This document shows positions 1-64,000 of a DNA stretch of 64,000 nucleotides, in pieces (position 1 is the stretch's first letter; each line of letters begins with the position of its first letter). The DNA is from Thysanoteuthis rhombus (taxonomy: Eukaryota; Mollusca; Cephalopoda; Oegopsida; Thysanoteuthidae), in the NCBI GenBank assembly GCA_963457665.1, contig OY735209.1, positions 54,586,519 through 54,650,518 of the forward strand, in the 5' to 3' direction. The position numbers and the translations under genes are program-made. Under the pieces are notes generated by a model. The model ran no database searches, was not told the origin of the DNA, and worked only from the letters and a program-made list of their open reading frames with translations.

Positions 1-1000
1 GTTTTGCTGAAGTTCATGTGGTCACCAACTTTCTCACTTCCTTCATTTAGTTCGTCTAACATTATTTGGAGATAGTGAAGACGACCAGTTAACCATATCT
101 GAACTTGTGTATTCGCCGTCTATTCTGATTCCTTTGTGTTCGCAGTTTCCTTTCAAGACAGACTGTGAAGAGTTTGGATAAACTTGTCTCACGTATTTTC
201 TACTTCAAAGCAATCTGAGTTTTTATATAGTCTAACGAAGGAACTCCTCTGTCGGTAGATGTGTTGCACATATATGTGGGATCTACACCTTCTACTATTG
301 CGTCAATGACAAGGGATTTCTGCTGAGTCAAAGACCTTCCTGAGATGCTACAGCAACTTGAATTCTATATTCTGCTGCTTCCACTTTTGGTTTACTAAAT
401 GGAGATAGTCAAGTAGCTTTTTCTGAAGCCAGCTTGTTCCCGTGGTTGGTTTCCGTCAAGCGTTTAGGTGATTTGGTTGGTAATCACTTTGGTGAAGAAT
501 TTGTAGATTTAAGTGAGTAGTCTCAGCAGCCTGTAGTTGTTGAAGTTTTTTCGGGGTCCTTTATAGTATAACAGCTTTATGATTGCAGTGTTCCTATCTT
601 CTGGGATTTTACCTTATTTTAGGCATAAGTTGAAAAGAATCGCTTCGTTGAGTAAGTCGAAAAGTAGGTCAATGTTGATGTCTAGGGAACTTTCTTTTGT
701 TTGTTTGATGTCTCATTTCACTGCCTGCAGAAATCCTCGAATTGATGATTCGAGGCTTGTGTCTTCTGTTCATTTTTCTGTGGCTTTTCTTGGAGTAGAG
801 GGTTTTTTAAAAAATTGTCTTCGGGTCTCCATTCGCTTCAAGCACACTAATCTTTTTCTTTCATCCAGTACTGAGAGATTTCCCAATAGTTTTGAATCTC
901 CTACTTTCCGAAAATGCTCTCAGTGACGGCTGTTGTGTATCTTCTTTTATGTTCTCTTCGTTCCTTTTGGGTTGTTTTGTTCAGCTCTGTTGATCCAATC
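1..1000 (-). mobile_element. Decayed RTE-type LINE reverse transcriptase, cut by window edge
   Basis: Read on the minus strand in shifting frames, this stretch resembles the linker and reverse transcriptase core of an endonuclease-reverse transcriptase LINE. Recognisable pieces, in order from about 1000 down to 1, are a segment like the region before the fingers domain (about 700-560), a GKIPED-like piece near 600, the motif A region with VFDSAEIP near 320, and a MLDELNEGSEKVG piece near 30-60, where related copies have the residues after the FADD catalytic box. Stops and frameshifts occur throughout, so no protein is made. The element continues beyond base 1. The family call rests on resemblance to the better preserved copies at 6356 and 58755. 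Confidence 0.65.
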
Positions 1001-1690
1001 TTTTCAGTCGTTGTCGTTTGTGGCTTGAAGTTCCTGAGTTTTTTTTATGTTTTGTGCGCTCTTTGGCTTAAACATACCGTATGGAAGAAAAAGTAATACA
1101 TTTTCAACAGAAAAAAGAATCCTTACCCAGAATTTTTTTTTACTATTTTGTAATTTTAGATATGAAGAAATGAATTAAATCCGGAACCCTATCATTTTAT
1201 TGACTCAAATTTACATTTAGAACGGGACTATTTCAGGTCCCGTGCATATTTTTTGGTACGGAGAGAGACTAATTCTGAATCATGCGTATATTAAGGGGCC
1301 TAATTTAAACTTCAGTGTCTCCGATTGAAACCTCATACCTGGTTTATCTCTTTTAAACCTTAACCCGTCTCTGATCTGTGCCTATATTTGGAGTAGGTGT
1401 TGGAATAAGACATGGGTTGAAAGATTTTAATGTCAAGTCAGTTTGTCATTCGTGGAGACGTCACATTAAACCTTCGTCCAGGGTTACCAGAAGTCTTTTA
1501 CAGCACAAGACCAAATTTGTATGGGTCCAAATAAAGTAGCTTTAGTATCAGAATGATCAAGAAACTCAAAGTCCATCATCACATTAAACTTGCAGGGAAA
1601 AATAGTTAAAATACAAATGAGTATTTATTGATTTATCGTATCAGGTGAATTGTTATATATTATATACATTTTTTATACTATTTATCAACA
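1001..1690. other. No gene seen; AT-rich spacer
   Basis: No supported coding region or RNA gene. The sequence is AT-rich and unique by eye, and lies between the LINE remnant and the tandem SINE-like array. Confidence 0.5.
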
Positions 1691-4007
1691 TCTCAATTTT
1701 TGTCGTTTTTTATTGTAAGTAAACTTAAGCCTTTCGGCAGTAAGTGAACAAAGTAACTGGATGCAATGAAGGATAAGTTCCTGAGAAGAATATAAATTAC
1801 GACTGTCAATGCTGGAGAGAGCCTTTGTTAGCACCCAACTGCTTTTACCACTGAGCTACTGGACTATCTTGCCAGCCTGAACGTAAATCGAGTACTTAAA
1901 ACTCATTCCCTATCCCGAACCCTTCTGCACCATATTTAATAATTTCAAGTAAAGTATTACTAATCAAATGTATTTACTTCATTAGATGAAATCTTTTTAA
2001 TTATCATAATTAGTTTTCTTTTGCACCTATTAAATTTCAAACCAACTTTAAATGTTATTTATTGCAACAAAACTGAAGCCGGTTTCCCTTCAGCACTGGT
2101 CGAATAGAATCACAGCGTTGATTGCAATACAAAATAGTTTTCGGCTGATACTGTGTATGGCTCGATTAATATATGGACGCTCATTCCACTGACTTACATT
2201 TAACAGTGGCGAGTTGGAGTTCAAATCTACCACCTTCACTAAACCCTCCTCCTGGTCCCTTCTAGGCCACGTTCCTTAGTAACTGGTAGTTCAGTAAATG
2301 TACTCTAAATTTCTTTTCCTTTTTCTCTCAGATAAAGTATAATGAATCATTAGCATTTTTTAAATATCGTAACTTAATTCAGTTTCCCTTTGGAAGTGAG
2401 AGGATAAATCATCATAAATCTGCATGAAGAATGAGTACCCGGTGTGGATCGAACTCACAACACTATACTGGTGAGCGGCTCGGTCTATGCCCTATTGATC
2501 TTGCCACTGAGTAACAGGAATCAGTGGCAAGCGTGAGTATTGATTGAACCATCCCCGTTCCCGAACTCTTCTGCACCGTATTTCTTATTAAATGGTTATT
2601 CGATATCCGGAATCAATCTTATTTATTCATTCAATTCATTAGATGGAATATTTTCAATAACTTTTTTTTTTACTTTCATCTCAGTTTTGTTGCTTCTTAT
2701 CACAACTAAACTTTCCCTTCGACAGAAAGTGAATGAATTAATGGCGTAGATTTCGATAAACAATAATTACCTGGCAATAATCGAACTCACAACTCTCTAT
2801 GGTAGAGGGCCGCTTGGTAAACGCCTGAGTGATTTAACAACTGAGCTGCATGAATCAGTAGCAAGCGCAAGTCCTAATATAACATAAAATCATCTCCAAT
2901 ATTGATTTCTTCCGAGCCATGTCTCATATAAACTGACAGTTCAGTATCATTATTCAAATTTATTTATATATTTATTTGATTCATTAGATCATGTTTTCTC
3001 AATAATAATTAATAGTTTTTTGAAACTATTTAACTTCGTTTTCTTATCGCAGCTAAACTCTAGCCGGTTTTCCTTTGACAGTGATTGAATAATGCCAGAG
3101 CATGGATTGCCATAAAGAATAATTTCCAGGTGACAATCGAGGTCACGGCCCTCCATGTTGGAGTGACTCGGTTAACGACCGACCACTACAATCATCAGTA
3201 GCAAGCAGGAGTCTGAAACGAACACTTGAACTCATCCCCTATCCCGATATCTTCTGCGCCATGTTTTTCATTGACAGATGATCTAGTATTTATAACCCTA
3301 TTTAGAGGTTTTATGAGATTGAGTATTGTAAAGCGTTAACATTTTTGCTACTACTGATCTTCATCTTAATTTTTGTTACTTTTTTTATCGCAACTAAACT
3401 CAGTCAGGTTTCCTTTCGGCAGTGAGTAAATAAATTATCATTTCAGATCGGACTAAAGAATGAACTCCGAATGAGAACCAAACTCATTACACTTTACTGG
3501 AGTATGACTAAGGTAAAGTCTAACCGATTTTGTCACCGAGCTACAGGAATTAGTGGCAAGTGCGGGTCCAAATCAACCCCTAACCTGATCTCTTCTGCAC
3601 AATGTTCCATTTTAACTGGTAGTTTAGTACGAGTAATTCAATTCATTCATCGGTTCATTTATTTAATTTATCAGATGAAACATTGTCAGTCATTGATAAT
3701 AAACTTTTGCTGCTGTTTACCAAAGTTTTTTTCTGCTTCTTATTGCAACTAAACTCATGTCGGTTTCCCTTCGACTGTGAGTGAATAAATTATCATCGTA
3801 GATATGAATGAAGAATAATTTCTGGGCGACAATCGAACTCAGAACAATATGCCTGGTTAACCGCCCGACTGTTATTGCAACTGAGCTACAGGAACCAGTG
3901 GCAGTTCAGTATCCGTAATCAGATTTATCTATCTATATTATTGGATGAAGTTTTGTAAATCATTGAACTGTTTGCTATTTTTGATCACAGTTTTGGTTGC
4001 TTTTATA
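1690..4007 (-). repeat. Tandem array of tRNA-derived SINE-like units (~300-356 bp)
   Basis: About seven diverged units follow each other. A landmark containing TTTCCCTTCGGCAGTGAG recurs near 1732, 2083, 2383, 2712, 3068, 3407 and 3760, giving spacings of 351, 300, 329, 356, 339 and 353 bases. On the minus strand several units contain a tRNA-like segment: an A box such as TAGCTCAGTGG (about 1849-1859, with good matches near 3538 and 3884) followed by a B box such as GAGTTCGATTGTC (about 3829-3841 and 3126). This is the arrangement of Pol III-transcribed tRNA-derived SINEs, which are well known in cephalopods (OK, OR1 and OR2 families). The tandem arrangement is unusual for a SINE. No unit is an intact tRNA gene, since the cloverleaf arms do not pair fully. 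Confidence 0.65.
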
Positions 4008-4845
4008 AGAGTATACAAGTATGCAAGTTGCGCATCAATGATCAACCTCCCCTTTTTCGGGCCTTGTCTTCGGGATCAAAGTGTAGTATCTGTTCCACGG
4101 CATAGACCGAGGCGCAGCTACTGACACTTGCCAGTCGAAAGATTATGTGTGGGTTGACATCAAAGACCGAGTGCGCCGGTGCAAGCGTTGGCCAATGAAG
4201 TTTGACTGAGGCTGCGTTTGCTACGCGCGTTGGGAGGCCTTTGGACTCGTCCTTGGGCTCTCCCATTAATACTCGACCCAGCTACGGGGTCTCTGTTCCC
4301 CCGGAGCAGCACTGCTCCATTGCATTTAAAGGAGCAGGTCCCCTGGTGGATACTTTCGTGGCGGAGGTTGTTGTAGCTTCTACGGTCGCTTGGCAATCGA
4401 AGTCACGTTGGCTGGAGCCATTTTTGGAAGAGTTGCTCATATTTTCCCCACATTAAGCCCAACTCTGTGTCAAATAATGCTGTGGTGGGACAGTGATTAA
4501 ATAGATGCTCAAACTTACATGGAGAAACCACAAGACAGTACAGCATATAAGGGAGAAAACGGGTGTCTGTGACATCCTAGAAACTACTAAAAAACTCAAA
4601 TGGTAATGGGCAGGCTATGTTGCAAGAATGAAAGATAACCGATGGACATCACGTCCCACAACAAGGATTCCCAGAGATCACATAAGGAAACGAGGCCGAT
4701 AGAACACAAGATGGAGAGATGAACTGGACAGATTCAGGGATTACTGGCTCTGCGACGTCCATGATAGAGAATTGTGGTAAATCCCGGGGAAGGTCTATGT
4801 CCAATGACGGACGTTAAAAGAATGATGATGATGATGATGACAATG
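4008..4845 (+). mobile_element. Composite non-autonomous element: GC-rich head plus RTE LINE 3' end
   Basis: This block interrupts one tandem unit: the unit text breaks off after about 4007 and resumes at about 4846. Bases 4040-4460 are much richer in G+C than the surroundings and match nothing I recognise. From about 4510 the plus strand decodes, with stops, to the carboxy end of an RTE-type polymerase: WAGYVARM, DNRWTSRPTT, IPRDHIRKRGR, TRWRDELDRFR and GKVYVQ, followed by a short GAT-repeat tail at 4826-4844. The simplest reading is one insertion with an unrelated 5' head and a LINE-derived tail used for retrotransposition. Two separate insertions are also possible. Confidence 0.55.
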
Positions 4846-6355
4846 AAACTCATTTCAATTTATGTTCAGTTGTGAGTATGTAGATACACAGTAAGGATTG
4901 CAATAAAGAATAAGCTTGACTGTGCTTGGCTCAAGTTCCCTTGCTTCATTAAAATCTTAATTGTATAGAAGTTGAATGAAACAATTCATTTTTCAATACA
5001 ATATCATTGTAAAACAACGTGTCCAATGCCCTGATTTGGGCTTTCGAAGTGGAAATGACTCCATCAGTTTTTGCCTACGTCGCTGGGTCACTGTCCTTTG
5101 TAAATGATATCAGTGGTTTTTAGTCATAGTAATCGGTCATCTATCAATGTTTTTACAAACGAAAAATACAGTATAAACTCGATTGTAGGGGTTCGATAAA
5201 AGAAAGAGAGAAAACGTCCACAAAGCCTAATGGTTAATCAGCCATTGGCATCGAAAGCAAGAAAGGAATAAAGGAAAAATGCGTACTCAGCCTAATGGTA
5301 AATTCACCATATTCGAAAGCAATGAAGAAAGAAAAGTGTCAATCCGACCCCACTCATTCGATTCTAGTGGTTAATAGCTGGACTCCTGTAATCTCTGACC
5401 CATGAACGTTTTGATGAATAGTGTAAGTTATTTTTGATTATAAATGATATCATGGCTTTTAATAACATTTGAGAGCATAGTAGTTTTTACAAAAAACAAA
5501 ACCAAATATTTATTTACTCCACAGTTATTATTTTTTGCTACTATTTATCTCCATCTTAATTGGTGTTGCTTTTTATCGCAACTAAAGAATGAAGACAAAC
5601 ATAATAATAGTAGAAATCAGTATTGACGATTAGTAATACTCCATGTGCAAAAATAAATGAAAATCTTTTTTAAAACAAAAAGCCTATATGTGGTAGAAGT
5701 AATGATTACAGGAAATCCTCTCGTTGACTAAACTGAACGTAACTACCAATGATCTACTTAGAAATCGGGACTAATATACCTTTTTGAATCGATTTTTTGA
5801 ATCAATCAAAATCATTTCAATGAGAACAAAACATTTACTGTATGAGAAAATCAACATGTCTAACTTGACTTTCGTTCAAACGAATGGCTATCGACTTCAT
5901 TCAGACATGACGTCACTGCATCTCTCTTTTTGTATCCATTCTTTGAAAAAATCAATGCTGAAATCGAAATGTCTTAAATTTGAAAGTCTGACTTATTGCG
6001 ATAATAAACTCAACTGTCGGAGATTGACAATGATTTAAAGGTGAGAATCGAATTCACAACACTATGCTATTGCGAGGCTAAATTAATGACCAACCACTGT
6101 AAATATCGAGCAATGCAAATCCAAATAATTTTTTAAAACTTATCCCCCATCTTGATTTCTTCTGCAACCATTATTAAATCGTTGGTCAGTATCGCTGATC
6201 CTAAATTTTTTGCCACTCCTTATGTTCATTCAATTCATGTTTCTCTCTATTGTAACTAGACTCGGGCCGGTTTCCTTTTGGCAGTGAGTAAAAAAAAAAA
6301 ATACCAGCATAGATCGGAATGAAGAATAAGTTCCGGTTGAGAATCAAACTCATGA
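4846..6355 (-). repeat. Broken continuation of the SINE-like array
   Basis: Array units resume after the insertion. Parts of units are visible at 4850-4920, 5510-5590 and 5990-6355, including the landmark at about 6264 and B-box-like text near 6045 and 6345. In between, about 5205-5420, is a second SINE-like segment with two copies of a GCCTAATGGT motif and a tRNA-like TAGTGGTTAATAGCTGGACT stretch near 5364-5384. A related sequence on the opposite strand lies at 7905-8050. The rest is AT-rich with no gene. Confidence 0.45.
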
Positions 6356-7160
6356 ATAAAAAGATTTATTTACAGCAATCCTTAAAAGCATCTTTCAGAA
6401 AACTGACTTGGGGGGAATGGAAATAAACATAGACGAAGAATATTTAAACCACTTAAGATTTGACGATATCATTTCCATGATGTCAGAAACATCGGAAAAA
6501 TTGCAAAAAATATTGATTTATCTGAATAGTGAAAGTAAGGATGTAGGCTTAAAGATGGACTGGAGCAAGACCAAAGTAATGTTCAACGATTGAATCCCCC
6601 AAAAGACCATAAGAATAGAAGGCAAGGCTTTACAAGAAGATAATGAATTATTTCACCTGGGACAGGTGATGAAAGACTGATTTTTATCGAAATCATTTGA
6701 TATGAAAAGGGACATATTAGAAAGGACCATTCCGATATGTGTAGAGTACTCAATGAATGTATTATACCAGCAATGACTTACAGATTTTACACATTGAACT
6801 CAACAGAGTGAACTGAAAACAGAGATCCATTGGAAGAGCAATGCTGTGGATAACCTTAAGAGATAGGGAAAGATTGAAATATCAGTGGGAGAACTAGTGT
6901 GAAAGATATCATATGAATAATTAAACATCAAAAATAGAGATAAACTAGACACTTAGTAAGACGTGATGATAACGGAGTTGGCAAAAAGAATACCTAATTG
7001 GTGCCAATAGGACAGTAATCGCAGTAGGAAAAGACCAAATACAAGGAAGTGGGATGAGATAGGAAGGTTTGATGGTAAGATTTTCTAATGATAGCACATT
7101 TGCGGTCGTCATTCGTCCAGCAAAGAAGTTATAGCGATTGCTGTTGATAATAATGATGAA
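6356..7160 (+). mobile_element. RTE-type LINE remnant, reverse transcriptase and C-terminal part
   Basis: The plus strand decodes to a recognisable RTE-type endonuclease-reverse transcriptase fragment. It has YLNHLRFDDII at the catalytic box (FADD decayed to FDD, near 6447-6480), then LNSESKDVGLKMDWSKTKVM (6520-6580), QKTIRIEGKALQE, and a carboxy end resembling RDDNRWAKRI and RSRGRPNTRWADEI (6960-7065). Reading frames shift and contain stops. The left edge near 6356 abuts a SINE-like unit, so the copy is 5' truncated. The sequence from 7090 to 7158 ends in GATAATAATGATGA, the type of tail used by RTE elements. Same family as 58755-60240. Confidence 0.75.
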
Positions 7161-9849
7161 AATTTGGAATGGAAATGTTATATAACATACTTATATTCAC
7201 CTATAAACTGTTAAGAATTTAATCAATATATAAATAAGCGTGCCTAGAAAATATTTCATTGAATTTTTCCAAATTTCGACGAATAAAACAAAATTTGTAG
7301 TTTCAAATTTTTTTCTGCACAAGTGATTAAATTATGGAAAAAATGAAAACAGCCAGGCATTCAATTTTCTTTCTTTCTCTCACTATCTTCACTTTAACTC
7401 CGCCACTTCATTTTTTCACCCTTTTCTTTGTCTATCTTTACTCTCTTCTTTATGTCTTTCTCACTTTTATGTAATGGCGATACCGTTTTCATATCGTGTC
7501 CATTTTTCTCTTTTCTTTCTCTCTTTCTTCTTTTTTGCTTAAACTGCGTCTGTGACGTAACTATTCCCCTTCTCTCTTTCCACATTTCTTTCATATAATT
7601 CATCTCCCTGCCTTCCTCTATTCGTGATGTTTTTAAATCCATACTCTACCTTTTTCTGTCTCTCTTTACTTTCATTTCTCGAGAGTTCTGTGGAAGTGGT
7701 TGATAAGCAAATAATTATACAGATGATAATAGTATTCTGGGATAATACCTTAGTAATTGTCTCCTGTACCAGGTTCTAACACATGTCAATCGCTTCGCAT
7801 CTTGTTCTGCGATCAGATGATATTGCATACAGATCTACATCAGAGTTGTAAATAATTCTTTTTTCGCTTTTTTAATGTGAAACAATGGTAGAAGGCGTTC
7901 AGTTTTAACCAGCACACCTTGGGATCGAATCCATCCAGGAGTGACACTTTTTTTCTTTCTTTCTTGTTTATTTTTTGAGGACAGTGGCAGATTTACCATT
8001 AGGCTTAGTGGGCCTTTTCTGTCTTTCTTTTGCCAAACTCCTACTTTTTGGTTTGAATTTATTTTACATGTAACAACAACAATGAATGACGGATGACAAT
8101 GACTGAAAAACAATGACAATATGATGTACGCAAAAACTGATGACGAATCCAATTCCATTTCTAAAGCCCAATTCAGATCGACTTGTTTTGCAAGTTCGCA
8201 AATCCAATTTACAGTGAACACTGATAAAGGAGTTGAAATGGGACACGTAGTTTTGGAACAATGCTGTACAGAAAAAATGATTTGAATACATTTGGACTTT
8301 AATGAAGTGAGCGATTTTGACCCTAGAGCTGCCAATTTTGCAATACATTTGCTGAAGTGAAATAAAGGAGAATAAAAAGAAGTACAGACTAAAAAACGTT
8401 AAGGTCCTCCGCTCCAGCCCACAATTTTTCGAGTACAAGTGGTAAATTGAAAGAAAAAAATAGTCTTGTATGGTGTGAATTGTTCAAATTTCATTATTTT
8501 CCAATTTCGAAATTCCACCGTTATTTTTCATTGCTTTTTTCATACATTCTTCGTTTATAGACTGGTGCATCCATCGTAACTTTGTTGATTTGGTTTGTTT
8601 TACACTGTGTTTGCAGAAAGGAAGTAAAAATCTGGTAAACAATCTGTGTTATTTTTTTTATGCAGAATAATATCGAAACCATACAATGTCAACGCTTTTG
8701 TTTCGAACCCAAAACACCTTGGAAAGTGAGGAACGAACAAAGAATATTTTCTATTACAGTTGCTTGATGTCGGTAGACAGAGACTCATAATTGACCCATG
8801 TTTTGTATCTTTTGAAATGATCTATCAAAACCCAACGAGAGAAAATAAGGGCTATTTTAAGACAGAAGGGCTTTCTAAATATAGGAAGATGAACATAATA
8901 TTTCCAACAGAATTTGTATCGTAAAACAAAAAATGCAAATGGAAGTTTGTGAAGTACCAAAAGTAAGTACAATTACCACCTTGTCATTCACTAGAACATC
9001 CTTGTCTCTTAACATTAAATTTCTATGCGACGAGATTTTTTCAACTCTTTGTCTATTCAAAAAGCTTCATGGTACAAGGACACTGCTTAGGATTATAATC
9101 TGAGATATTAAACAAGTCATTGATTTGACACTAATTTGGTACAAAACTGCTAAAAATTATATATCAAGAAGAGACAAACATTTCCGCTCTCTTAGCTGTT
9201 CAAATCTTTCTGAAAATCTTTTGGCTTCATGATTATCTAATAAATATAAGCAAATATTGCAATCTTCATCTCCTATTTTTTTGAGTCCATTGACCTGATT
9301 TATTAAAGCACAGCTCTGAAAATGTGTAAATATGATGATCCATAAACCAAACAAAACGAATAACCTAATTGCCGAAGAAAAACATAAATCGTGATGGTGT
9401 TAAGAAGCTAGAAGAATCTGTCAAACCTAATATTATTCTAATCTGTAGAAGCGTATAATCAATTATAGACAACGGATTTTCTTTTCTAATAAGTTCAGGT
9501 TAATTGAACATACCAAACATTATGGATTTATTGCCTTTGCTAAACTTTTCAGCTTGGTGATTTGTTTGTGGTTTTCTTTCTCAGATGCGACTGCCTTGTT
9601 CGATAAGGAATTAACTCAGCTTAGTCTTACACAAGGCCATAATGGCAGAGATTCCAAAAGTGAACGAGCACATTAAAGGCTTGTGAAAAGAATTTAATCC
9701 TTCTCCATAGATAACTACTATTATTATCTTTTACTGATGGTAATTCAGTTCTGTAGCAGCTCCTTTTTTTCGTTAAGATTGTAATAAAATAATCAGATAT
9801 TAGCTTTTAATGGTTTAAACATCATGCGTTTTCTGTGCCTTAAATAGTC
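7161..9849. other. No gene seen; two SINE-like fragments
   Basis: No supported gene. A tRNA-derived SINE-like fragment lies at about 7905-8050 on the minus strand, with GGATTCGATCCC as a B-box-like site and a copy of the GCCTAATGGTAAA motif also seen near 5310. A second lies at about 8640-8790 on the minus strand, with GGGTTCGAAAC as the B-box-like site. 7370-7660 is a CT-rich strand-biased tract. The rest is AT-rich. Confidence 0.4.
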
Positions 9850-10100
9850 TGTCCAACGTGTGTTTTCCGATGTCTGAGAATGCCCCCATCCCCAAGTTGC
9901 TAATACGTCTGCCACAACTTGGCCATTGAGTAAATCACTGATACTAGGTTTTCATAACCATACCGTAGTTTTCTCCAAGCCTTATGGATTCAAAGTATTC
10001 CAGTCAGCTCCGCTTCATTAACACCGACTGCAACTAATTGACACCGTGCTCCTACCTTTTGCTTAGGAGCTATCTTCTATCATCCTCTTCTACTTCGTTA
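9850..10100 (-). pseudogene. Possible RNase H-like retroelement remnant
   Basis: On the minus strand a TDGSA-like motif (decayed, near 10115) is followed by an EAELTGI-like piece (decayed, near 10015) and a VVADVLATWGWGH stretch near 9880. A TDGSA start and an E-A-L helix are typical of RNase H domains in retroelements. Frames are broken and the match is weak. The flanking 10100-10620 has no clear domain but may belong to the same element. Confidence 0.25.
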
Positions 10101-10639
10101 CAAGTTTATGCCGACCCATCTATCACAGATCCAATCTCTTAATCTAAACAGGTCTCTTCTTTTCATGATTGTATTGTTCCTTTATATGTATTCTCTTCAG
10201 TCCTGTAGTGTGATAAATGTCAATACATCAAATTTACGTTCTATTTTTTCGTCAAAATACTCATATGTATCTTCATTGCAACCATTCTGACTTTGTTTAA
10301 TCTGTGCATCCACACTCATATCTGGAGCACATTATCTCCCTTCTGTCATGGCAACTATCATCTCCTTTTCTCTTTCAAACCATTGGAAGCATAATCCATT
10401 TTCTTCAACAACTACATATTCTCGTTGCTGTGTGGAACTCCTTCATTACTCCCCCTCACTCATTCAAGGAAGCACCTATAACTGGTAGATTTCCAATATA
10501 TATAGATACCATAGTATTTATATCTGATGACTGCAAGAATTATATGGATCCAACTCTGCTATGTTTCGATACAAAGCCAATAACTACACTGTGAGGCTGG
10601 ATATATGTCCAACACTCAGTTTAAAAAAAAAATTCAATA

Positions 10640-11299
10640 TAATTCTGAGTTGAAAATTTCCTCCTGAAAGAATCATCGTTATCCCATTTTTCTGAATTTG
10701 ATTCGTGGCCAGATTACCTACCAAAACTCCTTCTCAAGTCTCATCTTCAGTTGCTTGCTTATTATACAAGGGTAGATAAACACGTCTGTAGCGTGATGCG
10801 ATTGTCTGATAAATTTTGATATGAATTCTTCGTTCTATAATGTTCGTATAGTAGACAAGCGATTGAGATTCGGAAAAGAGAAAGATATTTAGCTTACACT
10901 ATGTAAGCTAAACAATTTTCTTAGCTTTAAGCTACGGATTTATTGATGGATGTACGTACAGGTTTACACCGCTTTTCAAATTTTTGCTTTACGCCACTTG
11001 TTCGCTTTTACAAAGAAATCGAGAAGCCAAGATTGCATTCAGATTTTGTTTTGCAGTGATCCATTATGGAATCTATCGAAAGACGAAGGATAGAAAGAAA
11101 GGAAGGAGGAAATAGAAAACAAAAGAACAATGGACAGAGAAAAACAAAGAAATGGAAGGAAAGTCAACGAATGCGTGAAAAAAAAAAGGGTTGGAAGATA
11201 GGGAGGAAAAAGGGGCCTTGAACAGAGAGGCTATGATAGCAGAAACGAAAAATATTGCCCGAGGTGTAAAATAATTCATTGGGAAAATGAAATATATAT

Positions 11300-11369
<70 letters not shown>

Positions 11370-13270
11370 ATACATTGGTTTTAAAAACTGTATAGTCTAC
11401 TTCCTTCATTTTTTGAACTTTTTATCTTTTTCTAGAATTTGTTAAAAAAATTTATGTGACCTAGTGTGATGTATAAACAGAAAAAACAAATTCCACTCTC
11501 TTTGCCCTTTTCAGTATCCTTTAGTTTCATGAACGCCAATGGACGATACAAATTTTCTCAGGATAGATGAAAACTTTTGACCATCGTAGAAATGTTTCCG
11601 TCGCAGTTAAAAAGACGAAATATTTTTTAAAAAGCATAAAAATGAAGGCAAAAGCTTAAAGGAAAAAGAACAGTCGAGAAAATCCAAGGAAATGAAGCTA
11701 ACTAACCAGAAATTGATGAGTTTAATGAGTTTTTTGGAGCGCAGTCTGTTGATCCCTAGTGGCTCAAGAGACTCGTATAAGGAGCATGCGAAAGGAAAAT
11801 CATTTCGAGACGGATTTGGTGAACGTATCAAAATCTCTAGTAGAAGAAAATAATAAAAAAAACAGGATAAAACTCTAAAGCTATCAGACAAAACTATTGC
11901 TTCTCATTTTTAGATGATTTTCTGCACCCGTAACCATAAAAATTCATCGTTGAAATAAACTGGATACAGAGGCAGGTATGAAACCGTCTGTCTATCATTA
12001 AATCAGAATTTTGAACATTTTACTCCAACTTGCTGACTTTTCATTCATTTCAAGTGGAGAGAAAGAAAAGCAGAAATAGAAGGTAGGACGAATACAACGA
12101 AGAGAAAAATAAAATGATTTTCAATGCAGGAAACATGAAGCATAACTGAAAATTGGATCTTCATTTCGGTGTCAGAAAGATAAGTAGCTTTTTTTTTGTA
12201 TCTTGAGTTTAATCGGAGTTTGTATTCAAAAGATAACCAAGTCAGTTGCGAAGGAAGCGACATTTAGTTGTCAATAAATCGGAGGCAAAATAGACTTCGT
12301 ACCGTATGGAGCTTAATGCTTTGTATATATCAATATCAACAACGCATGCAATCGATAAGTATGGAAACACAGAAACGCTAAAACATGCATATCGTATATT
12401 GGGTGAAATGATTGTCTAATCCGAAACTTTATTGCCTTTGTTCCACTCAATCATAAGTATTTCCTAACTATTAAAACTGCATCAAAAATTATTTTTGTAA
12501 AATGACATGTATGGGAAATATTACTTGAGCTGCTGTGAGTCCGTCTGACATTGACTACAACGTAACAGTTTGGCCAAAGACACCCATCAACTGATGAAAT
12601 TGCAAATGATACATAGTCACACTATTTTCCCCCCATTTTTGTTCAAACCGAGAAGTATATGCTATAGTTTTGAGTTGTATGAATATTTTAGATGAAAAAA
12701 TTCACATTATTAAGAATAGACTAGTTTATGGAGATAATAATCTGAATAATTAATTAAATTTCTTTGTTTTAGTTCTTAGTCTGACAGTTGATTGAATAAT
12801 TGTCCAAGACAATTCGTAGATGGTGATGAATACACAAGTACATCCTGGTCTAATTTGTTTTTATATATCTTCAGCAGTTTAACTTTCAAACATATTTTTT
12901 GGTTCTGAGTATGAAGATTGTGACACAAAACGGTTAAACAGCATTGAATATACTTTATTCGCAACAACAAACGAACTCCCACCGTGCGCTCACCTGTTCT
13001 GAATTTTAAAAGTCTTACCTGAATATTCTGTACAATATGAGGGTTGATGAGGATTCTTTAATCGGATATTTCATTTTATTCTCAAATATTTTGTTTTATT
13101 TTTAAAAAGCATTTTTCTGTTTAAAATATTCTTTAAATTGGTATATGTGAAGTATAGTCAAATACATGGTCAAAGATAAGATGTTTCAGACGCCAAGAGG
13201 GCGATAGAAATATCTCAAGTAGATTTATTGACAAGATAACTTGGTTGCTTGAAACCTTCGCAACTAAATA
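10640..13270. other. No gene seen
   Basis: AT-rich sequence without supported genes. It contains a long AT dinucleotide repeat at 11292-11362 beside a purine-rich tract (11080-11220). Open frames in this stretch are short and show no protein-like pattern. Confidence 0.5.
11292..11362. repeat. AT dinucleotide microsatellite
   Basis: About 35 AT units with one interruption. Confidence 0.95.
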
Positions 13271-13499
13271 GTCACTTAATGGAAAAGACATCGGAGGAAA
13301 GAAAAAAAAAAGGGCTTACTAAAAAGAGACAGTGTATAAGAATTCTTACGGCGAAAGTAAGAAAAACTGACTGTAAGTTTAGTTGTGAGAGAAACGAAAG
13401 GAAGCAGGAGGAAAACTGAAGATGACAGGGTCGATGATCATTCAGTTCATGTAGAAGAATAATGTAAGTTAATTCAGTAAAAGAGATAACAAAAGAAAA

Positions 13500-13910
13500 G
13501 AGACCCTTGCCTTTGAAAAGGAGATCGAAGGTCACCAGAGTAGGACAGTACCAGGGAAGTAGACGTACGGTCGACGAGCCACCAGCCACTGGACACTGGC
13601 AGCAGGAAGAAAATCTAAATCTCCTTTCTCCTCCCTCGATTCGACGTACACTCACTTTCTCGTTCTCTGCGAGTAAGAATTTTGTTTGGTCTTCAAACGG
13701 AAAGTCTCGATGTATTTTCAGTCGACAGGAGAAGAAAATCGAAGGTTCGACTTTGAATCCCGGCAAGAGTCTTTCGTATTTCGTTTCTCCCCTGCTGCAA
13801 TCGTTGTGCTGCCAGAACGGTGCATTGTGGGAAAATGTCCTCGTGCCATCATCCTTCGATTCATTTTGATAATATGGTGAGTTAGTACAATAAAGCTAAA
13901 CACACGTAAA
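13500..13910. repeat. Dispersed repeat, copy 1, within a GC-richer block
   Basis: Bases 13715-13800 are similar to 63030-63115: both have GTATTTT-AGTCG, then a purine run, then GGTTC and TTTGAATCCCG followed by AG-TCTT-like text. The shared part marks a dispersed repeat. The block 13500-13870 is richer in G+C than its surroundings and is open on both strands (120 codons plus, 164 codons minus), but neither translation resembles a known protein and no splice signals stand out. Confidence 0.4.
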
Positions 13911-14556
13911 CTCACTCACCTTCAAACATATACATAAAAATAAAATATTTTTATGTCATTGTTTATTGTAATATTCACTCTTCACAAAGAACACCTGTTG
14001 TAAGCAACGAGACTCAAATGTGTAAGCCAATCTCCTTCAGCAACGGTTTATTATTGTCTTTTTCTTGTATATCTTGGAATGTTCAGGTGTAGGAAGGAAA
14101 CGATAAAAGTCGTGGTGAAATAAATTTTAGCTTCCTGCTCTGTATTGAATATTTCGCAACATTAGGGTTAGTGTTAGCTTTCTTGAAATTTCAAAGATTA
14201 GAAAATTTACAATGCTATCTGTTTTATATAAAATGATGATAACATGACTGCACCTGGTTGAAATTGTGGAATCATCAAACTTACAGGATGTTCACCTAAA
14301 AATTCTACTTTACAGAGAATAAACAAATCACAAATACGATATGAAATGATTTTTGTTCGACAGCAGAATGTTTTGGCTTCATGATACACACCTCAAACAG
14401 ATTAATTTTTTTTTAATTAACGGCATTCTCCCCAGATCAAGTGAAAGGAGTAATTATGGAATCCCTCGAAGATGAGAGAAAAAAAATTATGCAATCTGTT
14501 TTCGATTTGCATTTCTTAAACAAATACCAGTGCAGATTTGAATATGCAAATTAATC

Positions 14557-17500
14557 ATGGCTCCAGCAAAAGATCTGTCAACTATAACAATGGAGAGGAT
14601 TATAAAACTTGTTAAAGAAAGAAAATCCAACACGGATTGTGGCAAGTGATGTTGATTATTCCTTGTCAGCTGCGTCTAACACTTGGTGCAGATATCAACA
14701 AAATGGGAAAGTAATTAGAGAACATATAAGAGAACGTCAAGGTATGGCCATAGATAACCTCAAGAAATATGCCTTGAATGTGGAAAACCAAAGGCAATTC
14801 CTTGAAAAGAGAAAATCCAAAGCAATATGCCATGAAAATAGATCCAGAGAGATTTGACTTGAAAATAGAAAAATCCAAAGCAATAAGGTTTTTAAATTGA
14901 AAATCCCCAAGCGAAATCCCTTGGAAATACTCAAATAATATCCCCCGAAAATAGAAAAGCATAAGCAGAATTCATTGAAAATAGAAAACCCAAAGTAATA
15001 TGCCCCTGGAAAGAGAAAACCCGACGCAGAATTCTTTGAAAATGTATGACCCAAGGCAGAATTTCTTAAAAATAGAAAAAATAACCTTGGCAGAATTCTT
15101 TGAAAATAGACTGAATGCAATATTCCCTTAAAAAAAGGAAATCGAAAGCAATATTCCCTGAAAAAGAAAACCTTGAGCAGAATTCCTTGAAAATAGAAAA
15201 TGCAAAGCAGAATAGAAAATCCCAAACTATGTGCCTTAAAAATAGAAAACCCAATGCAATATTCCCTAAAAATAGGTGGAACTTGGCAGAATTAATTGAG
15301 ATTAGAAAAACCAAAGCGAAATGCATAAAAAAAGAAAACCCAAAGCAACACTGAAGCAATATTACCTGAAAATAGAAAACCAAAAACAGAATACCTCGAA
15401 AATATAGAATCAGAAGCAATACACCTTGAAAACAGGAAACCCTGAGCAAAATTTCTTGAAAACAGATAAAACAAAGCACTATGTTCTGAAAATATAAAAA
15501 GTCAAAGCATAAATCCCCAGAGATAGAAAACCCAAAGCCTTGAATAAAGAAAACAAAAAGCAGAATTCCTTAAGATTAAAAAATCCAAAGCAAAATTTCC
15601 TAAAAAGAGGACACCCGAAACAGAATTCCTTGCAAAAAAAAACAACATAAAGCAATATTCCCAGAAAAAAGACGAACCAAAGCAGAATTCCTTAAAAATA
15701 GATAATCTAAATCAATATTCCTTGGAAATAGAAGACCCAAAGCAATATGACTAAAGAATAGGGAACCCTAGGCAGAATTTCTCGGAAATATAAAGCCTGA
15801 AGAAATATGCTTCGGAAATTGATAATCCAAAGCATAATTCCACGAAAAAAACAAAACAAAAAAACCCCGAAGCAATAAGCCTTGAAAACAGAAAACCTTA
15901 AGCAGAATTTTTCTAAAATAGAAATTCAAAAGCGATATTCCCTGAAAATACAAAAACCTGAAGCATCATTCTCTGGAAATAGAAAACTCTAAGCAATATC
16001 ACCTGATGATAGAAAACTTTTTACAGAATTTCTTATGAAAGTGAACCCAAATTAATATGCCACGAAAATAGAAAACCCAAAGAGGAATACCTTGAAAATA
16101 AAAACCCAAGGCAGAATTTTCTACAAATAGAAAACCCTGAGCAATATGCCTTGAAACCCCACCCCACGAATATTCACTGCAAATGGACATCCAAGACAGA
16201 ATTCCTTGAAAATAGAAAACCCAAAGCAGAATTCCTTGAAGATAGAAAATCTAAATCTATATGCCACAAAAATAGAAAACCCAAAGCAGGATTCTTTGAA
16301 AATGGAAAACCCAAGATAGATTTTCCGACAACTATAAAACCAAAGGCAACTGCTTTGAAAATACAAAACCCAAATCAATATTCCTTTGAAAAAAGAAAAA
16401 GCAAATGAAATATGTCTTGAAAATGGAAAACCAATAGCAATATTACCTGATAATACAAAACTTAAATCAATATACCAGGGAAAGAGAAAACCCGAAGCAA
16501 TATGCTTTGAAAATAGAAAAACCTAAGCAGCATTCCCTGAAAGTAGGAAACCCAAGCAATATTCCCTGAAATTAGAAAACCTTACCCAGAATTCCTTGAA
16601 ATTAGAAAGCCAAAAGCATTATACATCAAAAATAGAAGACCCAGAGCAATATGCCTTGAAAATAATAAACTCAAAGCAATTTGCTTGGAAATGAAATAAA
16701 CAAAAACAAGGTGGAATTCCTTAAAAATAGAGAACTTGAAGCAATTTGCCTTGAAAATTGAAAACTGAAAGCAATATTCCCTGAAAATAGAAAACCTTTT
16801 GCAGAATTCTTTGAAAATAGAAAATCCAAAGTAATATGCCATGAAAATACAAAACCTAGAGTAAAATGCTTTGATAATAGAAGACCCGATGCCGTACTTC
16901 CTGAAAATAGAAAACCCAAAGCAGAAGTCCTTGAAAATACAAACCCCAAAGCAGAACACCTTGAAATTATAGAATTTAAAGTAATATTCATTGAAAATAG
17001 AAACTTTCATAACAAATTAAATTAAAAACAAGTGGTTCGAGTAAGAATTCTATGACTGTGAGAAAACTGAGAAATCACCCGAAGCAAATAGAATTTACGT
17101 ATAGAGAAGCCAAACAAAAATCAGCATTATTATCTTTACTGATATGGTTGGGTGGAATAAAGTGAAACAATCATGGAATGTGGATGATTGGATGGAAGTG
17201 ATATTCAGTGATAAGTAAAAAATATGCATAACTAAAAGCCATGGTGCTTGAAGCTTAGAATGAATCATATAGAGCTGATTACTTGAGGAAAACAAACGAA
17301 TTTCCTGACTCCTCCACAATATGGGGTAGTATTTCGGGTTAAGGACCAGATGATATGGCAATCATTATATCAACAGTCAATACTCAAGTGTGCATTGCCA
17401 TTTTGAACATTTTCCTCATTCCATCAATTGGGAATCGATTCAGTAATGATTAAATCACTTTTCTGGATGGGGATGCATATTTTACACAGACCAAAGAGAG

Positions 17501-17790
17501 TTAAAGCTATTCTATAAGCAAGACGTATCAACTCAACAACATGAAAAATATACAGCCTTGATCTGAATCTGATTTGAAATTATGATGATAATTACAAGAA
17601 ATGGTTCTTGAGAAGGCTCCATCTTGCAAAAGCTGATCTGTCCGTTGCTTATCGAGAAAGTTGGAAGCAGCTCGATGGAAAATATTATTTCAATAATGAA
17701 GTTGATACTTCAAAGAATATAGGCCATCATAAAAGACGAAAAGGGAGCAACAAAGTAATAATTTTCATTATTTCATTGATGATTCTTTGA
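14557..17790 (+). mobile_element. Decayed Tc1/mariner transposon with internal minisatellite expansion
   Basis: Both flanks of the minisatellite decode to one Tc1-like transposase. Before it: an ATG at 14557 with MAPAKDLST, a helix-turn-helix-like IIKLVKERKS, and SAASNTWCRYQQNGKV (14670-14712). After it: KNKW (about 17026), EFTYREAKQK (17091-17120), WNVDDWMEVIFSD (17174-17212, carrying the first catalytic D), a GPDDMAII-like piece (about 17344), a LDGDA piece where the second D region is expected (about 17463), a SLDLNLI-stop-N piece where family members have the third acidic site (about 17555), and ADLSVAYRESWKQLD near the C-terminus (17632-17676). Frameshifts and stops make it inactive. Terminal inverted repeats were not found by eye, so the outer limits are uncertain. 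Confidence 0.8.
14780..17010 (+). repeat. 30-bp minisatellite derived from ten transposase codons (~74 units)
   Basis: A unit close to AAAGCAATATGCCTTGAAAA plus TAGAAAACCC repeats with a 30-base period over about 2.2 kb. In the transposase frame it reads KAICLENRKP. Units fall into three interspersed kinds, reading KAICL/H-ENRKP, KAEFLENRKP and KAIFPENRKP. Tc1-family transposases carry a KAICLENRK-like segment at this place, and the array sits exactly where that segment belongs, between the paired-domain part and KNKW. The unit therefore most likely arose by tandem amplification of the transposase's own coding sequence. Because 30 is a multiple of three, long accidental frames are open on both strands. 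I do not regard these as genes. Confidence 0.85.
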
Positions 17791-17799
17791 TCACTACCT

Positions 17800-18163
17800 C
17801 CACATTGAGTAATTCCTGGGTTAATGGGTTGAGTGTATTAAGCTTACTAACTGGATAGTGGTGCGATCAATTCTTAGCATGGGTGTTGCACACCGTTGGG
17901 AAGGTTTGAGCAGACTCCCAGACAGACATTTTTTGTCTCCCAGGCACCCTCAGAGAGGTCAACCTAGTCTGCGCAATTTTTTCTGTGACCGTTATCAAAA
18001 TGTTTGAAAGCGGAATTATGAATTTGTGATTCCGATAATATGAAATCCATAATATTCCAGCCAGTGTCGGATTCGATTACAGATGCAGAAAAAACAAAAA
18101 AAAACAAAAACAAATATAAAGTGACTGGAATAATGATAATTGTATGAAATAACGATTATGAAG

Positions 18164-18199
<36 letters not shown>

Positions 18200-18202
18200 A
18201 CA

Positions 18203-18249
<47 letters not shown>

Positions 18250-19832
18250 TCACACTCACTCGATATACGACTAAGAATATCTTGTAGGATAGATTTTTTC
18301 TCGTCTAGGCAGTCATGACTTTAAAATGCTGTGACATTCGACATCATGAAAAAGGCCAGCGCACAAATTGAGATGACTGGGTTCCATTCTCTTTTATCGA
18401 CTGAATATTTTTGCAGAAGAAAAACCCACTCAAGATATTACTCAAATTATCTCAGAGGTATTTTGCACTAACCTAATAGACGAACGAAGTTTCATTGACC
18501 ATAGAGTCATAGATACTTCGCTTTTGATACCAAACTTGTGATACTGGCTATTTATTTTATATAGCTTGTCTTAAGTTCATGTTTGCAATATCTGCGAATC
18601 ATAAATATAATTTCGAAGTCATTACCTTCTGAAGCTTTTTATGGGCATAGCTCAGTAAAATATCATCTGATTAGGAACATTGTTTGAGGTTCATTCATTC
18701 CCTGAATAAGATGAGTCTGGTTTCATGGACAACAAAGCTACGTCAAACTCCAAGAGAATAGACGGTGAACAATTTTCAAAAACCTATGGCTTTGTATGAA
18801 TTCGTGCCCAACCAAACAGGCGTGATGTGCTTTTAAACTAAATTACATTTTTAAGTAATAATTATCAATGTAGTTATATTCAGTAAAAACAGTAAAGCAA
18901 TTTTCTTATTATTACATTATCTTGTTGAAAATAGATATTCTACGTAAAACAAAACAAGGAAACGAGACATGAAACACAAATATCCATCTTCTGAACTAGT
19001 TGTTTTTGCACCTGTTTACAAAGCTACTTTCTCTTTCCAGCTTGTTACAACTTTCTAATTTGCGATAGTAAGAGCTCCTCCTCCATGGTATTTGAGACAA
19101 AACCTCACACATATGTGCAATCATAAAGACAAAGGTTTTTATAGATGTAGATATCTGCTGTTGTCAAGGAGCATTTAAATATTTGTCTAATACCTCACAA
19201 GAATGCAATACCCTGGAATATCAAAGTTAATTATTCAATATTCAAATTTCAAATAAGTAATCTTATATGCTTGATGAAAGTATATAGTTGTTAAATAAAA
19301 TACAATGGGTTTGGGTCAAAAATCTTTTTTTTTACATCGCAGTTTTCAAAATTAAAAAACAAATTAAAATTATTCATAATATTATAAGAATTACAAAAAT
19401 TGAATTGAACACCAATCAAAACAAATTCAGCGAAAGTTAGAACGAATAGATAATATTGACTTGCTCGGTGCCAATATTTGAAACAAAAATGATAACAATA
19501 TAGTCATTTTAGTCTTCCATACTTAGAAAATCACAAACGTTATCGTGTACAGTTTTAAGAAATGCGTTATTTTGCTGAAAATACCTTGGAAATCATTGGA
19601 CATTACAGTGTAATACTATGTGAAGTGGAATATTCAAAGCCTACCACTGTTTTTTTCTTGGGGAGGTAGGTTAAAATACAATTTATAAGGAGAAAAATCG
19701 TTAAATAGAGTTTAAACAATTTTTAATAAATGAATTTATTGTTCATAAAATTATTCCTACTAATATAAGACAATCTGCTTATTGTAAAATGTACGCACTG
19801 TTTAAATACAAAAATTAAAATAAAGGACTTAC
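17800..19832. other. No gene seen; probable intron sequence
   Basis: AT-rich, without supported genes. It contains the CA repeat at 18165-18260. It lies directly downstream (minus strand) of the receptor exon, so it is probably the start of a long intron. Confidence 0.45.
18165..18260. repeat. CA dinucleotide microsatellite
   Basis: Nearly continuous CA units broken by CGAACACT at about 18197 and ending in CACTCACT repeats. Confidence 0.95.
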
Positions 19833-20576
19833 TTTGTGCGGGACAGTTTTGGTCAATCTTAAAACAAGGGTCGGGGTAAATTTCCCATCCATTTGGCCAG
19901 TGGGTCTTTTCAAGAACTATAAGTTTCTGTTTGTAATCTGGGCCATGAGGGCGTAACACCAGCCTGGCTTCGAATTGGTTAGTTTCCGGTTTGAAGTCAT
20001 ACAGCACAAACTCATGGTGAACCATGCTTTGGCGGTCAATAATAATCCAACCATCAACAGTCCGGAAAGTGGTGTTGCGTAGTGCTACTTTAAATTCACT
20101 CATTGTTGGACAAGACCAGGTTTTATTAATTACATAAGCGGCTAGCTGTATTGAATCCTGAATGATGTCAAGATAACGTAGTTTAGTCTCAGAAACTTTA
20201 CTGTTCGTCTCGTGCTGATTGCTGCTCTTCGACGGTCGTTTAGATGACATTTTGCTGGTGTTGCTTTGTTGATAATTAAAGCTGCTATTATACCTAATCA
20301 TTTCTACAACGGAGTTGGTGTCGCTTGGTGGGGGTTGCGGGGCAAAGGCCGCTTGTAAAACAAATAAATATTCCATGAGGTGACGAACGACAGCCTCGCT
20401 TTGAGGCTGCCCTTTGGAAGTCCAGATGTCAGTGATTTCACGTATGTACTCTTGGACGGCGAGGTAAGGGTTCGGGTTGAAGGCAAATAAGGCCCTGTGC
20501 TTGTTAATGACTCCGTGGATTTTGCTGGAAAAGAGCAACCGGTAGATATCTTCCTGACTCATGCACAGGAGAACAC
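19833..20576 (-). CDS. Exon of receptor guanylate cyclase-like ANF-receptor domain
   Basis: A single internal exon of 744 nt. On the minus strand it is preceded by a pyrimidine-rich acceptor ending TTCTTTCACAG and followed by a perfect GTAAGT donor, so both introns are phase 1. The translation starts VLLCMSQEDIYRLLFSSK, matching the CxSxxDxRxI step of the ANF-receptor (periplasmic-binding type I) domain of natriuretic peptide receptors. It continues with a Ser/Asn-rich insert of about 45 residues, then ALRNTTFRTVDGWIIIDRQS, the FVLYDFKPETNQFEARLV strand pair, and a HWPNGW turn followed by PDPC, which is the typical end of this domain. Four N-glycosylation sequons (NSS, NTS, NKT, NTT) fit an extracellular location. 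Signal peptide, membrane segment, kinase-homology and cyclase exons are not visible here, so a cyclase-less receptor is also possible. It would bind an extracellular ligand, which cannot be named. Confidence 0.7.
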
Positions 20577-21146
20577 CTGTGAAAGAACAAAAAGATAGAT
20601 TCATATGAGACGAGATAAGAAAATCATCCATAAGGAAACAACAAATTTAAAGTTATCTCATTTATAAATATGTTATGATATTTAGAATAATAATATACCT
20701 GACAATACATTGCTTATACATAACTGTTACTTATGAATTCCCCTTTACACTCAATGCCATTCCAAACATACCTATCTAATAATGATTTGATGGACAACTG
20801 CACTTATTTTCTGTTTTATTTGAGATTCCAAATCAAATTTTGGGATCTTCTCCTATAACGATGATAACGCCTAGAAATGGACTAGCAAAATCTTAGATTG
20901 TTTGGTTTAAGAAGCTGGGTTGTTTGACCATTTGGTAGGGTAGTGGCTTAGATAGTTGTTTGTTTCACATCAACACCAGTGGTCAGAGTTTGTTTATTTT
21001 CAAAGCAGGTAAGCCTTCCTCCTGGGAGACTATTGAAGCTCAATCTTCTCAGTCCTACAATTATGTTACCTTGTGCCAGACCAAACAAAGAGATCTGTTT
21101 CATATTTGCTTGAGTGTTATATGTTATATTCATCGATTAAACCCCA

Positions 21147-21147
21147 C

Positions 21148-21224
<77 letters not shown>

Positions 21225-21226
21225 TG
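21147..21226. repeat. Compound AT/TG microsatellite
   Basis: About 12 AT units run directly into about 25 TG units. Confidence 0.95.
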
Positions 21227-21873
21227 CATATAGATTAAGTAATACATGAGTTATATGATATCACTTTCTCTATCTGTCTGTTTGTCTCTCTAAGTCTATC
21301 TCTCTATTTATGTACTTCCCATTTTTCACCACTAAAAAGGATTTTTTCCATTTTTATAGTATGCCAAAAACATCCACTTACTTTATTGCTACTCCATCAT
21401 TCATCTGTATTATTTCATTTAATTCTAACATTACATATGATTCTATTTCTACTCAAATACGTCACAAGACATCACTGGTGACGTGTTACATACGACAAAT
21501 GCACATTACATTATCATACGTCTGGATTCAGATGTATTGCTGGTAGTTTCACTATGGTAATGAATTGCAAATAATCTCAATATAAAAAAGTATTGATGGT
21601 GATTTTATGATAGAAATGCATAGAAAATCAGGAAGATATATTGTCAATGAGTAGCCTTACTAACAAAAAGGTATATATTGTATAATGTAAATGTATAACA
21701 AATGATTTTAATAAAAAAATCTATTGAAAAGAAGAAATGAGTTGTCAATAGTCAGGGAATAATACGAGATGTTTCAGCAGGATAGGGCAATAAAATGGAT
21801 AATGTAAATTCAGTTTATCCATAACAGAAAAAAAGATGAATTTGATATAAAGGCATTACTGACGTAATAGGAT

Positions 21874-21875
<2 letters not shown>

Positions 21876-21957
<82 letters not shown>
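21876..21957. repeat. AT dinucleotide microsatellite
   Basis: An uninterrupted run of about 41 AT units. Confidence 0.95.
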
Positions 21958-21960
<3 letters not shown>

Positions 21961-22461
21961 CAGGTTCTTTTTATTTGTTTCAATTTTTGAAGTAGTGGAG
22001 AAGACATATTGCTATATTGACCAATTTATAAGCAACACGGCAGTGGATATTTTTTTATCGTATAAATTGTATGAAATAAAAAAGTAGAAAAGGTATCGCT
22101 GTCTCTTGGAATGGAAAAGAATCAATCCACAGCCGTACATATAATGATCAGCGATATGCATTTGTTGCTCACCACCCCAAACACCTGGTGATGTAACTTA
22201 GTAGAAATAGATTTGTAACATACGTTTAATTTTATGAAATTTATTTTTACTTAATTTTACCCATAGATAACTATCATATTCAAAAAATGATCAATACTAT
22301 CAGGTATACCCGACGTTGTCCGGGGGAAAATAACTTTGAGTATAGCCAAACAGGAAAAATTTGCTCTTGGATATATTTCGTCTTACACAACCCGCCCTAC
22401 ACGATTATTTAAGCTATGTAAGCATGAAAAAGTTGCTATAAAGGGAGTAATATTCTGATAC

Positions 22462-22516
22462 TCACACACGCACGCACACACACACACACACATACACACA
22501 CACACACACACACACA
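22462..22516. repeat. CA dinucleotide microsatellite
   Basis: CA units with a few CG and TA interruptions, followed by an A-rich stretch. Confidence 0.9.
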
Positions 22517-23689
22517 AGAACAAAAACAAAAAAAAATAATGTCGTCGCTTGATAGGGCTCCTGGATACACTACATAAATATTTCGCCAATTAGGTGTCAG
22601 TATAGGGATCGAACTCAAGAACAATCAACATAAAGCTGTCAATAGGAAAACCAAGTCAGACAAAGGTCAGCGATCTTGAGATATTGTTCCAATCTGCCGG
22701 GTAAAGATGTACCAAAAACCGCTGCATCCTATGTGCAATATTGTGGTCAATAACTTCGCTAGGAATGAACAGAAATTACTTATGAATGACTTCGATGTCA
22801 GAATCACATTCAAGAATACTTTTGCCGTGGAAGAATTTATCTCTATCCAAAATTTTAATTTTATTATTGCAAAATTGTGTCTAACAACTTGGAAGCTCAG
22901 CTAGAAGTGACCAAAGAATGACTTCAGGTGACCTGAACTGATATATGAAGTCAGTATCATATTGCTTATAACTTTTTCAGAGGAAGGGTTTACCACTATG
23001 ACAAATGTCAGTTACATAAGTTCAGAATTATAGCCAACTGTTTGTACAATTGATAAAAATTACCACTGGTGACATTGAATATCCTCCAAGGTCAACCTCG
23101 TTTTGTATGTTACCTTTGAAGATGAACCCATATGCTAAATTTCAGCATCCTTAATGCAATACTTTGGTTTCACAACCCTGAAAATAGACTAGAAATAATC
23201 AAAAAATTACCTCTGATGTCATAGCCTATGTGGTAATCTGCCCTCTCCCCTGTGTACATGAAGAATATTAGGTCAATAAGTTTCGTAGTTTCAGCGGAGA
23301 TACGATAAAACGAACAGGCAATTGAACAAAAGGCTAAAATATTAGTATGAATTATGATGTATTAGTGCTTATGGTTGTTTTTTCAACGGGTGGAAACATA
23401 TCTGCATGGGCTGGACCTAACTTTCAAGCTGCATGAGATCATTAGCTAGTTGAAATATCGCTCCTCCTGTTGGTACCAGTGAATACAGCTTAGTCTCAAG
23501 GGCAATTGAACTTATCATTGACTATATGTAATTTGTTCACGAACAATGAAAGAGAATTGAACTCAGGATAGAGTCCCCGAGGCAACGTTCAGAGAACATT
23601 ACACCATCCAGAATCGCATCCGTTTACAATTACTTTCTCTCGTCTGTTTGATAGAAAAGAATCGATCCACCAGACAGAACCGCCCTCGG

Positions 23690-24500
23690 CGCCAAAACTC
23701 TTCAATGGGTGTATTAACCACTGGTGCAAGACGCAATCCAAAGCTTACCGATAGTCGAGGTACAGAATGTCTACTGGTATATCATGACAGAGCCTATGTT
23801 CATATGTTAATGGCTTCCAGCAAGTTTGTCGTCACATTCTTCCTATTTGTGAACCAATGCACTTGTTTGTAGATATGGTCGTTTGTTTTGATGAGCTTAA
23901 TGATCTAGATCACTCTGATATTTTCTAGGGTTTCACAATCTTGAGATATCAAATGGATGGGACTGTAGTTGTTGAGTTCACCTTTCCTTTCAAATGGATG
24001 GGAGTTACGCAGGCTTCTTTCCAATGGTATCGTAGCTCTCCTTATTCAAAAATTTTCTTATTTTGTACGGTGAGTGAAACAGTAATGTCAGTTGTTGATT
24101 ATTAGAGGACTCCAGGGATAATTCCATCAATATATTTAGAAATAAGCTTTGAAACTGTTTCCTTGAATGGTTCTCTCTTACAGTGAAATTTCCAAGTGCA
24201 TCAGTTACAAATTATTTCTGTGATATACTGGATATGTTAGAGATGTTCCCTTTGGTAAAAGCCATGAATGCTGCTTTAGCATCAGTAGTGATGTGGATAA
24301 CATCTTTTTTCTTGAGGCCCAGGATTCTCCTTCTGACTTAGACTATTTTATTTACCTCCAAACATACTTTCTCTTGCATCTTTTGGCTTGCTTCATCCCA
24401 AAGTCTCTCCTTGATTTTTATACAGCATCGCTCACTTGATTTTTTCTCTTTGTATATTTCTTATAACCATCACCAATCAAGTATTTAATAACCTAACCCA
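23690..24500 (-). mobile_element. Decayed LINE reverse transcriptase (jockey/CR1-like)
   Basis: The minus strand decodes, with several frameshifts, to a LINE polymerase of a different family from the RTE copies. Pieces visible from high to low coordinate are a basic linker rich in Lys and Arg (24480-24300), a short match to the segment before the fingers (24200-24090), LNNYSPIHLIS where family members have NYRPISLTS (about 23975), a VTTNLLEAIN-like piece (about 23830), and PVDILYLDYR-like text with LDCVLHQWLIHPLKSF-like residues (23790-23700), which is catalytic motif A. It has no open frame of useful length. The clade is uncertain. Confidence 0.6.
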
Positions 24501-24870
24501 GCTAGAATATTTTCGTCTGGGAGCATATTAATTTAATCATTTACGTTTCTCCATCTCTCTGGCAGTCACAGTAGTATTAAGAATACTTTTTTCGATAATA
24601 ATGTTGTATATTTCCTCTATTAAGTACCTACGCTATTGGGTTGATTTATTTTTTAAATATCTTGTTCCAGTCATGATCAACAAACGTTTTCATTTTCATT
24701 TGTCATCCTTACTGTATTTGTAATTCACTTGTGTAGAGATATATGTTTTCATACTGGAGTAAATGCAATTGTCACATTATCAATTGAACATAGAATAATG
24801 TGCATTTAAGCACAAGGGGATTCTCTTATGCATTTCAAACATATAATTGTGTGACATAATCTGTGTGCAT

Positions 24871-24912
<42 letters not shown>

Positions 24913-25462
24913 TGTAAACCTGTTCTGTTTCCCCATGCAAGGAGAGGGAAACCAAAGTCAAGAGGGGTTAACCGTTCTGGAGATTGCTAGCTGATGCAAG
25001 AGGACTATTGGGGGAAATTTTAGATAAGTGGAGCTACTGGAAAGGGAAATGTGGATAAGAAGACTCTTGCATTGTACCACTGAATGAGGCTTTTGAAAGT
25101 TTTGTTTATTTAACTTTTAGATATTTTTCTCACGAATTACGATTCGGGTCGTTGTTTTATTGCGGTTTAAATTAACGAATGAACACTGCAATATAAGATA
25201 CGTTAAAATATAGTGAGATTGAAGGAAGTTATTGAATGCATTGTTGATTTTCATAGCTCGGAAGAGTTAGGTAGTTTACTTAAAAGAGGGGGACGGAGAA
25301 CAAATCAAGTAGCTTATTGAGTGTGTGTGAATCTTAGCACATAACTAATCGGATTTTGCGTAACAACTAAAAAAATTATGGGCACACAACGAAAATCGGG
25401 AAAAAATTATGAAAACAGTCTCAGTTGTCAAAACTCAGGGAATCCTGCTGCTGCAGCTGTTG
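24501..25462. other. No gene seen; AT repeat at 24872-24910
   Basis: AT-rich spacer with one AT microsatellite. The last 30 bases before the AAT repeat include a short CTG-CTG-CAG run. Confidence 0.5.
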
Positions 25463-25463
25463 C

Positions 25464-25518
<55 letters not shown>
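25463..25518. repeat. AAT trinucleotide repeat, left border of LINE cluster
   Basis: About 18 AAT units immediately upstream of the truncated LINE copy. This is the same trinucleotide that ends every copy in the cluster, as expected if the repeat is the insertion target. Confidence 0.95.
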
Positions 25519-25521
<3 letters not shown>

Positions 25522-26513
25522 GACAGATAAAAGATATAGTAGACGAGAAATCATGGACGTGGTTACGAAAGGGAAACCTTAAGAGAGAAACAGAATCGCT
25601 CATCATGGCAGCCCAAAACAAAAGCATAAGGACAAACTACATAAAAGCAAAAATCGACAGAACACAGACAAACAGCAAATGCCGCATGTGCGGTGAAAGA
25701 GATGAGACAGTAAACCACATAACTAGTGAATGTAGTCAGCTCGCCCAGAAGGAGTATAAGCATAGACACGATAGAGTAGCAACGATGATACACTGGGAAC
25801 TAAGTAAACAAATGGGATTCAACCATGGGGAAAAGTGGTATCAGCACAAGCCAGAGGCAGTTTTGGAGAATGACAACCACAAACTACTGTGGGACTTTGA
25901 CATCCAAACTGACCACCTCATCCAGGCAAGAAGGCCGGACTTAGTAATAGTAGACAAAAAAAGGAAGGCCTGCCAAATAGTAGACGTTGCTGTACCTGCA
26001 GACCATAGAGTAAAAAAGAAGGAGGGTGAAAAAAGGGAAAAATACCAGGACCTAGCAAGGGAGTTAAGGAAAATGTGGAACATGAAAACCAGGGTAGTAC
26101 CGGTCATAGTGGGCGCACTAGGAACTGTCCCCAAAACGCTGAGGGAGAGACTGGAGGAGATCGGGATTAGGGGAAGGATAGAGACCGTACAGACCACAGC
26201 GCTACTTGGAACTGCACGGATACTGAGGAAGGTGCTAGAGATATAAGGACTGCAACGAATAGTAGCTCTGTCATGATATGCGAAAGAGGGAGGAGACGTT
26301 AGCTGAAGACCTGAGGAGACTTATTGTCACTCAGCCTTCAGCGATAACCACTGGGCAACCGGTGTGAAACTGTAAATCGTAGAATTACTGCGACCTATGA
26401 GTAGTAGGAGAGGAGGGCTGGAGACTTGAGGAGACTTGCTGTCACTCAAACTCCAGCGGTTACCACCAGGCAACTGGTGTGAGATTCCAAATAATAATAA
26501 TAATAATAATAAT
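25519..26513 (+). mobile_element. R4/Dong-like LINE, copy A (5' truncated, young)
   Basis: This copy starts abruptly at a point equal to about 32253 in copy C and runs to an AAT tail (26490-26513). Its coding part (25519-26246) is open to the normal stop. It includes a CX2CX8HX4C zinc knuckle (CRMC...HITSEC), the RHDRV motif, and RPDLVIV followed 14 residues later by the D of IVDVAVP, which together are the restriction-like endonuclease region of the R2/R4/Dong group. The frame also stays open through the upstream AAT repeat as polyasparagine, but that is fortuitous. By eye there are about 15 differences from copy C over about 1 kb, so both insertions are recent. Confidence 0.85.
26246..26489 (+). 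ncRNA. LINE 3' UTR with two related hairpin units
   Basis: Two related segments follow the stop. Each has a 7-bp stem: GCTGAAG (26302-26308) with CTTCAGC (26336-26342), and GCTGGAG (26417-26423) with CTCCAGC (26451-26457). Each is followed by a smaller hairpin closed by a GCAA tetraloop, the second being CACCAG-GCAA-CTGGTG (26464-26479). The base-pair swap between the two stems keeps pairing. Such structure could be what the element's polymerase recognises for target-primed reverse transcription. That role is inferred. Confidence 0.6.
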
Positions 26514-27876
26514 AGCCTCCAGTTCCACTACTGGCAACCAGGGGGCACCCATCACCGAGCGGCAGTCAGCCAGAATAAAAGGAGAAAATGGACAAGAGAG
26601 AACGAAAGGTCAAAATGTATTGCTACTTCAATAGCAAATTGTCTATGCAGGGCTACTGGGAACGCATGCTCAACATATGGAGGAAAAAATCCATCATGGA
26701 GGTATCAAACCACTGCTTGGCTGATCAAGCTAAGAAAAACCCTGAAAAACAAATGGCTCTCAGAGATAAAAGTACAAAAGATCTGCAATGAAATAGAAAA
26801 AGAAGAAAGTGGTTCACTCGGAGAGGAACCTCTCAACTCAACAAACAAACATAGTAAAAGATAAGATTGAAACAAACGCAAACAAAAAAAAGCATGCACT
26901 AGAGAGAGACGCTGACAACCCAACGGAAGAAGAGAAAGCTCAGATACTAACTTTAAAAGAAATAATTTGAGAAGAAAAAATAACACCCTCAAATCTCAGG
27001 GACAAAGACAGGAAAAAACTAAAAGAAGCAATCGAACATGTCAACTGCCTCTTGCAACATATCAAAATGAACGGCCATACAGAACTCAGCAACCTAATCT
27101 ACGCTGTAGTGAAAATGGTAATGGGGCTCTTTACAACACAAAGAAAATCCCCGAATTGTTGGAAGGAAAAAACAAACTTGGAAACGAGATTAGAAAGATG
27201 AATCTTGCAACTTCAGAGGGATGATAGACCACTGAGAAATGCACTATACATGAATAGATCACGTGCAAAACTATGAGACAAATGCAAAATAATACAAAAA
27301 GGTATTCCCCGGACAGTGGGAGTGATACATCAGAGAAAGCTAGCCTAAGAGGTGAGACTAAAGACATATAGGCAAAGGACCAATGCACACCGAACTCCTC
27401 AATCCAAAACAACGAGAAAAAGTTTTACTGGGATCTGAACAGAGAAAAAAAAAAAAAAAAACAGAACATAAAGATAAACTTGAAGATAAAATTTCTGTAA
27501 CAGTATATGTTGTCACCCAAAAATCACAACGAAACCCCAGAATGGTTACTAAGTATGAAAGGACGTAGGCAATGGAGAACAAAAGGTATTGAATGAAACA
27601 ACATTGAAACACACTCTCAAAAAATAGCCAACTGAAAAGCACCAGGGCCGAATGGGATCCACAGATATTGGTTCAAGGAATTTAACACATTACACCATAG
27701 ATACATCCACCAACTGTAAAGTCGCTTAAATGAAAGCGAGGTCCCAGAATGGATGACTAGAGGCAGAACCATGGTCATCCAAAAGGAACCTGAAAAGGGG
27801 AACAATACAAACAATTACAGACCAATCATGTGCCTACTACAAATGTGGAAAATCCTGACTGGATTGATAGCAGAAA

Positions 27877-27928
<52 letters not shown>

Positions 27929-29978
27929 AAGAGGGTCATTACCAGAAAAAAAGAAAGGATGCAGGAGAGGAACCAAAGGGGCGAATGGCTTGCTATACAT
28001 TGACCAGATGATCTTAAAAGAACTAAGAAATAAGAAGAGGGACATTGCAATGGGATGGATGGACTAAAAAAAGTGTACGACATGATTCCAAACAGTTGGA
28101 TACTCGAATGCCTCAGAATATTCTAGATCAGTAAACCAACGGTAAGATTCATCACCACCTCTCTGAAAATTGGAAAGTACACTTGATAACTACAGGGAAA
28201 AACTCATCAAAATCAGGTATAGGAAGGGGAATCTTCCAAGGAAACTTTATATCTTCATTAGTATTTGTTCTAAGTATGATGCCACTCAACAGAATCCTGA
28301 AATCAACGAACAATACCAATTCTCTAAAGCAAAGGGAAAAGTCAAGCGCCTAATGCACATGAACAACATAGAACTATTAACAAAGAACGAATCGAAAAGT
28401 AGTTCAACAAAGTGAAAAAATACAGTAATGACATTGGGTTTGGGTTTGCAATAGAAAGATGTGCATCGATGGTAATGCACGAAAGAAAGCTTTTAGCAGC
28501 AGAAGGTGTCGAACTCCCGGACAGCAAAAAGATTAGAGCATTAACCACACAAGACCAATAAACATCTCTAATGTAACACGATAAAATTGGAAAAGATGAA
28601 GGAGAAAATAAGGAAAGAATACCTTTGCAGGACAAAAAAAAATTAGAGCCCAAACTAGAGAGCAGGAACCCGATAAAAGGCATGAACATATGGGCTGTAT
28701 TGGTTGTAAGATACACAGGACAATTTCTTGATGGACAGAGGAAGAGATCCAGTCACTGGACAGGCAAACAAGAACCAGTGATGACGCGATTGTACGCGAA
28801 GGGAAAAGAAGGCGGCAGACGACTGTGTCCAGAGGACTAGAACAGGTTTAGGAAAGAATGTGCAAGTAAACAGTGGAGACATTATGAGAGCACCCGAGGC
28901 AGCACAACGAACAACAAAAAAAGTAGAAAACAAAGGAACAGCAGGGCAAACAAGGAAAGAAAAATGGAAACAGAGGAAACTATACGGAAATTTTGAAAGA
29001 CAGGATGTTGAGTATTAAAGATTATGGACACGGCTACGAAAAGGAAACCTGAAAAAGGACACAGAATTGCTCATAATGGCAGCCCGAAACAAATGTGTCA
29101 GGACAAATTATATCAAAACAAAAATTGACAGAACTCAAACTAGCAGCAATTACTGCCGATGTGGAGAAAGGCATGAAACTGTAAACCACATAACTACTGA
29201 ATGTGGGAAACTAGCCCAGAATAAATATGAACATAGACACGATAGAGTAGCAAGAATGATAAAAAGAAAACTGAGCAAACGAATGGAATTCAATCATTTG
29301 AAAAAGTGATACCAGTACAAACGGAACCCAGCCCTGGAGAATGGAAATCACTAATCACTTTAGGATTTTAACATCCAAAACTGACCGCCCCATCTAAGCG
29401 AGAAGACTGGACATAATAATCATGGACAAGACCCTACCGAATAAAAGACGAGGCTGTGCTTACAGACCACAGAGTAAGTACAAAAGAGAGTGAAAAGCTG
29501 GAGAAATAATAGGACGTGGCATGAGAGCTGAAGAAGGTGTGAAACATGAACGTCTAGGTAGTACTCATAATAGAAGGTGCACTTGGAACCGTACAAAAGA
29601 CACTGAAAAGACAACGGATAAAAGTAAGGATCGAGACAATACAGACCACAGCATTGCTAAGGACTGCACGGATACTGAGGAAAATGTTAGAAATATGAGG
29701 TCTACGACCCCAACTGTTAGCAATGGCCGAACAGAGAGGGGGTGGTAAATCACAGCAATAGATGAGGGAGGGCTGAAGACCTGAAGAGACTTACTGTCTC
29801 TCATCCTTCAGCAACAACCACCGAGCAACTGGTGTGGAACTGCAAACCACAGTACTGCTGTGGACTGTGAGAGAGTGGTGAGCAGGGCAGGAGATCTGAG
29901 GAGACTCGCAATCACTCTGTCTCCAACTGTGACCATCAGGCAAATGGTGTGGAAATGATAATAATAATAATAATAATA
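26514..29978 (+). mobile_element. R4/Dong-like LINE, copy B (near full length, old and decayed)
   Basis: The same element as copies A and C but with many stops and indels. Its 5' end (26514) begins directly after the AAT tail of copy A and extends about 230 bases further upstream than copy C. Recognisable parts are the N-terminal PTEEEK...LRDKDRKK segment (about 26920-27020), the polymerase with KVYDMIPNSWILECLRIF (28070-28122), ELPDSKKIRALT (28513-28548), SRNPIKGMNIWAV (28661-28700), and the zinc-knuckle and endonuclease region (29040-29500). It ends with the two 3' hairpin units and an AAT tail at 29957-29978. An AT microsatellite at 27879-27925 interrupts the polymerase gene. Confidence 0.85.
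27879..27925. repeat. AT microsatellite inside LINE copy B
   Basis: It replaces the place where copy C has ATATACATGTCAATGGATA (31090-31110). The repeat therefore probably grew from that ATATA seed after insertion. Confidence 0.9.
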
Positions 29979-30038
29979 GACTAAACTACTAGAGATTCGC
30001 ATTAATGTAGAGAGAGACTCAGGTGACACATCTGAAGA

Positions 30039-32979
30039 ATGCCCCCCAGCACAACTAGTACCAATAACAAAACTAGAAGAATTCCCCATGAGACCCCCAC
30101 AGTAAACTATGCACCAGAGGGTGACGACGAGGCACCAACGGAAGAAGAGAAAACCAAAATACAAGCTTTGACAGAGATCATGCGAGGAGAGAAAACAACA
30201 CTCCCCTCCCTAAGAGACAAAGACAGAAAGAAAGTTGGAGAAGTGACCGAACAGCACATAGAAACGAACACCCTCCTAGAACTGAACAACCTAATTTACG
30301 CTGGGGCGGAAATGGTAGCATAAAGCTTCACAACACAAGATAGGAACATGAGCAATAATAGGGAAGAGAAACCCAACTGGGAGAGAAGGTTACAAAGGCA
30401 GATCTCCCAACTACAGAGAGATGAAGTACTGCTTAGAAATACACCACACACAGACAGACCACGAGTAAGACTTTATAACAAATACAAGGTAACGCAAAAA
30501 GGCATCGCAACTGTAGTCGAAGAGTTACACCAGAAAAGACTAGCCAAAGAGGCAAGACTAAAAAGATACAGACTAAGAACGGCCCAATACACACAAAACC
30601 GCACATTCCAAAACAATGAGAAAAAGTTTTACCAAGATTTAAATGGGGAAAGAAGGCAGGACATGAAACCAGATGCCACAGAGGCCAAGAACTATTCGAA
30701 TAGCATATGGGGGCACCCAAAAAGACACAACGTAACACCGCAATGGTTAGGAAACATGAGAAAAGAACTACAAGATATAGACAAGGGAGAACCAATAGTA
30801 CTGAATGAAACCACATTGAAACATACTCTTAGGAAAGTAGCCAACTGGAAAGCACCGGGTCCCGACGGGATCCATGGGTATTGGTTCAAAAAATTCACCA
30901 CGTTACACGGCAGACTCACCCACCTACTCCAAAATTGTCTAAATGAAGGCAAAGCACCAGAATGGATGACTAAAGGCAGAACCACCCTCATCCAAAAAGA
31001 CCCGGGAAAGGGGAACATAGCAAGCAACTATAGACCAATCACGTGCCTACCACTTATGTGGAAAATCCTGACCGGGCAAATAGCAGAGAGAATATACATG
31101 TCAATGGATAGAAGGGGACTACTACCAGAAGAACAGAAAGGGTGTAGGATAGGAACCAAAGGGGCAAACGATTTACTCTACATAGACCAGATGATCTTAA
31201 AAGAAGTAAGGAAAAGGAGAAAGAATATCGCAATGGGATGGATAGATTACAAAAAGGCATACGATATGATTCCACATAGCTGGATACTCGAATGCCTTAG
31301 AATGTTCAAAATTAGCGAACCGGTGGTTAAATTCATTGGTAATTCAATGGAAGACTGGAAAGTAGATTTGACAGCCGCAGGGGACAAACTAGCCGAGGTA
31401 GGGATAAAAAGGGGAATCTTCCAAGGAGACTCGTTGTCCCCACTATTATTTGTTCTAACAATGATACCGCTTAACAGAATCCTGAAAAACAGCAAAGGAT
31501 ACCACTTCTCTAAAACAAAAGGAAAGGTCAACCACTTAATGTACATGGACGATATTAAATTGTTTGCAAAAAACAGGGGAGAGCTTGAGACTCTGTTCAA
31601 CGAAGTAAGGGAATATAGTGAGGACATAGGAATGGAGTTTGGGATAGAAAAATGTGCAATCATGGTGATGCACAAAGGAAGGCTTTCAATGACTGAGGGA
31701 ATTGAACTTCCGGACAACAACAAGATTAGGGCATTGACTGCACAAGACCGATACAAGTACCTAGGTGTCCTTGAATGTGACACGATAAAACGGGAAGAGA
31801 TGAAGGAGAAAATTAAGAGAGAATACCTCAGAAGGATAAGGAAAATATTAGAAACCAAATTAAATAGCAGAAATCTAATAAAAGGAATGAACACCTGGGC
31901 TGTGTCAGTAGTTAGGTATACAGGACCATTCCTAGGATGGACAAAGGAAGAGCTCCAATCAATGGATAGGCGAACAAGGAAACTTATGACGATGCATAAA
32001 GCATTACACCTTAGGGATGATACAGATAGACTATACGTTAAGAGAAAAGAAGGTGGTAGGGGGCTCATCAGCATAGAAGATTGTGTCCAGAGAGCTAAAG
32101 TAGTCCTAGATAGATATGTGCAAACAAATAGTGAAGAAATCATAAAGAGCGCGAGGGATAGTGCAACAAACAATAAAGTAGAAAACAATGGAACAGTACA
32201 GCAAACTAGAAAAGAAAAGTGGGAAGGGAAAAAATTGTACGGCGAGTTTAAAAGACAGATAAAAGATATAGCAGACGAGAAATCATGGACGTGGTTATGA
32301 AAGGGAAACCTTAAGAGAGAAACAGAATCGCTCATCATGGCAGCCCAAAACAAAAGCATAAGGACAAACTACATAAAAGCAAAAATCGACAGAACACAGA
32401 CAAACAGCAAGTGCCGCATGTGCGGTGAAAGAGATGAGACAGTAAACCACATAACTAGTGAATGTAGTCAGCTCGCCCAGAAGGAGTATAAACATAGACA
32501 CGATAGAGTAGCAACGATGATACACTGGGAACTAAGTAAACAGATGGGATTCAACCATGGGGAAAAGTGGTATCAGCACAAGCCAGAGGCAGTTTTGGAG
32601 AATGACAACCACAAACTACTATGGGACTTTGACATCCAAACTGACCACCTCATCCAGGCAAGAAGGCCGGACTTAGTAATAGTAGACAAAAAAAGGAAGG
32701 CCTGCCAAATAGTAGACGTTGCTGTACCTGCAGACCATAGAGTAAAAAAGAAGGAGGGTGAAAAAAAGGGAAAAATACCAGGACCTAGCAAGGGAGTTAA
32801 GGAAAATGTGGAACATGAAAACCAGGGTAGTACCGGTCATAGTGGGAGCACTAGGAACTGTCGCCAAAACGCTGAGGGAGAGACTGGAGGAGATCGGGAT
32901 TAGGGGGAGGATAGAGACCGTACAGGCCACAGCGCTACTTGGAACTGCACGGATACTGAGGAAGGTGCTAGAGATATAA
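30039..32979 (+). pseudogene. LINE copy C ORF: reverse transcriptase plus restriction-like endonuclease
   Basis: One long frame with three small lesions. The pieces are 30039-30323, 30348-32300 and 32337-32903 (same frame), then 32758-32979 in the next frame. Lesions: TAA at 30321, TGA at 32298 where copy A has CGA, and an extra A in the A-run near 32761-32767 where copy A has six and this copy seven. Domains in order: basic N-terminal linker, KAPGPDGI (about 30849), catalytic motif A in DYKKAYDMIP (D at 31263), GIFQGDSLSPLLF (about 31415), catalytic YMDD (31542-31553), thumb, CX2CX8HX4C zinc knuckle (32412-32465), and RPD (D at 32670) with the second acidic residue in IVDVAVP. It would reverse-transcribe the element's RNA at a nicked target. 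The frame upstream of 30100 is also shifted. Confidence 0.85.
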
Positions 32980-33034
32980 GTACTGCAACGAATAGTAGCT
33001 CTGTCATGATATGCGAAAGAGGGAGGAGACGTTA

Positions 33035-33212
33035 GCTGAGGACCTGAGGAGACTTATTGTCACTCAGCCTTCAGCGATAACCACTGGGCAACCGGTGTGA
33101 AACTGTAAATCGTAGAATTACTGCGACCTATGAGTACTAGGAGAGGAGGGCTGGAGACTTGAGGAGACTTGCTGTCACTCAAACTCCAGCGGTTACCACC
33201 AGGCAACTGGTG
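33035..33212 (+). ncRNA. LINE copy C 3' UTR hairpin units
   Basis: Same layout as in copy A. First stem GCTGAGG (33035-33041) with CTTCAGC (33069-33075), where a G-T wobble replaces the A-T pair of copy A. Final hairpin CACCAG (33197-33202), GCAA loop (33203-33206) and CTGGTG (33207-33212). Pairing is kept although the bases differ. Confidence 0.55.
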
Positions 33213-33223
33213 TGAGATTCCGA

Positions 33224-33286
<63 letters not shown>

Positions 33287-33288
<2 letters not shown>

Positions 33289-34940
33289 ATAAAAAAAGAA
33301 GACTGTTTTGGATTTTCAAAAAATGATATGATGAATATAATAAAACAAAACTGAAACATTCTTCAGTCAAAACTCAAAATTAAAACGTTAATGGTGCGTA
33401 GTGCAAAGAGAAACGAAATAAATTGCACACACTTGTTTTTACTGAAGTGCTTGCTCAGCTCTATCGCTGCGATGCTTGTTGGAACATTTACTCAAGTGGT
33501 TGATGTAAATTCCACGTTAACAAGTCAAGTATTTCACATTCTAAAGCCTACATGATATTTTTGAATTGACAAGAACCACACGAAATTTCGCGTGTATTGC
33601 TAGGTCAAACATTTTTCAATGTTTTTGTATGTTCCATCTGGCTAAATGATTTACACAAGCTTTTTAAAAATTTTCCTATGTGCATCTAATGCTTGGTTTT
33701 GATGTTATTCATGTTTCAGTTGACAAGTGACTAAAATTGATCGAAAGTTTCGCTTTCAGACGTACAAAACTATTGGAGGCTCTAAAAAGTATCTGGGTGA
33801 TACTCAATTATAATCTGATGATTTCTAGTCAGGATGGCAGAAAATCTATTGATGTTTTAGCGCCAGTTGACAACTAATGGCACTATCATTCGAAAATAAT
33901 TTTCAATTTAAAGAAAGTCTTGGTGATTCCTCACTTCAACTTCTTTTACCATCCAAATTAGTTTAAATTGAGTTTAACCTCTGCTGATGTATAAAAAATT
34001 ATAACCCCAGTTGATATAAAAAATTACAAATTTATGAAAATGCTTTCAGTAGTCTCCAACAAAACTGCAAATCTTCCTGATTCAAATGAATTGCGAAAAT
34101 AGAATAGATCTGATAGTGTTATTTGAATTATCTGAAAGTTTGTGTACGTATGTTTGTTTAGAAGTTATAAATTCAGTTATAAGGAAATGTTAAAGGATTT
34201 TTACTCTCGTGTAAAACTATTCCTTTTGTAGAAAATTAACAGGTGAAATCTATTCTTGATTTTTTAGTTATACCCTTCTGTGAAAAAATCACAATAAAAA
34301 GGAATGTTTTTTAACTTTTTTATCTACTTTCCACATTAAGGAAATATCATCTTTATACCTGATACATGTCAACGATTTCATTTCATGACCCTTTTCTGGA
34401 GGCTTCTTGTTCTGTTTTCAATTTAGACATGAATAGATTCGTGAAATTGACTGCTATCGGAAATGCCAAAGCTGTTAAGTTATATGATGGTAAAATCCCC
34501 ATTTAAAATTGAGGGTATTGCTCCTGCGAATAAACGAAATTTTATAAAAAAATGTAGTCCAATGGCATTGAAAGATCTCTCCGTTCATCAAGGGCTTCTT
34601 TACTAGCACAAATACCTTCTTTTGTGGTCTATGTTTGGCATAAAGGAGAAATATTCATTAAGAAAAATTCCTCTCCAATAAATTTTGAAAGGTCTGAATA
34701 AGCAGGGTTTTCAACAAAGTCTATGGTATCTTTGATGTAAGAGGAGGTTATTTTTGCCGTTGGTTTTCGGTAAATGTCAATCTATTCTTATAACTTAATA
34801 GTACAATCTTCATATCCATTACAAATTGTTCTCAAAGGCGGAAAATTCAAAGGTTTTGGATTGATTTTTTGGAAGGCCGTTAAAATCAGGGATCCGTGTA
34901 TCTTCCCTTAATTCTTTGTGCTCTATTTCATTAATGTACC
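33287..34940. other. No gene seen
   Basis: AT-rich spacer without a supported gene or recognisable transposon. Confidence 0.5.
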
Positions 34941-34944
34941 CTTT

Positions 34945-35210
34945 CTTTCCGATTTTGACCCCTGAAGTGGAAAAAAAAAATCCACCATTCGATCTTGACC
35001 CTAAAATTGAAATAAATCACCTCTGATTTCGGATGAATTCCCTCTTGATTTTGACTCCGAAAAGTGGGAAAAAGTATTCTCCCTTCATTTTGAATCTTAA
35101 AATGGGAAAGAAAAAAATTCCCCATCATCTTCACCCCTAAAAGTGGAACATTACCAACCATTCTCAACCCTGGGATGGAAAAAGGATCCCCAATCAATTT
35201 GGACTTAATG
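34945..35210. repeat. Minisatellite, period near 40 bp
   Basis: Six or so diverged units, each with TTTTGACCC-like text, then an AAAAGTGG-like stretch, an A-run, and TTCCCCATC-like text. Unit starts are near 34951, 34990, 35043, 35085 and 35128. The minus strand is open for 88 codons only because of the repeat. Confidence 0.55.
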
Positions 35211-35344
35211 AGTTAAAAAAAAGAATTTCCCATTCATATACCCATATGTTCACATATGGTTTGTATCAAAACACATATATATGCACACATTTGGTTTGAC
35301 AATGCTTATCAGTCTGATATTTCAAGCTCTGTGTTTTAATCATC

Positions 35345-35820
35345 ATCATTATCAGTTTTTTATCGTCTGTCGTTGGACACAAACCTCCCCCAGGATTCAA
35401 CAGATCTCCATATCATGGGTGTCAGGTCTGTCCATCCAGCTCTAGAGGTCCATATTGTGAGTCGTGATGTCCATTAATTGTCTGCAATTCTCACCATTTG
35501 TCTAGCCCACTACCATCTGATTAATCTAAATGGATTCTATGATGTCTCAGACTCCTGTATTTTCCCTGATATATTGTGAATTTTCCATGTTAGGTTGAAG
35601 ACGATTCTTCCATGTGCATGTTTCATAGTTCTCAGTTTGAAGGGTCAGTCTCTCGGTTAAGTTCCATGTTTAAACCCCAGAGGTGAATAACAGAAAAATG
35701 CATTGGCTGTATATCCTTCTTTCAAGGACTAATGAGACTTTCTTGGTGTAGCTTGCTCTACCGAAGGCTTGCCATCAGAATGATCCTTCGCTTGATTTAT
35801 CCCTCTTCTGAGGATTTCAT
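35345..35820 (-). mobile_element. RTE LINE 3' end with GAT tail
   Basis: The minus strand decodes, with stops, to the RTE carboxy region: a YSQC-to-TWNLTERL stretch (where better copies have YNQCILP and TYGAETW), DNQWTS-like residues, the HDMEIC region and a GEVCVQRQTIK end. It closes with an ATCATCATTATCA tail (plus strand, 35338-35352). It is 5' truncated near 35820. Confidence 0.65.
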
Positions 35821-36030
35821 GAAAATTTCTAGTACCAAGTCGATTAAATGGTTGAATCTCACCAGTTTTGCATTTTCGATCTTGATATATATATTCAGTT
35901 TGTAATAATACAAAAAGACAGAAATAGAGATAAGAATAGTTGAAGTTGTTTGATCACAATACTCAATATTCATGTCAATAAATAGAGATATTAATATATA
36001 AAGAATTATAAAGATATATATCCAGTGAAT

Positions 36031-36070
36031 GTTAACATTTCGAGCCTTTTGTGCACTCATCACCAACCAG
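36031..36070 (-). ncRNA. Weak hammerhead-like motif
   Basis: The minus strand has GTGATGAG, a short imperfect stem, CGAAA, then ATGT-TA-ACAT. This resembles the CTGANGA...GAAA core, but the essential C is a G, stem II has a mismatch and stem I does not pair well. Listed because such motifs occur in Penelope-like retroelements. It may be a dead copy or chance. Confidence 0.2.
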
Positions 36071-36157
36071 TTATATGGAACATTGAAAAATTCTTCACTC
36101 ATTTCATAACTGGTCTATTGATGGTATGGTGTACTTTTTGAAATAAGATATACTTAT

Positions 36158-36159
<2 letters not shown>

Positions 36160-36222
<63 letters not shown>
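36160..36222. repeat. AT dinucleotide microsatellite
   Basis: A run of about 31 AT units. Confidence 0.95.
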
Positions 36223-36224
<2 letters not shown>

Positions 36225-37247
36225 TAAATACATCTAAAGGATATGATATGCATATATACATATCATTCTCATAATACACCTCAAAGATGCACTTGGATAC
36301 ATTATGTTATGATTCTGGTACCCCCAACATCAGCCCCACTCTCGCAGGTGTCCCAATCCAGGTTCATCAGGCCCCAATATGCATCCCAGCGGCAATACTC
36401 GACCTATAGTTCCATTTTTCTTTAAACGGTAAAATCTCTAGACGCTGCTTTTTTATACGCCTCGCTCCCAAATATGACGTCGCCAACAACTCAAGGGAAG
36501 TTTTGAATTGTTACTATTTCTTTTTTCTGTTCTCAAACTTTTTCATTATTGCTTTTCCTATTTCTCCTGTTGTTCATTTTTCTTTTCTCAATATTACAAG
36601 TCCGACGTCTCTGTATATTCCTATTTCTTTATTGTTTACTGTGTCTTCCAGTATACCTTGCATGTATATTCCTCTTACTTCAGATTTTTCACCACCATCG
36701 TGGAAACCCATTTCAACGTCGACGTAGTTTGTATTGCTTTTATTCATCCATGGTTCGTTGTTGAGGCAGATTATCGATTTTTTCAGTGTTTCATTATTTG
36801 TAAGTCTTATTCATGTATTTTTATGTGCTGTTCTACTAGTTTTATCGAATTATCAAATCTGTTTTCGAGTAAAGATGGGTAAAATTTCAATGTATAGTTG
36901 TATGAATTTGCATTGGTTTTTCTCTTTGATATTCTTGAACTATTTTTTTCTTTACTTCTTAACTGCTTTTGCATTAGTTTATTTTCAGTATTTTTCTTAG
37001 TGTTTGGTTTATGCCTTCAAATAATTTCTGCATGTCATTTTAGATTTTAAGTTTTTTTCACGGTTATGCAGACGTGCATTTTTGATAAAATGTTCATTTT
37101 GTCTTCCAGTTTTAGTTCTTCCGCTATAGTTTTTGCTTCTGAATTGATTGTGTTTCTCTATTTTGGAGAATTTTCTGGTATATTTGGGTTATATTTTCTT
37201 TGTATTTTTCTTAGTAAGAGATTTAAATAATAATGGATTTGAATATA
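36223..37247. other. No gene seen
   Basis: T-rich sequence. Several overlapping plus-strand frames between 36503 and 37000 are hydrophobic only because TTT, TTC and TAT codons dominate a T-rich strand. Confidence 0.45.
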
Positions 37248-37248
37248 C

Positions 37249-37324
<76 letters not shown>
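37248..37324. repeat. ACAT/AT microsatellite
   Basis: Three ACAT units run into about 31 AT units. Confidence 0.95.
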
Positions 37325-37326
<2 letters not shown>

Positions 37327-37510
37327 CACCCTGAAAAAAGTGAGTAAGTTAGTTAATGAAAAGATAAAATGCATTTGATCAGTTATACACACAAAGACAT
37401 ATATATATGTGTGTGTGTGTGCGTTTTTATAGCTAGTTATGATCAGTCATACACATGCACACTCACACATACTAACCCACGCATGCACACACACATGCTT
37501 ATATACATTT

Positions 37511-37745
37511 CTAAAAAAAACTTAAATGGCAATGGACTGGCCATGTTGCAAGAATTGCAGACAACGGATGCACACCAGGACTTATGACATGAATCCCCAG
37601 AGATTATATGCGTAACTAGGGACAGCAGAGTACAAGCCAGAGAAATTCGGAAAATACTGCCTCTGCGACACCCAAAATAGAGTAGTGTAGTGAATCCTGG
37701 GAACAACGGATGTTAAGAAACTGATGATGATGATAATGATGATAA
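37511..37745 (+). mobile_element. RTE LINE 3' end with GAT tail
   Basis: The plus strand decodes to LKWQWTGHVARIADNGCT, then IPRDYMRN-like, HPK-like text and a VNPGNNGC-like end. It finishes in a GATGATGATAATGATGATAA tail (37718-37745). It is 5' truncated and decayed, of the same subfamily as 4510-4845 and 43942-44180. Confidence 0.65.
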
Positions 37746-39818
37746 TGATTGTGTTTGTGTGTGTGTATGTGTGTGTGTGTAAAACTGGTAAAATGCAAAT
37801 TATCTCTTCATCATGTAACTTACATGCTTTCTTCATGATGTAGTTCTAGGTGAAATTATATCAACAGCTCAACAAAATATGAAAATTACAGAATTGTTGA
37901 ATGCAAACAAACTGTACGTCATAGTCTGTCTTCGATTCTGTCGTCAAGCCACGTGATGCATTTAAGAATATTCTCTTACTGAGGTTTGTCAAGGTCACTG
38001 TCCACGGTAGACACGCATAAGCCATAGCAGACGTCCGGCATCAGTCACTAAAGACTCAGGCAAACGTCGAAGCAGTGTGCGACTCATCCCACAACAGTCC
38101 CAAGAAGCCTTACCGCCGCCTCTACCAAGTATTGGAATTGCCTATTTGCAATATGTGCGTATTATGATCCGGGAACTAGGGCTATTCCCTTGCATCATAT
38201 CTGTGCATAAATTAACAGATGGATACACGCAAAGAAGGCATGTCATGTGTGAATGACTCAGACAAAAGCTTGAACACACGCCTTGAACATGAATCAACCA
38301 CATCTGGTTGTCTGACACGGGCACGATTTCAGGCACACTTCACTTCCACATCAACAATGCAATCAACAATCATAAACAGCATCTTCTGGGTCTCTGAGTA
38401 TCTATAAGAGATTACAGAAAGACAGCTGAAGACTCAAAGAACATTGTCGCAGGGAGAGTATTGGTAACAGCTTATCACTAACGGCTAGATATAGCTGTTA
38501 AATTACTTTTTAGCGCGTTAGAATTGATCAGAATTATGTTTTTCTATAAAGTCTGCGCGTTCCATATAAATTCAAGGACGTGCACTGTATTAGCGCGCAT
38601 TATTTTGTGTCTGAACATCGTTGAATAACGTAGATGTAATATATCTTTACTTCGAAGCTCATTTCTTTATATACACATCCCAATCTTCTAATATTCATCT
38701 CTACTATCAGGACACCTTTTTACATTGACTTTATCACTTTAAACATTGCCTTAAAATGTGTTACATCAATTTTGTTCAGCAACTGATATGCATAAATCTC
38801 ATTATTGACACTCCCTTTGTATATGATTAAATACTTCTATATTTCTATATATGTCATATTTTTTCATGTATTCTACAGTCATATTTGATTAAAGCATTAT
38901 GAAAGACAGTATCTAGATAAATACATGTTTATTATTCGGAAGCAGAACAATGCATTATCTCTATAGTCAGGTGATCAATTAATTTCTCTCCAAACAAATA
39001 TCGGTATGATTTTTCCTATTTAGTTTGAGTGGGTAGTAATGTTGATGAGAAGATATTGTTGGTGGAGACAAAGGATTTGGCTTCCACGTGGTTTGGTTGT
39101 TAGTGCCACACGCCAAAGTCACTGGAGATGTGGAGGGAGGAAGGGCGATGAATGATTGTCATGACAGCATGGAGAGTATACACGCCAATGAGGGGGGTTA
39201 TCAGTATGTATCATATCACCATAATATACTTTCGAGTACAGATACACTACATGTCATGTATATACCCAACCGATGCATAAATCATAAGTATTAAGCATTC
39301 ATCACATTAATACCAAATGAGCAGTTTTGGGTTATTTCTATAATGATATTGTTTGAATTTTTTTTCTTGAAATAAAGAAGATCTCTGTCGTATTGTCAAT
39401 GCCATCCCTATTTAAGCTTAGCGCTCTGGTAATACTGTTACTAATCTTGCTGTCTACACCTCCTGATTCCACAGTCTCACTTATAAGTTTGAGAGCTATT
39501 ATGATTTCTTCCTCCTTCTTCTTACCCACTTAAAGAAAGAAATTCTTACGTACGAAGCATTTAAATGAGAGAACAGACAAAATTTTAAGCAAACTCATCG
39601 AATTGAATATTCACATGTGAAAGTGGTTCCTGATAGTTATTGATTTTACATAAGAGAATTTTTCACTTCTGACTTATCTCCTGCTTATGCTCTGTGAGGC
39701 CAAATTGAAAAATGTTGTTCTGACAGTGATCATTCAGTGAAGACTTAAAAGATATAAGGAATAGATATGACCATACTAATAATACTTACGTAATTACATG
39801 TTTATATGGAGAAAATAC
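37746..39818. other. No gene seen
   Basis: There is no supported gene. 37900-38460 is less AT-rich than the surroundings and includes some protein-like open text, but no motif I can name. The rest is AT-rich. Confidence 0.4.
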
Positions 39819-39819
39819 G

Positions 39820-39990
39820 AGGGAAAGCTGCAAAGCAAACGAATAGAATTCAAACACGCGGATGAATGGTATCAGCAGAAACCGGAGACAGTCCCATAAA
39901 ATGGCAGCCATATATAACCCTGGGACGTTAACATGTGAACTGACCATCCCAACCGAATGGGAAAACCGGACCTGATAATCGTTCCCATTA
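39820..39990 (+). mobile_element. R4/Dong-like LINE, copy D (short fragment)
   Basis: The plus strand reads KRIEFKHADEWYQQKPETV, then, after stops, a PWDVNM-TDHP piece and GKPDLIIV. It aligns with the endonuclease part of copy C (about 32540-32680), including the PD catalytic motif. Both ends are lost. Confidence 0.7.
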
Positions 39991-40800
39991 GTTTTCATCC
40001 TGATAATACTATGATATCTTATTTAGAATTGATTAGTTCAAGTATAACTAAATGTGTTTTTGAACTTAGTGAATTTTAAAAGTTTTGCAAAAATTAATTT
40101 TTTATGATATTATATTATAAATGGGTAAATTGTTCATTTTCAAATTCACTCTCTATGTCATCTCTGGGAAATATGTGATTAATTCTTCTATGATAGAAGT
40201 TAGCTTATTAGTTTGTCCAATATTTTTTACCGGATATTACTTTTCTTCGTTTATTAACATTATTGCGCCAGGAAGAGCATGAGAAATACCTTTTTATATT
40301 TTCTGTTGGTTTCTCATTTAGATCTTCATTTCTGACATCTTTTTTCTGTTCTCTTATTTTTGTTGTTGTCTGTTTTATTTCTAATTCCTTTCATTCCATC
40401 AACCCCATTATTTATCAGTTTATTATCTTGATAAATGAATGTCTCCTTCATTTTTCATAGTTTTTTTTTTTATTTTGAAAAGATTTGTGAATTTTCTTCT
40501 TTCCGTTGTGGTTTGGTTAATTGTGTTGGGTTTGGTTGTTGATTTTATTCGTATTATTTTATATCTTTACAATTTTGAAATATATTTTTCTCATCGTTTG
40601 CTTTTCTTATTCTGAATTCTTCATATATTTCTCAATACTTCTCTCAGCTTTTTTTTGTGGAATCAAAAGCCATTTATATGTTTTTCCCATGTTATGTTTT
40701 TATCATTTCATGCAATTAAGAAGTGCATTAAAAGTATGGAATTTGTTTTGGGAAAATATCACATATCTTTTATCTCTTTAATTACGCATACATACCAACC

Positions 40801-40817
40801 CATACACACACACATAC

Positions 40818-40896
<79 letters not shown>

Positions 40897-40925
40897 TGTG
40901 TGTATGTGTGTGTGTGTATGTGTGT
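40801..40925. repeat. Compound CA/AT/TG microsatellite
   Basis: CA-rich start, about 36 AT units, then TG and TATG units. Confidence 0.95.
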
Positions 40926-41161
40926 ACTTGTAATTCAATAGCTCACAGACCAGACATACATACTTTCATAATATTTTAGTCAAATAATCAAAAATGTCAA
41001 ACGCACAATTTTTTTTAACCTTTTCTCAAGATTGAAATCAATAACCTAGTTTTATTTTGCTTTTTCTTTTCAACAATAGTCACTAATGCACACATTTACA
41101 TTGCGAGCAATAGCTCTTACTTTTCGAAAAAATATCTTTTGATTACTGCACATTGTTATGA

Positions 41162-41218
41162 ACACACACACACACACACACACAAACACACAGATACAGA
41201 CATGCATACACACACATG

Positions 41219-41249
<31 letters not shown>

Positions 41250-41250
41250 T
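41162..41250. repeat. CA dinucleotide microsatellite
   Basis: Two CA blocks separated by GATACAGACATGCATA-like spacers. Confidence 0.9.
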
Positions 41251-42579
41251 CAAATATGCCAAAAATTTATTCAAGAGACAATTTGGTTGTCTAGCTCTTA
41301 GGAACATTCAAAAGAAACAGATATCGCAAAGGAGAATGAAACTTTGTTTGTTTTTACATTGTGCAAAATTGTGAGTCATCCTGTGAGTTGGGAAACTATT
41401 TTTTAAAGTTTCAAAATTCGATTGCCGACTGTAATGCTGTTTTCATTTCATTATTATTTAATCTCAATCGATTGCATTTCTTAATATCAAAACCAATTTT
41501 AGCTCGACTGTTTTTTGAAAAAAAAATTCAGAAGTTCTGGTTGTTTTTCTCTTTAAATAATTAATTGTATTCATTCATCCATATATACGGGTGTTGTCAA
41601 GAATTCTACTGCAGGGGTTGATTCTATGGCTTGACAACCAAGAGACAGCTTCTTTTAAAACGATATCTGGTATTGGGAGAGGACACAGGGATGTGGATTC
41701 TCTGGATCAAGAAAAATATGAAATATATGAAGAGACTTCTAGATTTTGCAGAGTCTCCAACTGCAGGGATTTGGTATTCTCACACGATGATGGAAGGCCA
41801 GAAAGCATTATGGGATATTGCAGGGACATATTGGGTTAGTGGTAACGATGTTTAATCCTGAAATTCGTTAGACTGATTTGTTTGTGGTACGAAGCTATTT
41901 TCGCAGCAATAATCTTATGGCCATGCCTGTAAGACATTGGCAAGTAAATGTTTTTCTGCTGATGCCAGACATAGACAGTGCTTAAATTAAGTAATGTTCT
42001 CCTTCAAAGTACTGAGAATTCATTTGAAATGTGATGTGTGAACGTCTCTGGACACTCTCATTTACTGAATGTCAAAGTCATGTAGTACATACATGGAGAA
42101 CCCTTCATAAGACTACTTGTGCCGATGCAAGAAGGCGTGTTTTCCCACAGCTGGATTGTTGTTGCTCGAAAGCATCTCTCCCTGTCTTCCTCTCTTTCCC
42201 TCTCTCTCTCTCTTTGATGATTGCACAAGAACATCTCATCGACTGTCGACAGAATTATATTTGTTCACATGGCCATGTTCTACTTTCAAGAATGGTTGAA
42301 AAGAGAAAAATGTTTTGACGGGAAAATGTGGCTTTCATTCATCCAATCGAGACACTTATTTGCTTTCAGCTGAGACATACTAATCGGCCTAATGTAGAAT
42401 CGAAGAGGAAAATATTGATCAAGTAAAAAAAGATGCAATGCTTTTGTTAGTAATAAATATCCAATAGGTTTGACTTGATGTGCCTCCAACACCATTTCTT
42501 TCCCATCCTTCCTCACACACACACTCATACGTTTGATAATAATGATATAAAATTACACTCCGATGCTTAAATCATATGA

Positions 42580-43035
42580 AGTAGTGATGAGAGTAAGGGT
42601 CTACAACCAATGCATCCTACCAATAGTCACCTATGGAGCTGAAACATGGACCAAAAGACTGACTCTCAAACTGAGAACCATGCAATGTTTAAATAGTAGA
42701 ATCATGCTAATCATCATATGGGCGGATGAACAAAACAGCACAATATGTCAAGGGAAACGGGGGTGTAAGATATCAAAAAATCGAATAGCGATGGGCTGGT
42801 CATGTTGCAAGAGTGGCTGACAACCAATGGACATCACAGCTCGGAACATGGATTCGTAGAGATCACATGCAAAACCAAAACCGACAGAAAACAAGATGGG
42901 GAGATAAACTAAACAAGTTTAGAAAGTTTAAACTTTGGAACACCCATGATAGAGATCTGGCGAATCCTGGGGAAAGTCTACATCCAACGACGGACGATAA
43001 AATGCCGATAATGATGATGGTGATGATGATACAAG
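42580..43035 (+). mobile_element. RTE LINE 3' part with GAT tail
   Basis: The longest plus-strand RTE tail in the middle of the window. It reads RVYNQCILPIVTYGAETWTK (about 42594-42655), where the RTE thumb is expected, then a WSCCKSG-like decayed HVARMA region, DNQWTSQLGTWIRRDHM, and TRWGDKLNKFRK, with an ending equivalent to GKVYVQRRTLK. It ends in ATGATGATGGTGATGATGAT (43010-43029). It carries a few frameshifts. Confidence 0.75.
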
Positions 43036-43105
43036 CATACACATATTCGTACATAGATGTAATTGTATATATTTATATATATGTAAATATATGCATAAAC
43101 ATATT

Positions 43106-43108
<3 letters not shown>

Positions 43109-43139
<31 letters not shown>
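43109..43139. repeat. AT microsatellite in a longer TATA-rich tract
   Basis: A short AT run inside 43040-43215, a tract of TATATG, TACATA and related units. Confidence 0.85.
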
Positions 43140-43141
<2 letters not shown>

Positions 43142-43858
43142 CATACATACATATAAATATATACATGTAAATGTATATAATCATATATATAAGTATATAC
43201 GTATATATATGTTTATTAGGAATGCAATGTGAGGAAATATAATGCAACATGTTATATATGATGGGTTCATTCCATGGAGTGCTCGATACATTCAATATCA
43301 AACATTAAGTTTAGTTCGAGTAAAGCTTAACATATAAATATACCTTTGCTGTTAGTCTGATCATTCTTGGTTTGGTCTTTTGTTAAATTTCTAAAAAAAT
43401 ACTTTAACAAAGAAAAACTGAAAAATCAACTATAGTTGTTTGAATTAACAAGATATAACAATAAAGTATTCAGAAATAATAGTAATGGAAAAATCCAGAG
43501 AATCAATCAACCGACGACTAAGATCATGTAAAAGTAAACCCTAACACCGGGAAACATTTAAGTGAGAATAAAATACTCTCACAGAGGAAACATGCCACAA
43601 AGATCTGATGGTTTGACAACATGCTGATTAAAAAAATGCCCACACTATATCCTGCAAGTTCATAAGTTATAACTAGCAACAAACAGGTATTTCCAATGAA
43701 TAAAACAGAAAAACGTAAGAAGCAATAAACAACTACTGGTCAAAAAAGTTAAAAAGAAATAAAAAAGATAGATGAATAGAATTAGAGGAATATCCTATAT
43801 CACGAGGAACAGACACCCCACCAAATGTCCTAAATGGATATCTTAAATAGATTGAATC

Positions 43859-43914
43859 ATTTGCCTGAAGAAACCCACATAGGGTAGAAACATAAACGTG
43901 TTTGTGTAGCGAAT
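43859..43914 (+). ncRNA. Hammerhead ribozyme-like fold
   Basis: A complete hammerhead-type layout can be drawn. Stem I ATTTGC (43859-43864) pairs with GCGAAT (43909-43914). The core is CTGAAGA (43865-43871), which fits CUGANGA. Stem II ACCC (43873-43876) pairs with GGGT (43882-43885). GAAA lies at 43887-43890. Stem III ACATAAA (43890-43896) pairs with TTTGTGT (43901-43907) around a CGTG loop. The predicted cleavage site follows GTA at 43908. Weak points: an A-A mismatch at the base of stem II and GUA in place of the commoner GUC. Hammerheads are known in Penelope-like retroelements and retrozymes. No host element was identified here. Confidence 0.45.
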
Positions 43915-43941
43915 CCTCTACTTCATCATATGTAAGTTGGT

Positions 43942-44180
43942 ATACATGGCCATGTTGCAAGAATGGCAGACAATCGATGGACATCACGACTCACAACATG
44001 GATCCCCCGAGACCACATGTGCAACTGAGGCCGGCAAAATGTTGGATGGAGAGACGAGCTAGACAAGTTCAGGAAGTACTGGCTCCGTGACGCCCATGAT
44101 AGAAAAGTGTGGCAAATCCTGGGGAAGGTCTATGTCCAACGACGGACGCTAAAAGACTGATGATGATGATGATGACGATG
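43942..44180 (+). mobile_element. RTE LINE 3' end with GAT tail
   Basis: A well preserved tail copy: HGHVARMADNRWTSRLTTWI, PRDHMCN, GWRDELDKFRKYWLRDAHDR and WQILGKVYVQRRTLKD, then a GATGATGATGATGATGACGA tail (44159-44180). It begins just after the hammerhead-like motif. 5' truncated. Confidence 0.8.
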
Positions 44181-44276
44181 ACATATATGTGAGTATATAT
44201 ATCAAAGTATATGTACCTAGGTATATACACATATATATGGAAGTATATATGTATGCATATATGTGCAGAAGCATGG

Positions 44277-44494
44277 ATTATAAATTGTGTTGTATTATAT
44301 AAAAACTTATTTGAAATGATCACCCGTCGTTACGCAGTTGATATATCACTCAATTTAGACAGCGTAAATTAAAGAAAATGGAGCAGTAATTGTTCATTCT
44401 ATTTGGGTTGTCTAAATTGAGTGATATATTAACTGTGTGACGACCAGGAGACCATTTCAAATAAATTTTCTATGTGATATGATGCAATTTATAA
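44277..44494. repeat. Foldback (long inverted repeat) element
   Basis: Left arm 44277-44361 and right arm 44410-44494 are inverted copies of about 84 bases with roughly five-sixths identity by eye, around a 48-base centre. The outer ends are TTATAAATTG and CAATTTATAA. No coding sequence. A partial third copy of the right arm lies at 44740-44830. Possibly a MITE. Confidence 0.7.
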
Positions 44495-44739
44495 TTCATT
44501 CCGTCGAACCAAATATGTTCTCTTCATAAACACATAACTGATGCGTTGAAACAGACGAACAGACGAACAGTAAATAAGATGAGAATTTGGATTGAAAGCA
44601 GTTTTTTGGCCTTTGTATCACCGGCAGCTGTTCAGCACAATGATTACAGCATATATACTTGAAGTGGCTACCGTATCGATGACAGGTTCAATTCCCACAG
44701 CAAACCCATCTTCTTTAATTGTTTATTCTATAGATTTAG

Positions 44740-44830
44740 TGATTTGAGTGATATATTAACCGTGTAACAAAAGGTGATCATTTAAAAAAAATTCTGTATA
44801 ATATAACGCAATTTATGATTCATTCTGTTG
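44740..44830 (+). repeat. Solo arm related to the foldback element
   Basis: TGAGTGATATATTAAC followed by GTGTAAC, GTGATCATTT and CGCAATTTATGATTCATTC-like text matches the right arm at 44416-44500, and the match goes on past the arm end. The repeat unit is therefore longer than the foldback arm alone. Confidence 0.6.
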
Positions 44831-45399
44831 GGCCGAATATGTCCATTTCTCAAATTCATACATAAGTATAAATATAAGTATATATACATACGTATATATG
44901 TATAAGTATATATTTGAAAGTATGTAAGTATATATATGCATACATAAGTATATATACGCATATTATTTACGAGGATATCTTTGTATTTTTTCCACTTACA
45001 GACTGTGTTCATAACGCTTGCAGTGTTTCCTTTGAAATACATTGAGTCTATGTTTACAAGTTATCTTACAAGTTCTCCATAAATAGTTCTGTAGACATCA
45101 ACAATCATTTAAAACTTTTCACAATAAGTATGGACAGACTTTGGAGAATACTTGATGCACCCTGTATTTAGCCACACATTTGGGGGGGCTTAAAGGTATG
45201 CTCAGTTAGTTTCTAGAAAAGTATGATTTTAAGGATGGTTTCTGAGATGGATACCGAATCATTAAAATACCCATTAGTCGTTCATAATCAACAGGTGTTT
45301 AGTAGTATCAAATGTGTTTAATGAAAAACCAAAAGTTTACCAGAGTCTGACGACTGGAAATGTATGATGTTTAAGATGGTTTCCAAGATAACTTCAAAG
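44831..45399. other. No gene seen
   Basis: AT-rich spacer. It includes a GTATATA-type tract (44865-44965). Confidence 0.45.
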
Positions 45400-47600
45400 G
45401 TTGTCACCTACATTCATGAAAGAAACTCACTCCTTAAAAATTGCAACAGTGGGTTTTTTGTGGTTTCGTGTGCTCAATAACATACACAATATGCACCACA
45501 GTCTGGCCACAGGAAAGATAGAATATCCATGATGGCTGCCAAACCATTAAAAAATTCACAAATCCTCTTTTATTCATCCAACATATTTTTCTAATGGCGT
45601 TTCAGAGTACCAGATATGGCTAAAAACTTATCAGAAGTATAGCAAAGTAGCACTCACCCCAGGGCAAAAGAAGGGTCGTGCCATTCTACAGAGAAACAGA
45701 TGAGATAAAGATGCAAGCGACAAACCTTTGTAGATGGTCAGAGAATTCTGTGATGATATATTGTTATCCGTCAAAAAGCAAAAATGGCTTTCAGGATGGG
45801 TTCAAAAGAACATTGACAAAACAAAGATTCATCAGAGACCCCAGAGAAAGCAATTTTAGTTTGCATTTGGTGAGTGTAGAAGAGCATATCAAGTATCCAT
45901 TGCACTCGATCTTTACATGTACGCTATGTGGCAGATATTCTCAAACTTGATAAAAAAACATACTCCAATGTGGTTAGCATTGAATAGCAGAGATATGCCT
46001 GTATTCAAATTTGATACACTGCTTAGTCAGAAAAAACTTAAGAACAAAGAATTCGCAATTTGAAAAATGTTCATGGAGTTACTAGTCTCATAAAAAATTA
46101 CGTATTAATTCTTTATCAAATCTTTTGACTGCACCAGAAATATCTCGAACAATCAGAGGATTCTTGAGAAAGAATTGATCAAATAAAAAGAAGCAAGAGA
46201 AACACTGACAGTTGTATAGCATTGTAGAAAACTATCTTCTACGAAATGTACAGAAAATGAAAGAATCTTTGATCATGCTGGAAATCCATTCGGTCAAGAA
46301 TTCTGTGGTTTGGCTGATATTTATTCTTAGGCTGTAATATAATGTGATATCGACGTTGACGTACTTGAGCATGATTCAAAAAGAAAAGAGAATTCATTAG
46401 AGAAAGAGAATCACAAAATTTGAAAGATCGATACGAGACAAGATGACAAAGATGAAACTAAAAACATATACATCTGTAACGAAGGTCAATAAAAGTTGAT
46501 TATTAAGAACGAACTTTGCCTTCACGTTTTCTTCTCATACATAGAGCATGACAAGAATCAATAGGATTCTCCGACACCGTTGGTGAATTCTAATTCATTC
46601 CAATCACTTGGTTTATATCTTCTGCCGCAGGCTGAATGAGTATTCCTGTAGACAAATCTACTTTAATGAATGGGACCGAGGTTGCTGTTGATAGTTTAAA
46701 GTAAAGGGATAGAAATCACTGAGAAAACTACACACAGAATAGTCATCATTGATGCTTAGAGGGCATTGATCTTATCAAATTTCATAAGACAGAATCAATT
46801 GATCTAAGATGAATTAGCATGTGGACTCCCCTGGCGATATTACAGATTTGAAAATTCTCTGAGAAGATGCACTGTTGAAAAGGTTTAAAGATAACAAAAA
46901 GAGAGCAATATGTGTAACAGGGACTCTTGTTTCATCAAACCAATCAAAATTGTTGAGTGACATATTAGAGATCATGAAGAGCCAGCAATTCTAATTCCCT
47001 TTTATTGCAATAAGATACGCTCCTTATTGTTATATTCAGTTGATACTGAATTTGTTCTATTGCTCAATGCATATGATTTGTTGCGTACATCAATTGGGAA
47101 AAATCAACGAAATATACACATTGGGAAATGCTTCTTGGTGCTGGTAGTTCTGCTTTAATAACAGAGGAAAGCTCTCAGGAATATCGAAACGCAAGTAGGT
47201 AGAGAGCTTCTTACTCTTGAAAGATGATGATCCAATTGTTACACTGCCAACTGGCTTTGATCTTCCTCTCGAACCCTTTCCCACCAAGATATTGAAAGTT
47301 CAGAGAGATCTTCATGAACGGTTTACTACAAGGACGGCAAAGTCATAAACTCTGAAAGAGCTACGACAGGATCTTTTTTGCAAAGAAAAGAAAGGAAAGA
47401 TTTTACCCCCAACACAGTGTCTTGAGCAAACTATTCCAGTCATTGAAAAACTCTTTATACGAAAAGATAGCTATGTACTGGTGCTACGTTTGAAAAAGTC
47501 TGTTCCACATGAGATCTTGGAATTGATTAAATGAAGTTGTAAATTTGACTGCATTATAGGAAATTATTTATGTCGGAAAAACAATCTGAAATGTACATCT
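45400..47600 (+). pseudogene. Decayed protein-like sequence, multicopy unnamed family
   Basis: The plus strand keeps protein-like text across many frameshifts. Pieces include MWLALNSRDMPVFKFDTLLS (about 45969-46028) followed by KKLKNKEF, then ICVTGTLVSS (about 46906) and SVDTEFVLLLNAY (about 47036-47075). The last resembles the VDTDVVVLA motif of a large uncharacterised family found in many copies in invertebrate genomes, where a similar resistance-to-divergence order is seen. Function is unknown and the link is tentative. 53100-54520 may be another copy. Confidence 0.3.
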
Positions 47601-48179
47601 GCATGATTCTATTGAGACTGCACCGACTAGAAATATAAAAATTTCTTTGATGGTAATGAAATAGATTACTAGAGGGATAACAGTACCAATTTGAATAATG
47701 TTTGTTGGCTGCTATATGGAAAACCTCCTATATTCTTTACGAAATAGACTCAAATTTAGATATCTTCCACATATATCTTTGAATCAAAAGACATTTTGCA
47801 TTCGTAATTTACTTACAAAAGATTAATCGCCTTTTCTTTTGTTTCGTATCAAATTAAGTATCCACAATGGGAAATGCAATGCTTTTTAATCATCAAGTTG
47901 TTATTATTTCTGTTTTAACAATTCTTTGTTCAAGTTATGTTGCTAACATGGCTAACATTACAGCTTCACCTTAGAGCAACTCATACTAATAACATACATC
48001 TCAATATTTGTTGTTAAGAGGCATTTGGTCAATTCTATTATGGAGTTAGATGCATATAAATTAACACTGTTGACCACGATCCCTCTGGATGTTTTTAAGC
48101 CAATATCCAAACACGTGTAAAATCTTTCGATTTTGAGCATGCGTAGTGTTAGCAGCTATTGTTGAAAAAGATTGACAAC

Positions 48180-49080
48180 TATTATTTTTTGAATGTAAAG
48201 ATGATTATTAATTCCTTTTAAGATTGGAATGAAGCGTAAATTATTTCTTTTGTAAATGCAGCTAAGTTATTTTTTGGCTAGCATGGAAATTATACTTTTC
48301 CATTGGAGCGCACCTGATACTACAAAAGGCAGTTGAGAAACTTTCTGTTGCAATCGTTTTAGGGATAAATCGGATTTTTTCTCATAAATGCAGTGGTTTA
48401 GTAAGTTATCATCTTTGACCGCATTTTGAAGATTGTACATTGCCGATGGTCAAGCAGTGGTAACCTTTTGATATGATATCAAATACACTCGATATTACAA
48501 AGCACTCGTGGAAAAATCCGTCTAAAATGGATATTCGACAAGTAATATGTATTTAACGGATTTGTTGACCATCTTATGCTTTTCCATTGGCTAGAAAATC
48601 GAAGATCATTTTTTCTGATTAAGTATACCCGAAAGCCCATAAAATCACTTTTAAGATCCAAATCTTGCGTAAGCTTTTTTTTTGCATAAATGCAACTGAC
48701 TAATTTGGCAGTAAATATGGACACCATCTTGGAAATCATAGCTTTCCAGTGGTCAGACTCTGTTACACCATTACACGAGTAACAAAAACCGTTGAGAACC
48801 GTTTCTTTGGGTGGGGGTAAGAAAGCAGCTGACATCTCGAAAATTACACCTTCCAAGTGATTAGATTGAAACGAACCCTTCATATGTTATTCAACATCCT
48901 TGCTACAACAAAAACCGTCGGAAAACTCGTCTAGAATGTCTAATAATCGAGTGTTGGGAGTTTTCAAGGATTTGCCGACCATCTTTGACGCCATCATGAA
49001 GATTATACTTTTCTAACTAGAAATTTGAAGAAAAGTTTTTTCTTATCAAGCATAACTTGAGGCCTATAAAATAAAGATAT
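48180..49080. repeat. Diverged tandem repeat, unit near 180-200 bp
   Basis: A motif close to GACCATCTTTGACGCCAT followed by GAAGATTATACTTTTCCA recurs near 48290, 48420, 48560, 48740 and 48980. After it come text about a TTTTTTCT-TATTAAG region and CCCATAAAAT. Units are strongly diverged. Confidence 0.45.
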
Positions 49081-51600
49081 GCGACTGTACTTTGTGTTCA
49101 ATTAACTGGGTCGAGCAGTAAACTGCTTGATTGATTGAATATTTTCTTATTTCCCACTGGAATCAAAGATCGGTGTTCGATCCAAGATAAAAGCCAGGTT
49201 TTATTTCGATTCTCAAGACAGGTTGACAGGCTATATTTCCATGAAAGATCGGCATAATACAATCTTCTTAACCTCAATTTACCCTATCGTGCTGCACTAA
49301 GCTAATTTATCAAATATCTACAGATGAAACCTTTTTCAAAGTGGAAATAGCTCATCTTGAGGATTTAGTTACTTGACAATGCCCAACTTTTTCCTGACTA
49401 AGGTGAAACACTGGGTTATATGGTACCAGTCGCAGGGAAGAAAACATAACCCGATTGAGAACTAAGTTTGTAATTATGGATGAGCGGATTGTCTGTACAT
49501 TCATTCGGTCACTTTTTGTTTACCATGATTCTAGCATGCCAATAACAAGATCATATTCAAGATGGCTGCCGATAGTTTGCGGGGAAAGGGTTAAATTAAT
49601 TGTTTTTCGGAGGTATAGATGTAAAGTTATACAAGCATTCTCAACCAAAATTCGAACTCAGCTGATTCAGTTTTCTAGATATATAACCGTCACATTACTT
49701 AACATCTTCCTTGGTGATCTTATCTTGAATCTTTCAAGTTAGAATGTCGGATGTTAATTGAATTTTCATCATTTACTTGAGCCCACAAAATTTCGTGAAT
49801 ATTGGGGAGGGTCTATGTCTAACAACAGGCGTTAAAAGTATGATGATGAAGCATTTTTGAGACCATTTCCAATATGGAAGACACGAATTCTTCTGGTCAA
49901 TGTTCGATGCTCACTCCATCACTGTTTTCATGGTGATCTCGTACAGTCAAGGTTTGGCTATGAAGGCTGTAGACTTTTCTGTTACTGCCTGGTCAGGGAC
50001 TGTACAATAAGGCAAAAATAGCCGCAGCAACAATTCGAACTCAGTTCACCGAGCTTGTTTTCTGAGTTGGTAACAATTACATCATCCTGTACCTTCCTTT
50101 GAAACGGATAGAGAAATAATGGGCTCTATGTAGACTTCACAACTGATTTGACCAGTGTGCTGATCAGTGGACACAAATATTTCATGAATCAGGCAGATAA
50201 ACTGAAAAGAGCATCTGACACATTCCTTTTTCTTTGTCTCCTTCATGTGCCTTTCGAGAATCCTGTCGGGTTTTCTCGAACTGCTTAGTAGTGGAGAGAA
50301 CAAAAACATAAACAAACATGTTTATTGTTGATAACAATTCAATTGAATTACCCCTTGTCATTTGCAGGGGAAAGAGTGCAAATGCGATAGATTTCGTTCT
50401 TCAAAACCCATTAATATTGTACTTTAAACCATTCGATGGACGAAAACTTTTTCATTCTCAAATGGTAAATGAACAATAAATGAACACATTAAAGCATACG
50501 GGATACATTTTAAATTTTAAAACTTGAATCCCTTTTTTCTGATGATTGATCAATCAGTTATGGTCGAATCGATATATTTTTTTTTTTGTCAAAACCTGAA
50601 GACAACTTTATTCTGCACGGAATCTTTCTTGCCGTTATAAGCAAAATTGAACTTTCAAAGAAGATATCTAATTATTGGAATACGTTTGAGAAGAGTTTTG
50701 AAAAGAGTGTGCTAGATGCTAGTGAACAATATACAGTCAAATAACGGAAACCATAATTGGATTATTTACAATTTTGTTCTATTTCCATGACACTATTTAC
50801 ACCTTCTTGAATTTTCGTTGCTTTTCCAAACATATGACCCAAGAAAAGTTGCGATAAAAAGCAAAAATGAAAAAAGTAAAAGCCAATAGTTGTATAGAAA
50901 AGAAAAAAATCACAATACTCTATCAACCAGGGAACCAATAAATTTGTTCACAGCACAGTGAATTAGAAAATAATAATGCTTAAAATACTGGTTCGCAAGT
51001 GTAATAAAGTTTAAGTTTTTGCAGTTCGCTGCAAAACTCCCAAGAATATCTCCATTAAATTCTTTAAGACTGAACTATGAATAGAAAACCTACTAATGGC
51101 AGGCGATAACTATATTATCACATGAATAAAACGTGACTTGTAAATGTTTCTCTCTCCTGATAAGTGTATATGCTTATCATATTAAGTTTCATACATTTTT
51201 ATAATTTGAAGTAATATGTGTTTTGATGCTGAAAACGTAAGTTCAATGTAAATTGTACCCGGAGAAGCCCATAGAGGCATTTTATTTTATGTATTTAATA
51301 GATAAATGAATGAACAAATTCAAATGATAACTAAAATAGAGTATGAAACAGCTAGAGACATCTAGATTCTGGAAGATATTGATGTTACTAATAAACCCTT
51401 CGCTATCTTTCATGGCTATAGTTGTTCAATTTTCGATAATATCTATCAATATAATGAAGTGTGTTTATTTCTCTGTCTGTAACATTGGACCCTTCCACTT
51501 GAAAGTAACAATTTTGCGGATAAATATATCACATATTAACTGCTTGGAAGAATGGACCACTTCACTTAAACGGGCTCAGTAATTATTTTTTCTAAGAAAT
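49081..51600. other. No gene seen; one RTE tail relic
   Basis: 49785-49850 on the plus strand matches the last 60 bases of the RTE family (GGGAGGGTCTATGTCTAACA, then a GCGTTAAAAGTATGATGATG tail). The remainder is AT-rich without a supported gene. Confidence 0.4.
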
Positions 51601-51639
51601 CACCTTACTGAAAATTCAAATATATTCGTGAATTTTCAT

Positions 51640-52010
51640 TATTTAGTCGTTCTAAAGAAATTCACGAAAAAGTCTAGGCTTATTCCTGAAGGGTTTCGTT
51701 CAAAGGTTTTCGGAGGATAGCAAAATTTTACATCTTTAGAATCTTCAGAGCATGGGAAATTTGAAAATTGATGTTGGCATTCGCGCAGACACATGAATGG
51801 CCACCATTTTGGATTTTCGAAATAACTGTCATATCTTGCACTTTCAATCAGGTTCATTGTGTATTTTCCTTCAAAGTTTTTATACTTGGGGATTTCCAGA
51901 GCCTGAACAATCTAAAGAATAATTTTGTCATTTGCCGAGACACATGCCTGGCCGTCATTTTCGATTTCCCAAATGGCCGCCGTTAAATACATAATTTGCG
52001 CTATCTTGGT
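51640..52010 (-). repeat. ~180-bp repeat family, minus orientation
   Basis: Two adjacent units contain, on the minus strand, CCAAAATGGTGGCCATTCAT (near 51795-51815) and AAATGGC- or AAAATGACGGCC-like text (near 51950-51975). Each is followed by text about a TTCAGAGCATGG or CTCTGGAAATCC segment. They are the same family as 54930-55800 on the plus strand. Confidence 0.5.
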
Positions 52011-52234
52011 TTCTAGTCAGCCAATAAACTTTTTTATGCTTGGCTTCAAAATTGTGCTCAGCATCATACAAAATCAAAAGTAATTTAAAACAACACTTAG
52101 GGTACATTATTACATAAAATACGTTTTTTGCACATAATAACATTGGAACTAGCGACATTTTCCTGCTTTGAACAGTAAAACGGTCAACTTTTTGGTTTTC
52201 TGTGCACACTGAATATGAATTTTTTGTTACATAA

Positions 52235-52450
52235 ATATAACTGAAAACTTAGTCGGCCATTTTAGAACTTGATTAACGCAAACAGTTTCGAAACAGGGTT
52301 CCATCGACCTCTGGGATTACATAAACACAAACATCATCAGAAGCTTAGTTGAGGCTTTTAGAACTTATTCAACACTAGTGATTCCGGCACTGTGCTCCAT
52401 GGACCCCTGCAATTGCGTGAACATGAACATCATCGGAAACTTAGAATAAG
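52235..52450. repeat. Tandem duplication, unit about 105-110 bp
   Basis: Two units: one with TTTTAGAACTTGATTAACGC and GGGTTCCATCGACC, the next with TTTTAGAACTTATTCAACAC and TGCTCCATGGACCCC. Both close with AACATCATC-GAA. A partial third copy is at about 52960-53075. Confidence 0.6.
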
Positions 52451-53099
52451 ATGAACACGATTATAGATTCGGGTGAACGAATTTGTACTTGCATTTAATA
52501 AAAAAAATCCCATTGTTTCATCTATCTATATTTTTAAAAATTAGATCTCAATATCATTTCATTTGTAATTTTAAAAAGCATTTTCTCATGTCCTGAAGGT
52601 TATACTGTCTCCTTCATACTATGCAAGGAGTGTCAATTGTACGTATCTGGATTGTTTGGGGTTCAAACCATTATCATCCGTTAAGAAGCCAATGCAGTGA
52701 TCACCCTGGGCAACAATGATACATGACTTTGATCATATCATCAGACGTTCTTCATCTTTTGCATTACAAGGCCAATCCACCATTTATGACCACATAATAG
52801 AAATAGACACAATATTGCCAATTCCATATAGTGTATTAGCTCATGGACTTCAACATTAGTTGCGACTTTTGTTTCATTTTTGCCTGCTTTTTGCCCTCAT
52901 ACTATAGCATATACAATATGAAGTTTTTGGTACATATACATCTTTCTGAAACTTATACCAACCTTCTAGAACATATTCTACACGAGTGAACATGCATTCA
53001 ATGCGAAATGAAGATTTCACACATTATTTCATCATCAGTGCGTTTGAAACTGGGACTCACGGACCCCTGGGGCCCGTCAAATATTGAATGAGTATGACA

Positions 53100-54520
53100 C
53101 TAAACCAGATCAAAGCTGCCATACTGAGTTACGGTGATTCTTCTGATACAGAAGGTGATCAACTTTACAACTTTATGCTTCATATGTTCTACCCAGGAAA
53201 ATATCCCATATATTTTGAAAGTCGATTTAAGTAGCCGGAAACTTTATGTCGAGTTCATTGCAAAGGGTATCAATGGAAACATCAGTCTGTGGACAAAAGT
53301 TCTTGTCTGAACATAAGGAACAAAATAATTAGGTTCACGTCTAATTGATGGACCTGAAAGAAACAAAAAAAAAAGAACTCGATGGTCGCTTTATAATTCA
53401 AACCAGATCGAACCCAAACATCGATCAGAATAATGTAATCGGTTACCACGACTACACACCAAGAGTATTGTTTGTCCCAGATGGATACATTCTTCTACTT
53501 ATTGACTCATGAATAGCCTGGAAAAGCTGAAAAATAACCAATGAAACCATTCAAAATGTACAAGCACTAGCATCTGAGAATTATGTTGGTGAAGCAGAAC
53601 CATCTTCAGCACCCTCTGAGAATCAAAGAATTGCCAATGGCAATGGAATGATACTCGTCTGATTGATGGCAAAGTAGCTTGGAACAATCTACACAGTCAA
53701 AAATCTCCGCTAACTCTTCAATGACATACTCCTTCTGTTGGCAGCAGATTCTGACGAGGTCATTTTAGGTTTTGACGGATACAAATCCGACTCGTCGAAA
53801 TAAAAAAAATGAGGTAGGAAGGACAAGGCAGGATATTCAGTATCAAATTGCTGATCACAAAATATCAATGATACACTTCCAATCTCACGAAAAGATGAAA
53901 AACAATCTGTAGAAGCTGTTCTCAATGATGAAATCGCCAAAGTTAGCCATCACCTCAGGCCACACAGGAAGCAACCACAACACGAAGAGGCCGAAACATT
54001 GTTGATCTACTGAGCAGCAGCTACCCCAGAGCACTGTCATGAAGCATAGACACACACTGCAATTTGTATGGTATCAGATACTTTAGAGATCGAGCCAATC
54101 AGGATAGCACTGAAGCAAGACAAAGCAGCAGTGTTACTTGTATTCCACACATTCACCGAAACAGACGATGCAGGTTCAATAGTACATGAAAGTTGACTGC
54201 AGATTCATCTCGGTACTGATGAAACTGACAAAGGAAGTGAAGGATGTATTGGCCAACTTTGTATGTTATATGTACTGACCCAAAGCATTCACATAACAAG
54301 TATTTATGGCCTAAGGTGACATCTGTTTTGCAAATATATGGCGGAAAGAAGTTGGTGCCCCTAAGGAGCACATTGAACGTGTGTGCGTTCAGAGTAGGGT
54401 GTCATGCCAAGTAACCATAATGTGGCAAAATCTGTCCGACCCATTCAACCGGGACACTTATCAGAATGGACATGATGAGATACTTCCTATCCCCAGGTAG
54501 GTTCCATCCGGCTAAAAGGC
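53100..54520 (+). pseudogene. Decayed copy of an unnamed multicopy protein family
   Basis: With frameshifts, the plus strand reads SYGDSSDTEGDQLYNFM (about 53128-53178) and, near the end, EPIRIALKQDKAAVLLVFHT (54095-54153) then FTETDDAG, a GQLCMLYV piece (about 54253), and SNHNVAKSVRP (54413-54445). The FH-F-G-D-GS pattern and the following C-LY segment fit the C-terminal half of a widespread uncharacterised, probably transposon-associated family in invertebrates. I cannot assign a function. Same possible family as 45400-47600. Confidence 0.35.
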
Positions 54521-54929
54521 CATTGCAGAGATGTCAAGGTGTCTGTGTGAAGTTTATTGAACAAAACAACTCGGCTTGCACAGACCTTTGTTTGTATGGA
54601 ATCGACTGCTAGAATGACACAAACTGACACCCTAAAATGCCTTAACAGATGTCAGCATTTATTTTCTGATAATTTATGTTCTAAATATTCCAGAAATGTA
54701 AAATTCTGGCTTATCGGTAAAAACTACTAAAATGTATAACGAACTTAACGATGTAAAATATGCATTTTATGTAAGAAATTTACATCCGAAACGTAATGAT
54801 AATGGTTTTCAATTGAGTATGATTGCATTTATATAACCCTATTGTGAGACCTTTATTGAATTTCCTGACACAGAAAACAGAATTAGTATACTTAATTGAG
54901 TTTTCAGGTTGACTGTAAGCCGAGATACC

Positions 54930-55800
54930 GAGAATATGTATTTCATGGCGGTCACATTGAAAATCGATGTGTCGACCATGTAGATGTCTACAAAAAGGCT
55001 ATCATCATTTCTTCCTTTTCCATGTTCTGAATATTCCGAAAATGTATAGCTCTAGTGTTCTACAAAACTTTGAATGAAAATACAGTGTGAGCCCCGCAGG
55101 GAAAAATATTTATTTTGGGTAATAAAGTTATATCACAAAAGTGAAAATGAAGTTTCTAATTACTTCTTTATCGATAATAATATTCATCTCTATTTTGCTC
55201 CTTTCATTAAATTCCTTGAACCAGAAAACATAGGATTATCCTATTCAATTATGCTTCTAGGCTGAATATACACTGGGATAACACAATTTTCATTTCTATC
55301 TTATGGGAGCCATTTTGAAAATTCCAAATGGCACCCATGCAGGTGTCTATGGAGATATCAACGTTATTCTTTTGGTTACCCATACTCTGATGATTCAAAA
55401 AACGTATTATTTGATTCATCTATGGATGGAAATACGCAGTGAACCTTATTAATTGTGCAAAATTTGCATTTTACGACGGACATTTTAGAAATTCGAAATG
55501 GCGGCAATCCAAGAGTCATCATAAATACCTATATAATTTTTTCCCATTCTTTGGGCTTTAGCACTTTGAAAACGTTTATATTGGTTAATGTACAAATGTT
55601 TTAACCGAAAATATATTGTGAATCTGATTCATCGTGGAAAATATTCATTTTACGGTGGACATTTTGAAAATCGAAAATGGCGACCATCAAGGTGCCTACG
55701 TAAATGTCAACATTATTCTCTTGATTCTCCATGCCCCGAATACCCCAAAATGTATAGTTTTTACTATATATCTGTTGTACGCTCATTAAAGATTTAAGTC
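54930..55800 (+). repeat. Tandem ~180-bp repeat carrying AAATGGCGRCC sites
   Basis: Units are recognised by a GGACATTTTGAAAATC-like segment, then AAATGGCG-CC, GTGTCTA-like text, a CAACATTATTCTTTTG-like segment and CCCCAAAATGTATAG-like text. They are centred near 54950, 55310, 55490 and 55670, so the clear period is 180 bases and one unit near 55130 is lost or changed. No coding sequence. Confidence 0.6.
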
Positions 55801-55909
55801 ATATTCTGCAAGACTAAACAGCTTGCTACTACTCCACGAAGAGGTACCAAAATATAGATATTTACTAAGCTTTGCCTTGTGCAGCACAGAAAAACGATTA
55901 TGAAGCATA

Positions 55910-56010
55910 TAGTTTTTCAAATTTCTTTGACGCAGTGTTTCATTATGAATCTCTTACTGGACGGGCCCCAAAGGATAAACGATGTGAGTTCGAATCTCAT
56001 CAAAAGCTAC
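55910..56010 (+). repeat. tRNA-derived SINE-like fragment
   Basis: A perfect B-box-like GAGTTCGAATCTC lies at about 55986-55998. A possible A-box-like GACGCAGTGTTTC is about 60 bases upstream (near 55929). The arms do not fold as a tRNA, so this is probably a SINE relic. Confidence 0.35.
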
Positions 56011-58754
56011 TCCTTCATATCATACTGCTTATTCATCGGTCGACTTTTAACATGAGATGAAAAACAAATTAGAAAAACATTGATGATAAAACAAGTTCTT
56101 TCACAAAGCTCTGTTCATGGAGCAGCTAGCAAGTAACAAAGGTACAATCATGACCTTTGATAAGGCAGTTCTTCAGCTTATTTCTCTTACTCCATTCAAA
56201 AAAATTATTTGTTTAATCTTTCACAGAACCACAATAGCGGAATATTCTGTATTATTGAAGCTTGTAAGAATTGATCCACGGTAGGCACCCTATTACATGT
56301 GGATATTACTCATGCTTTGCTGAAAGGTCAATCTTTCTTTTTTATCAAGAAATCATCAATTTATATACCTTCTTTATAAATCGACTTCACTTTTCACAGC
56401 AACCGAACATTAAGTTAACGCAACAAAAGACCACATTTATGGCGCATGAAAACATTTCAAGAAACAATCACGTACGAGAAACTGAAAGTCAACCAATGTA
56501 AAGCATTGAGCACCGAAGGGAAACGTTCTAACATTAATTATTACTTTGAAATATAAACAGTTTTTGCAAACATATTCTGTACTGGTGGATCTATTCCATT
56601 CCTTACGCTAATATATGCTATTTGACCTGCACATATTTGATGCTTTTTGAACTGAATATGCTATATCAGATGTAAACATCACGAAACTAAATTGCATGAT
56701 TTTAAATCTTAAACCCAACTATGTTGTATGAATTTCAATTTTAGTTATGTCGTATAAATGCTAATCTTGAACTGCATTGATTTCAACTTTGAGTCGCTAG
56801 ATTCTAATTAAACGCATCCTTATGCACAGGGGAGCGACAAAAGAAAGGAAGCCATTGAGATCTATTTTCGCTGACGTCCAGAAGGGACATGGCACATACA
56901 GAAGAAGATGTTGCGTATATTTCAAGGTAACGCTGCCATGTTTCATGGATACCATCGTGTTCAATTTGCATATTTCGAGTGCAAGCCAGCTACGTGTCAT
57001 ATATTTAAGCCATCTTGGTGTATATATTTTGATTTAACGCAGTCAAGATGCATATTCCAATAAAGCTCTGCAAAGATTTCAAATTGACGTTGCAAAGATT
57101 TTGATTTGACTATGCGCAGATGTCTATCTAAAACAATTTTGCATAGATTTCACTCTAACAATACTGTCATCTACAAACTTCAACCTATCAAGTGCTCAGT
57201 TATGAAGTTATGTAAGCTGATCTCACGGTTTTTGCCAACATCTTTGCTCTCAAAAATGATTGTTCTCTCACATTATCAAAATGTCTTTGAATGTCGCTGA
57301 TGAACATTAAAAAAAAACATCTTTTTGCAAAGATGTTTTTTCAAAATTTATAATTAAGCACCTTCATAATGTATGATGGATATTTTTTCTTAAGTGAATT
57401 TTGTATTGCGGTCAGCGAGGATGACAATATTTGCAGAATGATCGAGGGAATTTGAAAATCAGAGATTGAGTAAAGAATAAAAAAATATTCTGGATTCATT
57501 TGTTTTGCCTTTTATCCTATATTTTGCTGTGTTGAACCTTTCACTCCTGGATTAAAAATCTCTTGCTCTATGAGAATAAACAAGTTTGTATATACACATG
57601 CATACATTCTTTTATACCTTTCAACCTATATTACTTTACCTATATTCATTTGAATATATATTTATAGACACATACACACTCGTACATATGTATATTCATT
57701 AAAATACACATTCATTCCAAGAAAAAAGACCATTGAATAAGCATAACCAAAATATTCAATGGTGTTTGTGATAAGACAGAAAATTGATGAACTTCAGCAG
57801 AGTTTTCTGTTAATACTTCACTTTCCGGTTCTTGTCATTGAAAATGGCGTCAGTCCATTCTCTTTATTTTTTGTGAACAAATCTACTACTTTCATACGTT
57901 CGTCTTTTTGATGGCTCTTCCAATTTTCTGTCATTTTCTTGTTATCCTCGACACGAAGAAGGACACTATGATAAACGAAAAGAAAATTCTAATTACAAAA
58001 GACTCCATCTCGCCTTTGGCCCACTTCTCTGTTTTATATACGCCACACTGTCCATTAGATTAATGACCCTTGCTATTCCAGTCAGCTACCGACTGATAAA
58101 ACCATTATCCTTGCTGGCTGCTGACCAAATATCATCAGGACTAAAAGATAGATAGCAGGATGTGAATAATCTAAGCTGACCACTGGCCAAATATCATCAA
58201 AGAGTTTGACAATCCGGAATAAAGACTCATTTTTTTTTCTTTTTAAAAAAATTCTGGGCTGTATTTACAATGTCCGAAGATTTTGGAAGCATAAATATTC
58301 TGAGAAAAATTCTAATGAGTATATCAATTTAATTCAGTCTTTTAAGAGCATCTGTTATATCCCTCTTAGTTAATACATATCTATTCCTCTTTATCAGTCA
58401 ATGAAACTATGTATATATATTAAATAAAGGTAGATTAATTGGACACCAGGTAAGGAGAGGTAGGCATCCTGTGTGAATCGTACTCTCTACAATAGTAACG
58501 GACTGTTAGAATAGCTAGCTAACAAATATTCCACGGGAAGGCATTCAATTTATCATTTAATAAGCATTACTAAATGGGCCAAAGGGCCGAATAGAGAGAA
58601 ATAGAATAGGAAGATTGTTTGCTCTAGTTTTCTCAGTGGAGAACTTATTTCGATAAATAGCATTTGGGCTCAACCATCGATCATTGTTGACTGAAGGAAA
58701 CACCCAGTTGTCTCAGCCATACAACAGTCTCATGAATCTATGAATTAATCGATC
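56011..58754. other. No gene seen
   Basis: AT-rich spacer. Short open frames here have no protein-like features. A small direct repeat containing CCAAATATCATCA is seen at about 58125 and 58185. Confidence 0.45.
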
Positions 58755-60240
58755 TACTGAGCAATAGTATCATCATTCATAATAAATCCTGAACAAAGGT
58801 CTTCCCCATTTTGTTCCATGACGATCGTGATTACGATAACCTCTGCCAGGTTTTACCAGCAAATCGCTCAGATCCTTCCATCTCGTGACTGGTGTATTCC
58901 TTCAGGGCACTAAGTAGTCGACCTTTTGCTCCATTCGTTGTCATCCCTTGTTGCCAAGTGTTCCGCCCATCTCCATTTTGTAGCTCAATTATTTACATAG
59001 TATCCTTCTCTCTCGTCCTTCTCCGGATCCATGATGATTTTTCCTATCTCTTAGAGTTTTCCCTAGTATTGTCTTTTCCATCATTTTTTTCTCGATCTTA
59101 CGTTGGTTCTCAGTCTTTTTGTTTATTCCCATTGTTCATATCCATTAGTCATTGCTAGTAGAATGCATTCCTCGAATATTTGAAGATATAAGCATATTGG
59201 CAAGGTTATTTTTAATATCTCTCTTTCCATACCAGATGTTTTCCAACAAATCTTTATGCGTTGTTTTATTTGGGTTTCGTGGTCCTTCTCTGACTTTATT
59301 ATCCGTCCAAGGCAAATGTATTCCATGATCTCTTCTAGATCTTATGGTTTTTTGGGGAACTTTATCGTTGATCAGTTCTATTTTCTTTGTTCTGTTCATC
59401 TTTAACCCTATGTTTATACTTTCCTTATTTAGATCAGTCAACATGTCCTGTAATTTTCCGATGCTTCTGATGTCGTAGCAACATCATCTCAAGTGGTTCA
59501 AATGTTATCAGTTTATGTGCATTCCCATACCCACCCAGCTGGTTTTCAGAAAGACGCTTTCAAGACTAGCTGTGAATTTTTCAGGTAATATTTAATCTCT
59601 TAGATTAAATAAAGATAAGAACAGGTGTACTGTACTTATCTTTATGTTGTTTTCATATTTGTATATATTTTTGCTGACTCCTTTTTTTTCGCTTTTTGTT
59701 TGCACCGTATACGCATTGAGTTGACGATTGTCGTATGTTATACCGGCTCCAATGTTTCTTTTGATGATCTACAAAGGCTAAACAAAGTGGTTTGTTGAAT
59801 TATAGTGACTTTTTAATTAAACGGTCTATGATGTATAGGTGGTCTATTGTTAAATAGCCACTTCCAAATCCTGGTTGCTCTACTGTATGGTTGATCTTCA
59901 TCTAGAGTGGCTGTTAATGTGTCTGTGAGTAATTTTGCAAAGATAATTGTGAAACATGGTGATAGTTGTAGAGGCCACGACTATTTCTTCCTTGTGAAAT
60001 AGGATCATTATTCCTAGACAAAGGTTTTCAAATACTTTTGTCCCTCGGAAACACTATGTAAATAGCTGTACTAATCCATTGTATAAAGATTTCTCCTGCA
60101 TCTTCTAGAAGGCTTGTCGTTATGACAGCTTCACCAGGACCTTTTCAGTGTTTTATATTTTCGTTCTGCAAACACTGGTTCGTCTTCTGTTATGTTTGGG
60201 ATGTCACTGTATTTACCGATAAACAATTTCAGGGCACTTT
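58755..60240 (-). mobile_element. RTE-type LINE remnant, linker through C-terminus
   Basis: The longest RTE copy in the window, read from 60240 down. It has a SALKLFIGKYSDIPNITEDE linker piece (60230-60170), SLLEDAGEIF (about 60095), a decayed fingers segment, QPGFGSGYLTIDHLYIIDRL (about 59880-59820), PLCLAFVDHQK, which is catalytic motif A (about 59785), LTDLNKESINIGLKMNRTKK (59440-59385), NDKVPQKTI, ILGKTLRDR (about 59065), and a RDDN-W-KRSTT-like carboxy end (58960-58930). Many stops. The FADD catalytic box is deleted or lost near 59480. An AT/TG repeat (60244-60366) sits at its left-reading edge. Confidence 0.75.
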
Positions 60241-60242
60241 TG

Positions 60243-60243
<1 letters not shown>

Positions 60244-60300
<57 letters not shown>

Positions 60301-60324
60301 ATGTGCGTGCATGTGGGTGTCTGA

Positions 60325-60364
<40 letters not shown>

Positions 60365-60366
60365 GT
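60244..60366. repeat. Compound AT/TG microsatellite
   Basis: About 19 AT units, about 10 TG units, then further AT blocks. Confidence 0.95.
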
Positions 60367-60994
60367 AAAAACACATCCACAAACTCACACATACGTATAT
60401 GTGTATGATTGAAGGCGGCAGACAAGGAAAAATTCATTTACTTTTTTGTTGTGATCTCATTATGAATGAACGTTGATCAGTTGACGGTGTAAATAAATGC
60501 TGTCAATCTGTTTCCGATCGAATATTTTTGGTTAATCTTTTCTACCGGATCAAGATCCACGTCGTTAACATTCAAGAAATAAAACCATACTTATTGATGA
60601 TAGCTCTTTTTTAATCTAATTTTGACATTTTGTCATTCGTGTGTTAAGATGACATCACAAGAACATGCACATTGACTTTTTCTCTGGGCAGAATGTATCA
60701 ATCAGCAATTTTTTTCATGAAAATGAATTCTTGAAGTTTCAAAATTGGATCTGTTATTTGATACGTTGACCTTGATTCAAGGGTACCTCATTTGCTTTTG
60801 GTTCTTTTCTTCCATTGATGAGAGACTCAGGAATCCAAAACCATATTTTCATTTTTTTTTTAGAGTTTAGGTACTAGAATAAAATATGCAAAGATGTATA
60901 ATCAAGAACAGGATGGAATAAATATATATACATTTATGTATATCAAAAATTTGCTTAGATATATACAGACAGACTAAAATGGAAATTAGCAGTT

Positions 60995-60996
<2 letters not shown>

Positions 60997-61079
<83 letters not shown>

Positions 61080-61092
61080 TACATATATATAA
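60997..61092. repeat. AT microsatellite
   Basis: About 30 AT units, then GTATATAT and ACATATAT variants. Confidence 0.95.
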
Positions 61093-61104
61093 TATGAGGC
61101 GAGA

Positions 61105-61160
61105 ATTCACTACACAAACATGTTTATGTTTCTAGCCGATTTTGGTCTCTTCACGCGAAT
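61105..61160 (-). ncRNA. Degenerate second copy of the hammerhead-like fold
   Basis: On the minus strand: stem I ATTCGC (61160-61155) pairs with GTGAAT (61110-61105). Stem III ACATAAA (61129-61123) pairs with TTTGTGT (61118-61112) around CATG. GAAA is kept (61132-61129). The core reads GTGAAGA (61154-61148) instead of CTGAAGA, and stem II pairs poorly, so it is probably inactive. Stem I keeps pairing with different bases from the copy at 43859. Confidence 0.4.
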
Positions 61161-62202
61161 GATTTGGATTCCCTACCAACATATCAAACAGAAGAATTCG
61201 ACAATTTTTCCACTAATCTTAAATATTTATACCATCAAGTTTCAATCAATTGTTTTTTCCAACTTTTAATTATCAAATAAAGTATCCTCATATACATAGT
61301 TGAAATGAAAAGAAACTTCTTTCTAGCGGGTAGTAACACCTCAACTGGCGATTCCATTGATATTCTTTGACAATTTGTTACACAGTATTCCATGTCTGAT
61401 CCATCACCCTGCCTAACTACCTATCAGTCTGACAATGGGCCACAGCGAAATGTTTTCCTCTTTCCCTTGTTCCAGTCAATACAATGATCTTTCACACTGA
61501 CGAAGACTGGATCAATATCCTTTGTTCACATAATTCCCCTAACATTATTACAAATTGATTTATTCTAATATACAATTCTCATTTATTTTATTTTTATACT
61601 CCCGTTGACATATTCCTTAATTTCTGTCATTATTTCGCTTTGGTCAAGTTTATGAATATCAAAGAGATCAGAATGTTTAACCACGGCTTTATTGGATTGT
61701 CTAAAAAATGAACATTTTCTACAATTGAAGAAACAGTTTTCGGTAAAAAATCAATAAGTCTAAGAGTAGCCAAATCAATTCTCAAATATTCATATTGTTC
61801 TGTTAGATATAAGATAATTATACTACTTTTTCTAAAAGGCATTCTCACTATACAGAATGGAGAGCTATCACATTTATCAGCAGATGAACATTCCTTTCCC
61901 GATTTTGATTTCCAAATCCAGAAACATGGCTTGCATTACTTTCTGTTCAAATTTAATAGACCTTGATGTATATATCATTAGACGATTTTTCGAAATTTCT
62001 TCCATCATTAATAAAACATGAGTCATCGATAAAACGGGGACAACCTAAAAATGAACGAGCTCATTTTATATTAGTTTTAATTTGAGATGACATGGATATA
62101 TATTCGCGTCTATAAATACAAATTTGCCTAGTATGTGGCAGGATCTATTCCCATAAGGATACCTATGGTCTGATAAAATATCTTAATTCATATATTAAAG
62201 TA

Positions 62203-62203
<1 letters not shown>

Positions 62204-62288
<85 letters not shown>
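62204..62288. repeat. AT dinucleotide microsatellite
   Basis: An uninterrupted run of about 42 AT units. Confidence 0.95.
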
Positions 62289-62291
<3 letters not shown>

Positions 62292-64000
62292 TGTATGTGA
62301 AAGCGTTGCCCAATGGAAGCGTTCCATTTTAGTTGTAATTGAACACAAAACAATGTTTTTTCGATCAATAATCATTTAGGGGAACGCTCAATGAATTTTT
62401 CCCTGTAGTCTGCAAAGCTTCTAAGTAGAGAATGAATAGGTCTTTGATTATCAAATTATACTTATATACTATTATTAGAATAATTGATATCTTCATTTTT
62501 GTTCTTGAATATCATTTTTCTCATGAATAATTGTTTACTCGATCAATTTAGAAGTATTTACTTAATTTACTTTCGCTTTTTTCCCCTCTATTTGAAAGAA
62601 TGGTCAGCAAACAAGAAGCAGACAGAAATATATTTGGTGGGAGTCGTGACAAGGAAGTCCACTGATTCGAAACTGAATCATGAATCAAGCAAAAGGCTGC
62701 AGAAGCAACGATTGAAAAGTCAATTCTCATCTTGAACAAAGTAAGGAATTCCTGTCCATGATGGACGAGGAGCGACGATGACTCGGGAGAAACTCAATAA
62801 GAAATAGGGCAGACTGACAGACACTCATTAAAGAAAGAATCGGGAAGCCTTTACTATAGGCAGAATTTGTTTGATATTTCTCACGAGAATTCTCTCGAGA
62901 TGATCAATATTTGTGAATTCATGTTCGCTCAACTGGAGCCAAGGAAGAAAAAGTTTATAGTTGAACTTGAGAAGAAGCTTTGGATAAAAGAGATAGGAAA
63001 GAAAAAGACTAACAAAAACTATTAGCGTATTTTTAGTCGGTCGAAGAAAAAAGAAAAGGTTCAATTTTGAATCCCGACATGAATCTTGCATCTTTTATTC
63101 CTTCCCATGTTACAGCTGCGGTACACATGCATGAAAGAAATGCATTATCCTTCGACAGGAAGATGATATTTATACCGGAAGTACTGAGCGAAAGTCATAG
63201 ACAGATAAGCAATTTGCACAGTAGTTTCAGTGATTCCAGCAATAAGACAAGATATTCAAGTGTGCTCTTTGAATCATTTGCCTATAAGACATTATTGCAT
63301 GGAACGTCGAGAAGAGAATTCGGAGATTTAAAAGAAAAGTTCTAAAGTTTCAGGACCTCAAACTACTTAATGGAACGGGAACGTAATGTAATATTGAGGA
63401 GAAGGTCAACAGATCGCTAATTCTCACTAATGGTAATGATAACTCCTTACAGCCTGCAAACTTACCACTGTAACTGGACAGGCTATATGTGACGCCATGA
63501 TTCAGACAACTAATGACTGGAATCCCAGAGAAGACGTTAAAGCATCCAGCTTTGATAAAACCGCCGCCAACACTGGACTATAAAATAGAGTTAAGGTGCA
63601 TCACTTGACTGTGATATCTTGTATTTATCTTGTCGTCACTACATCCACGAAATAATGTAGGAGGGGATCTTCTCTCGTATGGGCTCTTTCTATGTTCCAC
63701 CGATACTGTTATTTCAACGATTCAAGCAGTTTTGAGCAAACTTTGTCGTTAATAACTTACTCTTGGAATCAATAATTCCTCTGGACAGTTGGACTCCAAT
63801 CAGCTTAGAGACAATTATAGAGAGTTACTAGAATTAAAGGTTGTATTCTCGAAGATAATGCCTCTAAGAAGAATCGAATTCAAACTGTGAGCTAAGCACT
63901 TTGTAAGATCTATTTCTCGAGTGATTTTTAGCAGGAAAATTTCCCTTTTTCGGGATAATGGATTACGTTCAACCCCTTTCCCCGTGGACTGATGGGGTAC
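62289..64000. other. No gene seen; dispersed repeat copy 2 at 63030-63115
   Basis: The repeat copy matches 13715-13800. The plus-strand frame 63067-63345 (92 codons) starts inside that repeat and has no recognisable domain, so it is not called as a gene. Confidence 0.4.

Follow-up and report, generated by a model that had tools for sequence, protein, structure and literature searches.

A 2.2-kb minisatellite in the window, the 64,000-nucleotide stretch of DNA analysed here (C12:54586519-54650518; host assembly of 2.73 Gb in 514 contigs), most probably grew out of ten codons of a transposase gene. In the reading that we prefer, with a probability of about 0.88, slippage or unequal exchange at an 8-bp repeat turned codons of a Tc1-type transposase into the array, and the matching segment on contig C17 expanded, probably separately. 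Relatives of the transposon carry one unit at the site, the arrays end at the 8-bp repeat, and the units have decayed in star-like fashion in the window and in layers on C17. The original prediction, that ten transposase codons had become a minisatellite, is supported by these relatives, in which the single unit lies in frame at the same site.

The transposon copy in the window

Based on DNA identity to relatives, the window appears to hold a decayed Tc1-type transposon copy that is interrupted by the array (Table 1).

Table 1. Features of the Tc1-type copy and its repeat array (window coordinates)
Feature	Position	Strand	Evidence
5' terminal inverted repeat region of the Tc1 copy	~14221..14496	+	Inverted alignment to 3' end of relatives
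N-terminal transposase coding remains, putative, decayed; DNA-binding part, frame change near 14630	14557..14761	+	DNA identity to relatives
Left 8-bp boundary repeat, ATAGATAA in the window, mostly ATAGAAAA in relatives	14750..14757	+	Alignments
Degenerate 30-bp unit array, 75 units, probably derived from transposase codons	14762..17003	+	TRF, wraparound alignment, single-copy counterpart in relatives
Right 8-bp boundary repeat, ATAGAAAC in the window, after which single-copy transposase resumes	16997..17004	+	Alignments
C-terminal transposase coding remains, putative, decayed; catalytic part, several frames, stop at 17756-17758	17004..17758	+	DNA identity, motif order

The N part (query 14557-14792) showed 61-76% DNA identity to relatives over stretches of at least 113 bp in 21 of 25 sampled loci, and further copies of it were met in the genome search with the N flank. 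The C part was 60-73% identical to relatives, with E values down to 3e-97, and the order of its motifs matches that of Tc1A, Tc3A and Sleeping Beauty. Stops and frame changes are present in the flanking transposase. The flank peptides named in the original prediction were all recovered; the right flank, however, is split across frames. That prediction had also placed the end at 17790, which is the end of a stop-to-stop ORF; the transposase stop lies upstream of it. When the array is removed and one unit restored, the distance from the ATG at 14557 to the stop at 17758 is 990 nt, or 330 codons. Tc1 transposases are usually about 330-345 codons long (343 for Tc1A, 329 for Tc3A and 340 for Sleeping Beauty).

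The stretch upstream of the coding remains matches both ends of relatives L006 and L047, inverted, over approximately 200-310 bp, as terminal inverted repeats would; the 14221-14496 segment aligns inverted to L047 2254-2531 (67%, E 2e-27) and likewise to L006 and L043. The 3' terminal repeat of the window copy is mostly lost (best match score 36, mean of shuffles 29, 23 of 300 shuffles as high), and the matches of L047 to the window end at 17815. No terminal repeat pair was found within the window by itself.

Other repeats were observed in the window. A LINE occupies 30324-32903, with further stretches at 25955-26514 and 32687-33301, and encodes a reverse transcriptase (RVT_1, E 2e-28). The latter two stretches share 95-97% identity with locus L004 (1-615), and on the strength of that identity the LINE was probably active recently. 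A dispersed repeat is located at 4557-4846, 43957-44181 and 35333-35424, and also lies near Tc1 copies L005 and L009.

Single-unit copies in the host genome

The genome was searched at the DNA level, and all counts from these searches are lower bounds. The C-flank query (17050-17790) gave 42 matches including itself, from 40 scored of 681 candidates; apart from itself and one 55-bp piece these were 66-73% identical. With the N flank and its upstream sequence as query there were 476 candidates, of which 40 were scored, yielding 57 matches. A first sample of 25 loci consisted of 20 picked from the C-flank matches and five from short matches to the unit (L032-L036).

Both flanks were matched in 21 of the 25 loci, and in 18 of these 21 the interval between them was 11-43 bp, about one unit. 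The exceptions were inserts in L035 and L037 and a deletion in L041; L037 has one unit at the site, its insert lying beyond it. The N match was absent in the remaining four loci, three of which (L040, L044 and L045) still have a site with one unit. In none of the 25 sampled loci was an array seen.

A second sample of 20 loci was taken by the N flank, to avoid choice by the C flank. One recognisable unit was identified in 16 of them (best unit score 30-56 of 60, with thresholds fixed after the scores were seen) and no clear unit in four. A clear second unit was found in none of the 20, the second best score being at most 25; L076 came close, with 30 and 25. Copies with 2 to 10 units were not seen, the junction search used being insensitive.

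The original prediction asked how many units other copies hold, and the answer from the sampled copies is one. The N and C parts are contiguous in the relatives, so that the flanks belong to one element and not to different transposons. Nor were arrays seen spread without Tc1 flanks: the array query met the window array, one array on C17 and five short matches, all within Tc1 copies, the five short ones being L032-L036.

The 8-bp boundary repeat and a proposed mechanism

The single-copy site reads ...GGATAGAAAACTCAAAGCAATATGCCTTGAAAATAGAAAATGCAC..., and contains the octamer ATAGAAAA two times, the second starting 30 bp after the first. The spacing of the two octamers was exactly 30 in 15 of the 25 loci and 28-32 in five more, five being not measurable. 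The first octamer was perfect in 12/25 loci and the second in 7/25; both were perfect at spacing 30 in three (L032, L033 and L034), and both were kept in one of the 20 loci of the second sample (L081). When 13 single-unit genes were scanned for exact repeats, L034 alone had the octamer at spacing 30, and L043 had a 10-bp form at spacing 28. Shuffling one copy 3000 times produced an 8-bp repeat at lag 30 in a given register 7 times. All four ends of the window and C17 arrays fall at the octamer, in decayed form, each array starting at the first octamer and stopping at the second. Since in most copies one octamer or both are no longer perfect, we can only infer that the pair was the state before the copies decayed. 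Such a pair could readily seed slippage or unequal exchange, and it may have been the cause of the expansion.

The following course of events is proposed. A copy of a Tc1-type DNA transposon would have inserted at the window locus, its second DNA-binding motif (DRK-LKAICLE-NRK) carrying ATAGAAAA twice at a start-to-start distance of exactly 30 bp. The 30-bp segment would have been doubled by slipped replication or by unequal exchange between the octamers and, with two units present, further exchange could have raised the number to about 75, seemingly in one burst. The window array would then have stopped, and point mutations and small indels would have decayed it alongside the dead gene. On C17 the matching segment would have expanded, probably separately, to about 51 kb, with kilobase-scale duplication following later.

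History of the window array

Tandem Repeats Finder reported 30-bp repeats within 14762-17003 in several rows. By wraparound alignment the array consists of 75 head-to-tail units, one more than the approximately 74 first estimated, with 79% identity to the consensus AAAGCAATATTCCTTGAAAATAGAAAACCC. The identity at lag 30 was 0.534, as compared with a mean of 0.319 (sd 0.009, maximum 0.344) in 1000 shuffles, and the periodicity is thus far beyond chance. With 14501-17700 masked, no further copy of the array was found elsewhere in the window (nhmmer, best E 4.1).

With four subtype columns excluded, the divergence of the units from the consensus is 0.18, and pairs of units are on average 0.691 identical, against 0.690 expected for a star. 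Neighbouring units are no more alike than distant ones (0.648 at lag 1, permuted mean 0.6625), and no exact repeats of 30 bp or more occur inside the array. Because of this star-like identity and the lack of likeness between neighbours, the array looks like one old burst that was then frozen. The divergence of the copy's own flank from the family majority is 0.236, which the changes in the seed (2/30) together with 0.18 approach; as this rests on two changes, it is only a hint that the burst came some way into the life of the copy.

One large jump would leave the same star-like divergence as many quick steps. Rolling-circle amplification of an excised circle, followed by reinsertion, would be such a jump, and it is the best of the alternatives to stepwise slippage or unequal exchange, although a rather unlikely one. 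Nothing observed points to it directly, and the fit of the array ends to the 8-bp repeats needs just the first tandem duplication.

The window array also contains two linked unit subtypes, with AT or GA at positions 7-8, tied to position 11, which suggests that two variants of the unit were already present at the time of the burst. Alternation of the subtypes along the array was considered and was unconvincing (25 of 44 neighbours, a value reached in 443 of 5000 shuffles).

The C17 array and the number of births

The second array lies on the minus strand of C17 at approximately 27095790-27146964, about 51 kb or, by length, some 1,700 units. It was read at 27091401-27101000 and 27111001-27149000, plus two 400-bp probes in the 10 kb between. 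Its 3' flank is transposase from the unit to the 3' end (L047 1440-2429 against L064 4458-3522, E 2e-106), and on its 5' side terminal-repeat sequence leads into the final bases preceding the site, the N-terminal code having been deleted. The edges of the array share an older consensus, with 83% identity, and the sampled core has a later one, with 92-93%. These differences in consensus and identity make an internal re-amplification of the core probable. Exact repeats of at least 200 bp, at spacings such as 3001 and 12842 bp, account for 15.2 kb of a contiguous 31 kb of the array.

A unit-to-unit junction pattern, allowing up to 3 mismatches, gave at least one forward match (the window) and at least 334 reverse matches, the backward control giving 0; among the matches listed, all were in the window or C17. 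The pattern is insensitive to old arrays, the 74 junctions of the window yielding one match. With the C17 edge as query, four matches fell in the window array; L036, which has a single unit, was also found, as was a short match on C41. The place of the query itself was not listed, showing that the DNA search skips much. Two arrays in the genome is therefore a lower bound.

The two arrays have unit and edges in common, and a 2.2-kb array could in principle still travel with its transposon. A single birth in one Tc1 copy, with both arrays descending from it by transposition of the array-bearing element, would account for this; we regard it as improbable on several grounds. Among 253 pairs from 23 copies, the lowest similarity was that between the C part of the window copy and that of the C17 copy (0.612; mean 0.737). 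These two formed one clade in 0% of 200 bootstrap trees, although the bootstrap had not settled and the tree was star-like and poorly resolved, with 17 of its 20 inner branches open. Compared with the single-copy site, the consensus unit of the window has changes at 2 of its 30 positions and that of the C17 edges at 2 others, so that the changes are private to each array. The N-terminal part, finally, is kept in the window copy and lost in the C17 copy. L032, L033, L035 and L036, with matches below 400 bp, were left out of the pairwise, consensus and tree comparisons. Because of the dissimilar C flanks, the lack of a shared clade and the private unit changes, the two births were probably independent, although a small early duplication common to both arrays is not strictly excluded.

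Of the 23 copies, the two with arrays (window 17004-17790 and L064 4458-3522) show the longest terminal branches, 0.29 and 0.28, against 0.087-0.19 for the others. Their divergence is 0.236 and 0.230, as compared with 0.119-0.171 in the comparison copies, 20 of 21 of which were chosen by likeness to the C flank of the window. The long branches may reflect this choice, age or raised mutation. By another measure of divergence the single-unit L036 (0.203) exceeds the C17 copy (0.182), which weakens the contrast, and no clear gradient of mutation with distance from the array was seen.

Preferring separate expansions, we also lean, with somewhat less assurance, towards regarding this transposon family as a satellite nursery. 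A built-in 8-bp/30-bp seed would have turned the same ten codons into tandem DNA at least twice independently, once as a stalled 2.2-kb array and once as a re-amplified 51-kb satellite with kilobase-scale exact duplications.

The unit as transposase code

Apart from minor differences, relatives have D/N-RK-LKAICLE-NRK-CTTKQMENKW here, and the EFTYR segment comes next; the unit is in frame with this downstream ENKW..EFTYR stretch. The translation KAICLENRKP, originally proposed for the unit in the transposase frame, holds for the ancestral frame, which the relatives show as DRKLKAICLENRK, and fails for the first unit of the window. That unit reads KKYALNVENQ in the frame of the left flank, and KAIC..NR appears only at units 2-3.

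Three relatives were read through for Pfam domains. HTH_Tnp_Tc3_2 (PF01498) was identified at residues 68-136 of L006 (33.4 bits, curated cut-off 31.5), below the cut-off in L047 (20.4 bits), and not in L034. As the site lies about 218 nt into the L006 gene, the unit falls inside this domain. The flanks in the window gave no transposase-type Pfam match because they are too decayed, and DDE_3 was matched neither in the window nor in L006, L047 or L034.

Comparisons with remote proteins are superseded by the genome search. In a frameshift alignment with a lax penalty, FSD, FYTD and DLNLI-stop-N lay over the three catalytic motifs. Window controls scored at least as high as the C flank in 0/310 cases with Tc1A, Tc3A and Sleeping Beauty, in 4/310 when a generic protein was added and in 105/310 with Tc1A alone. 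The N flank alone was not significant against remote Tc1 proteins, and with profiles of two to four proteins 91 to 444 of 798 controls were as high. Sleeping Beauty alone gave no signal in frameshift alignment (window controls as high: N 124/1196, C 79/466). Only with a fish-type protein were values of 0/798 for N and 0/310 for C both reached; its sequence was entered with the window already known and is not independent. With the flanks joined, four proteins and a lax frameshift penalty, 0/300 shuffles and 3/234 window controls were as high; with three proteins and a stricter penalty, 31/300 shuffles were, and with Sleeping Beauty alone 132-140/300. The unit peptide, when aligned to remote Tc1 proteins, did not fall at the site. 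Scans of viral and genome contigs returned no useful relative, with one bacterial match at 27%; phages yielded no relative and plasmids only distant IS630 transposases.

Insertion of a ready-made minisatellite into a Tc1 copy, with a chance likeness to transposase, follows a described route, at least in the available text of PMC12628747. It is very unlikely here and already largely refuted by the single-unit relatives, in which the unit is single-copy and in frame where there is no array and lies, in one of them, inside a Pfam transposase domain; moreover, the transposase resumes at both array ends without extra DNA.

The units had been described as keeping the codon period, which is true in a loose sense only: a length of exactly 30 bp is seen in 46 of 75 units, a frame-shifting length in 26 of 75, and divergence by codon position is 0.221, 0.239 and 0.171, the third being the lowest. 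Selection for a transposase with many DNA-binding repeats, to which the unit length (a multiple of three) and a surviving 131-aa ORF in the sense direction might point, can be dismissed, since frame-keeping and an excess of silent changes were both sought across the 75 units and neither was found, third positions are the least and not the most diverged, and the transposase on either side carries stops and frame changes.

Comparison with known systems

Minisatellites and satellites are known to arise from transposons (PMC9659126, PMC12628747, PMC6947457), and the Tc1 case is a variant of this route, in which units of tens of base pairs stand in tandem and the parent transposon retains a single-copy counterpart. 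A search of the open literature gave no description of a minisatellite that had arisen from Tc1 transposase codons, subscription papers being largely outside this search. A 2026 annotation of the repeats of Octopus vulgaris has in its main text, as far as available, no word beginning with "satellite" (PMC13282606).

Satellites are often hard to trace to their origin, the single-copy ancestor having disappeared; in this genome many copies still preserve it. The seed behind the 30-bp period is readable, and two array sizes show early stalling against later runaway growth from the same start. The model of small flanking repeats becomes testable by counting the expansions of one site across copies and species. 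In the available text of PMC9659126, terminal and non-coding parts of transposons prevail as satellite sources, with some links to reading frames, whereas here the coding DNA of a cut-and-paste transposon is seen in that role.

The nearest known case is miDNA4 of Xenopus tropicalis, a Tc1/mariner MITE with an internal satellite (Scalvenzi and Pollet; PMC12628747, PMC9659126), which is thought to have captured a tandem repeat (PMC12628747). From what these sources describe, both are of Tc1/mariner type, both have a monomer in some copies and arrays in others, and for both direct repeats of at least 5 bp beside the monomer have been proposed as the cause. In contrast to that non-coding MITE and its captured monomer, the monomer here is coding DNA within the transposase frame of a full-length family, and the two arrays sit in otherwise decayed copies. 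Xstir of Xenopus likewise has single-element, composite and tandem forms side by side, but it involves internal MITE sequence and a proposed stem-loop excision, according to the text available (PMC12628747).

Chicken satellite DNAs related to transposon ORFs, as outlined in PMC9659126, resemble the present case in that the monomer is tied to a transposon reading frame; compared with the cases in that source, the single-copy ancestor, the seed repeat and two array sizes are here visible in one genome. Minisatellites have also been born from Alu, B1, LTR and MaLR elements, and the model of Haber and Louis invokes slippage or unequal exchange between 5-10 bp repeats that flank the future unit (PMC6947457). 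In the portion of that source available, those minisatellites share with ours a birth by short flanking repeats, and the octamer pair around the unit is the arrangement that the model requires; unlike those retroelement sources, the source here is the coding DNA of a cut-and-paste transposon.
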